64,000 nt of DNA from Diaminobutyricimonas aerilata (lineage in GTDB: Bacteria > Actinomycetota > Actinomycetes > Actinomycetales > Microbacteriaceae). The notes under the pieces are model-generated. The model was not told the origin of the DNA. It worked only from the letters and a program-made list of their open reading frames with translations, and searched no databases. The stretch's first letter is position 1. The number at the start of each line of letters is the position of its first letter. Both the position numbers and the translations under genes were made by a program. This document shows, in pieces, positions 1 through 64,000 of the stretch. The stretch is taken from contig NZ_PGFF01000001.1 in assembly GCF_002797715.1 (NCBI RefSeq), forward strand, positions 3,309,304 through 3,373,303. Direction: 5' to 3'.

Positions 1-134
1 CTCACTCCCGCCTCCGCCGCGATGGCGCGCACCGACGTCGCCGCGAACCCGTCGCGCCCGAAGAGCCGCACTGCGGCGTCCCGGATGCGGGCCCGGGTCG
101 TTCGGTCGTCGGATGCTGAACGCACGTTCAGCAT
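1..134 (-). CDS. TetR-family transcriptional regulator, N-terminal part only
   Basis: The minus strand reads from an ATG at 134 off the left edge of the window, so only about 44 residues are visible. They form the start of a TetR-type DNA-binding domain: a short arginine-rich lead, then an RDAAVRLFGRDGFAATSVRAI helix pattern ending at the turn before the recognition helix. The ligand-binding part lies outside the window. The gene is divergent from the SRPBCC gene at 252, and the shared region holds two tandem inverted repeats, the first of which overlaps this start codon. Autoregulation is therefore likely. A GTG at 125 is an alternative start; neither start has a clear ribosome binding site. 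Confidence 0.75.
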   Translation of the reverse strand, partial: MLNVRSASDDRTTRARIRDAAVRLFGRDGFAATSVRAIAAEAGV

Positions 135-152
135 GCTAAACGCTCGTTCAGT
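115..152. promoter_or_regulatory. Tandem operator pair for the divergent TetR regulator
   Basis: Two inverted repeats sit side by side with centres exactly 20 bases apart. The first is perfect: GCTGAACG-CA-CGTTCAGC at 115-132. The second is a close copy at 135-152: GCTAAACG-CT-CGTTCAGT. Paired palindromes one to two helical turns apart are typical of TetR-family operators. They lie between the divergent TetR and SRPBCC genes and overlap the TetR start. That the TetR encoded here binds them is inferred from position. Confidence 0.7.
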
Positions 153-251
153 TGCCCGCAAGAGCACTCGCAACCGCAACGCAGGGGTTGCGTATTGGTC
201 GTACTTGCGCAACCATCGAGTTGCACTACCGGACCACTCAAGGAGAACGAC

Positions 252-725
252 ATGATCCTCAACCAGCCCTCCGTCGCGGACGAGACCGAACTGACCGTGC
301 GGCGCACCATCGACATCCATGTCCCGCTCGAGAAGGTGTGGGCCGCCATCACCGAACCGGAGCACCTCGCCCGATGGTTCGGGCAGCGCGCAACCCTCGA
401 CGACCTCGCCGTCGGTGCTCGCGGCACGATGTCGTTCGACGGGTACGGCGACTTCCCGCTGCGCGTCGAGGAACTCGACCCTCCGCGGACGATCGCCTAC
501 CGGTGGACCTCCGAGAGCACGCGCGCCGAGGATTACGCCCAAGAGGACTTCGCACAGTCGACGGTGTTCCGCTTCACGCTCGAACCGGTCGCCGACGGCA
601 CCCGCCTCACTGTCGACGAGAGCGGCTTCGAATCCCTCGTCAACCCCACCGCGAGCCTCGAGGGCAACCGCCTCGGGTGGGACTCCGAACTCGACGAGCT
701 CGTCGCATACCTGCAGGCGGAGTGA
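252..725 (+). CDS. SRPBCC (START/AHSA1-like) domain protein
   Basis: This 157-residue protein shows the hallmarks of the AHSA1-like branch of the SRPBCC fold: an opening beta strand (VRRTIDIHVPLEKVWAAITE), the W-F pair near ARWFG, a central strand with a GDFPLRVEELDPPRTIAYRW pattern and a C-terminal helix ending in LDELVAYLQ. The fold makes a deep cavity that binds hydrophobic ligands; no catalytic residue can be named. ATG at 252 is chosen because a good AGGAG box sits at 241-245. The gene is divergent from a TetR gene and probably repressed through the operator pair at 115-152. Its ligand is unknown. Confidence 0.85.
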   Translation: MILNQPSVADETELTVRRTIDIHVPLEKVWAAITEPEHLARWFGQRATLDDLAVGARGTMSFDGYGDFPLRVEELDPPRTIAYRWTSESTRAEDYAQEDFAQSTVFRFTLEPVADGTRLTVDESGFESLVNPTASLEGNRLGWDSELDELVAYLQAE

Positions 726-803
726 GCGGCCCGGGCACACCGGCGTCGAATGCGGAGGCCGTGCTTGCGCGGGCGCGCCACCCGCGTTGCCTAGGCTGTG
801 CGG

Positions 804-2486
804 GTGAGTACTGACGCTCCCCGCCCCTGGGTCTCCAGCTACGCCGCCGGCGTTCCCGACGACCTCGCCCCCTCATCCGATTCGCTCGTCGACCTCATCG
901 AGGGCTCGGTACGCGACTGGGGCAGGCACACCGCCCTCGAGTTCTTCGGGTCGACGATGCGGTACAGCGAACTCGGCGACCAGATCTCCCGCGTCGCGCA
1001 AGGGCTGCGCAAGCTCGGCGTGCGCAAGGGCGACCCTGTCGCCATCGTGCTGCCGAACTGCCCGCAGCACGTCGTCGCGTTCTACGCGGTGCTGCGCCTC
1101 GGTGCGATCGTGGTGGAGCACAACCCGCTCTACACCGCGCGCGAGATGCGGCACCAGTTCGAGGATCACGGCGCCAAGGTCGTGATCGCGTGGGACAAGG
1201 TCGTCGCGACGCTGCAGGAGTTCCCGGCCGATGTGGCGGTCGACACCATCGTCTCGGTCGACATCACGCGGGCGATGCCGCTGCGGTTGCGCGCCGCGCT
1301 CGCCCTGCCGATCCCGAAGGCGCGGCGCTCGCGCTCGGACCTCACCGCGAAGGTGCGCGGCACCGTGCCGTGGAAGAAGCTCGTCGAGGGGTCGCACCTG
1401 CGCAAGTCGGTGCCGGCGCCGACCGCCGACGACGTCGCCCTCATCCAGTACACGAGCGGCACGACCGGAACCCCGAAGGGCGCGACCCTCACCCACCGCA
1501 ACCTCGTCGCGAACGCCGCGCAGTCGCGCGCGTGGGTGCCCGAGATCGAGCGCGGCACCGCCGTCGTCTACGCGGTGCTGCCGCTCTTCCACGCCTACGG
1601 GCTCACCCTCTGCCTCACCTTCGCGATGAGCATGGGGGCGCGGCTAGTGCTGTTCCCGAAGTTCGACCCCGACCTCGTGCTGCCGGTGATCAAGAAGCGC
1701 CCGCCGACGTTCCTGCCCGCCGTGCCGCCGATCTACGAGCGGCTGACCGCCGCCGCGGCGAAGAAGAAGGTGTCGCTCGAGGGCATCCGCATCGCCATCT
1801 CGGGCGCGATGCCGTTGCAGGAATCCGTCGTCGAACCGTGGGAGGCCGCGACCGGCGGCTACCTCGTCGAGGGCTACGGCCTCTCGGAGACCTCCCCCGT
1901 GCTCATGGCGAACCCGGTCGCCGACCACCGCGTGCCCGGCACGGTCGGACTCCCGCTGCCCGGCACCGAGGTGCGCGTCGTCGACCCCGAGGATCCGACC
2001 CGCGACCTGCCGATCGGCGAGGCGGGAGAGCTCATCGTGCGCGGACCGCAGGTGTTCTCCGGGTACTGGAAGAAGCCCGACGAGACCGCGGAGGTGTTCG
2101 TCGACGGATGGTTCCGCACGGGCGACATCGTGACCCTCGACGAACGCGGATTCGTGCGCATCGTCGACCGCATCAAGGAGCTCATCATCACCGGCGGCTT
2201 CAACGTGGCGCCGAGCGAGGTCGAGGATGCCCTGCGCGGCTACGAAGGCGTCGCGGATGTGGCGGTCGTCGGCATGCCGGGCGCCCATAGCGGCGAGGAG
2301 GTCGTCGCCGCCGTCGTCGTGGCGCCGGGCGCCACGGTCGATGGCGAGAGCCTGCGCGCGTGGGCACGCGAGAAGCTCACGCCTTACAAGGTGCCCCGCC
2401 GCGTCGTGATCGTCGAGGAGCTGCCGAAGTCGCTCATCGGCAAGGTGCTGCGCCGAAAGGTGCGCGATCAGCTGCTCGAGCAGTAG
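804..2486 (+). CDS. fadD: Long-chain fatty acid--CoA ligase (AMP-forming)
   Basis: The 560-residue product is a full-length ANL-superfamily adenylating enzyme. It carries the P-loop-like YTSGTTGTPKGATLTHRN motif near residue 220, the EGYGLSETSPV substrate/adenylate motif, the FRTGDI motif, the hinge/linker with RIKELIITGGFN, and the C-terminal PKSLIGKVLRRK with the catalytic lysine. Such enzymes activate fatty acids with ATP and CoA in the cytosol. GTG at 804 is preferred over GTG at 798 because a TAGGCT box (792-797) ends six bases before it, which fits a leaderless transcript. The exact chain length preference cannot be read. The gene stands alone, followed by a separately promoted MarR gene. 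Confidence 0.92.
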   Translation: MSTDAPRPWVSSYAAGVPDDLAPSSDSLVDLIEGSVRDWGRHTALEFFGSTMRYSELGDQISRVAQGLRKLGVRKGDPVAIVLPNCPQHVVAFYAVLRLGAIVVEHNPLYTAREMRHQFEDHGAKVVIAWDKVVATLQEFPADVAVDTIVSVDITRAMPLRLRAALALPIPKARRSRSDLTAKVRGTVPWKKLVEGSHLRKSVPAPTADDVALIQYTSGTTGTPKGATLTHRNLVANAAQSRAWVPEIERGTAVVYAVLPLFHAYGLTLCLTFAMSMGARLVLFPKFDPDLVLPVIKKRPPTFLPAVPPIYERLTAAAAKKKVSLEGIRIAISGAMPLQESVVEPWEAATGGYLVEGYGLSETSPVLMANPVADHRVPGTVGLPLPGTEVRVVDPEDPTRDLPIGEAGELIVRGPQVFSGYWKKPDETAEVFVDGWFRTGDIVTLDERGFVRIVDRIKELIITGGFNVAPSEVEDALRGYEGVADVAVVGMPGAHSGEEVVAAVVVAPGATVDGESLRAWAREKLTPYKVPRRVVIVEELPKSLIGKVLRRKVRDQLLEQ

Positions 2487-2556
2487 TCAGCGGGCTCTCG
2501 GCACGGCGATGCCTTCGCCGACGCCGGCTCGCGAGTGCGCTCAGTAGAGTCGTGGA

Positions 2557-3087
2557 ATGGGCGACAGTGCAGACTCGGCGGTGGCGCGACCGCGCCGCGC
2601 GAGTGACTTCCCGTACCGCTCCGAGTTGCTCGCCAACCTCAGTGCGCTGATCCTGCTGTGGGACTCGCCCGCCCTTCAGGGTGAGATCCTCGCGAAGAGC
2701 GGGGAGAGCATCGACCAGCAGTCGCACGCGACCCTCAGGCATCTGCTCGCCTGGGGCCCGATGCGGCCGTCCGCCCTCTCCGAGGTGCTGTCGACCGGGG
2801 CGTCGCACGTGAGCAAGATCGTGCGTCGGCTCGAGGCGGACGGCTTGGTGCAGCGGAGCACCGACCCCTCCGACCGCCGGGCCACCCTCATCAGCCTCAC
2901 GGAAGCCGGCGAGAACGCGGCCCGCGGCGTGTACGCCCTGGGCGATCGCATGATCGCCGAGGTGCTCGATGGGTGGACCGCCGGCGACATCGCCACCTAC
3001 ACCGATCTGACGAAGAGGTTCGTCAAAGACGCGATCACTTCGGCCGAGAAGATGCTCGAACGGGGCCTCCTGCCACCCGAGGAGTGA
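2557..3087 (+). CDS. MarR-family transcriptional regulator
   Basis: This 176-residue protein has a winged-helix core: a helix-turn-helix over [19 protein letters not shown] and [20 protein letters not shown], then the wing signature [16 protein letters not shown], which is diagnostic for MarR proteins. Flanking helices at both ends should form the dimer interface. ATG at 2557 follows a TAGAGT box (2545-2550) by six bases, so a leaderless start is likely. The two genes downstream (SDR at 3212 and SnoaL-like at 4060-4419) share a two-part palindromic promoter element, and this regulator is the obvious candidate to bind it. Its own promoter lacks the element. The inducing ligand is unknown. Confidence 0.9.
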
Positions 3088-3104
3088 GCCCTCACCCGCC
3101 GCTT

Positions 3105-3150
3105 TTGATGTCCATTCGGACACTAATGATGATACTGTCCTAGAAGACAG
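3105..3150 (+). promoter_or_regulatory. Promoter/operator of the SDR gene, two-part element
   Basis: The region holds TGTCC-ATTC-GGACA (3109-3122), an 8-base gap, and GATACTGTC (3131-3139), which begins an inverted repeat CTGTC-N6-GACAG (3135-3150). A TTGATG at 3105-3110 and GATGAT at 3128-3133 with a 17-base spacer could be the -35 and -10 boxes. The same arrangement recurs in front of the SnoaL-like gene at 4508-4540. Confidence 0.65.
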
Positions 3151-3211
3151 GTTCTTTCGGCCGCGACGTCGCGTCGGGCCGGAAGACTTCATCGAGCGAC
3201 GGGAAGCACAC

Positions 3212-3997
3212 ATGGCAAGCACGGATCGCGATCGACTGGACGGCCGCCGAACCCTGGTCACCGGAGGAACCAAGGGCACCGGCGTCGCGGTCGTGGAGAG
3301 ACTCCGGGAACTCGGCGCCGACGTCTACGTGTCGGCCCGTTCGATGCCCGACGGATACGGGTACCCCGACCGGTTCATCGCCGCCGACACCTCCACGCAA
3401 GAGGGCACCGATCTCGTCGCCGCACAGATGCAGCAGGCCGGCGGAATCGACATCCTCGTGCATGTCGTCGGCGGATCATCGACCCCAGCGGGTGGCTTCG
3501 CGGTCATCTCCGACGAGCAATGGATCGCGGAGCTCCAGCTGAACCTTCTCGGCGCCGTGCGACTCGACCGCGCTCTCATCCCCGGCATGATCGCGAAGGG
3601 ATCCGGTGTCGTCCTCCATTTCACCTCGATCCAGCGCCAGCTGCCGCAGTGGGAAGCAACGCTCCCCTATGCGGCGGCGAAGGGCGCGCTCCGCACCTAC
3701 AGCAAGGGACTCGCCACCGAACTCGCGCCGAAGGGCGTGCGCGTCAACGCGATCAGCCCCGGCGGCATCCGGACCGAGGGTGCCGAGGCGTTCTACGACC
3801 GGATCGCCGACGCGAACGGGATCACCCGCGAAGACGCTGCACAGCGGGTGATGGACTCGCTCGGCGGCGTCCCTCTCGGCCGCTTCGCCGAAACGGAAGA
3901 AGTGGCCGACCTGGTCGGCTTCCTGGTCTCCGACCGAGCGTCCTCCATCGTGGGTGCGGAGTTCGTGATCGACGGCGGAACAGTCCCGACCACCTGA
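3212..3997 (+). CDS. Short-chain dehydrogenase/reductase (SDR)
   Basis: This 261-residue classical SDR has the nucleotide-binding TGGTKGTG motif at residues 17-24, catalytic Ser139 (HFTSIQ), and Tyr153/Lys157 in YAAAK. The usual NAG motif is replaced by HVVGG, which is seen in a subgroup of these enzymes. The C-terminus shows the typical GAEFVIDGG strand. It should act as a soluble NAD(P)-dependent oxidoreductase; the substrate is unknown. ATG 3212 has GGGAAG upstream. The gene is convergent with the SnoaL-like gene, a strong bidirectional terminator separates them, and both carry the same operator type. They probably respond to one signal, presumably through the MarR protein upstream. Confidence 0.92.
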
Positions 3998-4014
3998 GGA
4001 CTCCGACGACGAGA

Positions 4015-4044
4015 AGAGGCCGCCCCCGGCTGGGGGCGGCCTCT
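4015..4044. terminator. Bidirectional rho-independent terminator
   Basis: A perfect 13-base-pair GC-rich stem (AGAGGCCGCCCCC at 4015-4027 pairing with 4032-4044) closes a GGCT loop. It lies between the convergent SDR and SnoaL-like genes and can serve both strands. No long T run follows, as is usual in this group. Confidence 0.85.
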
Positions 4045-4059
4045 CCTCGTATCCGCCAG

Positions 4060-4419
4060 CTAAGCGGCCTGCGCCGGGGCGAAATCGAGCTGGACGATGC
4101 GTCCGTCCTCGTCGAGATGGAACTGGTACTCCAGCTCCGCGACGCCGCCGGGGAAGTCCCCCTCGAGGCGGTACGACGCGCCCACCATCCCATCGACCTC
4201 GCGCGCCCGGAGGAACGTGAGCGTGGTGGTGTAGAGGTCGATCTCCTTCTGGATCCACGCGCGGATCTCGTCCCGACCGCGATGGGTCTCGCCTTGGTCC
4301 GAGACCACGGCGTGCTGGGCGAACAGTCCTTCGACCCTGTCCGCTTCGCGCCCCTGCCATGCATCGACGAAACCCTCCACCGCGGCCGGTAGTTCGTTGC
4401 TTTCCAATTTCCTGCCCAT
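4060..4419 (-). CDS. SnoaL-like / NTF2-fold protein
   Basis: The 119-residue product has the layout of a small NTF2-like (SnoaL-type) protein: an N-terminal amphipathic helix pair (VEGFVDAWQGREADRVEGLF), a phase-setting DQGETHRGRDEIRAWIQKEI segment, and a final curved sheet ending in YQFHLDEDGRIVQLDF. Such proteins are small cytosolic enzymes or ligand binders; a specific reaction cannot be assigned. ATG at 4419 is chosen because AAGGGA lies seven bases before it; an upstream ATG at 4437 lacks a good box. The promoter region at 4508-4540 matches that of the neighbouring SDR, which suggests the two proteins work in one pathway. Confidence 0.8.
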   Translation of the reverse strand: MGRKLESNELPAAVEGFVDAWQGREADRVEGLFAQHAVVSDQGETHRGRDEIRAWIQKEIDLYTTTLTFLRAREVDGMVGASYRLEGDFPGGVAELEYQFHLDEDGRIVQLDFAPAQAA

Positions 4420-4507
4420 CACCTGTTCCCTTGTCATGACGAGGTCTCTCGTGCGCTTGGCGAGGCGGACCTCCTGCGGCCCCACAAGGCGTGAAACCGT
4501 CCTGAAA

Positions 4508-4540
4508 GACAGTATCATTTTACTGTCCGCAGGGACAGTA
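4508..4540 (-). promoter_or_regulatory. Operator of the SnoaL-like gene, two-part element
   Basis: A perfect inverted repeat TACTGTCC-GCAG-GGACAGTA fills 4521-4540. Seven bases beyond it, in the direction of the gene, lies GATACTGTC (read on the minus strand, 4516-4508). The same palindrome type (TGTCC-N4-GGACA), gap and 9-base motif occur before the SDR gene at 3109-3139. A shared repressor is inferred. Confidence 0.7.
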
Positions 4541-4609
4541 CTTCGGAGCGAACTGCCGTGCGCCCTGCGTCGACACGGCGGCTTCGCGCGCCTGCTCGAC
4601 CAGCGGAAC

Positions 4610-4634
4610 GTTCCCTGAGCCTGTCGAAGGGAAC
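4610..4634. repeat. Interspersed palindromic repeat, copy 1
   Basis: The 25-base element runs from GTTCCCTGAG to CGAAGGGAAC, with 7-base complementary ends around a CCTGTCGA-type core. Related copies lie at 12959-12983, 12996-13017 and four times in 47394-47510. It sits just upstream of the LLM promoter. Confidence 0.85.
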
Positions 4635-4672
4635 CGGGCCACCGGATGCATCCGACCCCTAGGCTCGGATCC

Positions 4673-5662
4673 ATGCGATTCGGGATGTTCGTTCCTCAGG
4701 GTTGGCGCCACGATCTGATCGGCATCGAGCCGGCCGATCATTGGCGGGTCATGTCCGATCTGGCCCGCGCGGCCGACGCCGGACCGTGGGAGTCGATCTG
4801 GGTGTACGACCACTTCCACCCCACCCCCGTTCCGACGAACGAGGCGACGCACGAGGCGTGGAGCCTCATGGCCGCCTTCGCCGCCTCCACGGAGCGCGTG
4901 CGACTCGGGCAGATGTGCACGTGCATGAGCTACCGCAACCCCGCCTACCTCGCGAAGGTCGCCGCGACCGTCGACATCGTGTCGGGCGGACGCACCGAGA
5001 TGGGCATCGGCGGCGGCTGGTACGAGCACGAATGGCGGGCCTACGGATACGGTTTCCCCGCGATCGGCGAGCGCCTCGGCCGACTGCGCGAGGGCGTCGA
5101 GATCATGCACCAGGCGTGGACGACGGGTTCCGCGACACTCGACGGCAAGTACTACCAGGTCGACGGCGCCCTCGTGAACCCGCAGCCGCTGCAGCAGGGC
5201 GGCATCCCGTTCTGGATCGCGGGCGGCGGCGAGAAGGTCACCCTGCGCATAGCCGCGCAGTACGCCGGCTACACGAACTTCGCGGGCACGCCGGAGGAGT
5301 TCACACACAAGAGCGAGGTGCTGCGCGGCCACACCGACGACCTCGGCCGCGACTTCGACAGCATCGTGCGCAGCTCGAACTTCAACACCATCCTGGCCAC
5401 GAGCGAGGCGGAGGTCGCGGAGCGGATCGACGCGATCGAGGCGCGCGTGACGCCCGCGCTCGGCGCGGACGGCGCCGCGAAGTTCGTCGCGGAGTACCGC
5501 AACGGCGCTCCCGCCGTGGGCACGCCCGAGCAGGTCGTCGAACGGCTGCGCGAGCGCGAGGCGCTCGGCCTCGGCTACTCCATCCACTACTTCCCCGAGG
5601 CGGCGTACGACCGCAGCTCGATCGAGTTGTTCGAGCGCGAGGTCGTGCCGGCGCTGCAGTAG
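4673..5662 (+). CDS. F420-dependent LLM-class oxidoreductase
   Basis: This 329-residue protein is a luciferase-like monooxygenase-fold oxidoreductase. It opens with MRFGMFVPQGWRHDL and shows the WVYDHFHPTP active-site segment, the MGIGGGWYEHEW glycine-rich loop and the IPFWIAGGGEKVTLRIAAQYA cofactor-binding strand and helix typical of actinobacterial F420-dependent members (the TIGR03560 type). It probably transfers a hydride with coenzyme F420 in the cytosol; the substrate is unknown. ATG 4673 follows a TAGGCT box (4660-4665) by seven bases, so it is likely leaderless; an upstream in-frame ATG at 4646 lies before the promoter. The TOPRIM gene follows after 11 bases and is probably co-transcribed. 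Confidence 0.9.
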   Translation: MRFGMFVPQGWRHDLIGIEPADHWRVMSDLARAADAGPWESIWVYDHFHPTPVPTNEATHEAWSLMAAFAASTERVRLGQMCTCMSYRNPAYLAKVAATVDIVSGGRTEMGIGGGWYEHEWRAYGYGFPAIGERLGRLREGVEIMHQAWTTGSATLDGKYYQVDGALVNPQPLQQGGIPFWIAGGGEKVTLRIAAQYAGYTNFAGTPEEFTHKSEVLRGHTDDLGRDFDSIVRSSNFNTILATSEAEVAERIDAIEARVTPALGADGAAKFVAEYRNGAPAVGTPEQVVERLREREALGLGYSIHYFPEAAYDRSSIELFEREVVPALQ

Positions 5663-5673
5663 GCGAGGGCAGG

Positions 5674-6264
5674 ATGGGCGCGTCGAGCCGGGCGCGCACC
5701 GTCGTGCTCGTCGAGGGCGAGAGCGATCGGCTCGCGCTCGCCGCTGCCGCCCGCCGGCTCGGCGTCGACCTCGGGGCGTCGTCGGTCGAGGTGCTCTCGA
5801 TGCGGGGGATCACCAACCTGCGCGCACACCTGCTCGCGCATGCCGCGGGGCCCGACCGGACGCGCATCCTCGGCCTCTACGACACCAACGAGGTGGGGCA
5901 GGTCGTGCGTGCGCTCGCGGCGGTCGGGATGCTGCGGACGGTTCCGGTCGACCCGGCGGCACTCGAGTCGCTCGGCTTCTACGGGTGCGTCGGCGACCTC
6001 GAAGACGAGGTCATCCGCGCCGCCGGATCGGCGGAGGTGGAGCGCTCGCTCGCCGCGTCGGGCGATCTCGCCAAGTTCCGGACCTTCCAGAGTCAACCGG
6101 CGCAGCGCGAGCGGACGATCGAGGCGCAACTGCACCGCTTCGCCGGCACCGCGAGCGGTCGCAAGGCGGGGTTCGCCGTCGACATCATCTTGCGCATCCC
6201 GGCGGAGCGGATGCCCGGTCCGCTCGTGCGGCTCATCGCCGACGCCGTGGGCGAACCGAGCTGA
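5674..6264 (+). CDS. Stand-alone OLD-like TOPRIM domain protein
   Basis: The 196-residue protein looks like a lone TOPRIM domain. Near the start it has the strand-turn VVLVEGESDRLAL with the conserved glutamate (Glu14), and further on the strand RILGLYDTNE, where the usual acidic pair reads Asp70 and Asn72. The closest familiar group is the OLD-type TOPRIM (nucleotidyl transferase/hydrolase fold), here without the ABC ATPase domain to which it is usually fused. A nucleic-acid cleaving or regulatory role is possible, but the Asn in the DxD position leaves activity doubtful. It follows the LLM gene after 11 bases, so the two may share a transcript with no obvious functional link. Confidence 0.75.
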   Translation: MGASSRARTVVLVEGESDRLALAAAARRLGVDLGASSVEVLSMRGITNLRAHLLAHAAGPDRTRILGLYDTNEVGQVVRALAAVGMLRTVPVDPAALESLGFYGCVGDLEDEVIRAAGSAEVERSLAASGDLAKFRTFQSQPAQRERTIEAQLHRFAGTASGRKAGFAVDIILRIPAERMPGPLVRLIADAVGEPS

Positions 6265-6284
6265 GGACATCCGTCGCCCGAACG

Positions 6285-6315
6285 TTGACAGGGATTCACT
6301 CCCTGCTGTTACAGT
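6285..6315 (+). promoter_or_regulatory. Sigma-70-type promoter of the Lon-domain lipoprotein gene
   Basis: A perfect TTGACA -35 box (6285-6290) and a TACAGT -10 box (6310-6315) are separated by 19 bases; TTACAG one base earlier gives an 18-base spacer. Transcription would start near 6322, leaving about 80 bases of leader before the GTG at 6402. This is one of the few promoters here with a consensus -35 box. Confidence 0.65.
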
Positions 6316-6401
6316 GCCATGCACGTCGTGCCCCGAACGGGGGTCAGGGCGTCGCTCGCCACAAGCGAGGCCCCCGCCCGCATCCCGCCCGGAGTCCCCC
6401 T

Positions 6402-8336
6402 GTGCGTTCCCGTTCCCTCGCCCTCACCACCATCGCCGCCGCGATCACCGCGTCGCTCGCCGGCTGCACGCTCATCCCGAACCTCACCGGAGGCGGAGGC
6501 GGCGAAACCTCCGCGACCGGGTACCGCGCCGACTCGGTGGAGCTGCAGGTGCTGTACGCGGCCGGCGACACCGGCGGCGTCGCCACCCAGCACATCTCCG
6601 TACGCCCGTCGGATGACGGCGACATCAGCGTCGACATCAGCGAAGACGAGGTCTCCGGCGTGGGCGACATGACGCGCGCCGCATCCTGGAACGCCCTCTC
6701 GGTGACGACGCTGCTCACGGGCGCGCCGCTCGACGTGAACTACCGCTTCGCGTTCGACGGCCGCATCGACGGACCGAGTGCCGGCGCGCTGACCACCGTG
6801 GGACTGCTGTCGATGTACTACGGCACCGAGATCGACCCGACCAAGACGATGACGGGCACGATCAACCCGACCGGCACGGTCGGCACGGTCGGCGGCATCC
6901 CCGAGAAGATCCAGGGCGTCATCGACGCGGGCGAGATCGAGACGGTGCTCATCCCCGCAGGGCAGCGCAACGTTCCCGACAACGCGGGCACCCTCGTCGA
7001 CGTCGTCGAGCTCGGCGCCGACAACGACCTCGAGGTGATCGAGGTCGCCGACGTGTACGACGCGTACGAACGGCTCACCGGCGAGCAGCTCCCGGTGCCC
7101 CAGCAGGGCAGCGATCTGCAGGTCACCGGTCGCGCGTACGACAAGTTCAAGAGCGCGACGGATGCGACCCTCGCCCGCTTCGATCGCGCGTTCGCGGAGT
7201 TCTCCGGCCTCGACCCGGTCGTCCAGGCCGGGGCGCAGCCGAACGTCGACGAGGCGGTCGGGTTCGCCGACCGTGCTCGCAGCCTGCAGCAGCAGGGACT
7301 GCAGGGCGGGGCGTTCTTCGAGGCGGGCAGCGCGGCGATCCTGATGGAGGCGGTCAACAACTCGTTCCGCACCGTGCAGAACCTCCTGCTCGGCGACATC
7401 AACGCGATCAGCACGCGCCTCGACGCGGCGGCGAGCGTCGAGGCCGAGGTGAACGCGTTCCTCGACCAGCTGAGCACGTATCAGCCGAAGACCCTGAACG
7501 ACGCGGACGCGCTGATCAGTGCATACGGCGGCACGTTCGACTCGTTCTCGTTGCTGCAGTTCGCGCGCTCCGCGTTGCAGAACATCTTCGACAAGGCGGC
7601 GAACGGCGAGTACACCGACCCGCAGCAGCTCATCACCGACGCCCTCATCAACCTGCTGTACTTCGACTTCGCGCAGGGCCAACTCGAGTTCGTGCGCTCC
7701 GGTTTCGACGTGGGCCGCGACAACGACGGCGCCCCGATCGCGAAGGACGCCGACCTGGATGCGATCGGCTCGTTCCTGCGCCGAGCCGCGGATGCGAACG
7801 CGGCCGCCTTCGAGAGCGGCGTCATCCAGCCCGCAGCCGAGGGACGCGGCTGGTCGAACGACGTGTTCCGCAACGCGCTCGGCGGGGTGGATCTCGACGT
7901 CGCACTCGCCTTCACGGCGCAGCAGTCGCTGCCCGCGATCGAGCAGTACATCGACGACAGCGACAACGCGGCCTTCGCGGCGATGGGCTACGGCAGCGTC
8001 AACTTCGCCCGCAACGCGGTGCTGCTCGAGAAGTACTACAACAACGGCGTGCTCGACGAGAACCTGATGCTCGTGGGTGTCAACTCCGAGACGATCCTCA
8101 CGCGGGCTCTCGACCTCGGCCGTTCACAAGCGGGCGCATCCGCATCCATCCTCGTCGACAACGGCACCGACCCCGTGCTCGCGACGGGCTCGTTCGAGCA
8201 GGCGAACGTGCTGCGGGAGGGCGACGTGCTGCAGAAGTTCCAGGCGATCGCGCAGTACTCGTCGATCTTCGTCACCGCGCGGGTGCTCGCCTACGCCGGC
8301 GGCTTCGAGCGCGACGGTTACGACGCGGCCGACTGA
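6402..8336 (+). CDS. Secreted lipoprotein with Lon-type (S16) serine protease domain
   Basis: The 644-residue product begins with a lipoprotein signal: RSRS, a hydrophobic stretch, and the lipobox SLAGC with Cys22. After a glycine-rich linker, residues about 45-200 form a Lon proteolytic domain. The catalytic serine is Ser126 in RIDGPSAGAL and the partner lysine is Lys169 in VGGIPEKIQG. Their 43-residue spacing equals that of Ser679 and Lys722 in E. coli Lon. No ATPase or PDZ domain is present. Residues about 210-644 match nothing I recognise; they look mostly helical and rich in Ala, Asn and Gln. The domain would work outside the membrane without ATP. GTG 6402 has GGAG eight bases upstream. 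Substrate and partners are unknown. Confidence 0.85.
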   Translation: MRSRSLALTTIAAAITASLAGCTLIPNLTGGGGGETSATGYRADSVELQVLYAAGDTGGVATQHISVRPSDDGDISVDISEDEVSGVGDMTRAASWNALSVTTLLTGAPLDVNYRFAFDGRIDGPSAGALTTVGLLSMYYGTEIDPTKTMTGTINPTGTVGTVGGIPEKIQGVIDAGEIETVLIPAGQRNVPDNAGTLVDVVELGADNDLEVIEVADVYDAYERLTGEQLPVPQQGSDLQVTGRAYDKFKSATDATLARFDRAFAEFSGLDPVVQAGAQPNVDEAVGFADRARSLQQQGLQGGAFFEAGSAAILMEAVNNSFRTVQNLLLGDINAISTRLDAAASVEAEVNAFLDQLSTYQPKTLNDADALISAYGGTFDSFSLLQFARSALQNIFDKAANGEYTDPQQLITDALINLLYFDFAQGQLEFVRSGFDVGRDNDGAPIAKDADLDAIGSFLRRAADANAAAFESGVIQPAAEGRGWSNDVFRNALGGVDLDVALAFTAQQSLPAIEQYIDDSDNAAFAAMGYGSVNFARNAVLLEKYYNNGVLDENLMLVGVNSETILTRALDLGRSQAGASASILVDNGTDPVLATGSFEQANVLREGDVLQKFQAIAQYSSIFVTARVLAYAGGFERDGYDAAD

Positions 8337-8383
8337 CGCGCCGCATGCGCGGGCCTCGCGCGCTGCGCGGGCACCCGATGCCA

Positions 8384-8440
8384 CGAGTTGGCGAAACCCA
8401 CCCGAAACCGGGTGCCCATAGGGATGGATTCGACAACTCG
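8384..8440. repeat. Cruciform-like intergenic inverted repeat
   Basis: Outer arms CGAGTTGGCGAA (8384-8395) and TTCGACAACTCG (8429-8440) pair with one mismatch over 12 bases. Inside lies a perfect hairpin CACCCG-aaac-CGGGTG (8399-8414). The element fills the gap between two convergent genes, next to a separate terminator. Its function is unknown. Confidence 0.6.
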
Positions 8441-8488
8441 CGAACCGAGTCCGGGCAAATCGCGGGTAGCCGTCACTGAGACGCGATC

Positions 8489-8515
8489 GGGGCCGGTCCC
8501 GAAGGAACCGGCCCC
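8489..8515. terminator. Rho-independent terminator between convergent genes
   Basis: GGGGCCGGT (8489-8497) pairs perfectly with ACCGGCCCC (8507-8515) around a short loop. It lies just past the stop of the minus-strand surface protein and can also end transcription from the lipoprotein gene. Confidence 0.8.
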
Positions 8516-8533
8516 GCGCTATCGCGCCTCAGT

Positions 8534-11365
8534 TCAGGCGTCGCCCTCCCGACGCGCGGCCTGGCGACGGACCATCAGCGTGGCCCCACCGAGCAGGAGA
8601 AGGAGGAATCCGACGCCCACAGCGGGACCGGCGAACTCGGCACCCGTCGCGACCAGACCGCGCCCACCGGCACCGCTGCCGCCGGTGGTCGGCGGCGTGG
8701 TCACGACGGCGCCCACCTCGATCGTCGCGGTCGACGGCGCGGAGACCGTCGGGTCACCGGCGGGAGTGGTGCCCGTCGCGGCGGCCGTGTTCGTCAACTC
8801 GCCGGCGTCGACATCCTCGGCCGTCACCGTGTACGTCGCGGTGCAGGTGAGGGAATCGCCGGGGGCGAGCGGGTCGGTCGCGGGACACGTCACAGCGGAG
8901 AGCTCACCGGATCCGGAGAACTCGACCTCGTTGACGGCCGGAGCCGCGATCGTCACGTTGCCGGTGTTGGTGAGGAGGAACGAGTACTCGATCACCTGGC
9001 CGGCGACGGCGACGTCCGCATCCGCGGTCTTGACGAGGGTCAGCGCCGGGGCCGGATCAATCGTCACCTGGGCCGTCGAGGGGTCCGAGCCGATCGGGAC
9101 CCCCGACGGCGGCGTTCCGCCGACGGCCGCGGTGTTCGTGATCCCGCCGGCGTCGACGTCGGCCTGCGTCACTTCGTAGGTGGCGGTGCAGGTGATGAAC
9201 TGGCCCGCGAAGATCGTCGTCGTCGGGCAGTCGATCGCAGAGACTTCACCCGTTCCGGAGAAGTCGCCCTCGTCGATCACCACGTCGGTCAGCGTCACAT
9301 TGCCGGTGTTCGTCACCAGGAACGAGTACTCGACGACCTGCCCGGCCTCGCTGATGTCGCCTTCGGCGGTCTTCACGACGCTGATCCCCGGCTCCTCGGG
9401 GGTCGGGATGGTGACCTCGGAGGGCGCGGAGGTGATCGGCGTGCCGTCGGCGGGAGTGCCGGATGCGGTCGCCGAGTTCGTGACCTCACCCGCGTCGACG
9501 TCCTCCGGAGTGAGCGTGTAGGTCGCCTCGCAGATCACCTGCGCGTCGACGGCGAGGGTGGTCGCGGGGCAGGTGACTGCGGAGAGTTCGCCGGTGCCCG
9601 AGAACGTGCCCTCGTCGACCGTGATGTCCGAGAGCGGCACGTTCCCCGTGTTGGTGACGACGAAATGGTAGGTGATCTCCTGACCGGGCTCGAGCGTGCC
9701 GGAGGACGGGTCGGCGGACTTGACGAGCGTCAGAGCCGGCGCCGGTGCCTCGGTGGGCGTCGACGTGGTCGACGGGGTGGAGGTGAACTCCTGGCCGTCC
9801 GGCGTGCTGGCGGAGACGGTCGCGGTGTTGATCACGGCGCCCGCGGTGACGTCGTCCGCGGTGACCGTGTACACGGACTCCGCGGAACACGTCGTGGTGC
9901 CGCCGACGGCGAGCGTCGTCACCGGGCACGTCACGTCGCCCACCTTCGGGTCGTCGACCGCGATGTCGGAGAGGTCGAGCTGCCCCGTGTTGGCGACATC
10001 GAAGGTGTACTGGATCGTGTCGCCGGCGTCGGTGATGCCGTTCTCGTTGACGTCGACCGGCACGCCCGCGTGCTTGGTCAGCGACATGCCCGCCAGCGGA
10101 GCGGTGCTCGTCGACGTGTTGTTGCCGGGGGTCGGGTCCTCCTCGTTCGACGTCACCGTTGCGGTGTTCGCAACGGCCGAGGTGACGTTGGCGGGAACGT
10201 CGGCGGTGATCGTGTACGTCGCCGAGCTGCCGGCGATGAGGCGGCCGCCGACGCAGCGGACGTCGTTGCCGGTCACCGTGCACGCGTCATCCGTGCTCTG
10301 CACGTTCGTCAGCGGTGCGGGAACGGCGTCGTTGACGACGAAGCCGCTCGAGTTGCCCGGTCCGTTGTTCGTCACGGTGAGCGTGTAGCTGGCGGTGCCG
10401 CCGGCCGGCACGACCGATGCGGGACCGGTCTTGACGACCGAGAGGTCGGTCGGCAGACCCCCCACTGCGGCGCCGTCGTTGTTCCCGCTCGCGGGACCCG
10501 CGCTGACCGCCACGAGCGTGAAGGTGGGCGTGGCGGCGGCAGGGTCGGTCACCCCGACCTGGAGCACGTCACCGGTGGTATTGACCGAGAAGCCCAGGTT
10601 GCCGTTGCCGAAGGTCCACGCGGCCCCTGCGAAGCCGGAGGCTTGGAAGGAGGTCGTGAAGGTGTCGACCACGCCCGTCGTGGGGTGGATGCGCTGGATC
10701 ACGGCCGTCGTGCCAGAAGTCAGGAGTCCCCAGAAGTAGCCGTCCGCATAGGCGAGGTCGGCTACGAGGTTCGGGGCGTTCAGCGTGAGGGTGCGCACGA
10801 CAGCGCCGGTGGTCACATTGATGACGTTCATCAACCTCTCGCTGCCGGCACCGCTGCTGCCGATGTAGAGGTAGCCGTCAGGGCCGAACACGCCCACGTT
10901 CCAGTTCGTCGCGGTGGGGTAGGTGGCCGTGCCGACGCGCGTGAGCTGCCCCGACTGCCCGATCCGCACGAGGGAGTTGTCGGGGAACGCGGCGTTTCCG
11001 CCACCCGTCACGACGATGCCGTACAGGTAGTTGTCGGCGGTGTTGTAGGAGATCGCGTTGTAGGTGATCGGCGACGCCGCACCCTCCGGGGCGAAGCTCA
11101 CGGTGCCACTGTCGTCGGTGGTCGCCCGGGACAGCGCCGTCGGCTGACCCTGAGCGACGAAGACCAGCGGATCGACGGCCGAGAACGGGTCGCCGGGTGC
11201 CGCATGCGCGGGCGTCACGGTGAGCAGCGATCCGGCGAGCGCCGACGCCGCGAGCGCCAATGCGCCGACCGAAGCGAGCACCCGGGTCCTCCGGGAACGA
11301 ATCGCCGGCAGCACCCCGGCCCCGGCCGCGGAGCGCTCGCGCCCCGCTCGACGATACGACTCCAT
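8534..11365 (-). CDS. Wall-anchored surface protein with DUF11/DUF7507-type repeats
   Basis: The 943-residue protein has a long Sec signal (twin-arginine-like basic start, hydrophobic core, THAHAAP-like cleavage near APGDP). Residues about 60-270 resemble the DUF6923-type propeller domain with repeated Y-L-Y-I-G strands. Then come five Ig-like repeats: one DUF11-like unit (DLSVVKTGPASVV onward) and four DUF7507-like units of about 110 residues, each starting with LVK/VVKTA and containing TNTGNV. The C-terminus reads LVATG, a hydrophobic helix and RRQAARREGDA, a sortase anchor of the LxxTG kind. It is probably an extracellular stalk or adhesin. ATG 11365 is preceded by GAGGGGGATCTG; an earlier ATG at 11383 lacks a box. 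Confidence 0.88.
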   Translation of the reverse strand: MESYRRAGRERSAAGAGVLPAIRSRRTRVLASVGALALAASALAGSLLTVTPAHAAPGDPFSAVDPLVFVAQGQPTALSRATTDDSGTVSFAPEGAASPITYNAISYNTADNYLYGIVVTGGGNAAFPDNSLVRIGQSGQLTRVGTATYPTATNWNVGVFGPDGYLYIGSSGAGSERLMNVINVTTGAVVRTLTLNAPNLVADLAYADGYFWGLLTSGTTAVIQRIHPTTGVVDTFTTSFQASGFAGAAWTFGNGNLGFSVNTTGDVLQVGVTDPAAATPTFTLVAVSAGPASGNNDGAAVGGLPTDLSVVKTGPASVVPAGGTASYTLTVTNNGPGNSSGFVVNDAVPAPLTNVQSTDDACTVTGNDVRCVGGRLIAGSSATYTITADVPANVTSAVANTATVTSNEEDPTPGNNTSTSTAPLAGMSLTKHAGVPVDVNENGITDAGDTIQYTFDVANTGQLDLSDIAVDDPKVGDVTCPVTTLAVGGTTTCSAESVYTVTADDVTAGAVINTATVSASTPDGQEFTSTPSTTSTPTEAPAPALTLVKSADPSSGTLEPGQEITYHFVVTNTGNVPLSDITVDEGTFSGTGELSAVTCPATTLAVDAQVICEATYTLTPEDVDAGEVTNSATASGTPADGTPITSAPSEVTIPTPEEPGISVVKTAEGDISEAGQVVEYSFLVTNTGNVTLTDVVIDEGDFSGTGEVSAIDCPTTTIFAGQFITCTATYEVTQADVDAGGITNTAAVGGTPPSGVPIGSDPSTAQVTIDPAPALTLVKTADADVAVAGQVIEYSFLLTNTGNVTIAAPAVNEVEFSGSGELSAVTCPATDPLAPGDSLTCTATYTVTAEDVDAGELTNTAAATGTTPAGDPTVSAPSTATIEVGAVVTTPPTTGGSGAGGRGLVATGAEFAGPAVGVGFLLLLLGGATLMVRRQAARREGDA

Positions 11366-11396
11366 CAGATCCCCCTCGTTCACGGACTACTCCCCC

Positions 11397-11413
11397 GGTG
11401 CCGTGCAGGCACC
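11397..11413 (-). promoter_or_regulatory. Hairpin in the leader of the surface-protein gene
   Basis: GGTGCC-gtgca-GGCACC forms a perfect 6-base-pair stem with a 5-base loop, 32 bases upstream of the start codon of the surface-protein gene. It may be an operator or a leader hairpin. No known riboswitch pattern is evident in the 11366-11582 gap. Confidence 0.35.
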
Positions 11414-11582
11414 TATGCCTCCCGCAATCATGTCGGACGTTTCACATCCGATCCAGTCGCACGACGGGATTGCAGGCGAGCGCACCCGCCATCCGCCGAA
11501 GTCGCAGCTGGGCACGGTCACGTGCGCGAGCACTGTGCACGAGTGCGACTTCGACGTACGGGGCGACGACGGACGCCACGGG

Positions 11583-12836
11583 TCACGCGGCCGGGCGCTC
11601 CCAGGCGGGCACGTCCTCGACGTCGCGCACCCCGCGGAGGGCGAGGAACAGCACGACCGGGCACAGCACGAGCAGCACGCCGGAGAGCAGCACCGTCTCG
11701 CGCGCGCCGATGAGCTCGCCGAGCACGCCGCCGACGATCGCGCCGAGCGGGAACAGGAACATGATGAGCACCCGCATGGTGGCGTTCACCCGGCCCAGCA
11801 GTTCGTCCGGGCAGAGCTGCTGACGGAGACTGACGTTCGTGATCGAGTAGACGATCTGCCCGAACTCGCCGGCGGCGATCCCGGCGACGAGCAGCAGCAC
11901 ACCCCATCCGGGCTGGGCGAACGCGCCGAGCACGCTCAGCGGGGCCGTCACCGCGAGCGACACCCACACGATGCGCGCCGACCCCACCCACCGCGCGAAC
12001 CTCGGGGTCAGCGCCGCGCCGGCCATCACCGTGACCGAGCCGACGGCGATGACGAGCCCGATGCCGGCGGCCGGCAGGTTGAGGATGCGCGACATGAAGA
12101 TCACGTTCACGGCCGAGGCGATCGCGAATGAGAAGTTGATAGCCGCGCTCGCGATGGCCGTCGCCCGCAGGATGCGGTTGTGGACGACGAAACGCAGCCC
12201 CTCCACGATCTGCGACCGCATCGAGGGACGGCGCTCCGGCACCGGGATCGCCTCCTCACGGGTGCGGATCGCGACGAGGGTCCAGGCCGAGAGCGCGAAG
12301 GTGACCGCCTGCACGAGCACGACGTTCGCGGCGCCGAGCAGCCCGACGAGCACACCACCGAGCCCCGGACCGGCCACCTGACCGGATGCCCGCACGAACT
12401 CCATCGAGGAGTTCCCGGCGAGCACGCGGTCCTTGCCGACGACCGAGGGGATGTAACTCTGGTAGCCGACGTCGAAGAACACGCGGGCGACGCCGACGAG
12501 CAGCGAGACGATCACGAGCTGCAGGATCGTCAGCACCCCGAACCACGCGGCGATGGGGATGGTGGCGAGCAGGATCGCGCGCGCGAGATCGCTCGCGATG
12601 AGGATGCCGCGGCGGTGCATCCGGTCGAGCCAGGCGCCCGCCTGCAGTCCGATGAGCGCGAAGGCGATCGTCGACGACGCGTTGATGATGCCGACCTCGA
12701 GCGACGAGGCGTGCAGGGTGAGCACCGCGAGCAGCGGGATGGCGACCGAGCTGACCTGGGTGCCGAGCTGGCTGGTGGTCTGACCGAGCAGCAGCAGCCG
12801 GAAGTCGCGGTGCGCGAAAAGGGAAGGGTGCGACAT
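11583..12836 (-). CDS. MFS exporter, EntS-like
   Basis: This 417-residue membrane protein has the 12-helix pattern of a major facilitator exporter. It starts with LFAHRDFRLLLLGQTTSQLGTQV, typical of the EntS/MFS_3 group, and has the loop motif AGAWLDRMHRRGIL between helices 2 and 3 and a second-half loop around FARWVGSARIVW. Such proteins export siderophores, drugs or lipids by proton antiport. ATG 12836 matches the conserved N-terminus of the family; an upstream in-frame ATG at 12878 would add 14 unusual residues. It is monocistronic between a surface-protein gene and a repeat-bearing gap. A paralogue of the same class is at 19251. Confidence 0.88.
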   Translation of the reverse strand: MSHPSLFAHRDFRLLLLGQTTSQLGTQVSSVAIPLLAVLTLHASSLEVGIINASSTIAFALIGLQAGAWLDRMHRRGILIASDLARAILLATIPIAAWFGVLTILQLVIVSLLVGVARVFFDVGYQSYIPSVVGKDRVLAGNSSMEFVRASGQVAGPGLGGVLVGLLGAANVVLVQAVTFALSAWTLVAIRTREEAIPVPERRPSMRSQIVEGLRFVVHNRILRATAIASAAINFSFAIASAVNVIFMSRILNLPAAGIGLVIAVGSVTVMAGAALTPRFARWVGSARIVWVSLAVTAPLSVLGAFAQPGWGVLLLVAGIAAGEFGQIVYSITNVSLRQQLCPDELLGRVNATMRVLIMFLFPLGAIVGGVLGELIGARETVLLSGVLLVLCPVVLFLALRGVRDVEDVPAWERPAA

Positions 12837-12958
12837 GTGTTGGAGCCTCACGAGTAGTGGATGGGATTCGATCCCCACCCACCAGCTCCACGAGAAGCGT
12901 CGCTAGGGGGGGTCAACTTTAGTCGCGCAACTTCGACGGGTCAACCGCGGGTGCGTCC

Positions 12959-12983
12959 GCTCCCTGAGCCTGTCGAAGGGAGC
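12959..12983. repeat. Interspersed palindromic repeat, copy 2
   Basis: GCTCCCTGAG...CGAAGGGAGC, a 25-base element with complementary 8-base ends, is a sibling of the copies at 4610 and 47423. Its tips read GCTCCC/GGGAGC instead of GTTCCC/GGGAAC: both sides changed together, so pairing is kept. Confidence 0.85.
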
Positions 12984-12995
12984 CGCCGCACGACC

Positions 12996-13017
12996 CGCTT
13001 CGACAAGCTCAGCGAGC
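12996..13017. repeat. Interspersed palindromic repeat, copy 3 (inverted)
   Basis: CGCTTCGACAAGCTCAGCGAGC is the same core in the opposite orientation, 13 bases from copy 2. The pair may fold as a larger structure and terminate the convergently placed dehydrogenase gene, whose stop is at 13025. Confidence 0.75.
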
Positions 13018-13024
13018 TACCGGG

Positions 13025-14074
13025 TCAGGGGCGCACGAGCACCTTGATGGCGCGACGCTCGTCCATGGCGGCGTACGCCTCGGCGATGTCGTCGAGCGGC
13101 AGCTCGAGGTCGAACACGCGGCCCGGCTGCAGCGAGCCGTCCCACACCTCGGGCAGCAGCTCCTCGACATAGTTGCGCACCGGCGCGACACCACCGCGCA
13201 CGCTCACGTTCGTCTGGAACATGCGCCGGATCGGCAGCTCGGCTCCGCCGTTCGGCACGCCGACGAAGCCGACGCGGCCGCCGGGGCGCGCGGAGCGCAG
13301 GGCCTGGTCCATCGACTCCGCGGTGCCGACGCACTCGAGCACGCAGTCCGGGCCGATGCCGTCGAAGAGCTCGTGGATGCGCGCGATGCCCTCCTCTCCG
13401 CGCTCGGCGACCACCTCATCCGCACCGAACTCGCGGGCGAGCGCCTGACGCTCGGGGTTGCGCGACATGGCGACGACGCGCTCCGCGCCGAGTCGCTTGG
13501 CGGCGAGCACGGCGCACAGCCCGACGGCGCCGTCGCCCACCACGACGACAGTGCTGCCGGGGCCGACCTCGGCCGCGACCGCGGCGTGGTGTCCGGTGCC
13601 CATCACATCCGAGAGCGTGAGCAGGTGCGGCACGAGCTCCGGCGCCGGCATCGACGGGGTGGCGACGAGGGTGCCGTCGGCGAGCGGAACACGCACCCGC
13701 TCGCCCTGACCGCCGTCCGCGAATCCGCCGAACCGGTCGTCTTCGCCCCACCAGCCGCCGTGCAGGCAGGAGGTGCTGACACCGTTGCGGCAATTGGCGC
13801 ACGTCATGTCGCACACGTAGAACGGGGCGATGACGAAGTCGCCGACCCGAATGCGCTGCACGTCGGGCCCGACCTCCTCGACGACACCGACGAACTCGTG
13901 GCCGATGCGGTGCGGCTCCTCCGTGGGCGTGACACCCCGGTAGGGCCACAGGTCGGAACCGCACACGCACGCGGCGACGACGCGCACGATGGCGTCGGCT
14001 CCGGTGGAGAGCACGGGGTCGGGAACGGTTTCGAGGCGCACGTCGCGGGCGGCGTGGATGACGGTGGCACGCAT
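13025..14074 (-). CDS. Zinc-dependent alcohol dehydrogenase (MDR family)
   Basis: This 349-residue medium-chain dehydrogenase has the catalytic zinc ligands Cys38 (ACVCGSDLW) and His-Glu in the GHEFVG motif. A structural zinc lobe follows (CDMTCANCRNGVSTSC, four cysteines), and the cofactor domain contains VVVVGDGAVGLCAVLAAKRLGA. It should oxidise an alcohol or reduce an aldehyde with NAD(P) in the cytosol; the substrate is not readable. The overall sequence resembles the tetrameric threonine/sorbitol dehydrogenase-like branch. No regulator sits next to it; upstream is the DJ-1/PfpI gene on the same strand, 64 bases away. Confidence 0.92.
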   Translation of the reverse strand: MRATVIHAARDVRLETVPDPVLSTGADAIVRVVAACVCGSDLWPYRGVTPTEEPHRIGHEFVGVVEEVGPDVQRIRVGDFVIAPFYVCDMTCANCRNGVSTSCLHGGWWGEDDRFGGFADGGQGERVRVPLADGTLVATPSMPAPELVPHLLTLSDVMGTGHHAAVAAEVGPGSTVVVVGDGAVGLCAVLAAKRLGAERVVAMSRNPERQALAREFGADEVVAERGEEGIARIHELFDGIGPDCVLECVGTAESMDQALRSARPGGRVGFVGVPNGGAELPIRRMFQTNVSVRGGVAPVRNYVEELLPEVWDGSLQPGRVFDLELPLDDIAEAYAAMDERRAIKVLVRP

Positions 14075-14138
14075 ACCGGCAGGTTAGCCCGACCCGAATG
14101 GGCTGTCAGCCGCTACCAAGATGCCGCGTGGTCCGCGC

Positions 14139-14831
14139 TCAGCGCCGGGCGAGCTCCTGCACGATCCGCTCCGCGGTCGCGACGCTCGACTGCGGGTTCT
14201 GCCCGCTGATGAGGCTGCCGTCGGCGACGACGGTGCTGCTCCACGGCGCGCCGGACTGCACGTCGACGCCGAGCTCACGCAGGCGCGACTCGACGAGGTA
14301 CGGGGTCCGCTCCCCGAGCCCGCCGATCCGCTCCTCCTCGTCGGTGAACACGGCGAGGTGACGTCCCGCGAGCGCGAACGCGCCGTCGGATCGCACGGCG
14401 CTGAGGAGCCCGGCCGGTCCGTGGCAGAGCACCCCGACGACCGCGTTCCGGTCGACCGCATCGACCAGAAGGCGTCCGAGGTGCTCGTCGGTGGCGAGGT
14501 CGGCCATCGGCCCGTGACCGCCGGGGAGCACGATCGCGTCGTAGTCGCCGTCCCCGATGCCGCTCAAGTCGAGCGGGGTGCCGAGCGCGGCGTCGATCGA
14601 GTCGAGGTACTCCCGCAGGGCGGCGCCCTCGGTGGTCGTGTCGTCCAGGCTCCCGGGGTCCACCGCGGGGCGTCGACCGCCGGGTGTCGCGATGTCGACC
14701 CGGTGACCGGCCGCGGTGAGTCCGCGGTGCAGTTCGACGAGCTCTTCGGCCCAGAAGCCGGTCGGGTGAGCGGTCCCGTCGGTCAGCGTGATCCGGTCCG
14801 CGCCGGTCACGACCATGAGTACGTCAGCCAT
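14139..14831 (-). CDS. DJ-1/PfpI-family class I glutamine amidotransferase-like protein
   Basis: The 230-residue protein has the DJ-1/PfpI fold of the Hsp31-like subgroup: the start MADVLMVVTGADRITLTDG, the acidic residue in HPTGFWAEEL, and the nucleophile elbow VVGVLCHGPAGLL with the reactive cysteine followed by histidine. Related proteins act as glyoxalase III/deglycase-type stress enzymes. ATG 14831 is chosen because AAGGAG lies nine bases upstream; the ATG at 14837 would be only three bases from it. The gene is divergent from the LysR gene at 14947, which probably controls it. Confidence 0.88.
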   Translation of the reverse strand: MADVLMVVTGADRITLTDGTAHPTGFWAEELVELHRGLTAAGHRVDIATPGGRRPAVDPGSLDDTTTEGAALREYLDSIDAALGTPLDLSGIGDGDYDAIVLPGGHGPMADLATDEHLGRLLVDAVDRNAVVGVLCHGPAGLLSAVRSDGAFALAGRHLAVFTDEEERIGGLGERTPYLVESRLRELGVDVQSGAPWSSTVVADGSLISGQNPQSSVATAERIVQELARR

Positions 14832-14922
14832 CGTCATCTTCTCCTTCTCGTGGTTCCGGCTCGGTCGAGCCACGGAGGGGAACCCTGTCGGTATCGGTGC
14901 GATTCCATGCCAGACTTGGCTG

Positions 14923-14936
14923 CAATAGATTTCTTG
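14923..14936. promoter_or_regulatory. Possible LysR-type binding site
   Basis: CAATAGATTTCTTG is an imperfect palindrome (10 of 14 positions self-complementary) just before the LysR start at 14947 and within the divergent gap to the DJ-1 gene. Position rather than strength of the motif supports it. Confidence 0.4.
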
Positions 14937-14946
14937 ATGGGATGGA

Positions 14947-15846
14947 ATGCGGGACCTCGATCTGCTCGGCACCTTTCTCGAGGTGCACCGGCGCCGCTCC
15001 ATCACCGCGGCGGCCGCCGCGCTCGGCTTGAGTCAGCCGGCCGTGAGCGAGCGATTGGCGCGGCTCGAGGCGCAACTGGGAGCCCCGCTGTTCACGAGGT
15101 CGTCCCGAGGAGTCACAGCGACGCTGGAAGGTGATCGACTCGCCGCGCGGGTGGGCGAGCCGGTGGACCGACTGCGGGAGGTGTGGGCGCAGGATGACGA
15201 CGGCACTGTCGGCGTGGTCCGCATCGGCGGCGCCAGCGACGTCGTCGCGAGCCGCGTCGTCCCCGCCCTCGCCCCGCTCACAAGGCGGGGTGTCGTGCTG
15301 CGCTTCACGCTCGGACTCGCGCCCGATCTACTCGACGCCCTGGGTCGCGGCGAACTCGACCTCGTCGTCTCCTCCATCCGACCCACCTCCGCCACGATCC
15401 GTTCCCGCGGGCTGATCGACGAGGAGTTCGTGCTCGTCGGGGCACCCTCGCTCGCGGCGACAGTCGACCGAGACCTCCTCCAGACGTCGCCCGCCACGGC
15501 ACTCGCCCACCTTCCGCTCGTCGCCTACGACGAACAGCTGTCGATCGTCCGGCGGTACTGGCGCAGCCAGTTCGGGCATCGCCCTGCGAACACCCTCAGC
15601 GTCGTCGTGCCCGATCTCCGTGGCGTGCTCGCGGGCGTCATCGCCGGCGCGGGCATCTCGGCCGTGCCCCGCTACCTCGCCGACCCGGCCGTCGCCAACG
15701 GGAGCGTCGAGGTGCTCCACCGCCCCCTCGAGGCGCCGATCAACACCCTGCACCTCGCCATCGCCGCCGACCGCGCCCCGGATGCGCCGACCACGGCAGT
15801 CATCGACCGTCTGCTCGAGCAGGCGCGCACGTGGGACGTCTTCTGA
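14947..15846 (+). CDS. LysR-family transcriptional regulator
   Basis: The 299-residue protein starts with a LysR winged helix-turn-helix (DLLGTFLEVHRRRSITAAAAALGLSQPAVSERLARLEAQLGAPLFTRSSRG) and continues with the two-lobed ligand-binding domain, including the GELDLVVSS strand and the GVLAGVIAGAGISAVPRYLA segment that usually closes the effector pocket. It is divergently oriented to the DJ-1/PfpI gene and likely activates or represses it. The effector is unknown. Confidence 0.92.
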   Translation: MRDLDLLGTFLEVHRRRSITAAAAALGLSQPAVSERLARLEAQLGAPLFTRSSRGVTATLEGDRLAARVGEPVDRLREVWAQDDDGTVGVVRIGGASDVVASRVVPALAPLTRRGVVLRFTLGLAPDLLDALGRGELDLVVSSIRPTSATIRSRGLIDEEFVLVGAPSLAATVDRDLLQTSPATALAHLPLVAYDEQLSIVRRYWRSQFGHRPANTLSVVVPDLRGVLAGVIAGAGISAVPRYLADPAVANGSVEVLHRPLEAPINTLHLAIAADRAPDAPTTAVIDRLLEQARTWDVF

Positions 15847-15987
15847 CTCCATCCCGGCTCGTGGATGAGGCGCGGCGCAGATCGGGACGCCGGATGACGT
15901 CGTGAGACGCCACCCTTCCGCACCGAGTGTTCTACCCCCTAGATTAGCGACGTATATTCACGCCCACTCCCCCAACTGAGGAGCAGC

Positions 15988-17589
15988 ATGCGCACGAGGC
16001 ACAAATTCTGGTCGGCGGTCACCGCCGCGCTCATGGTCGGTGGGGGTGTCCTCCTGCCGGCGACGGCGGCCTCGGCCGCACCCACCGGCGAGATCACCGT
16101 CGCGGACGACTACTTCGTCCCGGGAAGCTGGGGTGACGGCATCGACTACACGATCTCGGGGTTCACGCCCGACTCGCAGGTTCAGCTGCTGCTCAGCAGG
16201 ATCGAGCAGAACAGCTCGATCGCCGACTTCACATTCGTCACCGTCGACAGCACAGGAAGCTTCACGGGGAAGTGGGCCTCCGGCGCCATCTCGCCCGAGC
16301 TTCCTGGGGAGAGCGGCTACCCCCGCTACACGATCAGCGCCAACAGCACCTCCGGCGATCCCATCGAGGCGCCGGCAGTGCCGCTCGTGATCCAGGAAGC
16401 ACCGGCGGGCCCGCGCGAGGCCGTGCTCGAGATCGCGGACACGACGTTCCCCGAGACCGCCAACTGGACCGAGCCCATCGTCTTCACCGGCTCCGGCTTC
16501 ACCCCCGGCGCCACGGTGACGGTCACCCTCAACGTGTCGAGTTCCCCGAGTGGCGGTGACAGCGTGCCTTTCCAGGTCACCGCTAACGAGCAGGGCGAGA
16601 TCACGGGCGAGCTTGTCCCGGGCGCCGGCTTCGCCGCGACCCCGCCCGGCGACTCCGGCTACCCGCAGTACTCGGTCGGTGCGACCGAGTACCCCGAGGG
16701 CGGCGGAGATCCCGTCGCGCAGTCCGAATGGGTGAACCTGACCATCGAGCCCGCGCCCGAGCCGGAGCCGGAGCCCGTCACGCCGGTCATCGTCGTGACC
16801 GACACCGTGTTCACCGCCGGCAGCTGGGGCACGGGCATCGCCTATCGCGGAACCGGATTCAGCCCGAACGCCGAGGTGTTCGTCGTGCTCGAAGCAACCC
16901 GCGTCGGTTCGCCGGAGTACGAGTTCATCACGGTGACTGCGGACGCGAACGGCAATGTAAGCGGCACCTTCCTGCCGCAGGAGATAGCGGCCGAGCTGCC
17001 CGACGACTCGGGGAACCCGCAGTACTACTTCTACCTCGGTCAAGAGGAACCGACCTTCGGGATCAGCAACGAGATCCGGCTCTCCGTCGTCGAGGACGCG
17101 GCCACCGCACCCCGCGTCGGCGGACCGGAGCTCGTGCAGATCAGCGACCTCGCCGACGGCGTGCAGTTCCCCTTCGCGAACTTCGGCCCTGAAGAGGAGG
17201 TGGCGTTCGTGGTGTACCGCTACGAGAACGGAGAGCGCGTCAACGTGGCCACCGGCACCGCAACCAGCAACGCCGATGGCGCGGGCGTGGTCGAGTTCTC
17301 GGTCGACGGACTGACCGCGGACACGGCGCTGTTCATCTCGCTCGAGGGCCTCGACAGCGGTCTCACCGCCGAGCGGTCGTTCACGGCGGTCGTCGCTCTT
17401 CCGACCGATCCGGGCACCGGCGGCCCCGCCGCGCCGGCTCCGGCCGCTCAGAGCCCCGCCCGCCTCGTGAACACCGGCATGGACCTCGCCACGGCGAACA
17501 CGGCCGGCCTCGCGGCTCTGGTGCTGCTCCTCGTGGGCGGCGGCGCGTTCGTCGCAGCCCGTCAGGTGCGACGCAGCGAGCAGAAGTAG
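15988..17589 (+). CDS. Wall-anchored surface protein with three Ig-like repeats
   Basis: The 533-residue protein has a Sec signal ending near ASAAPTG and three beta-rich repeats of about 100-120 residues, each starting with a V/I-A-D-x-x-F pattern and containing W-(G)-x-G-I-x-Y and SGYP/SGNPxY segments (about residues 35-135, 145-260 and 270-375). A divergent fourth region follows, then a Pro/Ala-rich stalk and a C-terminal anchor: LVNTG, a hydrophobic helix and RRSEQK. No enzymatic motif is visible; a structural or adhesive wall protein is likely. GAGGAG lies six bases before ATG 15988. It has its own terminator at 17607-17640. Confidence 0.85.
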   Translation: MRTRHKFWSAVTAALMVGGGVLLPATAASAAPTGEITVADDYFVPGSWGDGIDYTISGFTPDSQVQLLLSRIEQNSSIADFTFVTVDSTGSFTGKWASGAISPELPGESGYPRYTISANSTSGDPIEAPAVPLVIQEAPAGPREAVLEIADTTFPETANWTEPIVFTGSGFTPGATVTVTLNVSSSPSGGDSVPFQVTANEQGEITGELVPGAGFAATPPGDSGYPQYSVGATEYPEGGGDPVAQSEWVNLTIEPAPEPEPEPVTPVIVVTDTVFTAGSWGTGIAYRGTGFSPNAEVFVVLEATRVGSPEYEFITVTADANGNVSGTFLPQEIAAELPDDSGNPQYYFYLGQEEPTFGISNEIRLSVVEDAATAPRVGGPELVQISDLADGVQFPFANFGPEEEVAFVVYRYENGERVNVATGTATSNADGAGVVEFSVDGLTADTALFISLEGLDSGLTAERSFTAVVALPTDPGTGGPAAPAPAAQSPARLVNTGMDLATANTAGLAALVLLLVGGGAFVAARQVRRSEQK

Positions 17590-17606
17590 CGCGAAAAACA
17601 CGAACG

Positions 17607-17640
17607 CGAAGGGCGCCCGGAGCGATCCGGGCGCCCTTCG
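17607..17640. terminator. Strong bidirectional terminator
   Basis: A perfect 14-base-pair stem (CGAAGGGCGCCCGG, 17607-17620, with 17627-17640) has a 6-base loop AGCGAT and is followed by TCGTTTCG. It lies between the convergent surface-protein and sugar-porter genes. Confidence 0.9.
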
Positions 17641-17677
17641 TCGTTTCGTCGACCGGCGGCGACGCCGCCCTTACGAC

Positions 17678-19144
17678 TCAGCCGCGGCGGTCGATCCCCG
17701 CGCCGCCGGCCTTCGCCGACTTGCGGGGCGGAAGCAGCGTGTCGGCGTCCTCGAGCGACATGCCGTTCGTCTCGGGCACCTTGACGAGCACGAAGACGAA
17801 CGAGAGGGCGGCGAACACCGCGTACATGCCGTAGGTGAAGACGAGGGAGAACTCCGACAGGGGCGGGAACGACACGGTGATGAGGAAGTTCGCGATCCAC
17901 TGCGCCATGGCCGCGACGCCGAGCGCGCGGGCGCGGATGCGGTTGGGGAAGATCTCGCCGAGCAGCACCCACACGAGCGGGCCCCACGACGCGCCGAACG
18001 AGACGACGAAGACGTTCGCGGCGACGAGCGCGACCGGACCCCAGCCGCCGGGCAGGCTCGGGGCACCGTCCACGACCTCCGCCTGGCTGAAGGCGAGGGC
18101 CATCGTGCCGAGCGACAGGGCCATGCCGATCGAGCCGGTGAGCAGGATGGGGCGGCGGCCGATGCGGTCGACGAGCGCGATCGCGATGAGGGTCACGAGC
18201 ACGTTGGTGACCGAGGTGATCACCGAGACGGTGAAGGAGTCCTTCTCCTCGAACCCGACGGAGCGCCACAGCGTCGTCGAGTAGTAGAAGATCACGTTGA
18301 TTCCGACGAACTGCTGGAAGACCGAGAGGATGATGCCCATCCACACGATCGGTTTCAGCCCGAACCGGTCACCGCGCAGGCTGACACCCTTGGTCTTCTC
18401 GTCCTCCTTCACCGACTTGCGGATGTCGAGCATCCACTGTCCGGTGTCGGTGCCCGGCGCGATCGAGCTGAGCACGCGTTCGGCGTCCTTCTCCTTGTCG
18501 TGCATGACGAGGAAGCGGGGCGACTCGGGCAGGGCGAGAGCGATGAGGCCGTAGACGATGGCGGGGATCGCGGCCGCCGCGAACATCAGCCGCCACGCAG
18601 CGATCCCGAGGAGGGAGGGCTCGCCGGCGCCGCCCGCGGTGTTGGCGAAGAGGGCGTCGCTCAGCAGCGCCGCGAAGATTCCGAGCGTGATGGCCAACTG
18701 CTGCAGCGAGGCGAGCCGGCCGCGCACGTGCTTCGGCGCGATCTCGGCGATGTACGCGGGGGCGATGACCGACGCGATGCCGATGCCGAGGCCGCCGATG
18801 ACGCGCCACAGGATGAGGTCCCACACGGCGAACGCGGCGGCGGAGCCGACGGCGCTCACGAAGAACAGGATCGCGCCGACGAGCATGGTCGGGATGCGGC
18901 CGTATCGGTCGCCGATGCGTCCGGCGAAGTAGGCACCGGCGGCGCACCCGAGCAGGGCCGAGGCCACCGCGAAGCCGGCGAGCGTCGGACCGAGATCGAA
19001 CTCGGTCGTGATCGCGTCGACGGCGCCGTTGATGACCGACGAGTCGAAACCGAACAAAAAGCCGCCGACGGCTCCGGCGATCGAGAGCCCGATCACCTTG
19101 GCGTTGGTCTTCGGATTCGGCTCGTTCTGTGTCGTCTTGGTCAC
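17678..19144 (-). CDS. Sugar porter (MFS) symporter
   Basis: This 488-residue, 12-helix protein carries the sugar-porter signatures: GFLFGFDSSVINGA in helix 1, AGRIGDRYGRIPTM in the first loop, RVIGGLGIGIASVIAPAYIAE, PESPRFL after helix 6, QQFVGINVIFYYS in helix 7, VDRIGRRPILLTGS in the second-half loop and PETNG after helix 12. It is expected to import a hexose or pentose with protons. The GTG start at 19144 lies six bases after a TAGGGT box (19156-19151, minus strand), so the transcript is probably leaderless. No sugar-catabolic gene or regulator is adjacent, so the substrate cannot be inferred. Confidence 0.93.
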   Translation of the reverse strand: MTKTTQNEPNPKTNAKVIGLSIAGAVGGFLFGFDSSVINGAVDAITTEFDLGPTLAGFAVASALLGCAAGAYFAGRIGDRYGRIPTMLVGAILFFVSAVGSAAAFAVWDLILWRVIGGLGIGIASVIAPAYIAEIAPKHVRGRLASLQQLAITLGIFAALLSDALFANTAGGAGEPSLLGIAAWRLMFAAAAIPAIVYGLIALALPESPRFLVMHDKEKDAERVLSSIAPGTDTGQWMLDIRKSVKEDEKTKGVSLRGDRFGLKPIVWMGIILSVFQQFVGINVIFYYSTTLWRSVGFEEKDSFTVSVITSVTNVLVTLIAIALVDRIGRRPILLTGSIGMALSLGTMALAFSQAEVVDGAPSLPGGWGPVALVAANVFVVSFGASWGPLVWVLLGEIFPNRIRARALGVAAMAQWIANFLITVSFPPLSEFSLVFTYGMYAVFAALSFVFVLVKVPETNGMSLEDADTLLPPRKSAKAGGAGIDRRG

Positions 19145-19250
19145 CGCAGAACCCTACGCCGATCCATACGGCGCGCAGCGCGAGCACGGCTCGCTTTCAG
19201 GCAGCGTGGGGTACTCCGCCATGTCGGCGTCAGACGCGAGAATCGGTCGA

Positions 19251-20489
19251 ATGGATGAACGTGCATCCCGCCGCCCGTTCGCGGCACTCCTGCTCTCGGT
19301 GACCGGGGCGAATCTCGGCGACGGCATCATGATCACCGCGGGCGCTCTGCTCGCCGCGACGCTCACCCGGGATCCGGTGCTCGTCGCGGGGGTGGTGACG
19401 GCACAGCGGTTGCCGTGGTTCCTGCTCACGCTCGTCGCCGGGGTGATCGTCGACCGCGCCGACCGGCGCCTCCTCATGATGGCGGGCAACGGAGCGCGCG
19501 CCGTCGCCCTCGCGGCCCTCGCCGTCACGGTGGCGACCGACACCGCATCCCTGCCTCTGCTGTATGCGGTCGCGTTCGTGCTCGGGGCGGCGGAGACGGT
19601 GATCGACAACGCCTCGCTCGCGCTCATGCCGGCGATCGTGCCGCGCCAGCGCTACAACCAGGCGAACGGCCGGATCGCTTCCGCTCAGTCCCTGTTCAAC
19701 GAGCTCATCGGTCCGCCGATCGGCAGCGTGCTGTTCGCCGTCGCGGCCGTCGCCGCGTTCGCGACCGGGAGCGTCGCCTTCGTGCTCGGTGCGATCGTGC
19801 TGCTCGCGGTCCCGCGGCAGCCGCGCCCCGCGGCGGCGCCGGCCCGGTTCATCGCCTCGCTCGGTGAAGGGCTGCGGGTGTACTGGTCGACGCCGCTGCT
19901 GCCCCTCATGTCGGCGATGGCCGGCGTGAGCAACCTGTGCTTCTCGGCCGCCACCGGCATCATGGTGCTCGTCGCGCAGGACCGGCTCGGCATCGACGGT
20001 GCCGGGTTCGGGGTGCTGATCGCGGCCGGCTCCGTCGGCGGAGTGCTGGGCGGCCTGTGCGGGCCGTGGTTCGTGCGCCGGATCGGCGAGGGTCCGACGA
20101 TCTTCATCGCCAACCTGACCCCGGCGATCGGCTTCGCCGCGTTCGTCGTCACCGACTCCCCCGTGATCGCCGGCGCGGCCCTCGCCCTGTGGTCGTTCGC
20201 GGCGATGACCGGCAACGTCGTCGTCATGACGTTCCGGCAGTCGTCCGTGCCCGATCACCTGCTCGGACGGGTCACGAGCGCCTATCGGCTTGTCGCCATG
20301 GGCGCACTGCCGCTCGGCGCGATCGTCGGCGGAGCACTGGCGAGCTGGTTCGGGCTCACGGCGCCGTTCGTCTTCGGCGCGGTGGCGATGGCCGTCATGG
20401 CGTTCGCGCTGCTGCCGGTCATGACGACGCGACGACTGCGCGCCGTCATGACCGGGAAGCACCGCGACGAGGAGGACGTCGCCGGTTAG
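19251..20489 (+). CDS. MFS exporter
   Basis: The 412-residue protein has 12 predicted helices and MFS_3-type features: LLLSVTGANLGDGIMITAGALLAA in helix 1, a VIVDRADRRLLMM loop, and DHLLGRVTSAYRLVAMGALPLGAIVGG late in the sequence, a motif shared with the protein at 11583. It probably extrudes a small molecule by proton antiport. ATG 19251 sits seven bases after GAGAAT, a weak leaderless promoter. Its stop overlaps by 4 bases the end of the convergent HbpS-like gene. Confidence 0.87.
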   Translation: MDERASRRPFAALLLSVTGANLGDGIMITAGALLAATLTRDPVLVAGVVTAQRLPWFLLTLVAGVIVDRADRRLLMMAGNGARAVALAALAVTVATDTASLPLLYAVAFVLGAAETVIDNASLALMPAIVPRQRYNQANGRIASAQSLFNELIGPPIGSVLFAVAAVAAFATGSVAFVLGAIVLLAVPRQPRPAAAPARFIASLGEGLRVYWSTPLLPLMSAMAGVSNLCFSAATGIMVLVAQDRLGIDGAGFGVLIAAGSVGGVLGGLCGPWFVRRIGEGPTIFIANLTPAIGFAAFVVTDSPVIAGAALALWSFAAMTGNVVVMTFRQSSVPDHLLGRVTSAYRLVAMGALPLGAIVGGALASWFGLTAPFVFGAVAMAVMAFALLPVMTTRRLRAVMTGKHRDEEDVAG

Positions 20490-20890
20490 AGCGCCGCGAT
20501 CGCGGCCTCGGCGACCTGCACATCCTGGTCGGGCGTGCCGCCGCCCACGCCGATCGCACCGATGACGGCGCCGTCGGCATCGTTGATCGGCACACCGCCG
20601 GCGACGAACGTGAGCTGCTCGGCGGTGGCGCCGTCGAGCGTGTAGAGCGGTGCACCCGGCTGGACCGCGCCGACGAGGTCCCGCGTCGGCGTCATGAAGA
20701 AGACGGCCGTGCGGGCCTTCGCGAAGCTCGAGTCGATCGACACGAGCGGGGCGCCGTCCTGGCGCACGGACGCGACCATTCGCGCGCCGCCGTCGAGCAC
20801 GGTGAGCGTCGACGGCGCGCCGAGCTCGGCAGCACGCGCGGCGCCGGCGGCGAGGATGCGCTGGGCCTGGTCGAGGGTGATGTTCGTCAT
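20486..20890 (-). CDS. HbpS/GlcG-like protein (DUF336)
   Basis: This 134-residue protein belongs to the GlcG/HbpS family, shown by the TLDQAQRILAAGAARAAELG opening, the VLDGGARMVASVRQDGAP strand-turn, the KARTAVFF helix, and the C-terminal GGVPINDADGAVIGAIGVGGGTPDQD loop. In streptomycetes HbpS binds haem and senses redox stress outside the cell; here there is no signal peptide, so a cytosolic cofactor-binding role is more likely. A GAAGGAG box precedes ATG 20890. It follows the quinone-reductase-like gene after 49 bases and is probably its operon partner. Confidence 0.9.
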   Translation of the reverse strand: MTNITLDQAQRILAAGAARAAELGAPSTLTVLDGGARMVASVRQDGAPLVSIDSSFAKARTAVFFMTPTRDLVGAVQPGAPLYTLDGATAEQLTFVAGGVPINDADGAVIGAIGVGGGTPDQDVQVAEAAIAAL

Positions 20891-20939
20891 GGTGTTCTCC
20901 TTCGGTTGGGGGTGGGGATGGATGGATGGATGGACGGAT

Positions 20940-21938
20940 TCAGTGGCGGACGAGCACGACTTTCCCGATGGTGGTGCCCGATGCGACGAGCCGGTGCGCC
21001 TCGCGCAGCCCCTCGGCGTCGAGTCGGGGGATGACCGTGGTCGCAGTCGTGCGCAGCTCCCCCGCGTCGACCAGGCGGCTCACCTCGTCTAGGAGCCGCC
21101 CCTGCTCGCCCATGTCGGGCGTCTCGAACATCGGCCGGGTGAACATGAGCTCCCAGTGCCAGGCGATCGACTTGCGCTTGAGGGGCATGAGGTCGAGGCC
21201 GCGTGGGTCGTCGATCGCGGTGATGTGCCCGAACGGCCGCACGATCTCGGCGAACGCCGGTACGTTGCCCGCGGAGTGTGCGGTGAACAGGTAGTCGACC
21301 CCGCGGGGCGCGATCGCCGTCACCTGGGCGACGAGGTCACGGTGGTCGACGACGTGGTCCGCGCCGAGCGCCTGCACCCATTCGCGGCTCTCGGGCCGCC
21401 CGGCCGTGGCGATCACGGTGAGGCCGGTGAGCTTCTTGGCGAGCTGGACGAGGATCGACCCCACTCCGCCGGGGGCACCGACGACGACGAGCGTGCCCGT
21501 GCTCTCCGCGGTGAGTCGGAACCGGTCGAAGAGCGTCTCCCACGCGGTGATCGCGGTGAGCGGCAGCGCTGCCGCCTCCGCGTGGGTGAGCGAAGCCGGC
21601 TTGCGGCCGACGATCCGCTCGTCGACGGCGTGCAGTTCGGCGTTCGTGCCCGGACGCCCGAGGTCGCCGGCGTACCAGACCTCGTCGCCGGGCGCGAAAC
21701 GCTCGACCCGGTCGCCCACGGCTTCGACGACGCCGGACGCGTCCCAGCCGAGCTGCCGGGTTCCGGTGCGCAGTCCCGCGCGGGACTTGGTGTCGACCGG
21801 GTTCACCGACACGGCGTGCACGCGCACCAGCACGTCGTGCGAGCGCAAGGCGGGCACGGGCACCTCCTCGGCGACGAACACGTCGGATGCGTCGAGGTCG
21901 CGTCCGGATCGGGCGAGATAGGCGGTGGTGGTCGGCAT
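20940..21938 (-). CDS. Zinc-lacking MDR oxidoreductase (quinone reductase-like)
   Basis: The 332-residue protein is a medium-chain reductase of the QOR/ZADH type: a GroES-like half with VSVNPVDTKSRAG, then VVVGAPGGVGSILVQLAKKLTGL for NADPH binding. It has neither the GHE catalytic-zinc motif nor the four-cysteine lobe, which sets it apart from the dehydrogenase at 13025. It should reduce a quinone or enone with NADPH. ATG 21938 has AAGGAA upstream; a longer frame to 22007 is not needed. It is divergent from the LysR gene at 22049 and leads the HbpS-like gene, so these three likely form one redox-responsive unit. Confidence 0.9.
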   Translation of the reverse strand: MPTTTAYLARSGRDLDASDVFVAEEVPVPALRSHDVLVRVHAVSVNPVDTKSRAGLRTGTRQLGWDASGVVEAVGDRVERFAPGDEVWYAGDLGRPGTNAELHAVDERIVGRKPASLTHAEAAALPLTAITAWETLFDRFRLTAESTGTLVVVGAPGGVGSILVQLAKKLTGLTVIATAGRPESREWVQALGADHVVDHRDLVAQVTAIAPRGVDYLFTAHSAGNVPAFAEIVRPFGHITAIDDPRGLDLMPLKRKSIAWHWELMFTRPMFETPDMGEQGRLLDEVSRLVDAGELRTTATTVIPRLDAEGLREAHRLVASGTTIGKVVLVRH

Positions 21939-22035
21939 GACGGGTTCCTTCCGGTCGGCGCTGCGGTCATCGGTCACAACCGCATGCGTCTCCTCGGCCA
22001 TGCCCACAACAACATCGAAGTTCCACCCGACTGCG

Positions 22036-22050
22036 ATAGAACTTCTCTAT
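22036..22050. promoter_or_regulatory. LysR box overlapping the regulator's own start
   Basis: ATAGA-ACTTC-TCTAT is a perfect 5+5 palindrome with the T-N11-A spacing of LysR-type boxes (T22037 to A22049). It overlaps the TAGAAC promoter box (22037-22042) and the first bases of the LysR gene. Binding there would block its own transcription and could control the divergent quinone reductase. Confidence 0.65.
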
Positions 22051-22975
22051 GCCTTCGCTTCGCGCCCTGGAGTGCTTCGTCGCCGTGCTCGACCACGGCT
22101 CGCTCGCCGTCGCCGCCCGTCACCTCCATCTGTCGCAACCCGCGCTGTCGCACCACCTGGCGTCACTCGAGCGCGAACTGGGCACCACCTTGTTCGACCG
22201 TCATCCGCGAGGCGTCACCCCGACGCCCGCCGCGACCGCGATCGATCCGGATGCTCGAGCCGTCGTCGAGGGGAGCCGTCGGCTGGTGCGCATGGGGCGC
22301 AGCGCCGCAGCCGGGCGCACCGGACGGTTGCGGATCGGCACGGCGGAGAGCATGACCGCACCACTCGTCGCCCCACTCGCGCGCCGGTGGTTCTCGGACC
22401 GACCCCAGGTGACGCTCGAGGTGAGCGAGGCCTCGAGTGCCGACGCCCTCGTCGCGGCACTGGAAGCCGGCGAGCTCGACGTGGCCGTGTGTCCTCGACC
22501 CACCTCGTGGACGGGCGCGATCGAGGTGATCGGGGCCGAGGAGGTGCTCGTCGTCTGCTGCCACAGCCACGCGTTCGCCGGACGCGCGACGGTCGCGTTC
22601 GAGGAGCTGCACGACCAGCGTTTCGTGCACTACGCCGCCGAGAACGGGCTCGCCGGGTGGATCGACGCGCTCGCCTTGCGCCGGGGCGTCGCGCTCGATC
22701 CGGTGACGCGCGTGCGGCACGCCGCGTCCGCGGCGGGACTCGCCACCGCGGGTCTCGGCGTCGCCCTCGTGCCGCGCACCGCCCTGCCCGAGGATCCTGC
22801 GTCCATCGTGATCCCCCTCGACCCGCCCCTGTCGCGGGACGTCGTCGCCCTCGTGCGCAGCGGGCATGACCCGCTCGCGACCGCATTCGCCCGGGATCTC
22901 GTGGCCCGCGGTCTGCCGCGCAGCGGCATCGATGACGACGCCCCGTCCTCCGCACGGGAGGACGGGGCGTCGTGA
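22049..22975 (+). CDS. LysR-family transcriptional regulator
   Basis: This 308-residue regulator has the N-terminal HTH (LRALECFVAVLDHGSLAVAARHLHLSQPALSHHLASLERELGTTLFDRHPRG) and the substrate-binding lobes with GELDVAVCPRP and GLATAGLGVALVPR. The last dozen codons (DDDAPSSAREDGAS) are written over a 17-base-pair terminator stem. ATG 22049 is six bases after TAGAAC, so it is probably leaderless and autoregulated by the palindrome at 22036-22050. The divergent quinone reductase/HbpS pair is the likely target. Confidence 0.92.
   Translation: MPSLRALECFVAVLDHGSLAVAARHLHLSQPALSHHLASLERELGTTLFDRHPRGVTPTPAATAIDPDARAVVEGSRRLVRMGRSAAAGRTGRLRIGTAESMTAPLVAPLARRWFSDRPQVTLEVSEASSADALVAALEAGELDVAVCPRPTSWTGAIEVIGAEEVLVVCCHSHAFAGRATVAFEELHDQRFVHYAAENGLAGWIDALALRRGVALDPVTRVRHAASAAGLATAGLGVALVPRTALPEDPASIVIPLDPPLSRDVVALVRSGHDPLATAFARDLVARGLPRSGIDDDAPSSAREDGAS
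22935..22973. terminator. Bidirectional terminator inside the LysR 3' end
   Basis: A perfect 17-base-pair stem (22935-22951 with 22957-22973) with a GCACG loop serves the convergent LysR and clpB genes. The whole hairpin lies within the LysR reading frame, two bases short of its end, so its last residues are dictated by the terminator. Confidence 0.88.
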
Positions 22976-22982
22976 CGGCGGG

Positions 22983-25139
<2,157 letters not shown>

Positions 25140-25154
25140 TCGCGTCTCCTCGAA

Positions 25155-25175
25155 GTTGAGTAGGTCTGACTCAAG
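25155..25175 (-). promoter_or_regulatory. HAIR element (HspR operator) upstream of clpB
   Basis: GTTGAGT-AGGTCTG-ACTCAAG matches the known actinobacterial HAIR consensus CTTGAGT-N7-ACTCAAG in 13 of 14 defined positions. It lies 16 bases upstream of the clpB start. HspR, encoded at 60097-60513, is the expected ligand. Confidence 0.9.
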
Positions 25176-25346
25176 TTTAGATCAACGATCGGGCGTGACG
25201 CAGTCTTCCCGCGCATCCGCCGTCCGCCTCCGGCGAACGGTCGGTGAACACTCGTGGAACTCGGCTGGGCGGCCGAAACGGGCTCAGTACCGTGAAGGAA
25301 ACCCGCCCGAACGATGCCGAAGCCCGGCACGAACAGGAGTACCCGC

Positions 25347-27194
25347 GTGCGCACCGCACTGACCCGAGGGGGAGTCGGCGTCGCCGCACTCGCCGTCGCC
25401 GCCTCGACCGTCTTCATCGCCTCGCCCGCCTCGGCGGCGCCCGGCGAAGGAACCCTCACCGTCACCTGGTTCGAGGACCGCTACACCGACGGCATCTACG
25501 ACACGACGCCCACCAACCCGGCTGGCGAGAAGGATCAGCTCCGGCAGTCCGGAAGCTACCTCTACCTGCAGACCGCAGACGACGCGTGGTTCGGCGCCCC
25601 GCAGCGCGCCGACGGCAGCTACGTCTTCCCCGACGTGCCCATCGGCGAGGCGGACCTGTACGTCGTCGACCCGACCGGCACGAATCAGAACGCCTTCTGG
25701 GACGCCACCGAAGGCGCCCCGGAGTTCATGCCGCAGAGCAACGTGTCCTTCACCGACGGCACGTTCCTGCACGAGGACGGCACCCGCACGACGGGCCTCA
25801 GCGGCCCCAGCTCGAGCGCCGGCCGCCTGACGGTGAACATCGCCGAAGAGGCGACCACCACCCGCCTCGTCGGCATGGCCGGCATCGGCGCGAACGCCGA
25901 GGTCACCGTCGACGGCGAGCGCACGACCGGTGTGGCCGAGCTGAGCTTCCTCTCGAACGGCACGGCGCTCCCCGCCACCGAGTGGGACACCGGCCGATTC
26001 TTCGCCGCGCGCGGCACCGACCTCGCCAAGCTCGTGCCCGGCGAGATCGGCATCGCGGTTGACGTGGACCCGCGCCGCTACCGCATCGAGAGCGTCACCG
26101 CCGGATCGAACATCGACACCACCCTGTCCATCCCGCTGACGCAGACGGATGGCGTGTGGACGATGGAGACCTCGGCGCTCGTCCGCTACTTCGACAGTGT
26201 CGTGTTCAAGGTCGCACTCGCGCCGGTGGCGCTCACCGACTTGACCGTGACGTACTTCGCCGACAACGTGCTCGACGGCGTCTACGACCCGACCCTCGAG
26301 TCGTCGACGGGCTACTCGGACGAGAAGCGCACGACCGACTACCTGTACCTGCACGACTCGCAGGGTCAGTGGTGGGCCACCACCGCGAACGCCGACGGCG
26401 ACTTCGTCTTCACCGACGTGCCGGCGGGCGCCGCGACGCTGCATCTCACGGTGCCGGACCCCTACGTCTCCACGTCCGTCTGGGACGCGACCGACGTCAC
26501 CTCCCTCACCGAGGTGCGCCCGGTTCCGCAGGCACCGATCACCTTCACGGGCGGCACCTACCTCGCCCCGGACGGCACCGAGGCACCCATCATCGCCACC
26601 GACCGCCTCACCGCGGCAGTGCCGCTCAACCTGGTCGAGGGTGAGGATGCGGTCGAGGCCGGTCTCGCGTCGGCCGACCAGAGCGCCGTCGTCGTCGACG
26701 CATCGGGCGAACCGGTCACCGGCGCGACGGTCGAGCTGCTCGCGAACGGCACCCCGCTCGAGAGCACGCTGCTCGATGGCGTGTACTACTCGGCGAACCT
26801 CGCCGCCGGTGTCTACGGCGTGCGCGTGACGGCACCCGCGGGCTTCCAGGTGACGTCGGTGCGGGCGCTCTCGGCGCTCACCGGCGAGGAGCTGATCGTC
26901 GAGGGCCCCGCCGCAGCGCCCACCGGCGTCTGGACCGTCTCGTCGGACCAGCTCGCACGCAACTTCGACGGCGTGGAGTGGGAGGTGGCCGTGGCCGCCC
27001 TCCCGGTCGTGATCCCGGGTGACGGCGCGCAGCCGGGCACCGGCGCGGGCACCGGCACGGCCGGTTCCGTCAAGGGCTCGCTCGCATCCACGGGTGCCGA
27101 CGCGATCGGCGCCTCGATCGCCGGCGGGAGCGCGCTCCTGCTGCTGCTCGCCGGAGCCGCCGCGCTGCTCATCCGCCGCCGCGCCGCCCAGTAG
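25347..27194 (+). CDS. Wall-anchored surface protein with SdrD-B-like repeats
   Basis: The 615-residue product has a Sec signal ([21 protein letters not shown]), then two similar modules of about 260 residues. Each opens with a T-x-T-(W/Y)-F-x-(D/N) strand and contains a DG-(I/V)-YD loop, an ADG-(S/D)-(Y/F)-VF-(P/T)-DVP turn and a WDATE/WDATD loop, as in SdrD-B/Cna-B type repeats. The DG-x-YD loops resemble calcium-binding sites. A third short Ig-like unit and a Gly/Thr stalk lead to the anchor: LASTG, hydrophobic helix, IRRRAAQ. Likely extracellular and structural. GTG 25347 is chosen because AGGAG lies seven bases upstream. Confidence 0.85.
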
Positions 27195-27204
27195 TACCCC
27201 ACTC

Positions 27205-27235
27205 GATGCGCCGGTCCCCTCGGGGGCCGGCGCAT
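27205..27235 (+). terminator. Terminator after the surface-protein gene
   Basis: GATGCGCCGG (27205-27214) pairs with CCGGCGCATC (27226-27235) and the stem continues through CCCC/GGGG around a TC-rich loop. It lies 10 bases past the stop codon. Confidence 0.85.
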
Positions 27236-27261
27236 CGTCGTTCCCGCTCGGCCGGTCGCGA

Positions 27262-27330
27262 GGTCCGTTTCCCGTCAGTAGTTGCCCTTATCCACCCGCA
27301 GTAAGGGCAACTGCTGACGGGAAACCGACC
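27262..27330. repeat. Long near-perfect inverted repeat, about 30-base arms
   Basis: The arms 27262-27290 and 27301-27330 are complementary except at two or three positions and enclose a loop of about ten bases (TCCACCCGCA). The arms contain GTTTCCCGTCAG and GTTGCCCTTA and their complements. The stem is far longer than needed for termination and a separate terminator precedes it. It has no coding potential. It may be a miniature mobile element or structured RNA. Confidence 0.75.
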
Positions 27331-27412
27331 GGCCTCGGGCGGCGCGACGGTCGGCGCCACCGCGTCGCGAGTTCGCGCCCGCGGCGTCAGCGGGATGCGC
27401 CACGATGGGCTC

Positions 27413-28294
27413 ATGACCGTGCGATTGGGCTTCATCTTCGTTCCGACTCAGCCGCCGGAGCGGCTCCCGGCGCTCGCCCGCACCGTCGAGGCCGCCGGCT
27501 TCGACGACCTCTGGGTGTGGGAGGACTGCTTCAAAGAGAGCGGCGTCGCCTCGGCCGCGATCGCGCTCGCCGTCACCGAACGCATCCACGTCGGCATCGG
27601 ACTGCTGCCGGCGCCGCTGCGCAACGTCGCCCTCACCGCGATGGAGGCGGCGACGATCGCACGTACCTTCCCCGGTCGTTTCACCCTCGGCGTCGGGCAC
27701 GGCGTGCAGTCCTGGATGGGACAGGCCGGCGCGCGCGTCGCGTCGCCGCTCACCCTGCTGCGCGAGTACACCGTCGCCTTGCGCGCCCTCCTCGCGGGCG
27801 AGCGTGTCACCACCGAGGGCCGTTACGTGCGCCTGGACGACGTGATGCTCGACTGGCCGCCCACGCCGGCCCCGCCGATCATGCTCGGCGGCGGCGGACC
27901 GAAGTCGATCGCCCTCACCGGCGAGATCGGCGACGGCACGCTCCTCGCTGCGGCGCTCACCGTCGACGAGATCGCGGATGCGGCTCAGCGATCCCGCGCG
28001 GCCCGCCCCGCCGACGCGACCGGGGAGCACCCGGTCGTCGCCGCCCTCATCGTCGCCACCGGTGACGACGGCGCCCAGCGCGCGCGGCGCGACCTGCACC
28101 TGTGGCGGGAGACGGATCACGACGGCAGCGGCGCGGCGGGCGGCAGCGCCGAGGCGATCGCGGAGGCGGTGCGCCGTTTCGTCGCGGCCGGCGCGACGAC
28201 CGTCGCCTTCCAGCCCACGACGGACGAGGAGGATCTCGACGGGCTCGTGGAGTTTCTCACCACCGAGGTGCGGCCCTTGCTGCGCGATCTCTAG
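27413..28294 (+). CDS. LLM-class flavin/F420-dependent oxidoreductase
   Basis: This 293-residue luciferase-fold protein begins MTVRLGFIFVPTQ and shows LWVWEDCFKESG, the LGVGHGVQSWMGQ loop, and PPIMLGGGGPKSIALTGEIGDG, the cofactor-binding region typical of F420-type members. It likely reduces or oxidises an unknown substrate. ATG 27413 is the natural family start; an in-frame ATG at 27395 adds six residues. The XRE/MmyB-type regulator follows after 37 bases on the same strand, suggesting a common transcript in which the regulator senses the pathway. Confidence 0.88.
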   Translation: MTVRLGFIFVPTQPPERLPALARTVEAAGFDDLWVWEDCFKESGVASAAIALAVTERIHVGIGLLPAPLRNVALTAMEAATIARTFPGRFTLGVGHGVQSWMGQAGARVASPLTLLREYTVALRALLAGERVTTEGRYVRLDDVMLDWPPTPAPPIMLGGGGPKSIALTGEIGDGTLLAAALTVDEIADAAQRSRAARPADATGEHPVVAALIVATGDDGAQRARRDLHLWRETDHDGSGAAGGSAEAIAEAVRRFVAAGATTVAFQPTTDEEDLDGLVEFLTTEVRPLLRDL

Positions 28295-28331
28295 TCCGCC
28301 CGCTCCGATACGCTCCCGAGCAGGAGGGCGG

Positions 28332-29171
28332 ATGACACTCGAACATCTGGCGTCGTTCCTGCGCGCCGCACGGCAGTCCGCCACCCCGACCGGGGCGGAA
28401 CTCTTCCGCTCGGGCGGAGGCCGGCGCGTGTCCGGCCTGCGCCGCGAAGAAGTCGCCCGTCGCGCGTCCCTGAGCCTGCCGTACTACGTGCGCCTCGAGC
28501 AGGGACGGGGAGGAGTACCCTCCGACGCGGCGCTCAACTCGCTCGCGCGCGCCCTGCAGCTCGACGCCGACCAGCGGGCCCACCTCAAAGCGCTCGCCAC
28601 CGGCGGCGCGCTCTTCCCGCAGTGGCCGGTGAGACCGCGGGAGCGACCGCGGTTCCGCGACATCCTCGCCACCATCCGCACGCCGGCGTTCATCATGGAT
28701 GAGTACACGACGACCCTCGGCGCGACCCGCAGCGGGTGGCTCGCGCTCGCCGAGATCGGGGCGACGGGCACACCGGAACGCAACTGGGTCTCGTGGATGC
28801 TCGACTCCCCCTCGAGCGCTCGGCTGTGGGACGACTGGGATATCGTCATGCGGCTGACCGTGTCGAACCTGATCCGGATGTGCGCCTTGCGCCCGGGCGA
28901 CGCGGCACTCCGGTCGTTCGTGGACGACTGGGCGCAGCGGCATCCGCTCTTCCGGCAGTACCACGACGCGCCGCCGGTGAACGTGCCGGCGAGCGGCACC
29001 TTGCGCGTCCACCACCCGGAGGGCTGGTCAGCCGATCTCGGGTACGACTTCTTCACGCTCTCGAGCGATCCGGTGCGCTTCCTCTTGCTGTGGTCCGCGG
29101 CCCGGGGCACACCCGGGGAGCGCCGCCTCCACGAGCTGGAACGGCGCGCCGCGCCAACCACGCGAGGGTGA
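28332..29171 (+). CDS. HTH regulator with MmyB-like ligand-binding domain
   Basis: The 279-residue protein has an N-terminal XRE-type HTH with the family's marker stretch VSGLRREEVARRASLSLPYYVRLEQGRG, then a PAS-like MmyB C-terminal domain (from about residue 105, PAFIMDEYTTTLGATRSGWLAL) ending in the RVHHPEGWSADLGYDFFTL strand. Members of this group bind small hydrophobic ligands and usually control a neighbouring oxidoreductase. An AGGAGG box precedes ATG 28332. It is downstream of, and probably co-transcribed with, the LLM gene. Confidence 0.85.
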   Translation: MTLEHLASFLRAARQSATPTGAELFRSGGGRRVSGLRREEVARRASLSLPYYVRLEQGRGGVPSDAALNSLARALQLDADQRAHLKALATGGALFPQWPVRPRERPRFRDILATIRTPAFIMDEYTTTLGATRSGWLALAEIGATGTPERNWVSWMLDSPSSARLWDDWDIVMRLTVSNLIRMCALRPGDAALRSFVDDWAQRHPLFRQYHDAPPVNVPASGTLRVHHPEGWSADLGYDFFTLSSDPVRFLLLWSAARGTPGERRLHELERRAAPTTRG

Positions 29172-29192
29172 CCGTGATGCGACCACCCTCCT

Positions 29193-29212
29193 GCATGGGT
29201 GCGCTCCCATGC
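29193..29212. promoter_or_regulatory. Perfect palindrome between two MmyB-type genes
   Basis: GCATGGG-TGCGCT-CCCATGC has 7-base perfect arms. It lies between the regulator genes at 28332 and 29254, in the promoter region of the latter. An operator for one of these two regulators is the likely meaning. Confidence 0.6.
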
Positions 29213-29253
29213 CTGCCTGCATACTGGGCTCCCGATTGGAATCCGAGGTGACA

Positions 29254-30192
29254 GTGAGCGCGGACCCGACCGCTCGACCCCACTCAGCCCCACCCCCGAG
29301 CGCAACGCCTCCGGAGACGACGTCGCCTGCGACGACCACGCCGGGCATGCCCCTTCCGATGAGTCCCGACGTCGGCGATCTGGGCGCGTTCCTCCGCAGC
29401 CGCCGCAACCGGCTGCTTCCCGAGCACAGCCCATACCCGCACGGCACCAGGCGGGTTCCGGGCCTGCGTCGTCAAGAGGTTGCGGCGAGCGCGGGCGTGA
29501 GCGTCGACTACTACATCCGACTCGAGCAGGGGCGCGAACCCCACCCGTCGCCGCAGGTCGTCGACGCACTGTCGCGAGCGCTACGGCTGGGCGACGACGA
29601 GCGCACCTTCCTGCATCGGCTCGCCGGTCACCACGCGACGGTGCGCCGAGCCGACACCCCGCCGTCGGCCGAACTGCCGTCGCCCCTCATCGACATGGTG
29701 CAGAGCTGGCAGATGCCCGCGTTCATCGTCGATCCGCTGCTGAACATCGTCGTCACCAGCGCGGCGACCGGGGAGATGTTCCGCGGATTCACGCACACCG
29801 GCAACTTCGCCGAGATGCTGTTCCTCGATGCGCGCGCCCGTACGTTCTTCGCCGGTTGGGACGGCTGCGCCCGGTGGGCCGTCGGCACGATGCGACTGCT
29901 CTCCACCTACTACCCGTCGTCGGCCGACCGTGAGGCGTTCATCGCCTCATTGCGCACGGGGAGCGCGGATTTCTCCGCGATGTGGGACGGGTTCGACATC
30001 GCGGTGTCTGCCGGGCACACGGCAGTGCTGCACCACGACGTGCGTGGCCCGATGACGGTCGACGCGCTCGGCTTCGAGGTGCCGAGCCATCCCGGCTACC
30101 GCCTGGTCATCTGCCACATCCGCACCGAGGCTCCGGATGCCGCAGCCGTCGCTCACCCCGCGGCGACCGAGGTGGCGGACCTGACCCGCTGA
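29254..30192 (+). CDS. HTH regulator with MmyB-like ligand-binding domain
   Basis: The 312-residue product has a Pro/Thr-rich N-terminal extension (about 40 residues), an XRE-type HTH with VPGLRRQEVAASAGVSVDYYIRLEQGRE, and an MmyB-type domain starting at PAFIVDPLLNIVVTSAATGEMF. The family's fatty-acid/ligand pocket segment FAEMLFLDARARTFFAGWDG is present. GTG 29254 has GAGGTG four bases upstream; an ATG at 29209 is possible but falls inside the palindrome at 29193-29212, so the start is uncertain. Its 3' end overlaps the convergent nhaA gene by 40 bases. Confidence 0.8.
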   Translation: MSADPTARPHSAPPPSATPPETTSPATTTPGMPLPMSPDVGDLGAFLRSRRNRLLPEHSPYPHGTRRVPGLRRQEVAASAGVSVDYYIRLEQGREPHPSPQVVDALSRALRLGDDERTFLHRLAGHHATVRRADTPPSAELPSPLIDMVQSWQMPAFIVDPLLNIVVTSAATGEMFRGFTHTGNFAEMLFLDARARTFFAGWDGCARWAVGTMRLLSTYYPSSADREAFIASLRTGSADFSAMWDGFDIAVSAGHTAVLHHDVRGPMTVDALGFEVPSHPGYRLVICHIRTEAPDAAAVAHPAATEVADLTR

Positions 30193-32021
30193 ACCGCCGC
30201 GATGAGGGTCTCCGTGTCGGTCGGCCCGTCGTGCAGCACACCCTGGAGGAAGATGCTCGGCGCGCGCGAGAGCCGCATCGCCGCCGCGTCAGCCTCGTCC
30301 TCGTCGAGACGCTCGCTGCCCGCGCGATCGCGCACATCCCGCTCGAAGAGCCGGAGGTTCATGCCCGCGGCGACCGCCGCCCTGCGCACGCGGTCGTCGC
30401 CGTCCGGGTCGTCGAAGAGCGCGTCGTGGAACGCCCAGAAGCGCCCCTGACGGGCAGCGGCCTCGGCGGCGAGCGCCGCGTGCCGGGCCGCCTCCCCTTC
30501 GATCGGGAGGTGGCGATAGACGAAGCGCAGGTCGGCGCCGAACCGTTCCCGCAGCTCGGCGATCACCGCACTCGTCACGACGCACGTCTCGCTCGCGAAG
30601 CTCCCGTACTCGACCACCGTGATCGGCGCCTCCGCGGGGCCGCGCAGGTGATCGCGCTGGGGGTCGACCGGGCGAGACAGGCGGGTTCCGCCTGAGGCCC
30701 GGCGCCTCTCGGCCCGCCCGAGCAGGGCGAACGCGATCGAGCCGGCGGTGGCCGCGAGCACCGTCGCACCCAGGATGCCGATCCGCGCGTTGCTGAGCAT
30801 GACAGGATCGGAGAACGCGAGCTCGGCGATGAAGAGCGACAGGGTGAAGCCGATGCCCGAGACCACGCTCACCGCGGCGATGTGGCGCACGAGCAGGCCG
30901 GGGCCGAGCGCGTCGCGACGGATGGCCACCGCGATGAGCGCCGTGCCCGCGATCCCGACCGCCTTGCCGAGAAGGAGCGCCACGATGATGCCCCACGTCA
31001 CCGACGACCCGAACGCCGTCACGAGCGTCTGCGGCGTGATGTGCACGCCCGCGTTCGCGAGCGCGAACGCCGGCAGCACGAGGAAGGTCACGTAGGGCGA
31101 CAGCGCGCCGTGTGCGCGCTCGTTGATCGACACCGCCCGCTGGAGCCGCTCCTCCACATCGCGCGCGTACTCCGGCGACGGCCACTGCTCGAACCTCCGC
31201 ATCCGCCGACTGGCGTCGCGCACGTCGACGACTCTCGTGGGGAAGATCGGCAGCAACAGCGCGATCGCGACACCCGCCAGCGTCGCGTGGACGCCCGAGG
31301 AGTACACCGCGGCCCAGATCACGAGGGAGGCGACGACGTATCCCATCGGTCGCCACACGCCCAGATACCGCAGCCCCGCGACGACCGCGAGCCCGACGAC
31401 AGCCACGGCGAGGGGCATCCACCGGATCTCGTCGGTGTAGACGAGGGCGATGATGGCGAGCGCGCCGACGTCGTCGGCGACCGACAGCGTGACGAGGAAC
31501 ACACGCAGCTGCGGGGGCATGAACCTGCCTACGAGCGCGAGCAGACCGAGCACGAAAGCGGTGTCGGTCGAGACGACGACGCCCCACCCCGCGGCCTCCT
31601 CGGTGCCGGCGGTGAAGGCGACGAAGACGAGTGCCGGCACCGCGAGGCCCATGATCGCGGCTACCACGGGAACCACCGCGCGGCGCCGGTTGCGCAGCTC
31701 ACCGAGCTCGATCTCCCGACGCACCTCGAGTGCGAGGAGCGCGAAGAAGAACGCCATGAGTCCATCGTTGATGAGGTGACGCAGGTCGAGCTCGAGAACG
31801 GCCTCCCCAACCGCGAGCCGCAGCGGCGTGTGCCAGAACTCGTCGTATGCGGCACCCGCGAGGTTCGCCCAGATGAGCGCGACGCCCGTGGCGACGAGGA
31901 GGGCGATCGCGCCGGCCGCCTCCCCCGCACCCGCTCCCGCGGGGAGCGCACGCCGGACACCGCTCGTCAGCGCGTGCCGTATCCGCGAACGCGTCGGAGC
32001 GTGCCCCCGCACGTGGATCAC
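30153..32021 (-). CDS. nhaA: Na+/H+ antiporter NhaA with C-terminal thioredoxin-fold domain
   Basis: Residues about 30-440 are a complete NhaA: the STDTAFVLGLLALVGR helix, the paired aspartates in LSVADDVGALAIIAL that carry the ions, and the GVHITPQTL and GIGFTLSLFIAELAF segments. It exports sodium in exchange for protons at the membrane. A linker leads to a DsbA-like domain (about residues 470-615), but the redox motif is broken: the expected FxCPxC reads FASETC, so only one cysteine remains. Such fusions are common in actinobacteria, usually with both cysteines. GTG 32021 overlaps the upstream SDR stop (GTGA) and has GGAG upstream; GTG 32012 is an alternative. It is last in a three-gene operon. 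Confidence 0.93.
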   Translation of the reverse strand: MIHVRGHAPTRSRIRHALTSGVRRALPAGAGAGEAAGAIALLVATGVALIWANLAGAAYDEFWHTPLRLAVGEAVLELDLRHLINDGLMAFFFALLALEVRREIELGELRNRRRAVVPVVAAIMGLAVPALVFVAFTAGTEEAAGWGVVVSTDTAFVLGLLALVGRFMPPQLRVFLVTLSVADDVGALAIIALVYTDEIRWMPLAVAVVGLAVVAGLRYLGVWRPMGYVVASLVIWAAVYSSGVHATLAGVAIALLLPIFPTRVVDVRDASRRMRRFEQWPSPEYARDVEERLQRAVSINERAHGALSPYVTFLVLPAFALANAGVHITPQTLVTAFGSSVTWGIIVALLLGKAVGIAGTALIAVAIRRDALGPGLLVRHIAAVSVVSGIGFTLSLFIAELAFSDPVMLSNARIGILGATVLAATAGSIAFALLGRAERRRASGGTRLSRPVDPQRDHLRGPAEAPITVVEYGSFASETCVVTSAVIAELRERFGADLRFVYRHLPIEGEAARHAALAAEAAARQGRFWAFHDALFDDPDGDDRVRRAAVAAGMNLRLFERDVRDRAGSERLDEDEADAAAMRLSRAPSIFLQGVLHDGPTDTETLIAAVQRVRSATSVAAG

Positions 32022-32803
32022 CCCTGCTCCGTCGGCACGACCACCATCTCCGCGAGGTTGAGCCCGAACGGCAGGGCCGCCGTCATCGCGACGAGCGCGC
32101 CGACGTCGTTGGAGTCGACCCGCGAGGTGATCGACTCCTCGGTCTCCCGCCACACGCGCTGCGCCTCGTCGTTGGAGAGGTGGCGACCGAAGCTGCTCGT
32201 CGTGTAGCCCGGCTCGATGTTGTGCACCCGCAGGCCGCGTCGGCCGTACTCGAGACGCAGCGTGCGGGACAGCTGCGCGATCGCGGCCGAGACCGCGTTG
32301 AACACCGAGAAGTTGGGGTACAGCACGTGCCCGGCGATCGCCCCGATGAAGATCAGGTCGCTCGGACGGCCGTCCTCTCCTGCTTGCACGAGGTCGTCGG
32401 CGAAGGTCTGGGCGGTGAACAGCAGTCCGTGCAGGTTCACATCGATCATGGAGACCCAGTCGTTCGGGATCGCGTCCTCGAACGGGGCACCGAGCATCAC
32501 GCCGGCGCCCACCACCACGAGGTCCGGAGGGCCGAAGGTCTCGAGCACGGCGTCCCGGGCGCGGGCGAGCTGAAGCCGGTCGGTGACGTCGGCGGTCACC
32601 AGCAGCGTGCGGTCCTGGTCGCCGAGCTCCTCGGACGCGGCCTCGAGACCGGCCTGGTCGCGCGCGATCATGACCACGCTGGCACCGGCCCGCAACAGCG
32701 CCCGGCTGGTGCCGCGTCCGATGCCCCCGGAGGCGCCGGTGACCACTGCCACCCGGCCGTGCAGGTTCGCGAAGGACTGGTCCGAGCCGGCGAGCCGGCC
32801 CAT
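32018..32803 (-). CDS. SDR-family protein with all three catalytic residues replaced
   Basis: The 261-residue protein keeps the NAD(P)-binding half (VTGASGGIGRG at residues 21-31) but has lost the SDR active site. By alignment with the intact relative at 41171, serine is Ala155 (FIGAIAG), tyrosine is Phe168 (SVFNAVSA) and lysine is Ser172. The NAG motif also reads GAG. Dehydrogenase activity is therefore unlikely; a cofactor-sensing, scaffold or regulatory role is more plausible. The frame is intact and the C-terminus (LNLAEMVVVPTEQG) is conserved with both paralogues. Its ATG overlaps the upstream SDR stop (TGATG) and its stop overlaps the nhaA GTG, so translation of all three is coupled. 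Confidence 0.88.
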   Translation of the reverse strand: MGRLAGSDQSFANLHGRVAVVTGASGGIGRGTSRALLRAGASVVMIARDQAGLEAASEELGDQDRTLLVTADVTDRLQLARARDAVLETFGPPDLVVVGAGVMLGAPFEDAIPNDWVSMIDVNLHGLLFTAQTFADDLVQAGEDGRPSDLIFIGAIAGHVLYPNFSVFNAVSAAIAQLSRTLRLEYGRRGLRVHNIEPGYTTSSFGRHLSNDEAQRVWRETEESITSRVDSNDVGALVAMTAALPFGLNLAEMVVVPTEQG

Positions 32804-33606
32804 CAGACCGCTCCGAGCCGACCGTGACCGGTCGGGATGACCGTCAACTCGGCGAGATTGACGTGGGCCGGCAGCGAAGCGGCGAACGTCACCGCGTGCG
32901 CCACGTCGTCCGGGGTGAGCGGAAGCTCGAACGAGCGGAGCGCGTCGACCTCCCGCCGGGCCTCGGCGCTCGAGATGCGTGCACCGAGGTCGGTGAGCGT
33001 CACCCCCGGCTCCAGGTGCTTCACGCGCACGCCCGATCCGCTCTCCTCCGCCCTGAGCGTACGGGCCAGCTGTCGGATGGCCGCCTGGGTGGCCGAGTAG
33101 GCGGCGAATCCGGGGAAGACGATGCTGCCGGCGATCGAACCGACCAGCACGAGGTCGGCCGGCCCGCCGGCTTCCGCCGCCGCGCGCAGCCCCGGCAGGA
33201 ACTCACGGGCTGTCGTGATCATGCCCCCGACGTTGACGGCGAGCATGTCGGAGGACTCGTGGTCGTCGGAGTCGATCAGGTCGCCGCCGAACATGACTCC
33301 GGCATTGACCACGACCAGATCGGGCTCGCCGAGCTCCGCGTGGACGCGCCGCCGAGCAGCGTCGATGGTGTGACGGTCGCGCACGTCGGCGACGAGGGAG
33401 ATCGCCGGCCCGTCGCCCGCCATGTCGTCCAGTGTGCGCCGCAGGTCGTGCCGGCTCTTGTCGATGAGCGCGACCGCCGCTCCCGCGAGGTGGAGCGACT
33501 GGGCGATGGCGGCCCCGATACCCGCCGCTCCGCCGGTGACCACGGCCACGCGGCGCCGCAACGGGAATCGGACGTCCTCCAACCGCACCGATTCGACGAA
33601 GTCCAT
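32803..33606 (-). CDS. SDR-family protein, catalytic lysine replaced by glutamine
   Basis: This 267-residue SDR has VTGGAAGIGAAIA for the cofactor, NAG at residues 101-103, Ser157 and Tyr170, but the lysine of YxxxK is Gln174 (YSATQ). The lysine normally lowers the tyrosine pKa and holds the ribose, so activity should be weak or absent. The C-terminus VNLAELTVIPTGHGR matches the next gene and the intact SDR at 41171, so all three descend from one ancestor. A GAGGAG box precedes ATG 33606. It is first in the SDR-SDR-nhaA operon, with a candidate operator at 33627-33649. Confidence 0.88.
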   Translation of the reverse strand: MDFVESVRLEDVRFPLRRRVAVVTGGAAGIGAAIAQSLHLAGAAVALIDKSRHDLRRTLDDMAGDGPAISLVADVRDRHTIDAARRRVHAELGEPDLVVVNAGVMFGGDLIDSDDHESSDMLAVNVGGMITTAREFLPGLRAAAEAGGPADLVLVGSIAGSIVFPGFAAYSATQAAIRQLARTLRAEESGSGVRVKHLEPGVTLTDLGARISSAEARREVDALRSFELPLTPDDVAHAVTFAASLPAHVNLAELTVIPTGHGRLGAV

Positions 33607-33626
33607 GGGGTCTCCTCTCGTACAGC

Positions 33627-33649
33627 GATCCGTGAGTACGTCGCGGATC
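33627..33649. promoter_or_regulatory. Candidate operator of the SDR-SDR-nhaA operon
   Basis: GATCCGTG (33627-33634) and CGCGGATC (33642-33649) are complementary except at one position and are separated by 7 bases. The repeat lies 20-43 bases upstream of the first start codon of the operon. The binding protein is unknown. Confidence 0.45.
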
Positions 33650-33758
33650 CACCTTCGCCCGACCGCCGTTCGCGAACCAGGTCGTGATACGGCCAGGCAC
33701 CGCGGGCCCGCCGCCGCGAGGGTCGAGGGGTCGGCTCGCCACGGGCGGGGGAATACTC

Positions 33759-33773
33759 CCCTACGCCGTAGGG
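33759..33773. promoter_or_regulatory. Operator palindrome at the ABC/FtsX promoter
   Basis: CCCTACG-C-CGTAGGG is a perfect 7+7 palindrome that occupies the -35 position of a promoter whose -10 box is TACAGT (33782-33787). A repressor bound there would block the transporter genes. No dedicated regulator is adjacent on this side; the TetR gene at 36484 is a candidate. Confidence 0.6.
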
Positions 33774-33819
33774 TTCAGACCTACAGTGTCGGATGCTCGT
33801 ATCCGGCGGGAACGGAATC

Positions 33820-34569
33820 ATGATGATCGACAGCACCCCCCGGGCGATCGCCCCGGCCCTCGCCTTGCACGGCGTGGAGCGCACCTACGGTCGCGGGGAG
33901 ACCGCCGTCCGCGCTCTCGACGGCGTCGACGTCGAGTTCGCGCGCGGCACATGGACGGCCGTGATGGGACCGTCGGGCTCCGGCAAGTCGACGCTCCTGC
34001 ACATCGCCGCGGGACTCGAACGCGCCGACAGTGGCCGCGTGATGCTCGCGGATTCCGATCTGTCGCAGCTCGACGAAGACGCGCTGACCGCTCTGCGCCG
34101 CTCGCGCATCGGCTTCATCTTCCAGAGCTTCAACCTGCTGCCGGCCCTGACCGCCGAGGAGAACGTGCTGCTCCCCTTGCGCCTGGCCGGCCAGCGACCG
34201 TCGTCCGCCGACGCGCGGCGCGTGCTCGAGCAGGTCGGGCTCGGCGGTCGCGCGACGCACCGACCGCGCCAGCTCTCCGGCGGTCAACAGCAGCGCGTCG
34301 CAATCGCGCGCGCACTCATCACCCGCCCGGAGGTACTCTTCGCCGACGAACCCACGGGCGCCCTCGACTCGGGAGCCGCGCGGGCGGTGCTCGACCTCCT
34401 GCGCGCGGCGGTCGATGCGGGCCAGACCGTCATCATGGTCACCCACGATCCCGCCGCCGCGGCCCGCGCCGACGTCACGCTGTTCCTGCGCGACGGCCGC
34501 ATCGTCGACCGATTGACCTCCCCGTCCACCGCTCGCGTCGCCGAGCGCCTCGTCGCCCTGGAGCGCTGA
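33820..34569 (+). CDS. ABC transporter ATP-binding protein (LolD/MacB type)
   Basis: The 249-residue ATPase has Walker A GPSGSGKST, the Q-loop FQSFNLLPALTAEENV, signature LSGGQQQRVAIARAL, Walker B VLFADEPTGALD and the H-loop MVTHDP, all in the form typical of ATPases paired with FtsX-like permeases. It powers the permease encoded three bases downstream. ATG 33820 is chosen for a purine-rich GGCGGGAACGGA upstream; ATG 33793 lies only 5 bases after the TACAGT box and would be leaderless, so it remains possible and would add nine residues. Confidence 0.93.
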   Translation: MMIDSTPRAIAPALALHGVERTYGRGETAVRALDGVDVEFARGTWTAVMGPSGSGKSTLLHIAAGLERADSGRVMLADSDLSQLDEDALTALRRSRIGFIFQSFNLLPALTAEENVLLPLRLAGQRPSSADARRVLEQVGLGGRATHRPRQLSGGQQQRVAIARALITRPEVLFADEPTGALDSGAARAVLDLLRAAVDAGQTVIMVTHDPAAAARADVTLFLRDGRIVDRLTSPSTARVAERLVALER

Positions 34570-34572
34570 CCG

Positions 34573-36474
34573 ATGCTCCGTCTCGCCCTCCGCAACGTCG
34601 TCGAACGACGCGTTCTGTTCATCGGGTCGCTGCTGAGCGTGGTACTCGGTGTGGCGCTCGTGCAGTCGTCGCTCCAGATCCTGCTCGCGCTTGTCGCCAC
34701 CCCCGCTCCCGTCGAGCCGGCGATCGCGCGACTCACCTTCGAGGAGAGCCGCGTGGTGGGCATCACGGTGGTCGCCACGACCCTGGGGCTGGCGGCCCTG
34801 CTCGCGGTGTTCATCATCGCGTCCACGTTCGCCTTCGCCGTCGACCAGCGCCGACGAGAGCTGGCGCTGCTCGGCCTCGCCGGCTCGAGCCGGGCACAGC
34901 TCCGCCGCCTGCTCGTGGGCGAGGCCGTGGTGCTCGGCACCGCGGGCGCCCTCCTGGGCGCCCCGCTCGGAGTGCTCGCCGAGCGCGTGCAGTCCTGGAT
35001 GATGCGCGAGCGCGGCTTCCTGCCCGACGGCATGACCTCCGGATGGCCGTTCTGGCTCGCAGGTGTGTCGCTCGGCGTCGGGGTGGGTCTCGCCGTGGCC
35101 GGAGTGCTGCTCGCGGCCCGGCGCGCTTCGCGGGTCCGTCCACTCGAAGCCCTGCGCGAAGAGGAACCGGACGCGGCCTCCGGACCCCCCGTCCGATTCC
35201 TCGCCGGCGGAGCCGTCGCCGTGATCGCGGTGGTGCTCGCCGCCATCGCGCCGGTCGGGGGGCCCGCGGGCGGGCAGGCCATGTCGATGTCGGCGTCGAT
35301 CGCCGCGGTCATCGCCGCCGCCGCGCTCGCACCGGCGATCGTGCCGCTGGCCGCTCGCGCCGTGCCGATCGGGCGCGGTCCCCTCGCGCGCCTGGCGCGC
35401 GCCGCGCTGCGGCACGACCGCCGTCGCAGCGCCTCGATGGCCGCCCCGGTGATCGTTCTCGTCGGCCTCGTAGCGGGCCAGACGACCGCGCTCCTCTCAT
35501 TCAGCGCCGCTGGAGCGGAGGAGCAGCGGCGCAGCACGGTCGCCGACCTCGTCGTCACCGGCAGCCACCCGTTCGCGATCGATCCCGCCACCGTCGCGGG
35601 CGTGCGCAGCGTCTCGACCGAGGTCGTCGTGCCCGGCGAAATCACGGTCGGTCCTGACGACGTGCCCCTCACCGAGGTGCGCCGCGTCGCGCTCGTCGAC
35701 CCCGCCGCGTACGCCGCGACCCACCGCGGCTCCGAGGCCGTGCTCGCGCTCGAGCGCGGCGACGCGGTCGCCGGACCCGGAGCGCTCGGCGCCGGCGCCG
35801 GCGGCCAGGTGCGCCTCGGTGTCGCGGGCGTGGACCTCGGAACGGTGTCCGTGGTCGGCGCGGTGCCCGAATCGCTCGCCGCGGGACCGGCGCTGCTGCT
35901 CCGCGCGGATGCGGTGCCGCAGGCCGCCCTGCAGGGGGCCGACGCCATCGCCTTCGTTGAACTCGAGGCGGGAGCCGACCCCGACGCGACGGCTGAAGCG
36001 CTCGCCGCCGCGGGGGAGGTGAGCACCCACGGTGCCTGGGCGCGCGCCGCCGCGACCGCCTCGAGCGGCACATCGGCCGACATCCTCGTGGTCGTGCTCG
36101 GCCTCGGAGCCCTCTACGCGCTGCTCGCCGTCGTCAACGCGGCGGTGATCGGCACGAGCGCGCGGAAAGCTGAGTTCGCCGCGGCGCGGGCGACCGGACT
36201 CACCCGGTCGCAGGTTCTCGGAACGACCGCCCTCGAGGGCCTCATCGTCGCCGGCGTCGGCGTCGCGCTCGGCACGCTGGCATCCGCCGTGTCCGTTGTG
36301 GGCGTCGTCAGCTCGACCGTCTCGGCGACCGGCGGGCCCACGGTCGTGATCGCCTGGACCGTGCTGCTGCCGCTGCTCGGCGTCGCGGTGCTGGCCTCCA
36401 CGGTGGCCACGGTGGCGACGGCGCACGCGGCCACCCGGCTCGCACCCGTGATGCTGCTGCGGGGCCGGGAGTAG
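34573..36474 (+). CDS. FtsX-like ABC transporter permease
   Basis: The 633-residue membrane protein has an N-terminal helix, then two FtsX blocks of three helices each: the first around residues 60-190 (VDQRRRELALLGLAGSSRAQLRRL and RPLEALRE cytosolic loops), the second near the C-terminus (RKAEFAAARATGLTRSQVLG and APVMLLRGRE). An extracytoplasmic region of about 200 residues lies between them. Together with the ATPase it forms a mechanotransmission-type or lipid/peptide export complex rather than an importer; no substrate-binding protein is present. It is translated from ATG 34573, three bases after the ATPase stop. Confidence 0.92.
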   Translation: MLRLALRNVVERRVLFIGSLLSVVLGVALVQSSLQILLALVATPAPVEPAIARLTFEESRVVGITVVATTLGLAALLAVFIIASTFAFAVDQRRRELALLGLAGSSRAQLRRLLVGEAVVLGTAGALLGAPLGVLAERVQSWMMRERGFLPDGMTSGWPFWLAGVSLGVGVGLAVAGVLLAARRASRVRPLEALREEEPDAASGPPVRFLAGGAVAVIAVVLAAIAPVGGPAGGQAMSMSASIAAVIAAAALAPAIVPLAARAVPIGRGPLARLARAALRHDRRRSASMAAPVIVLVGLVAGQTTALLSFSAAGAEEQRRSTVADLVVTGSHPFAIDPATVAGVRSVSTEVVVPGEITVGPDDVPLTEVRRVALVDPAAYAATHRGSEAVLALERGDAVAGPGALGAGAGGQVRLGVAGVDLGTVSVVGAVPESLAAGPALLLRADAVPQAALQGADAIAFVELEAGADPDATAEALAAAGEVSTHGAWARAAATASSGTSADILVVVLGLGALYALLAVVNAAVIGTSARKAEFAAARATGLTRSQVLGTTALEGLIVAGVGVALGTLASAVSVVGVVSSTVSATGGPTVVIAWTVLLPLLGVAVLASTVATVATAHAATRLAPVMLLRGRE

Positions 36475-36483
36475 CGGGCGGAC

Positions 36484-37167
36484 CTAGCGACCGAGGCGAG
36501 CGGCGACGCCCTCGAGCAGCACGGCGAGAGCGTCCTCGAAGCGGGGCTGCCACTCGAGCACCGGCAGCGAGGGCACGCCCGCTCCCGTGGCGGCGGCGAC
36601 CACTTCGCGAGTGAGCGCGGTGTCGCGGTCGAGGCCGAGTGCCCGCGCACTCGCGGCCGTGACGGCCGCGCCGAGCACCAGGTTCGAGATCGCCGTCGCC
36701 GCGACCGCCCGCTGTCGCACATCCGCCCCGGTGCTCTCGAGACCCCGCAGGATGCGCCGCGAGAGCTCGAGGGCGTTCGGCCCCACGAGCGGGCGCGAAC
36801 CGGCGAAGGACGCGGCCCAGGGATGCGCGGCGAGCGCGGTGTACATGGCGGTCGCCGCCGAACGGACCGCCTCGGTCCAGGGTCCGTGCGGCGCCGGCGC
36901 AACCGCGGCGCCCGCGAAGATCGCGTCGACGGCGAGGTCGACGAGGTCTTCGCGACGCTCCACGTGCCAGTAGAGGCTCGTCGCGTGCACGTCGAGTTCC
37001 GCGGCGACCTTGCGCATGGTGAGCGCGGCAGCCCCCTCGCGGTCGAGGAGCGCCACGCACGCCTCGACGATGCGTTCGCGGCTGAGTCCGTCGGCCGTCT
37101 TGGAGCGTCGCTGCGGCCGGTAGAAGACGCTCCCGCCCGACGGCGCCGCGTCGCGGGGGGTGTCCAC
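36484..37167 (-). CDS. TetR-family transcriptional regulator
   Basis: The 227-residue protein has an N-terminal HTH (LSRERIVEACVALLDREGAAALTMRKVAAELDVHATSLYWHVERREDLVDL) and a helical C-terminal domain of the TetR_C_1 kind (PWAASFAGSRPLVGPNALEL). GTG 37167 lies six bases after a TACGCT box (37179-37174, minus strand), so it is probably leaderless. It lies 74 bases downstream of the amidohydrolase on the same strand and is convergent with the permease gene. Either neighbour may be the target. Confidence 0.9.
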   Translation of the reverse strand: MDTPRDAAPSGGSVFYRPQRRSKTADGLSRERIVEACVALLDREGAAALTMRKVAAELDVHATSLYWHVERREDLVDLAVDAIFAGAAVAPAPHGPWTEAVRSAATAMYTALAAHPWAASFAGSRPLVGPNALELSRRILRGLESTGADVRQRAVAATAISNLVLGAAVTAASARALGLDRDTALTREVVAAATGAGVPSLPVLEWQPRFEDALAVLLEGVAARLGR

Positions 37168-37241
37168 GAGGCCAGCGTAGCCCCGCGGCATCGTGCCCGG
37201 GCCGCCGCATCGCGACGACCCGGGCGTGAACGGTCGCCGGT

Positions 37242-38675
37242 CTAGCGGCCGCGGATGACCGACAGGGCCTCCGCCCCGGCGCCGGCCCGCGCGATGATGC
37301 CGTCGCGGGAGGCGTGCACCGACCGGCGGAGCTCCTCGAGGTCGACCCCGACGAGTTCGCCGTCCCACTTGCGCACGCGGCCGGCGACGAACACCCCCGA
37401 GACGTTGCGGGGGTCGGTTCCGAGCACGATCGTGCCGACCGCGTCGTTGAGCGGCATGTTGTTGACTGCCTCGGCGTCGATGAGCAGCAGGTCCGCCTGC
37501 TTGCCGGGCGTGATGGAGCCGGTCACCCCGTCGAGCCCATTGGTGCGGGCCCCCTGCAGGGTGGCGAAGTCGAGCACGTCGCGCGCGGTGATGCGCTGGA
37601 CGTCCGCCGTCGTTCCATACGCCGCATTGACCGCGCGCATCCGCTGGATGGCCAGCAGCGCGCGCATCTGGGTGAACATGTCGCTGACGAGCGCGACCTC
37701 GACGTCGATGCTGAGGCCGGGGCGGATGCCCGCGGCGAGAGCTTCGTCGACCGCCGGGATCGCGGTCTCGAGCCCGATCTGGGCATCCGAGGTGGGGGCG
37801 AGGGCGACGGTCACCCCGGCCTCGCCCATCGCCTTCCACGCGTCGGCCGTGAGCCCGGTGCTGTGGATGAGCGTGGTGCGCGCGTCGAGGATGCCGGCTC
37901 GGGCCCACTCGAGCACCGCGCGCGACGACGATTCCCCGAACACGGCGTCGATGCTCACGCCGACGCCGAGCTCGCGCGCCACGGCCGCCAGCCGGGGACC
38001 GTAGGCGATCTCGGGGCCGGCGATCTCGTCGGTGGCGAGGGCGGCGATCCGCAGGGTGAGCAGCTGGTCGTCGCTCGCGAAGTACGTCGACCGCAGCCGG
38101 GCGAGGTCCGCCGGCCACTGGTGGTCCCACTCGCCGAAGTGCGGTCCCATCGACGCGTGCACACCGCGGATCCCGGTCTCCGCGAGCGCCGCGATGGCCC
38201 GGTCCGAATGCTCGGCCGTTCGCGAGTTGTGCGAGAAGTCGAGCATGCAGGTGATGCCGCTGTCGAGCGCCGTGAGGGCGGCCAGCCGCGTGCCGACGTA
38301 GACGTCGTCCGGGGTGAGCACGGGGGCGACACCGCTGAGCGTGGACACGACGTACTCGCCGAGGTCGTTGACGTCGGGGATGCTGCGGCGCAGGGTGGCC
38401 TCCCATGCGTGCCGATGGGTGTCGACAAGGCCGGGGGCGACGATCGCGCCCTCCGCATCGATCACGACCGCGTCGGTCGCCGCTCCGTGCGCGCCGAGGT
38501 CGGCACCGACGGCGGCGATGCGGCTGCCTTCGATGAGCACGTCGCCGCGCGGCAGGTCGGGCTGCGTGGGGTCCATCGTGACGACGTAGGCGCCTCGGAT
38601 GAGGATGCGGCGGTCCTCCTCGTCCGCGGTCTTGAGGACGAGGTCGGACACGGTGTTCGCGGGGCGGGCGTTCAT
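37242..38675 (-). CDS. Amidohydrolase (SsnA/TrzN-like deaminase group)
   Basis: This 477-residue metal-dependent hydrolase has the N-terminal and C-terminal composite beta domain (AYVVTMDP, TPGKQADLLLID) around a TIM barrel with the first metal pair in DTHRHAWE, a later histidine in LIHSTGL, and an aspartate in the GLSIDVEV strand. It resembles chlorohydrolase/guanine-deaminase-like enzymes that act on N-heterocycles. The substrate is unknown. GGAAGG precedes ATG 38675. A palindrome 74-96 bases upstream could be its operator. Confidence 0.9.
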   Translation of the reverse strand: MNARPANTVSDLVLKTADEEDRRILIRGAYVVTMDPTQPDLPRGDVLIEGSRIAAVGADLGAHGAATDAVVIDAEGAIVAPGLVDTHRHAWEATLRRSIPDVNDLGEYVVSTLSGVAPVLTPDDVYVGTRLAALTALDSGITCMLDFSHNSRTAEHSDRAIAALAETGIRGVHASMGPHFGEWDHQWPADLARLRSTYFASDDQLLTLRIAALATDEIAGPEIAYGPRLAAVARELGVGVSIDAVFGESSSRAVLEWARAGILDARTTLIHSTGLTADAWKAMGEAGVTVALAPTSDAQIGLETAIPAVDEALAAGIRPGLSIDVEVALVSDMFTQMRALLAIQRMRAVNAAYGTTADVQRITARDVLDFATLQGARTNGLDGVTGSITPGKQADLLLIDAEAVNNMPLNDAVGTIVLGTDPRNVSGVFVAGRVRKWDGELVGVDLEELRRSVHASRDGIIARAGAGAEALSVIRGR

Positions 38676-38748
38676 GGGGTTCCTTCCGGTCGAGGGTGGA
38701 CGGCCTCATGCTGGTCGTCGCCCTCCGCGCCGAGCCAGGCCGCCGCAT

Positions 38749-38771
38749 GCCTGGGTGCGGTGTACCCAGGC
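38749..38771. promoter_or_regulatory. Palindrome between DUF1330 and amidohydrolase genes
   Basis: GCCTGGGT-gcggtgt-ACCCAGGC has perfect 8-base arms. It lies 17 bases past the DUF1330 stop and 74 bases before the amidohydrolase start, so it may be a terminator of the first or an operator of the second. The 7-base spacer and lack of a T-run favour an operator. Confidence 0.5.
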
Positions 38772-38788
38772 ACGGGGCGTCGGGGGCG

Positions 38789-39085
38789 CTACACGCCGTC
38801 CGGGCCGTCGAGCACGATGGCGTCTTCGCTGGCGTTGCGCATGCGGAACTCCTTCCACGGCGCGTACTCGTCGGAGTCGTAGAAGCGACGGAACGCCGCC
38901 TTGTCCGCGAATCGGATGAGCACCGCGAGCCGCGGGCTGCGTCCGCCCTCGGCGATGATCGGGGCTTCGTCCCTGGCGATCACCCGCCCGCCGTAGCTCT
39001 CGAGGATCGGCTGCACGTTGCGTTCGTACTCCGCGATCGCGTCGCGGTCGTGCGGGGTCATGTCGATGCTGATGTAGGCCGCCAT
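38789..39085 (-). CDS. DUF1330 family protein
   Basis: This 98-residue protein matches the DUF1330 dimeric alpha-beta barrel group: AYISIDMTPHDRDAIAEY, then QPILESYGGRVIARD, VLIRFADKAAFRRFYDS and DEYAPWKEFR. The family has no established reaction. AAAGGAG precedes ATG 39085. It is divergent from the ArsR gene and shares with it two near-identical operators, so it is likely the repressed target of that regulator. Confidence 0.9.
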   Translation of the reverse strand: MAAYISIDMTPHDRDAIAEYERNVQPILESYGGRVIARDEAPIIAEGGRSPRLAVLIRFADKAAFRRFYDSDEYAPWKEFRMRNASEDAIVLDGPDGV

Positions 39086-39099
39086 ACGGCTCCTTTCAT

Positions 39100-39119
39100 T
39101 GTTCGGAATGATTCGAACA
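39100..39119. promoter_or_regulatory. ArsR operator site 1
   Basis: TGTTCG-GAATGATT-CGAACA has perfect 6-base arms and shares the TTCG/CGAA half-sites with site 2 at 39132-39151. It lies just upstream of the DUF1330 start, 15-34 bases before its ATG. Confidence 0.7.
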
Positions 39120-39131
39120 GAGAAGATACAC

Positions 39132-39151
39132 GGTTCGAGTAGAGTCGAACC
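39132..39151. promoter_or_regulatory. ArsR operator site 2
   Basis: GGTTCGA-GTAGAG-TCGAACC has perfect 7-base arms, contains the TAGAGT promoter box of the ArsR gene (39140-39145) and touches its ATG at 39152. Binding here would shut off the regulator's own leaderless promoter. Confidence 0.8.
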
Positions 39152-39463
39152 ATGCCCCAGCTCACCCACCCTGAGGTGGACCGGATCCGGCTCGACCACG
39201 TTCTCGCCGCCCTCGGGAACCCCGTCCGGCTAGGTGTGATCGCACGACTGGCGGCCGGTGAACACCTCAACTGCACGACCGCATTGCCGGACGTCCCCAA
39301 GTCGTCGGCGAGCCACCATTGGCGCGTGCTGCGTGAAAGCGGGCTTCTGCACCAACAGCGGGAGGGTCGCTTCATCACGATGACCCTCCGTCGCCGTGAA
39401 CTCGACGAGCGGTTTCCCGGCCTGCTCGACGCCGTGCTCACCGCAGCCGCCGAGACGGCATGA
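39152..39463 (+). CDS. ArsR-family transcriptional regulator
   Basis: The 103-residue winged-helix protein shows LDHVLAALGNPVRLGVIARLAAGEHLNCTT, the recognition helix region KSSASHHWRVLRESGLLHQQREG and a wing with RFITMTLRR. The cysteine-rich metal motif of metal-sensing ArsR proteins (CxC in the recognition helix) is missing, so the signal is probably not a metal. It is leaderless from TAGAGT and flanked by two operators that it likely binds, controlling itself and the divergent DUF1330 gene. Confidence 0.9.
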   Translation: MPQLTHPEVDRIRLDHVLAALGNPVRLGVIARLAAGEHLNCTTALPDVPKSSASHHWRVLRESGLLHQQREGRFITMTLRRRELDERFPGLLDAVLTAAAETA

Positions 39464-39525
39464 CCCTCGTCGGGCACTGTTGAGGATCGACCTAGCAGCG
39501 GTGGGGCCACCCTCCGGGCCGACTC

Positions 39526-39543
39526 GGTCGCCACGGCGACCGC
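39526..39543. promoter_or_regulatory. Operator palindrome before the MmyB-type gene at 39566
   Basis: CGGTCGCC-AC-GGCGACCG has perfect 8-base arms and ends nine bases before the TAGCCT promoter box (39553-39558). It sits where a -35 box would be, so autoregulation is likely. Confidence 0.6.
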
Positions 39544-39565
39544 CGCGGCGGGTAGCCTCCTGGCC

Positions 39566-40417
39566 ATGGGAGCGATCGTGAGCGAGCTGGGTGATTTCCT
39601 TCGAGCGAAGCGTGCGGCGGCCTCCGTCGATGCGCTGCCCTTCCCCGCCTCGGGACGGCGGCGGGTGCCGGGACTGCGTCGCGACGAAGTCGCGCTGCTC
39701 GCCGGCGTCAGCGTCGACTACTACACCCGACTCGAGCAGGGTCGGGAGAGGAATCCCTCAGCCCAGGTGCTCGACGCCCTCGCGCACGCGCTCGATCTGA
39801 ACCTGCACGAACGACGGTACGCCTACGGTCTCGCGCAGATCGCCTGGGTGCCCGAGCTTGCCGAGACGGACCCACCCGTCGACGCGACTTTGACGCGCCT
39901 CATGGACGGGTGGCCCGGAGCCGCCTGTTTCGTGCTCGATCCCTTGCTCGACATCGTGGCGATGAACGCGCTCGCGACCGCGCTGTTCCGCCCCTTCGTC
40001 TCCACCCGGAACCTCGTCGAGATGGTCTTCCTCGACCCCGAGGGCCGCGCCTTCTACGTCGACTGGGAGCGCGCGGCGAAGGGGTGCGTGGCGAACCTCC
40101 GCGCCACGTCGGGGCTCTACGCCGGTACCGCGCGTCGCCGCGAGCTGCTCGATCGACTCACCGGCGGAAGCCCGTACTTCGCCGAACTGTGGGCCGCGCA
40201 CGACGTCGAACCGAAGACGCACGATCAGAAGGTGCTGCGGCACCCCGAGGCCGGCGAGTTCGCCATCGCCTTCGACGCGTTCGAGGTCTCCGCCATGCCC
40301 GGGCACCAGCTCGTCGTCTACCGCGCGGAACCGGCGAGTGCGAGCGAGCGCGCGCTGCGGATGCTGTCGAAGGATGAGGTGGCGTCGCCGGTCGGCGACA
40401 GCGCTCTGGCGGGCTGA
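39566..40417 (+). CDS. HTH regulator with MmyB-like ligand-binding domain
   Basis: The 283-residue protein has an XRE HTH with VPGLRRDEVALLAGVSVDYYTRLEQGRERNPS and a full MmyB C-terminal domain (CFVLDPLLDIVAMNALATALFRPF, then RNLVEMVFLDPEGRAFYVDWERA, and the closing EAGEFAIAFDAFEVSAMPGHQLVVYRAEP). ATG 39566 lies seven bases after TAGCCT, so it is probably leaderless. It precedes a second MmyB-like protein without HTH and the SDR cluster from 41171, which it may regulate. Confidence 0.9.
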   Translation: MGAIVSELGDFLRAKRAAASVDALPFPASGRRRVPGLRRDEVALLAGVSVDYYTRLEQGRERNPSAQVLDALAHALDLNLHERRYAYGLAQIAWVPELAETDPPVDATLTRLMDGWPGAACFVLDPLLDIVAMNALATALFRPFVSTRNLVEMVFLDPEGRAFYVDWERAAKGCVANLRATSGLYAGTARRRELLDRLTGGSPYFAELWAAHDVEPKTHDQKVLRHPEAGEFAIAFDAFEVSAMPGHQLVVYRAEPASASERALRMLSKDEVASPVGDSALAG

Positions 40418-40494
40418 GCCCCGGCCGTCCACCACGCGCTCCAGGGTGGAGCAGGGCCAGGCTGCCGCACTCCGAGCGTGCCTAGCGTACGAGG

Positions 40495-41010
40495 GTGCAC
40501 CATCCGACCGTCCGCGCCCCGTCGATGCGCGCTCGCGCCCCCTGGCCCTTGCCGGAGCGCGATCCGACCGTGGTTTTGACCAGCGGCCTGCTCGTCGTCG
40601 ACGCGAACCGCCGGTGGAGAGCCTTGCACCTGCCGTTCGCCGAACGCGGTGATCTCGCGCAGATGGTGTTCACCGACCCCGCCGCGGCGTCGTTCTATGC
40701 CGACCTACGCCACGAGGAGTACGACGTCGTGGCGCTGCTCCTCGACGCCGTCGCCGACGAGCGCACCCGATCCGAGGCCGAGGCGGCGGTGGATCGGCTC
40801 CGGGAGCGGAGCGCTCGCTTCGACCGTCTGTGGGCCGGGCCCCGGGTGCGCCCGCGACTGCTCGACACCTACGCGGTGCGCCATCCGGATCTCGGTGACG
40901 TGGCCTTCGCCCGTCGCACGGTGCGTGGCGACGGTCTTGTGGTGCGCGTCTCCACACCACACCCGGCCTCCGCCCGGCTGCTGCCGCTGCTCGACCACCT
41001 GCCCGTGTGA
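40495..41010 (+). CDS. Stand-alone MmyB-like ligand-binding domain without HTH
   Basis: The 171-residue protein aligns with the C-terminal domain of the regulator upstream: GLLVVDANRRWRALHLPFAERGDLAQMVFTDPAAASFYADL corresponds to the PAS-like half, and DTYAVRHPDLGDVAFARRTVRGDGLVVRVSTPHP to the closing strands. The DNA-binding half is absent, and its own TAGCGT box (40483-40488) lies six bases before GTG 40495, so this is a separately expressed unit and not just a 3' fragment. It could pair with, or titrate ligand from, the neighbouring full-length regulator. A relic of a duplicated regulator is the alternative. Confidence 0.7.
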   Translation: MHHPTVRAPSMRARAPWPLPERDPTVVLTSGLLVVDANRRWRALHLPFAERGDLAQMVFTDPAAASFYADLRHEEYDVVALLLDAVADERTRSEAEAAVDRLRERSARFDRLWAGPRVRPRLLDTYAVRHPDLGDVAFARRTVRGDGLVVRVSTPHPASARLLPLLDHLPV

Positions 41011-41033
41011 GCGCGGGCGCATCCCGACGACGC

Positions 41034-41055
41034 CTGAACCGCTCGAACCGCTCAG
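41034..41055. promoter_or_regulatory. Candidate operator of the SDR/flavin reductase cluster
   Basis: CTGAACCGCT (41034-41043) and the following 12 bases form a pseudo-palindrome in which 16 of 22 positions are self-complementary, with a direct repeat GAACCGCTC inside. It lies 116 bases before the SDR start, near a TAGGAA sequence. The binding protein may be one of the MmyB-type regulators upstream. Confidence 0.4.
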
Positions 41056-41170
41056 CCTGGCCCTGCCGCGGCTAGGAAACCGGCGGCCTGTGTCGCGACG
41101 TCTCCACGCGTGACGCTGGATCCGACCCCGGACGAGGGGCCGGAACCACGACACAGAGGAGACGAAGCAC

Positions 41171-41947
41171 ATGACCGGAATCATCACCCCGGGCGCACTC
41201 GACGGCCGCGTCGCCGTCGTCACCGGAGCGTCGAGCGGCATCGGCGAGGCCACCGCAGAGACCTTCGCCGCACTCGGCGCCAAGGTCGCACTGCTGGCGC
41301 GTCGCGCCGAGCGACTGGATGCCGTGGTGGCCCGCATCGAGCAGAACGGCGGCACGGCGATCGCGGTGCCGACCGACGTGACCGACCGCGCTCAGGTGCT
41401 CGCCGCGGCGGAGCGGATCGCCACCGAGCTCGGCGAGGTCGACCTCGTGTTCGCGAACGCGGGCGTGCAGCTCATCTCCACGATCACCGACCTGAAGGTC
41501 GAGGACTGGGACGCGCAGATCGACCTGAACATCAAGGGCGTCATGAACACCATCCAGGCGTTCGTGCCGAGCCTCGAGTCCGCTGCCGCCGCCGGTCGCA
41601 CGGCCGACCTGGTGACGACCTCGTCGATCGCCGCGACGAGGATCCTCGAGAAGTTCCAGGTGTACTCGGGCACGAAGGCCTACATCAGCCACATCACGCG
41701 GCTGCTGCGTACCGAGCTCGGACGCAAGAACGTCCGGGTGTCGACGGTCGAGCCGGGCATGGTCGACACGGAGCTCCCCGACCACGTCACCGATCCCGAC
41801 GCGAGCCGCCTCATGGCCGACCTCATCGAGCAGATCGACGTGCTGCAGTCGCGGGACGTCGCCGAGACGGTCGCGTTCGTCGCGGGCCTGCCGAAGCACG
41901 TGAACCTCACCGAGATCACGATCCTGCCGACGCAGCAGATCATCTGA
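41171..41947 (+). CDS. SDR oxidoreductase with intact active site
   Basis: The 258-residue enzyme has TGASSGIGEA, NAG, a catalytic serine in VTTSSIAAT and tyrosine/lysine in QVYSGTKAY. It is the closest intact relative of the two defective SDRs at 32018-33606, sharing the C-terminal LTEITILPTQQ strand, and so serves as the reference for their missing residues. It should be a soluble NADP-dependent dehydrogenase/reductase; the substrate is unknown. A flavin reductase follows after 10 bases, then two more SDRs on the same strand, so it probably leads a four-gene operon. Confidence 0.93.
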   Translation: MTGIITPGALDGRVAVVTGASSGIGEATAETFAALGAKVALLARRAERLDAVVARIEQNGGTAIAVPTDVTDRAQVLAAAERIATELGEVDLVFANAGVQLISTITDLKVEDWDAQIDLNIKGVMNTIQAFVPSLESAAAAGRTADLVTTSSIAATRILEKFQVYSGTKAYISHITRLLRTELGRKNVRVSTVEPGMVDTELPDHVTDPDASRLMADLIEQIDVLQSRDVAETVAFVAGLPKHVNLTEITILPTQQII

Positions 41948-41957
41948 GCGGCCCGTC

Positions 41958-42524
41958 ATGTCCGACCGATTCACGGAATACCCGCTCGACAAGGTGCACC
42001 GCCTCTTCGAGCCCGGCCCCGTCGTGCTCGTCTCTACCGCGGACGAACAGGGGCGTGCCAACCTCATGACGAACGGGTTCAACATGACGGTGCGGCACTC
42101 CAGCACGATCGCGCTCGTCGTCGGCCCGTGGGACCACTCCTTCTCGGCGCTGCGCGCGACCGGGGAGTGCGTGATCGGGCTCCCCGGTCGGGACATCCTC
42201 GAGACCGTCGTCGACATCGGCAACGTGTCGGGCGCGGACACGGACAAATGGGAGCGCTTCGGCCTGACACCGGCCCCCGCGGCGACGGTGCGCGCACCCC
42301 TCGTGTCCGAGTGCTTCGCAAACGTCGAGTGCACCGTCGCCGACGACCGGCTCGTCGGCGACTACGACCTGTGGCTGCTGCGGATCGAGAAGGCGTGGAT
42401 CGACCCGGCCGCGCCCGCGGCGAGCGAGGTGCACCACCGCGGCGACGGCACCTTCTCGACGAACGGCGACCTGATCGACCTGCGGCGTCGGATGACCAAG
42501 TGGGAAGCGCTCACGCGCGACTGA
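41958..42524 (+). CDS. Flavin reductase-family protein
   Basis: The 188-residue protein has the FMN-binding split-barrel pattern of flavin reductase-like proteins: VVLVSTADEQGRANLMTNGFNMTVRHSS at the start, VVGPWDHSFSALRATGECVIGLPG, and a late FANVECTVADDRLVGDYDLWLLRIEKAW strand pair. It would bind FMN and reduce it or act on a substrate through it. Its position between SDR genes, 10 bases after the first, suggests a shared oxidoreductive pathway. There is no paired monooxygenase in the cluster. Confidence 0.87.
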   Translation: MSDRFTEYPLDKVHRLFEPGPVVLVSTADEQGRANLMTNGFNMTVRHSSTIALVVGPWDHSFSALRATGECVIGLPGRDILETVVDIGNVSGADTDKWERFGLTPAPAATVRAPLVSECFANVECTVADDRLVGDYDLWLLRIEKAWIDPAAPAASEVHHRGDGTFSTNGDLIDLRRRMTKWEALTRD

Positions 42525-42570
42525 CACCGGTCGGCGGGCAGTCGGCCACCACATTCGGAAGGAGAAGACA

Positions 42571-43365
42571 GTGGAGATCGAAGGCAGAACCGTCGTGCTC
42601 ACCGGCGCGACGAGCGGGATCGGGGCTGCAGCGGCACGACGGCTGGCAGCCGAGGCCGGTCACCTGATCGTGCAAGGCCCTGAGTCGGAGGCGGAGGTCG
42701 GCGAGCTGCTCGCGGAACTGCGGTCCGCCGGCCGGGCATCCGTCGACTACGTGAGCGCCGACTTCACCTCCTTCGCCGAGGTGCGCAGCGCCGCACGGCG
42801 CGTGCTCGACCTCGCCGACGGGATCGACGTGCTCGTGAACAACGCGGGCGTGCCGGGCAGCAGGCGCCGGCAGCTCACCGCCGACGGGCACGAGCGCACC
42901 ATCCAGGTCAACTACCTCGCGCTGACCCTGTGGTCGGAGCTGCTGATCCCCGGGATGAGCGACGGCGGGCGGATCGTCAACGTCGGATCGACGACCCACC
43001 GGATGACCTCGCTCGCCCTCGACGATCTCGACCTGGAGCACGGGTACGACCCGGTGCGCGCCTACGCCCAGTCGAAGCTCGCCATCGTCACCTACTCCGC
43101 GTGGCTCGCGAGCCGGCTCCCGCGCGACATCAGCGTCGTCGCGATCAGCCCCGGCGTGATCAGCACCTCGCTGCTCCACTCCATGTTCGGCGGCGGCGGG
43201 GCTCCGGTCGAGCACGGAGGCGCACGCATCCGCGAGGCGGTGCTCGCCGACGTGCCGTCCGGCACCTACATCGACGACGGGGAGGTCATCGCGGCCAGCG
43301 ACGACGCCCTCGATGAGCACACCCAGGCCGGGCTCGCGGACCTCACGCGACGCCTGACCTCCTGA
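42571..43365 (+). CDS. SDR oxidoreductase (retinol dehydrogenase-like)
   Basis: This 264-residue SDR has TGATSGIGAAAA, VNNAGVPG, Ser140 in VNVGSTTHR and Tyr165/Lys169 in YAQSKLA, with the D-L-D-L-E-H segment before the active site typical of the retinol dehydrogenase/WW-oxidoreductase-like branch. All catalytic residues are present. GTG 42571 follows GGAAGGAG. It lies 46 bases after the flavin reductase. Its substrate is unknown. Confidence 0.9.
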   Translation: MEIEGRTVVLTGATSGIGAAAARRLAAEAGHLIVQGPESEAEVGELLAELRSAGRASVDYVSADFTSFAEVRSAARRVLDLADGIDVLVNNAGVPGSRRRQLTADGHERTIQVNYLALTLWSELLIPGMSDGGRIVNVGSTTHRMTSLALDDLDLEHGYDPVRAYAQSKLAIVTYSAWLASRLPRDISVVAISPGVISTSLLHSMFGGGGAPVEHGGARIREAVLADVPSGTYIDDGEVIAASDDALDEHTQAGLADLTRRLTS

Positions 43366-43424
43366 ACCAGGACGGCACGTCCGCTCCTGATCCGAGAAAC
43401 AACGACGCAGAAGGGAAGACACTC

Positions 43425-44159
43425 ATGGGAAAGCTGGATGGGAAGGTCGCCATCATCACGGGCGCCGCTCGGGGGATGGGCGCCGCGCACGCGCGTCTGT
43501 TCGTCGCCGAGGGGGCGAAGGTGGTGCTCGCCGACGTGCTCACGGAGCAGGGCGAGAAGGTGGCGGAGGAACTCGGCGACAGCGCGCGCTTCGTTCCGCT
43601 CGACGTGCGCGACCGGGAGCAGTGGACGGTGGTGGTCGACACCGCCGCGCGCGAGTTCGGTCGCGTCGACATCCTCGTCAACAACGCCGGGATCTTCCGG
43701 CGCGAGCCGATCGAGACCCACAGCCACGAGATGTGGGACGAGGTGATCGGCGTGAACCTCACCGGGGTGTGGAACGGCACCAAGGCCGTCATCGACGAGA
43801 TGCGCAAGGCCGGCGGAGGCTCCATCATCAACGTCTCGTCGACGGCGGGCATCACGGGCTACGCGTACCTGCCCGCGTACTCGGCGTCGAAGTGGGCGCT
43901 GCGCGGGCTGACGAAGGCGACGGCGCTCGACCTCGGCGGATTCGGCATCCGGGCCAACACCGTGCACCCCGGATTCGTGCGCACCCCGATGACCGAGGAG
44001 CTCGGCGACAACACGGCCAACGTCGCGCTGCACCGTCAGGCGGAGGACACGGAGCTGTCGCCCCTCGTGCTCTTCCTGGCGAGCGACGACTCCGCTTTCG
44101 CGACCGGCGGCGAGTTCATCGCCGACGGCGGCGAGTCGGCGGGCATCCCGGCGCGCTGA
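43425..44159 (+). CDS. SDR oxidoreductase (3-alpha/20-beta-hydroxysteroid dehydrogenase-like)
   Basis: The 244-residue protein is a classical SDR: TGAARGMGAAHA, VNNAGIF, serine in NVSSTAG, tyrosine/lysine in YSASKWAL, and GGEFIADGGESAG at the end. The GAARGMG variant and overall sequence are those of the hydroxysteroid dehydrogenase-like group, though an actual steroid substrate is not proven. AGAAGGGAAG precedes ATG 43425. It is the last gene before a terminator at 44202-44230. Confidence 0.92.
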   Translation: MGKLDGKVAIITGAARGMGAAHARLFVAEGAKVVLADVLTEQGEKVAEELGDSARFVPLDVRDREQWTVVVDTAAREFGRVDILVNNAGIFRREPIETHSHEMWDEVIGVNLTGVWNGTKAVIDEMRKAGGGSIINVSSTAGITGYAYLPAYSASKWALRGLTKATALDLGGFGIRANTVHPGFVRTPMTEELGDNTANVALHRQAEDTELSPLVLFLASDDSAFATGGEFIADGGESAGIPAR

Positions 44160-44201
44160 CACATCGGCCATGAGGCACCGGGTGCCCACCGCGCACCACG
44201 T

Positions 44202-44230
44202 GAAGGGCCGGTCCCCGTGACCGGCCCTTC
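44202..44230. terminator. Terminator at the end of the SDR cluster
   Basis: GAAGGGCCGGT (44202-44212) pairs perfectly with ACCGGCCCTTC (44220-44230) around a CCCCGTG loop. It separates the convergent SDR operon and crotonase gene. Confidence 0.88.
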
Positions 44231-44280
44231 ATGACGTAGCCGCGCTACTGCGTAACCATCCGCTCAGCCCGAACGGGCGA

Positions 44281-45141
44281 TCACTCGGCTGAGGGCCAGG
44301 GGATGGAGCGCAGAGACTCCTCGAGGTTCAGCTCCGCGACCCGCTGTTGCCCGCCGTGGCTCATGAGCACCTCGACCCGGTCGACCACGGCCTGCGGCGA
44401 GGGGTACACCTTGGCGTGCGCGCGAGCCTCTTCGGCCAGGTCGGGGACCGGTCCGCTCGCCTCCGCCGCGTCGAAGGCCTCCTTGGCCGCAGCCGCGACG
44501 CCCTTCGGGAGGAGCGCGATGCGGCGCGCGATCGAGTCGACCCACACGTCCAGGTACTGGCCGGGGATCTCGCGGTTGATCCATCCGTAGCGCTCGGCGG
44601 TTGCGCTGTCGTAGAGCTCGCCGCTCAAGGCGATCTCCAGCCCCCGCGCCCGCCCGACCAGTCGGTTGAGGTACTGAGTGCCACCACCGCCGGGGAAGAT
44701 GCCCATCAACGATTCCGGCTGCGAGAGCCAGGTCTCGCCGGCGGCCGCGAAACGCATGTCGGCGGTCATGGCGAATTCGGCTCCCCCTGCACGCAGTCGG
44801 CCCCGGAGCTTCGCGATCGTGATTTGAGGGAGGTTGCGGAGCCGTTCGTGAAGCTGTTGCAGCGGGTTGAGAGCCGGGTCTGCTTCGGGGTCGGCAAGCG
44901 CCATGAGGCCGGCCGGGTCGAACATCCAGTTGTTGTCCGCGTGCGCCGCGAAGAATTCCGGGTTGGCGCTCTGGAACACGATCACCCGCACTCCCTCATC
45001 GCTCTGCACGACGCGGGCGAAGCGGGAGAGATCCGCGACCAGGCGCGCGTCCTCGACATTCACCGGCGCGTTGTCGATCGTGACGTACGCCACCCCCTCC
45101 CTGATGTTGACCCGAATCGCCTCGAAGTCCTCGTACTGCAT
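44281..45141 (-). CDS. Enoyl-CoA hydratase/isomerase-family (crotonase) protein
   Basis: The 286-residue product has the crotonase fold: GVAYVTIDNAPVNVEDARL at the N-terminus, the oxyanion-hole loop FFAAHADNNW, and the family core AGGAEFAMTADMRFAAAGETWLSQPESLMGIFPGGGGTQYLNRLVGRARGLEI. It acts on acyl-CoA thioesters or related compounds; the specific reaction is uncertain. ATG 45141 has GGAG six bases upstream, whereas ATG 45153 has none. It is divergent from the TetR gene at 45213, with paired operators between them. Confidence 0.9.
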   Translation of the reverse strand: MQYEDFEAIRVNIREGVAYVTIDNAPVNVEDARLVADLSRFARVVQSDEGVRVIVFQSANPEFFAAHADNNWMFDPAGLMALADPEADPALNPLQQLHERLRNLPQITIAKLRGRLRAGGAEFAMTADMRFAAAGETWLSQPESLMGIFPGGGGTQYLNRLVGRARGLEIALSGELYDSATAERYGWINREIPGQYLDVWVDSIARRIALLPKGVAAAAKEAFDAAEASGPVPDLAEEARAHAKVYPSPQAVVDRVEVLMSHGGQQRVAELNLEESLRSIPWPSAE

Positions 45142-45152
45142 CGTCCACTCCA

Positions 45153-45205
45153 TTCTGTATTGGTCACTACAGATCGTAGCACGTTCTGTAGTGATTGATA
45201 TAGAA
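45153..45205. promoter_or_regulatory. Twin TetR operators between crotonase and TetR genes
   Basis: Two sites share the pattern TTCTGTA-N8-TACAGAA: TTCTGTA/TACAGAT at 45153-45174 and TTCTGTA/TATAGAA at 45184-45205, each with one mismatch, centres 31 bases apart. The second covers the TAGAAT promoter box (45201-45206) of the TetR gene, the first lies just ahead of the crotonase start. Confidence 0.8.
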
Positions 45206-45212
45206 TGGGCTC

Positions 45213-45779
45213 ATGGCCGGACGACCTCGCTCTTTCGACAGAGCCGCTGCCCTGGAAACCGCGATGCGCGAGTTCTGGGGGCGCGGCTACGCGGGCGTGA
45301 CGACGGCGCAGCTCGCGAGCGCCATCGGCATCAATCAGCCCAGCCTGTATGCGGCATTCGGCGACAAGGCGACCCTCTTCGCGGAGGCGTCCGATCTGTA
45401 CGCGACGAACCTGGACCGCTCGCTCGGCGAAGCCCTCGCCGCGCGACACGTGCGAGCGGCCATGGCGGCGTTGCTTCGTTCCGCCGTTCTCAACTTCACT
45501 CGGGAGGACGCGCCGCACGGATGTCTCATCATGCGGGAACCGTTGCTCGCCGAGCGTCGCAGAGCCACCCGGGAGGCGATTCTTCGCCGCTTCGAAGCTG
45601 CCGTCGCGGATGGGGAGGTTCGCAACACCGACGAGGCTCGGGCTCTCGCCGACTACGTGAACGGTGTGTTGGCCGGCATCGCTGCGCGAGCACTCGACGG
45701 AGCCAAGCGCGACGAGTTGCAGCGCATCGCCGATCTTGCGCTCGAGGCGCTCCCCCGCACCAACGTCGTCACGCCCTGA
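45213..45779 (+). CDS. TetR-family transcriptional regulator
   Basis: This 188-residue TetR protein has MAGRPRSFDRAAALETAMREFWGRGYAGVTTAQLASAIGINQPSLYAAFGDKATLF as its DNA-binding domain and a helical domain with CLIMREPLLAERRRATREAI, resembling regulators of the YvdT/AcrR-like group controlling small redox or acyl enzymes. ATG 45213 is six bases after TAGAAT, so it is leaderless. Two operators lie in the divergent gap, consistent with repression of itself and the crotonase. Confidence 0.92.
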   Translation: MAGRPRSFDRAAALETAMREFWGRGYAGVTTAQLASAIGINQPSLYAAFGDKATLFAEASDLYATNLDRSLGEALAARHVRAAMAALLRSAVLNFTREDAPHGCLIMREPLLAERRRATREAILRRFEAAVADGEVRNTDEARALADYVNGVLAGIAARALDGAKRDELQRIADLALEALPRTNVVTP

Positions 45780-45993
45780 CCCTGTCCACGCGCGAGCGAT
45801 GGGGCGTCGCCTCCCTCCGATCAGCGACGCGCGCTGAGCCCGCCGGACCGCGCCTCGCTCCCGGCGCCGATCTCGGCGTGCCGGCTGGCTGCGCCACTCC
45901 TCCACAGCGGATCATCGGGACTGCCCATCCACAGCGGAACAGCCCTCTGGCCAGGAGAAACGTATTGTCGGTGGTGAGGTTCACGATCGGAGT
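45780..45993. other. Intergenic region before the HNH gene
   Basis: This 214-base gap holds a direct repeat TCCACAGCGGA at 45901-45911 and 45928-45938 and a TATTGT box at 45963-45968 that may promote the HNH gene. No terminator hairpin or further gene was found. Confidence 0.5.
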
Positions 45994-47364
45994 ATGGACA
46001 GAGCGGTGGCCCTTCTCGAGCAGGCGGAACACCTGCTGCGCGAGGCCGCCGCGCTGGCGGTCCAGCCGCTGACCGACGCGGAGCTGTGCGACCTCACTCG
46101 ACGCGGCGAGGTCGTCGGTCGGCTCGCCGACGCGGTGCGCGTGGCCACCGCGGGCGAGGTCGCGGAGCGGTCCCGTCACGAGCTCGGCACCGCGGGTCTC
46201 GCCTACCGGAACGGATGCACGCGACCGGCACACCTCATCGAGCGGATCGCCCTCGTCTCGCAGCGGGAGGCGCACGCCCGGATCCGCCTCGCCGGGGCCC
46301 TGCGTGGTCGGGTGACGCTCACCGGGGACCCGTTGCCCGCATCCCACCCGGCGGTGGCGGATGCGGTGCGGGATGGGCGGGTGGGAGTCGAGTCGGCGAT
46401 CCGGATCATCGACATGCTCGACTCCGTGGCCGCTCGCGGCCAGGTGCACCCCGACGAGCTGGATGCCGCGGAACTCGAACTGGTCACCCTCGCGGTCACC
46501 ACCTCCGCGGATGCGTTGAAGCACTCCATCGCGGTGTGGCAGGCGCACCTCGATCAAGACGGCGCCCGGCCCCGAGAGGAGGTGCTGCGAGCTCAGCGTC
46601 GATTCACGATCGGACGGGAGGTGGACGGGATGACTCCGTTCTCCGGCCTCGCCGACCCTCTCTCCGCTGGGCTCTTGCGCGCCGCCATGGCCGAGAGCAC
46701 CGCACCGGGCCGCTCTCCGCGTTTCCTCGGTCCCGGTGACCTCGACCCCAGCGACCCGGACTCGGACCCGCGCACCCGTGGGCAACGGCAGTTCGACACC
46801 CTGCTGGGACTCGTCACGGCCGGCCTGAGGTCGCCGGATGGCGGGTCGCTGCGGCCGACCGCGCTGGTGAGCATCGTCGTCTCCGCACAAGACCTCGCCG
46901 CCGGGTCGGGGTCGGCGTGGATCGACGACGTCGACACCCCGATCAGCGCCTTCACCGCCAAGGCGCTCACCTGCGACGCCGACACGTCGACCATCGTCCT
47001 CGGCGACAACGGCGAAGTGCTCCACCTCGGACGCAAAGAGCGCCTGTTCACTGCGGCGCAACGCCGTGCGCTCGCAATCCGGTACGGCGGATGCATCTGG
47101 CCCGGGTGCACGGCACCGCCCTCGTGGTGTCACGCGCACCACCTCGTCGAGTGGAGGCACAACGGACCCACCGACATCGACAACGGCGTGCTGTTGTGCA
47201 CGGCACACCACTACATGCTCCACAACAGCGACTACCGGTTACGGATGATCCGCGGCAAACCCCACATGCTCGCCCCGCCGCACATCGACGCCGCCCGACA
47301 GTGGCGCGCCCTCGGTCGACAACGCGCCACCGCGAAAGCCATCCCGGCAGCACGGTCGGGGTGA
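45994..47364 (+). CDS. DUF222/HNH endonuclease-signature protein
   Basis: The 456-residue protein has an N-terminal helical DUF222 domain (from LLEQAEHLLREAAAL to the SAFTAKALTCDAD region) and a C-terminal HNH motif: YGGCIWPGCTAPPSWCHAHHLVEW, then NGPTDIDNGVLLCTAHHYMLHN, with two Cys pairs/His to hold zinc and the catalytic histidine. Actinobacterial genomes carry many copies; they are thought to be selfish or DNA-metabolising nucleases but no role is proven. A weak GGAG is close to ATG 45994. It is followed by a cluster of palindromic repeats. Confidence 0.92.
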   Translation: MDRAVALLEQAEHLLREAAALAVQPLTDAELCDLTRRGEVVGRLADAVRVATAGEVAERSRHELGTAGLAYRNGCTRPAHLIERIALVSQREAHARIRLAGALRGRVTLTGDPLPASHPAVADAVRDGRVGVESAIRIIDMLDSVAARGQVHPDELDAAELELVTLAVTTSADALKHSIAVWQAHLDQDGARPREEVLRAQRRFTIGREVDGMTPFSGLADPLSAGLLRAAMAESTAPGRSPRFLGPGDLDPSDPDSDPRTRGQRQFDTLLGLVTAGLRSPDGGSLRPTALVSIVVSAQDLAAGSGSAWIDDVDTPISAFTAKALTCDADTSTIVLGDNGEVLHLGRKERLFTAAQRRALAIRYGGCIWPGCTAPPSWCHAHHLVEWRHNGPTDIDNGVLLCTAHHYMLHNSDYRLRMIRGKPHMLAPPHIDAARQWRALGRQRATAKAIPAARSG

Positions 47365-47390
47365 GAGGCACGGGCGGGTGGCCCAACCGC

Positions 47391-47535
47391 AAGCTCAGCC
47401 TGTCGAAGCGGGTGACACAACAGTTCCCTTCGACAGGCTCAGGGAACGGACGGTCGCTGAGCCTGTCGAAGCGGGTTGCACAACGGTTCCCTTCGACAAG
47501 CTCAGGGAACGGGACCCCGACCACTCAGGGAACGG
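47391..47535. repeat. Cluster of palindromic repeats in two 63-base units
   Basis: Four copies of the CCTGTCGA-core element lie here: 47394-47412, 47423-47447, 47456-47475 and 47486-47510, plus a partial CTCAGGGAACGGG ending at 47535. They form two tandem units offset by exactly 63 bases (GCCTGTCGAAG at 47398 and 47461), each with one half ending in GCGGG and one full GTTCCC...GGGAAC palindrome. It fills the gap between the HNH and DUF4396 genes. Confidence 0.9.
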
Positions 47536-47542
47536 GCGCGGG

Positions 47543-48046
47543 TCAGTGGTGGTACGCGTGGACGACCGCGTGGCCCTTGCCGCGCGCGATCATCCAGCGG
47601 TTCACCGGGGTGGTCACCACGAACGCGAGCGCGAGCGCACCGGCGAGCGAGACCCAGAACACCCACGACGTGACGCCCGCCTCCATCGCGCCCGGGATCG
47701 AGAGCATCGCCGCGTTGTCGACGACCTCCATGACGGCGATCGAGATGGTGTCCGCCGCGAGCGCGATCTTGAGGGCGTTGCGGAACGGCACGCCGGCGCG
47801 CAGTACACCGCGCATCGTCAGCGCGTAGCCGAACACGAACGCGAGAGCGATGGCGAGGGCCACGGTGGCCAGGTCGTGCAGACCGAGGCTCGTTCCGATC
47901 ACCATGCCGAGCACCTCGCCGATGGCGCATCCGATCAGACAGTGCAGCGTCGCCTGCGCCGCCATCCCCCACGACACCGAGCGCCATCCGGCCGCCTCGT
48001 CATGGCCGTGGTGTTCGTGCCCCGTGTGCATCGCGTGATCCGACAT
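47543..48046 (-). CDS. DUF4396 membrane protein with His-rich N-terminus
   Basis: The 167-residue protein starts MSDHAMHTGHEHHGHDE, with six histidines in the first 15 residues, followed by about four membrane helices (LHCLIGCAIGEVLGMVIGTSL, VALAIALAFVFGYAL, and two near the end). A conserved Cys/Gly helix and NALKIALAADTISIAVMEVVDN are typical of DUF4396 proteins, which are often near copper genes. AGGAGG precedes ATG 48046. A CsoR-like palindrome lies 22-38 bases upstream. A role in copper handling is a reasonable inference. Confidence 0.85.
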   Translation of the reverse strand: MSDHAMHTGHEHHGHDEAAGWRSVSWGMAAQATLHCLIGCAIGEVLGMVIGTSLGLHDLATVALAIALAFVFGYALTMRGVLRAGVPFRNALKIALAADTISIAVMEVVDNAAMLSIPGAMEAGVTSWVFWVSLAGALALAFVVTTPVNRWMIARGKGHAVVHAYHH

Positions 48047-48067
48047 GATGACCTCCTGACGATGAGC

Positions 48068-48084
48068 ATACCCCTAGGGGGTAT
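48068..48084. promoter_or_regulatory. CsoR-like copper operator
   Basis: ATACCCC-TAG-GGGGTAT is a perfect 7+7 palindrome of the G-tract type bound by CsoR copper repressors. It overlaps a TATGCT box on the minus strand (48070-48065) that would promote the DUF4396 gene. No csoR gene is in the window. Confidence 0.75.
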
Positions 48085-48170
48085 AATCGCAAGCCCCGGC
48101 CGCACATTCCACCCGCACGCCGAAGTGCCCCGTCGACTCGAGGCCGACGGGGCGCTGAGAACGAGGGGTG

Positions 48171-51100
48171 TCAGCTCTCCCGACGGCGACGGATGCCGAA
48201 CAGCACGGCTCCGCCGAGCAGCAGCATCCCGGCACCCAGCGCGAGCGGCAGCGCGTCGCCCGCTCCCGTCGCCGCGAGCGCGCCGCCGACCGGACGCACC
48301 GGTGCACCGGCGGCCGGCGAGGTCGGATCGACCGCGACGAGTGCCGGCAGCACCTCGAGCGGCGTCCATCCGATCACCGCACCGTCCGCATCCTGCACCG
48401 CGAGCCGGTAGTCGCCCACCGGAGCGGATGCGGGGATCACCGCGAAGATGCGGCCGTCGGCACCGACGCGGGTCCACCCGCCGAGCGCGATGGGCCCGTC
48501 GCCGTGCAACCACGCCTGCACCCACTGACCGGCGAACTGCGTTCCCACCGTGATCGCGATCGCGTCACCCTGACGCGCGCTGTCGGGCGCGTCGATCGCG
48601 TTCTCGCCGGCCGGATCGAGCTGGTCGCCCGGAACGGGGACCGACGGCTGCGCGGGAGCACCGTCGCCCGGCTCCTCGCCACCCGGCTCCTCGTCGTCGC
48701 CGAGCAGCGTGAACGCGCGCACCTCCGAGTAGGCGACCGCACCGTGCGGGTCCGTCGACTGCACGTACCAGGCGTGCGTGCCCTCACCCGCGGCCCACTC
48801 GGTCTCGAGTTCCGCCCCGCTCTCGACATCCGAGAACGAGCCGAGAACATCCGCCGTCAGCACGTCCGCCTGGAACGCGTCCGCCGCGAGCGTCTTCGCA
48901 CGGGGCACGATGCCGGCCTGCGCGTAGGGGATCGTGAACTCCTGGTGCTGCTGCTCGAGCGTCGGGTCCTCGGAGTCGTAGTCGTGCTCGTAGGGCGAGA
49001 ACGTACGCACCGTGATCGCCTGACCGACGTTGTCGAAGTGCATGAGGCGCAGGTACCCCTGACCGCCCTCCGGCAGACCCTGGTAGTCGAACAGCATCGC
49101 CGTGACCGTGCGATCGGGCGTGCCGTCGCCGTCGTCGTCGTACTCGAACAGGCGCGTGTACGCGTCGTGGTAGTGCCCCGACGACACGAACCTGACGTTC
49201 GGGTTGACGGCGATGACCTCGTCGAGGATGCGCTGCGGCACCGGTCCGAGGCCGCCGGTCGTGAGCATGAACTCGTGCAGGGCGACGATCGCGGTGCGCT
49301 CGGGGTACTGCGCGAGCACCTCGTTCATCCACGCGATCTGCTCGTCGCCGGGCGCCCATCCCATGTAGAGCACGATGAAGTCGAGCCCGCCCATGGTCAT
49401 GAGGTCGTAGTGCCCGCGGTTGTCGAGGTGCGTGCCGCCGTACCAGGGGTTGTCGGCGTACCGCGCCTCGCCGAAGTACTGGCTGTACTTCGTGTAGTCG
49501 TTCGTCTGCTGGTTGACGTCGTGGTTGCCGGCGAGCACGCCGTACGGCAGATCCGCGTCGTCGAGCAGGCGGTACGCCGGGTCGGCGCGCAGCCACTGGG
49601 CCGGGTCCTCCGACTGGTCGACGATGTCGCCCGTGTGCATGAGGTACTGCAGGTTGAGGTCGCTGCGCTCGCGCAACAGGTACTGGTGGATGGCCACCTG
49701 GCGGTCGTAGATGTCGTCGTTCGCGTTGTAGTACTGCGTGTCCGACTCCCACGCGAACGTGAAGTCGTACGCCGAACGCGGGGTGTCCTCCGGGTGGTTC
49801 GGCTCGACCGGGGTCTGCCGCGTCGACAGGTCGTCGCCGGCGAAGCCCTCCGAATGCTGCACGAGCACCGTCACCACGCCGTCGCGGGCGTAGGCGTCCG
49901 CAGCCACGAGCGCGTCGAGCGTGAACGTCGTCGGCGCGCCGCCGGTGGTGAGGTGCCGGTCGACCTCGGTCCACGCGCCCGCGGCCGGGTCGAGCACGTA
50001 CATGAGCACCTTGGCGTCGGCGTTCGCCGATCCGTCCCAGCGGATGCGCACCTGGGCGCCCTCGCCGGCGTCGGCCGGCACGGCCACCTCGAAGAGCTGG
50101 TACGGCAGCTTGCTCGAGCTCTCGACACTGCCGATCGTCTCGTCGAAGGCGGCCATCGCACGCGCCTGGTCCTCGGTCACGGGCGTCGCCTCGGGGCGGT
50201 CCACGGCGAGGGCGTCCGTCGCGGTACCGCTCGACACCTGGACGCCGGCGCCCGGCGTCAGCTCGTAGCCGCGGCGGAACGACACGTCGAGCCGGTCGCC
50301 GCTCGGGTCCGTCGCGCGAGCGCGCAGGTCGACGGAGTCGCCCTCGAGCTCAGCGCCGTCCTCCGGCGACAGCAACTCGTTGCCGGGCTCCTCGACCGGG
50401 GTCGTGAAGCGCACCTCCCGCGTGCCGACGTTGCCGAGGGCATCCGTCGCCGTGAACACCGCGACGTGCTCCGCCGCGGCGAGCTGCAGCGAGGAGGTGC
50501 GGAACGGGAGGGTGATCGCCTCGCCGTCGAGCGTCGCGGTGAGGCTCTCAAGACCCGAGCCCCCATCCGTGGCCTCTGCGTCGATGACGAACTCGCCCTG
50601 GTAGAGACGCTCCTCGAGGTCGGTGGTCACCGCGGGCGCAGTGTTGTCGACCCTGACCGTCACGGTCGACGACCCGGCGGCGCCGACCGCCGAGACCGTG
50701 TGCGATCCGTCCGACACCTTCGTCGTGTCCCACTCGTGGGCCACGGAGGTGAAGGCGTCGTCGGGCAGCGTGAACGTCGTCTCGAAGTAGTCGACCGATC
50801 CGCCGCTGTCACCCATCGCGATGATCTTCGTCGGGTCGGTGTACTCGGGGGCGCGCAGCGTGCGGCCGTCCGGCAGCACGAGGCGCATGTTGTACACGGA
50901 GAAGTTGTCGTTGTTCTCGTTCGGGTCGATCTCCGGCGCCGCCTTCGTGCCGGCGTAGATCCGCACGGCGAAGGGGCGCCCGGGCTCGACCTCGTCGAGC
51001 GGGATGGCGGACTGCACGGTCTCGACGCCGCCGTAGACGCCGCGGTCGAAGATGGTGAGCACCTCGTCGCCCATGCGCACGCCGTTGCGGAAGTACGCGT

Positions 51101-53411
51101 CGGTCGCGGTCGCCTCGAACGCGAACACCGGTTCGCGCTCGACTTCGATGCGCGTCTGGACCCGGGTGGAGTCGATCAGGAGATCGAGCGCCGGCGGGGC
51201 GGTCTCGCCCGTCGCCCGCAGATCCTGCACGCCGGAGAGGAACGCGCCGTTCTCGACGGAGAGTCGCACGGGGGCGGGCGTCGTGTCGCTCACGACGGCC
51301 GCCGCGCCGGTGTCGGCGAGGTTGTCGCCGTCGGATGCGGTGAGGCGGTAGTCGTACCGTCCCTTGCCGATCGTGTCGACGGCGGGCAGCGAGAAGCGGA
51401 ACACGCCGTCCTCGTCGGGCAGCAGGTTGTAGCTGCCCATCGGCCCGTCGACGTCGTTCGAGAGCTCGAGGGTCACGGTGCGCACGAGGGTCTCGTCGGT
51501 CACGCGCGCGGCGAAGTCGATCGCCGCGGCGCCCGGCGTGAACGTCGCCGGGGTGCGGTTCTCGATGACGGGCGCGACGGTGTCGACGGGCGACGGCATG
51601 AGAGCGACCGGCACTTGCGTGTCGCCGACGCGACCGGGCGTCGCGGGCGAGATGCCGCTCTTGGTCTGGATGTTCGTGTCGTCGGGGTTCGCGGTGTACT
51701 GGATGCCCGCATCCGCGACGGTGTCGTCGACACCGCCGAGGTTGTAGTACGCGCGGTTCAGGGAGACGCCGGAGTTCGTGATGATCTCCAGTCCACGGGG
51801 AGAGCCGTTCGCCATACCGCCGGAGAAGACCTCGACGAGGTCGACGCCGAGCTCGAGGTCGGTGCCGAACCGGGCGTTGAAGTCGGCCGCGGTGAGGGCG
51901 TCGTTCGCACCGTTCTTGATCCAGAAGACGAGCGTTCCGCCCGGCTCGACCACCGCATCCCGCGGCGTCGACGGCCACAGCGCGGTCGAGCTGTTGCTCA
52001 GGTCGGCGAGGGGGTACAGGTAGCGGAGCGTGTAGTCCGAGAAGTCGACCGGCCGGTTCGTGGCGTTGTAGACCTCGACGAACTCGTACCCGTCGGCGCT
52101 GCCGACATTCGTCGAGTCCGGGAGCAGCTCGGTGATCTGCAGCGGAGCCGTCACCAGAACCGGGTCCTCCGGGCGCTCGAGCGCGCTGTGCAGCACGGCC
52201 GGGTCGACGACGCCGGGCGTGGGGCCGACGAGGCTGCGGTGCAGCGGCATCGAAGGGGTACCGATGACGTCGGGCACGCGGTACTCGGCACCGAGCCCGC
52301 CGCTCACCGACCCGGCCGGGTAGAACGACCACCCGATCGCCGTGCCGTCGGCGTCGACGATCCGCACGCCGCGGTCGCCGCCGTTCGCGAACGCGCCCTG
52401 CCCGGTCGCGCGCACGACCTCGACGTCGGCGGGCAGCGACGGGTAGAACGTGCGGAACTGCGCCTCGGTGATCGCCTCGTTCGGGGTGGAGGTCCAGAAC
52501 ACCGTGACGCCGCGCGCCGGCACGACCGTGCCCTCGGGCACGGTGAGCACGACGTCGCGGTCGCGCACGTCGCTGTCGGTGTAGATGTAGTGGAAGCGGA
52601 TGCCCGCGGCGCCGAGTGCGATCGGCTCGTCGGTGGTGTTCGCGACCTCGAAGTACTCGAAGTTGTCGGCCCCCGTGTTGTCGGCGGCGATCTCGGTGAC
52701 GACGAGCGGCCAGTGGGCGCCGGCGTTGCTCCACTCCTCCGGTTCCTCGGTCGGCGGCAACGGCTGCAGGAGGGCGGCATCGATCGTGCCGGGAGTGGGC
52801 GCGACGCGCTGCTCGCGCGGTTGCATGAGCACACCGGTCTCGTCGGCCGGCACCCCGAAGGTGACGCCCGCGTTCTCGGCCGCGGACCCGCCCGGGTAGA
52901 ACGAGTCGGAGATCGTGCCGCCGTCGGCGTCGAGCACGCGGATGCCGCGGGCGCCGCCGTTGGCCATGCCCGCCTGGCCGGTCACGCGCACGATGTCGTA
53001 GGTGTTCGCCTGCGTCGCGGGGAAGCTCGCGCGGAACTCGTCCTCCGTACGCGCGAAGCTGTCGATCGTTCCCGTGTCGTTGCGGTAGCTCAGCCAGAAC
53101 ACCGTCGTCGCACCCCCGGGGATGACCGTCGGCTCTTCGACGGTGAGGGCCACGGGGCTGGTACCGCCGTAGTAGGCGAACCCGATGCCCTCGGCCGCGA
53201 GGTCGATCGGGGCGTCCGTGGTGTTGGTCACCTCGAAGAACTCGAACTCGTCGCCGCCGGTCGTGTCGGGCACGATCTCGGTGACGATGAGCGGCCAGCG
53301 GTCGGCGACGGCGGCCTGGGCGGGAGCGGCGACGAGTACGGATGCGGCGACGGCGCCGATCACGAGGGCCGCAGCGGCGGCGCGGGTGGAGCGGAGGGCG
53401 GAATCGGGCAC
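48171..53411 (-). CDS. Giant wall-anchored metallophosphoesterase with lamin-tail domains
   Basis: The 1746-residue protein has a Sec signal (AAAAALVIGAVAASVLVAAPAQAA), three lamin-tail domains in the first 560 residues (each with a (V/L)xITE(I/L)xxD start, FEFFEV/YEFVEVYN and a GG(T/A)xVFW segment), then Ig-like repeats (PVIENRTP..., VRVDNTAP...), a discoidin-like segment and a calcineurin-type phosphoesterase with DTQYYN, HTGDIVDQS, GNHD, HEFML and SGHYHDAY, the full metal-ligand set. The tail ends LAATG, hydrophobic helix, IRRRRES. It probably hydrolyses phosphoesters outside the cell. GTG 53411 is chosen for the signal peptide; a triple PHO-box-like repeat lies 80-112 bases upstream. Confidence 0.88.
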   Translation of the reverse strand: MPDSALRSTRAAAAALVIGAVAASVLVAAPAQAAVADRWPLIVTEIVPDTTGGDEFEFFEVTNTTDAPIDLAAEGIGFAYYGGTSPVALTVEEPTVIPGGATTVFWLSYRNDTGTIDSFARTEDEFRASFPATQANTYDIVRVTGQAGMANGGARGIRVLDADGGTISDSFYPGGSAAENAGVTFGVPADETGVLMQPREQRVAPTPGTIDAALLQPLPPTEEPEEWSNAGAHWPLVVTEIAADNTGADNFEYFEVANTTDEPIALGAAGIRFHYIYTDSDVRDRDVVLTVPEGTVVPARGVTVFWTSTPNEAITEAQFRTFYPSLPADVEVVRATGQGAFANGGDRGVRIVDADGTAIGWSFYPAGSVSGGLGAEYRVPDVIGTPSMPLHRSLVGPTPGVVDPAVLHSALERPEDPVLVTAPLQITELLPDSTNVGSADGYEFVEVYNATNRPVDFSDYTLRYLYPLADLSNSSTALWPSTPRDAVVEPGGTLVFWIKNGANDALTAADFNARFGTDLELGVDLVEVFSGGMANGSPRGLEIITNSGVSLNRAYYNLGGVDDTVADAGIQYTANPDDTNIQTKSGISPATPGRVGDTQVPVALMPSPVDTVAPVIENRTPATFTPGAAAIDFAARVTDETLVRTVTLELSNDVDGPMGSYNLLPDEDGVFRFSLPAVDTIGKGRYDYRLTASDGDNLADTGAAAVVSDTTPAPVRLSVENGAFLSGVQDLRATGETAPPALDLLIDSTRVQTRIEVEREPVFAFEATATDAYFRNGVRMGDEVLTIFDRGVYGGVETVQSAIPLDEVEPGRPFAVRIYAGTKAAPEIDPNENNDNFSVYNMRLVLPDGRTLRAPEYTDPTKIIAMGDSGGSVDYFETTFTLPDDAFTSVAHEWDTTKVSDGSHTVSAVGAAGSSTVTVRVDNTAPAVTTDLEERLYQGEFVIDAEATDGGSGLESLTATLDGEAITLPFRTSSLQLAAAEHVAVFTATDALGNVGTREVRFTTPVEEPGNELLSPEDGAELEGDSVDLRARATDPSGDRLDVSFRRGYELTPGAGVQVSSGTATDALAVDRPEATPVTEDQARAMAAFDETIGSVESSSKLPYQLFEVAVPADAGEGAQVRIRWDGSANADAKVLMYVLDPAAGAWTEVDRHLTTGGAPTTFTLDALVAADAYARDGVVTVLVQHSEGFAGDDLSTRQTPVEPNHPEDTPRSAYDFTFAWESDTQYYNANDDIYDRQVAIHQYLLRERSDLNLQYLMHTGDIVDQSEDPAQWLRADPAYRLLDDADLPYGVLAGNHDVNQQTNDYTKYSQYFGEARYADNPWYGGTHLDNRGHYDLMTMGGLDFIVLYMGWAPGDEQIAWMNEVLAQYPERTAIVALHEFMLTTGGLGPVPQRILDEVIAVNPNVRFVSSGHYHDAYTRLFEYDDDGDGTPDRTVTAMLFDYQGLPEGGQGYLRLMHFDNVGQAITVRTFSPYEHDYDSEDPTLEQQHQEFTIPYAQAGIVPRAKTLAADAFQADVLTADVLGSFSDVESGAELETEWAAGEGTHAWYVQSTDPHGAVAYSEVRAFTLLGDDEEPGGEEPGDGAPAQPSVPVPGDQLDPAGENAIDAPDSARQGDAIAITVGTQFAGQWVQAWLHGDGPIALGGWTRVGADGRIFAVIPASAPVGDYRLAVQDADGAVIGWTPLEVLPALVAVDPTSPAAGAPVRPVGGALAATGAGDALPLALGAGMLLLGGAVLFGIRRRRES

Positions 53412-53490
53412 GACGAACCGTTTCTTTCGAGGGGGAACCTCGCGAACGTTACGGAGCGCCACCCAACCGGGGATGGACGACGAGACGACC

Positions 53491-53523
53491 CGCCGGTGAC
53501 CGCCGGGTGAACGGACGGTGGAC
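53491..53523 (-). promoter_or_regulatory. Triple PHO-box-like direct repeat
   Basis: On the minus strand three contiguous 11-base units read GTCCACCGTCC, GTTCACCCGGC and GGTCACCGGCG. The PhoP box of streptomycetes is built from 11-base units of the form G(T/G)TCACC plus four bases. The site lies 80-112 bases upstream of the phosphoesterase gene, so phosphate control is likely. Confidence 0.65.
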
Positions 53524-53610
53524 CGCCGGCCCGCACCTGCTGCCGCTCCATGCCCGCCCCCGCTCACGCGATTCCAGCGACATCCCAGCGCGCGTGGGCA
53601 GGCTGACCGG

Positions 53611-54462
53611 ATGTTCGAGGGCTTCGAAGAGGACACGTTCGATCTCGGCGACTCGCGCGTCTTCGCGCGGTGGGGTGGGTCCGGCCCGCCCGTCGTGCTC
53701 CTGCACGGGCATCCGCGCACCTCGAGCACGTGGCATCGCGTGGCCCCGCTGGTCGTCGACGCAGGATTCACGGTCGTGTGCCCCGACCTGCGCGGCTACG
53801 GAAGGTCGAGCGGTCCAGCGACCACCGCCGATCACGCCCCGTACTCGAAGCGCGCGATGGCCGGCGACATCCTCGGCCTCATGGACCGTCTCGGCCACGA
53901 GCGGTTCCACCTCGTCGGCCACGACCGCGGCAGCTATGTGGCACTGCGGCTCGCTCTCGACTCCCCCTCGCGCGTCGAACGCCTCGTGCTCATGGACTGC
54001 ATCCCGATCAGCGAGCACCTGGAGAACCTCACGCCGGAGTTCGCGACCGAGTGGTTCCACTGGTTCTTCTTCGCTCAGTCGCACGTACCGGAACGGGTCA
54101 TCACCGCCGATCCGGAGGCCTGGTACGGCGCGGATCCGAACAGTATGGGTGCCGAGAACCACGCCGAGTGGCTGAACGCCGTGCGGAACCCGGCGACCGT
54201 GCACGCGATGCTGGAGGACTATCGCGCCGGACTCACCGTGGATCGTGCCGACGAGTTGCGGGACCGGTCATCCGGCCGACGCGTCGAGCCTCCATTGCTC
54301 GTGCTGCAGGCGTCGGAGGAGAACCTCCACGCGGACGTCGCGAAGGTGTGGGGGCGGTGGGCCACCGACGTGAGGCACGCCGTCATCGAGTCGGGACACC
54401 ACAGCGCCGAGGAGGCCCCCGAGCCGTTGAGTCGCGCGATCGTCGAGTTCCTCAGGGCGTGA
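53611..54462 (+). CDS. Alpha/beta hydrolase of the haloacetate dehalogenase/epoxide hydrolase group
   Basis: The 283-residue enzyme shows HGHPRTSSTWHRV for the oxyanion site, GYGRSS, and the nucleophile elbow VGHDRGSYVA with aspartate as nucleophile, which marks dehalogenases and epoxide hydrolases. The segment YSKRAMAGDILGLMDRLGHERFHL and WFHWFFFAQSHVPERVI match fluoroacetate dehalogenase closely, including the halide-site His-Trp. However, the second carboxylate-binding arginine (DRxxR) is tyrosine here (DRGSY), so the acid substrate pocket is altered. A late histidine in SGHHSAEEAPE completes the triad. ATG 53611 lies six bases after a CAGGCT box. The stop overlaps the convergent membrane-protein gene by 11 bases. 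Confidence 0.88.
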   Translation: MFEGFEEDTFDLGDSRVFARWGGSGPPVVLLHGHPRTSSTWHRVAPLVVDAGFTVVCPDLRGYGRSSGPATTADHAPYSKRAMAGDILGLMDRLGHERFHLVGHDRGSYVALRLALDSPSRVERLVLMDCIPISEHLENLTPEFATEWFHWFFFAQSHVPERVITADPEAWYGADPNSMGAENHAEWLNAVRNPATVHAMLEDYRAGLTVDRADELRDRSSGRRVEPPLLVLQASEENLHADVAKVWGRWATDVRHAVIESGHHSAEEAPEPLSRAIVEFLRA

Positions 54463-55066
54463 CGGCGGCGCGGCCGCGATCGAGGAGCACGACGGCGAGT
54501 GCACCACCGGCGAGCAGCAGTGCTCCGATCGGCAGCAGCACCGTGGCGCCCGCGACCGGCGGCCCGACGAGGCCCGCCAGCACGGCGAGCGTGCGCCGAG
54601 CGGCGGGGTCGAGGTGCGACCTCCGCCAGGCGGCGTGCCCGAGCAGGGCGAGCGCCGTCGCGATGCACAGCCACGCGATCAGGAGGCCCGCCACGATGAT
54701 CTCGCCCTCGAGCGGGTGCGTGGGCCGGCCCGCGTCCACCGCGTCGAATCCCGCACTCCACGTCACGACGACCGCGAGCCCGGCGGCCCCGCCGACGACG
54801 GAGGACGACACCACGAGCGCGTACCGCCGGCTGGAGAGGGCGCCGCGTGAGCGCAGGGACGCCGCGACGGCCGCCACCATGAGCGGTGAGGCGAGCACGA
54901 GGTTCACGGCCCACGGCAGCCAGGTGGCCCCGACCGCGCTCAGTTCGATGAGGAACAGCACCGTGAGCACGGTGGACGCGAGCGCGCACGCCGCGGCGGC
55001 GGCCGCGCTCACGAGCGCGATTCGAGCCCACCGTCGCGGTGCCGCCGCGCGCGTCGCGTCGGTCAT
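54452..55066 (-). CDS. Predicted membrane protein
   Basis: The 204-residue product has about six hydrophobic helices in two groups (ALVSAAAAAACALASTVLTVLFL, WAVNLVLASPLMVAAVA, VVSSSVVGGAAGLAVVVTW, IIVAGLLIAWLCIATALALL, TLAVLAGLVGPPVAGATVL, GALLLAGGALAVVLL) with short basic loops. I do not recognise a family. ATG 55066 overlaps the stop of the upstream epimerase (TGATG), so it is translated as part of the argG-epimerase operon. Its 3' end overlaps the convergent hydrolase gene. Confidence 0.75.
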   Translation of the reverse strand: MTDATRAAAPRRWARIALVSAAAAAACALASTVLTVLFLIELSAVGATWLPWAVNLVLASPLMVAAVAASLRSRGALSSRRYALVVSSSVVGGAAGLAVVVTWSAGFDAVDAGRPTHPLEGEIIVAGLLIAWLCIATALALLGHAAWRRSHLDPAARRTLAVLAGLVGPPVAGATVLLPIGALLLAGGALAVVLLDRGRAAVTP

Positions 55067-55908
55067 CAGTCGAGCAGGCTCTCGCGCCAGGTCGGATGCT
55101 CGGGTGCCCAGCCGCGGGAACGCGCGAGGGCGTTGGATGCGGCGCGGCCGGGGGCGGGTGCGGGCGAGAGCTCGCGAAGCTCTGCGCCGAAGCCGCGGCA
55201 GAAGATCGGCGCCCACTCCGCGGCGGGAGCCGGGTCGTCGTCGACGACGTTGACGGCGCCGGCGGGCCACTCGACCGCGAGCACCGTGGCGGCGACGGCG
55301 TCGTCGACGTGCACCCAGGAGGTCATGTCGGTCGTCGGCGTCACCCGACCCTGTCGCGCCTGCTCGGCGAGCGCCCCGTCGGGCGCGTACCAGGTGCCCG
55401 GACCGTAGAACAGCCCGTAGCGGAGCACGACGCCCACGGGCATCCGCGCCACCTGCGCCTCGAGTCCCGCGATCGACGGGTAGGTGCGGCGGCCTGTGCC
55501 CTCGTCGTCCAGGTCGAGCGGAGTGGACTCGTCGGCCGGTGTCGCGCCCGGCCGGTACGCCCACGCGATGCTCTGCGCGACCATCCGTTCCACGCCCACG
55601 GCGAGCGCCGCGTCGACGAGGTGCCGCGTGCCGTCGGTGCGTACGCGCGCGTTGCCGGCGAAGTCGAGCTGCGCGAGGTCGGTCAGCTGGTGGATGACGA
55701 CGTCGGGGTGCACCTCGCGCACGGCCGCGTGGACGGCGTCACCGTCGAGGGCGTCGAGCAGCATCCCGTGGGCGCCGCTCGCCTGGATGCGCTCGATCCG
55801 CTCCTCACGGCGGGTGGTGCCGTGCACCTCGTGCCCGGCGAGCACGAGCGCGGGCAGCAGCCGGCGCCCGATGACGCCGCTCGCTCCGGCGACGAGGATG
55901 CGCGCCAC
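55066..55908 (-). CDS. NAD-dependent epimerase/dehydratase-family protein
   Basis: The 280-residue protein is an extended SDR-type: RILVAGASGVIGRRLLPALVLAGHEV for NAD(P) at the start, VVIHQLTDLAQLDFAGN, and the YGLFYGPGTWYAPDGAL region. The catalytic tyrosine is unclear: the usual YxxxK before RYG reads YPSIAGLE. It resembles actinobacterial nucleoside-sugar epimerase-like proteins of unknown function. GTG 55908 has GGAG upstream and lies 12 bases after the argG stop, so it should be co-transcribed with argG; a functional link to arginine synthesis is not evident. Confidence 0.85.
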   Translation of the reverse strand: MARILVAGASGVIGRRLLPALVLAGHEVHGTTRREERIERIQASGAHGMLLDALDGDAVHAAVREVHPDVVIHQLTDLAQLDFAGNARVRTDGTRHLVDAALAVGVERMVAQSIAWAYRPGATPADESTPLDLDDEGTGRRTYPSIAGLEAQVARMPVGVVLRYGLFYGPGTWYAPDGALAEQARQGRVTPTTDMTSWVHVDDAVAATVLAVEWPAGAVNVVDDDPAPAAEWAPIFCRGFGAELRELSPAPAPGRAASNALARSRGWAPEHPTWRESLLD

Positions 55909-55920
55909 GGTCGGCTCCGG

Positions 55921-57360
<1,440 letters not shown>

Positions 57361-57392
57361 TTACGGCGAGACCGGTACTCCCTCGTCCGCGC

Positions 57393-57917
57393 TCACGCGG
57401 CGCGGAGCGCGCGTTCCTCGGCCGGGATCCGGAACTTCAGCAGCAGGATCGCGTTCAGCACGGTGAACACGACCGCGGTGATCCACGAGGTGTGCACGAG
57501 GGGCAACGCGATGCCCTCCACGGCGACGATCACGTAGTTGGGGTGCCGCAGCCAGGCGAATCGGTAGGGCCCGCGACGTTCGACGAGTCCCATCCCCGGC
57601 ACGACGATGATGCGCGTGTTCCACTGGCTGCCGAGTGCCCAGATCACCCAGTAGCGGCCCGCTTGGCAGAGCAGCGCGAGAGCGAGCATCGCCCACCCCA
57701 GCGCGGGGATGAACGGACGGTCCAGAAGCCACGCCTCGAGGAACGCCCCGATGAGGAGCGCGGTGTGCAGGGCGACCATCGCCGGGAAGTGCCCACGACC
57801 GGACTCCACCCCGCCACGCTCGAACGCCCACGCCGCGTTCCGCTTCGAGATCACGAGTTCGACGATGCGCTCCGCGCCGGTGATCAGGATGAGGACGCCG
57901 TACCAGAGGATGCTCAT
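57393..57917 (-). CDS. Isoprenylcysteine carboxyl methyltransferase-family membrane protein
   Basis: The 174-residue protein has about four helices and the ICMT signature near its end: RFAWLRHPNYVIVAVEGIALPL (the RHPxY...E motif that holds SAM), preceded by GMGLVERRGPYRF. Bacterial members methylate unknown membrane-associated substrates. ATG 57917 has a GGAACGGAACGGAAC stretch directly upstream. It follows the GntR gene by 36 bases and may share its transcript; argG downstream has its own promoter. Confidence 0.88.
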   Translation of the reverse strand: MSILWYGVLILITGAERIVELVISKRNAAWAFERGGVESGRGHFPAMVALHTALLIGAFLEAWLLDRPFIPALGWAMLALALLCQAGRYWVIWALGSQWNTRIIVVPGMGLVERRGPYRFAWLRHPNYVIVAVEGIALPLVHTSWITAVVFTVLNAILLLKFRIPAEERALRAA

Positions 57918-57953
57918 GTCGTTCCGTTCCGTTCCGTTCGGGTCGAGGGCCGG

Positions 57954-58607
57954 TCAGGCGCCGGGGTGGCCGACCGGGAGGCTGTGCCAGGTGTCGAACG
58001 CGACGGCGGCCGCCCCGTCCTTGTCGCCTGCCGCGCACAGCGCGATGAGCCGGTCGTGCAGTTCGATGGATGCCCGACCGTCGTGGCCGAATCGCAGGCG
58101 TTCCGCCCGACGCACGACCGGTCCGAACTGATCGAGGACCGTGTCGACGGCGCGATTGCCGAGCGCGGCCACGGGGACCGAGTGCAGTCGCTCGTCCGCT
58201 TCGAGGGCGGCCGCGACGTCGCCCGCCTCGACCGCGTCGGCGAAGCGGCGGTTCGCCTCGCGCATGCGGTCCAGCTGCGCCTCGTCGAGCGTGCCGGCGG
58301 TCTGGAAGACGGCGAGGTGGTGCATCGCCGCGACGACGTCCCGGGCGTCACGGAGGGCCTTCTCGTCGATGGCACTCACGGTGGTGGAGCGCCCGGGTTG
58401 CGCCACGACGAGCCCGCTCCCGGCCAACCGCAGCAGCGCCTCCCGCACGGGCGTGCGACTGACGCCCAACCACTCCGCCAGCTCCATGTCCTTCAGCTGC
58501 TCACCGGGGGCGAAGGTGCAGTCCACGATGGCGTCGCGCAGGCGCCGGTACACGTCGTCGCGCAGGAGCGTTCGATCGACGGCGGGCACATCGCGGGGAA
58601 TAGGCAC
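57954..58607 (-). CDS. GntR-family regulator (FCD type)
   Basis: The 217-residue protein has a winged helix with DDVYRRLRDAIVDCTFAPGEQLKDMELAEWLGVSRTPVREALLRLAGSGLVVAQPGRSTTV and a helical FCD effector domain (RDARDVVAAMHHLAVF, EADERLHSVPVAALGNRAV, LHDRLIALCAAGD). GTG 58607 is chosen because its upstream sequence TGCAATATATCGC holds both promoter and operator features; a longer frame from 58643 would start before them. The ATATATTGCA core recurs before the flavoprotein gene at 59680-59689, so GntR probably represses both. Confidence 0.88.
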   Translation of the reverse strand: MPIPRDVPAVDRTLLRDDVYRRLRDAIVDCTFAPGEQLKDMELAEWLGVSRTPVREALLRLAGSGLVVAQPGRSTTVSAIDEKALRDARDVVAAMHHLAVFQTAGTLDEAQLDRMREANRRFADAVEAGDVAAALEADERLHSVPVAALGNRAVDTVLDQFGPVVRRAERLRFGHDGRASIELHDRLIALCAAGDKDGAAAVAFDTWHSLPVGHPGA

Positions 58608-58610
58608 GCG

Positions 58611-58620
58611 ATATATTGCA
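58611..58620. promoter_or_regulatory. GntR operator candidate at its own promoter
   Basis: ATATATTGCA, read on the plus strand, is identical to bases 59680-59689 before the thioredoxin-reductase-like gene. It lies four to thirteen bases upstream of the GntR start. Confidence 0.55.
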
Positions 58621-58698
58621 CACACGACGTGCCCGCGCGGCAAATCCGAGGCAGCGGTGCAGCGATCCGCGTGGATGCGTCCGGCCCCCGCGCCTTAG

Positions 58699-59625
58699 TC
58701 ACACGACGACCTTGGCGATCTCCTCCTCGAGCAACGAGATGTTGATCTGCGTCGCCGCGTGGGTGCCGGCGCCGAGCGAGATCGGAACGAGCGCCTTCAT
58801 GTCGGCGACATTGCCGATCGCCCACACTCCGTCGACACTCGTCTGACCGCTCGGATCGGTGCTCACGAAGGGACCTGCGGGGGTGTCGAGGGTCGCGCAG
58901 CCGAGCGAGGTCAGCAGGGCATCCGAGGGACGGGGCCGCGCACCTACGAACACACGGGACACCCGGTGCGTTCCGTCCCCCGTGCGCACCTCGAGCTCGC
59001 CGAGCGAGCCGCTCACCTCGAGCGCGGCCGGGGCGAGCCGGATCCCCCGGGCACGGAGACCGGCGAGTTCGACCTCCGGGATCCCGGCCTCGGCCGCGCC
59101 GAACACCGTGAGCTCGGAGGTCCACTGGCGCAGCAGGTGGGCCTGGTTCCTGCTCATCGGCGAGGTGGCGATCACGCCGAGCGGCTGGTCGCGCACCTCC
59201 CATCCGTCGCAATACGGGCAGACCACCGCGGCGGTGCCCCACAACTGCTGCACACCGGGCACGTCGGGCAGTACGTCGACGAGGCCCGTGGCGACGACCA
59301 CGCGACGGGCGGAGATCGACTCGGGGCCGTGCACCCGGAATCCGCCGTCGATGCGGTCGATCCCGGTCACGACTCCCTCGGCGAACTGCACCCCGTACCG
59401 GCTCGCCTCGAGGCGGCCGCGTTCGAGGAGCTCGAGCGGGGACATCCCGTCGCGGCTCAAGAGTCCGTGCATGTGTGCGGCGGCGCGGTTGCGCGGCTGC
59501 CCGGCGTCGATGACGAGAACCGATCGTCGCGCCCTGCCGAGCATCAGAGCGGCACTCAGACCGGCGGGGCCCCCTCCCACGATCACGACGTCGAACTGCC
59601 GGGTACCCGCCTCGGTCGTCTGCAC
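58699..59625 (-). CDS. Thioredoxin reductase-like FAD/NAD(P) oxidoreductase
   Basis: The 308-residue flavoprotein has FDVVIVGGGPAGLSAALMLGRARRSVLVIDAG for FAD, the redox pair CPYC in VVCPYCDGWEV, and VFVGARPRPSD and SVDGVWAIGNVADM at the end, as in thioredoxin reductases. The NADPH motif that normally precedes CPYC domain strands is weakly kept (GVIATSPMS instead of GxGxxA), as in ferredoxin- or other-partner types, so its electron donor is uncertain. GTG 59625 has AAGGAG and good spacing. A GntR-type site lies 55-65 bases upstream. Confidence 0.9.
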   Translation of the reverse strand: MQTTEAGTRQFDVVIVGGGPAGLSAALMLGRARRSVLVIDAGQPRNRAAAHMHGLLSRDGMSPLELLERGRLEASRYGVQFAEGVVTGIDRIDGGFRVHGPESISARRVVVATGLVDVLPDVPGVQQLWGTAAVVCPYCDGWEVRDQPLGVIATSPMSRNQAHLLRQWTSELTVFGAAEAGIPEVELAGLRARGIRLAPAALEVSGSLGELEVRTGDGTHRVSRVFVGARPRPSDALLTSLGCATLDTPAGPFVSTDPSGQTSVDGVWAIGNVADMKALVPISLGAGTHAATQINISLLEEEIAKVVV

Positions 59626-59677
59626 GATGGTCTCCTTCACTGCTCGGGATGCGCGCCGCAGTGCGGGCGCGGCACCC

Positions 59678-59689
59678 CAATATATTGCA
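59678..59689. promoter_or_regulatory. GntR operator candidate before the flavoprotein gene
   Basis: CAATATATTG is a perfect 10-base palindrome extended by CA. It shares ATATATTGCA with the GntR promoter at 58611-58620. Confidence 0.6.
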
Positions 59690-59733
59690 TTTCGCATGAC
59701 GGTGGGCCGATGTCGTCCAATACTGTGCCGTGC

Positions 59734-60093
59734 ATGGATGCTCTCGAGACTCTGCGCGGTGTGGTCCTGCTCGTCCACCTGGTCGGCTTCGCCGTCATGT
59801 TCGGCGGGTGGGTCGTCGAAGCGGCCGCTCGGCGCTATCAGGCGACCCGGCTCATGGACTTCGGCGTGCTCATCGCCGGCGCCGCGGGTCTCGTTCTCGC
59901 GGCGCCGTGGGGCATCGACGGCGAGCTGAACTATGTGAAGATCGGCACCAAGCTCGTGGTGCTGATCGTCGTGGGCGCGCTCATCGGAGCGAGCACGAGT
60001 CGCCGCAAGAAGGGCACACCGCTGCCGGCGTGGGTCTTCTGGCTCATCGGCGTGCTCATCCTCTTCAACGCCGCGATCGCCATCCTCTGGTAG
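59734..60093 (+). CDS. Small four-helix membrane protein
   Basis: The 119-residue product has four predicted helices: VVLLVHLVGFAVMFGGWVVE, MDFGVLIAGAAGLVLAAP, IGTKLVVLIVVGALIGAS and PAWVFWLIGVLILFNAAIAILW. A basic RRKKG loop separates the last two. I do not recognise a named family; it looks like the small Fe-S/heme-transport accessory or copper-resistance-D-like membrane proteins, without confidence. ATG 59734 is seven bases after TACTGT (59721-59726), so it is leaderless. Its stop is three bases from that of the convergent hspR. Confidence 0.8.
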   Translation: MDALETLRGVVLLVHLVGFAVMFGGWVVEAAARRYQATRLMDFGVLIAGAAGLVLAAPWGIDGELNYVKIGTKLVVLIVVGALIGASTSRRKKGTPLPAWVFWLIGVLILFNAAIAILW

Positions 60094-60096
60094 CGC

Positions 60097-60513
60097 TCAG
60101 CCGCGTTCGAGCGGGCGCCACACCACGACGGCGTTGCTGCGCTTCACGCGCGTGCCGGCGCGCAACGTCACGACGTCGCCGGACTCGCCCGCGGCGAACA
60201 CGCGGCGGCCGGAGCGGCTGAGCAGCTCGTCGGCGAGCGCCGACTCGAGTTCGCGCACGCGGGAGCGGAGTTCGGCGGCCTCGTTCTCGAGCTGCAGGAT
60301 GCGCCGGATGCCCTCGAGGTTCAGTCCCTCGGCGCTGAGCTTGGCGATCTCCCGCAACTGCACGACATCGCGCATCGAGTAGCGCCGCGACTTGCCGGCC
60401 GTGCGGGTGGGGCTCACGAGCCCCAGCCGGTCGTACTGCCGCAGCGTCTGCGGGTGCATGCCGGCGAGCTCGGCGGCGACGGCGATCGCGAAGATCGGGC
60501 TCGACTCGTCCAT
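60097..60513 (-). CDS. hspR: Heat shock repressor HspR (MerR family)
   Basis: The 138-residue protein has a MerR-type winged helix (FAIAVAAELAGMHPQTLRQYDRLGLVSPTRTAGKSRRYSMRDVVQLREI) and a coiled-coil (ENEAAELRSRVRELESALADELL). HspR represses the dnaK operon and clpB through HAIR boxes and uses DnaK as co-repressor. ATG 60513 has AAGGAG with correct spacing. It is the last gene of dnaK-grpE-dnaJ-hspR. A HAIR box occurs before clpB at 25155-25175; the one expected before dnaK lies outside the window. Confidence 0.95.
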   Translation of the reverse strand: MDESSPIFAIAVAAELAGMHPQTLRQYDRLGLVSPTRTAGKSRRYSMRDVVQLREIAKLSAEGLNLEGIRRILQLENEAAELRSRVRELESALADELLSRSGRRVFAAGESGDVVTLRAGTRVKRSNAVVVWRPLERG

Positions 60514-60558
60514 CCGGCTCTCCTTCCGCATCCGTCGTTCTCGCGCGCCGCAGCTCCG

Positions 60559-61539
60559 CTAGTGCGCCGCGCTCCGCGCGGTGTCGAGCAGGTCGGTGCG
60601 CGGGTTCTCGTCGGGCATCGCGGCGGCGAACTCCTCGAGCAGCCGTCGCGCGTCGCCCGTCAGGTGGTTGGGTACCGCGACCTGGACGGTCGCGAGCAGG
60701 TCGCCCGTGCCCTTCGCGGTCGTGATGCCGCGGCCCTTGACGCGCAGCACCCGGCCGCTCGGAGTGCCCGGGGTGACGCGCAGGCGCACGACGTCGCCCT
60801 CGAGGGTCGGCACCTCGATCGTCGCGCCGAGGGTCGCCTCGACGAAGGTCACCGGCACGTCGACGCGCAGGTTGAGCCCGTCGCGCTCGAACACCGGGTG
60901 CGGTCGCACGGTGACGGTGAGCACGAGGTCGCCGGCCTCGCCGCCGTCCGGGCTCGGTTCGCCCTTGCCCTTGAGGCGAATCTTCTGCCCGTCGCTCACC
61001 CCGGCCGGGATCCGCACACGGAGCGGCTTCGCGCCGACCTGCAGCGTGACCGTGTCGCCGCGGATCGCGGTGAGGAAGTCGACGGTCGTCGTCGCGGCGA
61101 CGTCGCGGCCCTTCGTCGGTCCGCCGAAGCCGCGGAAGCCGCCGCTCGTGCGTCCGAAGCCGCCGTTGCCGAACATCCCGCCGAGCAGGTCGTCGAAGTC
61201 GCTCTGCTGGTAGCGGGTTCCGCCGCGCGGCTGACCGAACATGCCGCCGAACACGTCGTCGAACCCGCCCGCGCCCTGACCTCCGGCGGTGAAACGCGCG
61301 CCGGATCCCATCGCACGGATCTGGTCGTACTCCTGCCGCAGCTCCTTGTCGGAGAGCACGGAGTACGCCTCGCTGATGTTCTTGAACCGCGCCTCGGCGG
61401 CGGCATCACCCGGATTCGAATCCGGGTGATACTGCCGCGCGAGCTTGCGGTACGTCTTCTTCAACTCCGCGTCGGAGACGTCCTTCGAGACGCCGAGCAC
61501 GGCGTAGAAGTCCTTGTCGAACCAGTCCTGGCTCGCCAT
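60559..61539 (-). CDS. dnaJ: DnaJ-type co-chaperone without zinc finger
   Basis: This 326-residue Hsp40 has a J-domain with the HPD motif (ARQYHPDSNPGD), a Gly/Phe-rich segment (about residues 85-145), then two C-terminal substrate-binding beta domains starting at VDFLTAIRGDTVTL. The CxxCxGxG zinc-finger repeats of type I DnaJ are absent, so it is the type II/CbpA-like form usual for the actinobacterial dnaK operon. It stimulates DnaK ATPase. ATG 61539 has AGGAGGT upstream; a GTG at 61548 is less likely. Confidence 0.94.
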   Translation of the reverse strand: MASQDWFDKDFYAVLGVSKDVSDAELKKTYRKLARQYHPDSNPGDAAAEARFKNISEAYSVLSDKELRQEYDQIRAMGSGARFTAGGQGAGGFDDVFGGMFGQPRGGTRYQQSDFDDLLGGMFGNGGFGRTSGGFRGFGGPTKGRDVAATTTVDFLTAIRGDTVTLQVGAKPLRVRIPAGVSDGQKIRLKGKGEPSPDGGEAGDLVLTVTVRPHPVFERDGLNLRVDVPVTFVEATLGATIEVPTLEGDVVRLRVTPGTPSGRVLRVKGRGITTAKGTGDLLATVQVAVPNHLTGDARRLLEEFAAAMPDENPRTDLLDTARSAAH

Positions 61540-61575
61540 GAACGGCACCTCCTCCCAGTACTGCCGATGCCCGCG

Positions 61576-62247
61576 CTAGGCGGGGACCGAGACCGCGACC
61601 TTGGCCGCACGGATGAGGCGGTCGCCGAGGGCGTAACCGATCTCGATCACGTCGGCCACGATCGGCTTCTCGACATCCGCACTCGGCAACTGGGCGAGCG
61701 CCTCGTGGAAGTGCGGGTCGAACTCCTCGCCCTTCACCCCCACCTGACGCAGGCCGTACTTCTCGAACCCGGCGCGCAGCTTCTGCGCGATCAGCGCGAG
61801 GGCGCTGCCCTCGGGCAGATCGCCGTGCTGCTCGGCGCGGGCGAGGTCGTCGACCGCCGGCAGCAGCGAGCGGATGACCTCGGCGATGACCGCTTCGCGA
61901 TTCGCGGCGCGGTCGCGCTCGACCCGGGTGCGGAAGTTCACGAGCTCCGCCTGCGCGCGCAGCATGTCGTTGCGCATCTCGGCCACGAGGTCGCGCTGGG
62001 CGTCGTCGAGGATCTGCTGATCCTCGGTCGACAGCTCGACATCCGGACCCTCGGCCTGGATCAGGTCGTCGGCCGACTGCACGTCGGCCGTGTCGCCGTC
62101 TTCCGACGCCTGCTCGGCGGAGGGCTGGCCGGGGGCGGCGGCGTCCGACGCCGCCGCCTCCGGGCGAACCTCTCCGGTCTCGGGATCGATGCGGCGCTTG
62201 TCGCGCACGACCGGTTCCTCGTTCTCTTCGGGGTTCATGTCCACCAT
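61576..62247 (-). CDS. grpE: Nucleotide exchange factor GrpE
   Basis: The 223-residue protein has an acidic, disordered N-terminus of about 75 residues, a long paired helix (LVAEMRNDMLRAQAELVNFRTRVERDRAANREAV) and the C-terminal beta domain with GEEFDPHFHEAL and GYALGDRLIRAAKVAV. It releases ADP from DnaK. ATG 62247 follows AAGAAG by seven bases, 5 bases after the dnaK stop; ATG 62238 is an alternative. Confidence 0.95.
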   Translation of the reverse strand: MVDMNPEENEEPVVRDKRRIDPETGEVRPEAAASDAAAPGQPSAEQASEDGDTADVQSADDLIQAEGPDVELSTEDQQILDDAQRDLVAEMRNDMLRAQAELVNFRTRVERDRAANREAVIAEVIRSLLPAVDDLARAEQHGDLPEGSALALIAQKLRAGFEKYGLRQVGVKGEEFDPHFHEALAQLPSADVEKPIVADVIEIGYALGDRLIRAAKVAVSVPA

Positions 62248-62251
62248 CTCG

Positions 62252-64000
62252 TTACTTCTTGTCGGTCTCGTCGTCGACGACCTCGGCGTCGACGATGTCC
62301 TCGTCGTCGTTCGACGCGGTCGGCTGCTCGGCGTTCGGCTGTTCGCCGCCGCCGGCCGGGGCACCCGCGTCCTGCGAGTAGAGCGCCTGCCCGAGCTTGG
62401 TCTGGCTCTCGTTGAGCTTGTCGAACGCGGTCTTCACGGCCGCGTCGTCGTCACCCGAGAGGGCCGTCTTCAGCGCGTCCACGTCGCCCTGCACGTCGCT
62501 CTTCACGTCGGCGGGGAGCTTCTCGTCGTTCTCCTTGATGAGCTTCTCGATCGAGTAGACGAGCTGCTCGGCGTTGTTGCGCACCTCGGCGGCCTCGCGA
62601 CGCGCCTTGTCCTCTGCTGCGTGCTCCTCGGCCTCGCGCACCATGCGCTCGATGTCGTCCTTCGGCAGCGACGAGCCGCCGGTGATCGTCATCGACTGCT
62701 CCTTGCCGGTGCCCTTGTCCTTCGCCGAGACGTGCACGATGCCGTTCGCGTCGATGTCGAAGGTGACCTCGATCTGCGGGATGCCGCGCGGTGCCGGCGC
62801 GATGCCGGTGAGCTCGAACGTGCCGAGGTTCTTGTTGTCGCGGGTGAACTCGCGCTCGCCCTGGAACACCTGGATCGCGACCGACGGCTGGTTGTCGTCG
62901 GCGGTCGTGAAGGTCTCGCTGCGCTTCGTGGGGATCGCGGTGTTGCGCTCGATGAGCTTCGTCATGATGCCGCCCTTGGTCTCGATGCCGAGGCTCAGGG
63001 GGGTCACGTCGATGAGCAGCACGTCCTTGCGCTCACCCTTCAGCACGCCGGCCTGGAGGGCCGCGCCGACGGCGACGACCTCATCCGGGTTGACGCCCTT
63101 GTTCGGGTCCTTGCCGCCGGTGAGCTTCTTCACGAGCTCGGTCACGGCGGGCATGCGGGTCGAGCCGCCGACGAGCACGACGTGCGCGATGTCGTTCACC
63201 GAGATGCCGGCCTCGCGGATGACGTCGTCGAACGGCTTGCGGGTGCGCTCGAGCAGGTCGGAGGTCATCTGCTCGAACTGCGCGCGGCTGAGGGTCTCGT
63301 CGAGGTTCGCCGGGCCGTTCTCGGTGAGCGAGAGGTACGGCAGCTGGATGCTCGTCGAGGTCGAGGAGCTGAGCTCCTTCTTCGCCTGCTCGGCGGCCTC
63401 CTTGAGGCGCTGCTTCGCGATCTTGTCGTTCGAGACGTCGACGCCGGTCGAGTCCTTGAAGCGCTTGATGAGGTGGTCGACGACGCGCTGGTCCCAGTCG
63501 TCACCACCGAGGCGGTTGTCACCGGCGGTCGCCCGCACCTGGATGGTCGAGAAGTCGTCGTCCTTGCCCACCTCGAGCAGGGAGACGTCGAAGGTTCCGC
63601 CACCGAGGTCGAAGACGAGGATGAGCTCGTCCTCCTTGCCGCGGTCGAGCCCGTAGGCGAGCGCAGCGGCGGTCGGCTCGTTGATGATGCGCAGCACGTT
63701 GAGGCCGGCGATCTCACCGGCGTCCTTCGTGGCCTGACGCTCGGCGTCGTTGAAGTATGCGGGAACGGTGATGACGGCATCCGTCACCGGCTCGCCGAGG
63801 TACTGCTCGGCGTCGCGCTTGAGCTTGCCGAGGATGCGGGCCGAGATCTCCTGCGGCGTGTACTGCTTGCCGTCGATCTCCTGCTTCCAACCGGTGCCCA
63901 TGTGGCGCTTGACCGACGCGATGGTGCGGTCGACGTTGGTGACGGCCTGGCGCTTCGCGGTCTCTCCGACGAGCACCTCGCCGTCCTTGGTGAAGGCGAC
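62252..64000 (-). CDS. dnaK: Chaperone DnaK (Hsp70), C-terminal part
   Basis: About 583 residues are visible; the first 30 or so lie beyond the right edge. Present are [12 protein letters not shown], the phosphate-2 motif [26 protein letters not shown] in the ATPase domain, and the substrate-binding domain from [14 protein letters not shown], followed by a helical lid and an Asp/Glu-rich tail ending DETDKK. The ATPase and peptide-binding halves communicate through the linker [11 protein letters not shown]. It is first of the four-gene heat-shock operon; its promoter is outside the window. Confidence 0.96.

Follow-up and report, generated by a model that had tools for sequence, protein, structure and literature searches.

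Lon is the textbook cytosolic protease driven by ATP. What, then, might a Lon (S16) domain be doing in a protein that carries no ATPase and has the front end of an exported lipoprotein? The question is raised by a gene within the 64,000 nucleotides analysed here (called the window below), which come from the genome of Diaminobutyricimonas aerilata, a single contig of 3.49 Mb. Table 1 gives the layout of the gene and its product.

Table 1. The S16 lipoprotein gene, its features and its adjoining genes in window coordinates (rows are those of the homologue alignment described in the text).
Feature	Position	Strand	Basis or remark
OLD-like TOPRIM protein, 200 aa	5662..6264	+	directly upstream; resembles GajA models weakly, in their TOPRIM part
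TTGACA hexamer	6285..6290	+	present; 19-nt gap to TACAGT; promoter not confirmed
S16 lipoprotein gene	6402..8336	+	GTG start, TGA end; 644 aa; full-length relatives exist
Signal peptide and lipobox LAGC (Cys22 = 6465-6467)	6402..6467	+	sequence; column is Cys in 46/50 bacterial rows
Lon protease (S16) domain, aa 45-230	6534..7091	+	Pfam Lon_C; VIA-align; Foldseek
Ser126 codon, expected nucleophile (DGPSAG)	6777..6779	+	55/55 rows
Thr151 codon (MTGTI), place of the conserved Lon threonine	6852..6854	+	55/55 rows; LonA rows share the +25 offset
Lys169 codon, expected general base, +43 from Ser	6906..6908	+	55/55 rows
All-helical C-terminal domain, aa 243-633 (about 390 aa)	7128..8300	+	model of aa 236-644; no Foldseek (PDB, E <= 0.001) or Pfam match
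Surface protein, 949 aa (DUF6923, DUF11, four DUF7507 stretches)	8534..11383	-	convergent with the S16 gene

The reading frame is preceded by GGAG, 7 nt 5' of the GTG at 6402, and its TGA ends at 8336. The original prediction saw in the TTGACA upstream a sign of strong independent expression. The hexamer is real, but the closest -10-like hexamer lies at an abnormal spacing, and a scan of positions 6200-8600 found no promoter-like sites at all (mean of 0.1 in shuffled sequences), so this part of the prediction is not supported.

The identity of the N-terminal domain is clear from several directions. Pfam Lon_C (PF05362) matches aa 123-189 with 34.4 bits, above its curated cut-off of 21.1, and it is the sole Pfam family in the protein; there is no Pfam match to an AAA or a PDZ domain, in keeping with the earlier claim that the S16 domain has neither for company. 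NCBIfam Lon models match the same region, far under cut-offs set for whole proteins. Sequence matches in the PDB are Lon protease domains, the best being that of Bacillus subtilis Lon (8dvh, E 1.7e-8). The full protein was modelled by AlphaFold2 with 43 aligned sequences (mean pLDDT 91.1, pTM 0.89). When aa 45-230 of the model were compared by VIA-align with solved Lon protease domains, Z was 21.6 for 6on2_D (171 residues aligned, rmsd 2.3) and 21.2 for 1rr9_A, from E. coli Lon; the best Foldseek match to the modelled domain had E 2.1e-9. In two PDB entries of Lon protease domains, 4ypm and 6x27, bortezomib is bound. The predicted fold is thus Lon-like, as had been anticipated for aa 45-200. 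Beyond Lon_C, the chain offers the helical domain and not the AAA+ module of an ATP-dependent Lon.

Is the active site intact, and is it kept? A five-row profile, run against species genomes, gave 64 loci, of which 54 were used together with the window protein to make an alignment of 55 rows. Left out were loci cut by contig ends (L029, L031, L034, L050, L058, L064, L066, L067) and two with short frames: one from Bythopirellula (L030, 5818-6762) that stops after 314 aa, though the match extends further, and a copy of just 230 aa from Nitrospira (L063, 1788-2480). Ser126, Thr151 and Lys169 keep offsets of 25 and 43 in all rows, the offsets found also in LonA rows from related genomes, and the 43-residue distance of E. 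coli Lon, claimed at the outset for one protein, holds throughout the alignment. Pro125 is found in 54 rows and Asp123 in 50, with Gly in the other five. We take Thr151 to match the conserved threonine of E. coli Lon.

Some of this constancy was built in. Since the search patterns contained Ser126 and Thr151, the conservation of Ser and Thr among the scan loci was partly selected, and therefore 396 genomes of the phylum were also searched with the helical domain only. Six genomes matched, the window's own included, and in all six the helical domain is preceded, in the same frame, by an S16 domain that has Ser, Thr and Lys. (A second helical-domain piece in genome G878, L110, is a contig-end fragment.) All 20 archaeal loci fetched (L111-L130) also keep the three residues; L111 is the same gene as L071, already among the 55 rows. 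A distant archaeal protein, L137, has offsets of 24 and 42, not 25 and 43. No full-length homologue examined lacks the Ser or the Lys, which is how the survey proposed with the prediction came out.

The lipobox called at Cys22 also held up. Among the 46 bacterial rows with Cys at this position, at least two have poor lipoboxes (HAGC in L026, SSGC in L040). Archaeal members show a different surface anchor: their N-terminus is hydrophobic, and at the C-terminus there is a hydrophobic stretch with basic residues, preceded in many by PGF. When six of them were scanned with the Pfam PGF-CTERM model, L122 passed (23.6 versus a cut-off of 18.8) while L114 (18.5) and L123 (16.6) fell slightly under; when ten were scanned with the NCBIfam model, L122 fell slightly under (24.4 versus 24.5), and the other nine were lower or absent. 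Given a lipobox Cys in bacteria and a C-terminal PGF-like stretch in archaea, it seems that a protein of one kind is fixed outside the membrane by different ends in the two groups. For the window protein, an intact site and a surface location are both well supported, as far as sequence can speak for them. The predicted signal peptide and lipobox do not suit an enzyme facing the cytoplasm, as ATP-dependent Lon does, but suit a membrane anchor with the site outside, as in the YlbL/SepM type.

The C-terminal part of the protein has no such pedigree. Built alone from 30 sequences, the model of aa 236-644 is nearly all helix (pLDDT 93.3, pTM 0.92). Foldseek found no match to it in the PDB at E <= 0.001, sequence profiles found none there either, and the window copy belongs to no Pfam family. 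The description of this part as unlike anything known stands to the extent that no Pfam family contains it; the protein as such, however, has company in a family scattered patchily over bacteria and archaea. Resemblances to helical bundles (the ULK1 complex, with Z 10.2 over 123 aa the best VIA-align row; vinculin; talin) were set aside, as they fall below the tool's level of about 13 for helical proteins. HEPN and other weak Pfam matches in relatives are under their cut-offs. Internal duplication found no support, the two halves scoring 13.3 against decoys of up to 17.5. We claim for the modelled domain neither a kinship nor a proven new fold. A domain predicted with such confidence, and without any accepted match, makes a good subject for structural study.

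Within the family the peptidase domain is more conserved than the helical one, with a median identity to the window protein of 0.38 as against 0.16. Between the two bacterial sub-branches, hhalign shows the helical domains to be related, with a score of 61.7 (80 decoys at 28.4 or less). Comparison with archaea gives 37.7 over 319 columns for the first sub-branch (80 shuffled decoys at 24.2 or less, reversed profile 30.5) and 13.9 for the second, actinobacterial one. For the layout as a whole, common descent in bacteria and archaea is likely; for the helical part it is not proven.

The family is patchy, occurring in Actinomycetota, Chloroflexota, Myxococcota and archaea. At the class level, a whole-protein profile matches 270 of 296 genomes at E <= 1e-8, but among the matches listed it is full-length in three genomes, and the others cover positions of about 94-250, the S16 part common to ordinary Lon and YlbL. 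Because the whole-protein matches are largely S16-only among the matches listed, counts were taken from the helical-domain search. Besides the phylum sample already described, the S16-helical gene was found in 5 of 150 genomes of the family-level sample (the window's own included) and in 1 of 297 of the order sample, the window's own. Homologues are labelled as Microbacterium, Jiangella, Cellulomonas, Tessaracoccus, Actinotalea and Rhodococcus, and further as Acidimicrobiia, Chloroflexi and a deltaproteobacterium (Myxococcota). In the archaeal phylum of L071, a match of at least 250 bits occurs in 35 of 196 genomes, a figure that counts in the seed genome and a split gene, and archaeal S16-helical frames run to about 590-690 aa. 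A scan of viral contigs and a tblastn search of plasmids and phages turned up no relatives, and the window protein has no match in the defence library.

Several loci deserve mention on their own account. Those labelled as Bifidobacterium breve MAGs (L033, L036, L047, L049, L051, L052 and others) group with freshwater-type actinobacterial MAGs, which makes the label doubtful; some of them hold several copies. The genome of L071 carries a tandem S16-helical duplicate on contig C13, at 96591-98264 (L138) and 99429-101267 (L111). Archaea also have S16-only proteins (L131-L136), about 260-310 aa long, in which the helical domain is missing and the N-terminal part contains a membrane segment; in one of them, L135, Lys reads at +44 from Ser.

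A tree of 74 S16 domains was made by a quick method; it is unrooted, and the program warns of long branches. Within it, 36 bacterial rows form one side of a branch with support of 96, while YlbL (3 rows), LonA and LonB form three further branches with support of 99, 98 and 99. A group with support of 83 unites the archaeal rows, all but the long-branched L137. Window-type S16 domains therefore do not sit on the YlbL branch but on one of their own.

In the whole genome, Lon_C matches four proteins: the window protein, a YlbL-like PDZ-S16 protein (L001, in which PDZ is present), a ComM-like Mg-chelatase and a RadA-like protein. Since ATP-dependent Lon is absent from these four matches, the window protein and the YlbL-like protein would be the only S16 peptidases in the genome.

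What does such a protein do? We give a probability of about 0.7 to the reading that it is a Ser-Lys endopeptidase, independent of ATP and anchored outside the membrane, whose helical domain chooses or gates its substrates. The idea of a surface protease independent of ATP was part of the original prediction, and the Lon-like predicted fold, the invariant Ser and Lys and the kept anchors now speak for it. On this reading, the protein would be exported as a lipoprotein, and a lipid on Cys22 would fix it to the cytoplasmic membrane on the outer side, where the N-terminal S16 domain, with an A-type centre, would cut by means of Ser126 and Lys169 and without ATP. The helical domain would do duty for Lon's AAA+ ring, or for YlbL's PDZ domain, and presumably choose or gate what is cut. 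Since there is no ATPase in the chain and none is expected outside, the substrates should be unfolded, flexible or presented at the membrane, perhaps exported proteins or peptides that are unfolded or close to the membrane. Both ways of doing without ATP have precedents. LonC cuts unfolded protein ATP-independently (PMC3391209). YlbL, a membrane-anchored S16 protein with no ATPase, is needed to clear YneA and loses its function when its Ser is replaced, and membrane presentation of the substrate is discussed for the pair (PMC6051672); the authors did not detect protease activity of YlbL in vitro (PMC6051672). A more sweeping version, which we consider doubtful, would have one surface-anchored ATP-independent Lon family common to bacteria (N-terminal lipid) and archaea (C-terminal anchor), in which a new helical domain stands in for the AAA+ ring and gates a degradation chamber outside the cell that may be ring-shaped.

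That the window protein is catalytically active is what the sequence leads us to infer, and some observations pull the other way. No conserved neighbour points to a pathway, and the search with the helical domain, free of selection for the Ser/Thr pattern, gave just six genomes. Also, VIA-align fits the model to Lon folds that are not proteases, RadA (Z 17.9) and BrxL (Z 17.6), which raises the thought that the protein uses its fold for binding or as an assembly scaffold, with no protease activity. A scaffold would hardly account for Ser, Thr and Lys that are invariant at fixed spacing, and the genome's own RadA-like and ComM-like proteins, unlike the window protein, are without the GPSAG motif. 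We consider it the least probable of the readings. Scarcely more probable is that the S16 domain cuts its own chain, for example at the linker of about aa 230-242, so that the helical part is the product that matters. This too was put forward in the original prediction, and inside the model no part is less certain than the linker, where residues 231-240 have pLDDT 77. Between the sub-branches, however, the linker shows no cleavage motif that is kept, and the persistence of a two-domain layout with an intact site does not favour self-processing over the cutting of other proteins. No positive evidence came to light for it.

A narrower form of the preferred reading has a somewhat better, though still unlikely, claim: the protein may be a dedicated processing protease in envelope signalling that, like SepM, cuts a peptide or the outer domain of a sensor, and not an agent of general clean-up. 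In four loci the stop of the S16 gene overlaps by 4 nt the start of a gene for a 763-aa membrane protein (L049 at 2304, L057 at 6625, L065 at 7812, L067 at 1539), whose histidine-kinase ATPase domain is above the cut-off in L057 and L067 and just below it in L065. A related kinase gene lies beside the S16 gene, divergently, in L052 (3333-5606), and hybrid or other kinases or GGDEF genes are near those of L014, L016 and L018. But the four coupled loci are closely related, at 85-90% identity in the three that were measured, and so count as roughly one event. Among 59 nearest neighbours at 38 non-redundant loci, HATPase_c occurs three times and a luciferase-like family four times; because the kinase signal is no stronger than that, the coupling stays a lead. 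The genome around the window has 29 HATPase_c places. There is no kinase beside the window gene, which has on its 5' side a luciferase-like gene and the small OLD-like TOPRIM gene. An all-against-all comparison of frames around 69 loci found no partner common across the family.

Two other kinds of neighbour were seen in passing. A gene resembling neurotransmitter-gated ion channels (Pfam Neur_chan_memb, 33.6 bits) stands divergently beside the homologue in L007 (2780-3859), with relatives in L041, L044 and L046, from freshwater-type Microbacteriaceae. An NB-ARC/TPR protein is encoded about 100 nt downstream of the S16 gene in both L013 (8062-10632) and L015 (7889-10414).

If the window protein is the ATP-independent surface endopeptidase we prefer, then it represents a branch of Lon with an intact site outside the cell, in bacteria and archaea alike, and neither AAA+ nor PDZ, and the control of a Lon site without ATP becomes testable. 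Through the S16-helical family, envelope proteins may be quality-controlled, or peptides processed, by a route so far overlooked.

Among known systems, the nearest in kind is the YlbL/SepM type. We place SepM among the YlbL-type membrane-anchored PDZ-S16 proteins. The window protein is like this type in having an S16 domain with a Ser-Lys site, no ATPase and an anchor that, by prediction, leaves the site outside; the SepM-family NCBIfam model nevertheless gives it 17.6 against a cut-off of 200. In YlbL there is a membrane helix, PDZ comes ahead of S16 and the Ser-Lys distance is 45 (S234/K279; PMC6051672), whereas the window protein has a lipobox, no PDZ, a helical domain after S16, a distance of 43 and a separate branch in the tree. 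With LonA, LonB and LonBA it shares the fold of the protease domain, Thr at +25, Lys at +43 and the A-type centre, defined in the LonBA paper by Pro before Ser (PMC9569914). Those enzymes are cytoplasmic or face the cytoplasm and have an AAA+ module; the window protein differs in its predicted export, the lack of AAA+, an unrelated helical domain and its separate branch. LonC is likewise an S16 enzyme independent of ATP, and a model for the cutting of unfolded substrates only; it forms soluble hexamers in the cytoplasm and has a degenerate AAA-like domain, neither of which was found for the window protein (PMC3391209).

Closest in layout are the archaeal S16-helical proteins (L068-L073, L111-L130), which have the same order of signal peptide, S16 with Ser, Thr and Lys, and helical domain. 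They differ in a motif of the GGPSAG type in place of DGPSAG, in the absence of a lipobox from most, and in a C-terminal anchor that is often PGF-CTERM-like, and their helical domains are only distantly like that of the window protein. Presumably these exported archaeal proteins are COG1750. A review of archaeal membrane proteases gives S16, in its excerpted text, solely as the cytoplasm-facing LonB (PMC4343526), and the LonBA paper tells of many S16 groups without ATPase parts (PMC9569914). In the literature searched, mostly outside subscription journals, no title or abstract names an S16-lipoprotein or S16-helical architecture, and no study of any member was found. Since ATPase-less extracytoplasmic S16 proteins are already known in YlbL, the window protein is best seen as what it is, a new architecture of a known kind of enzyme.
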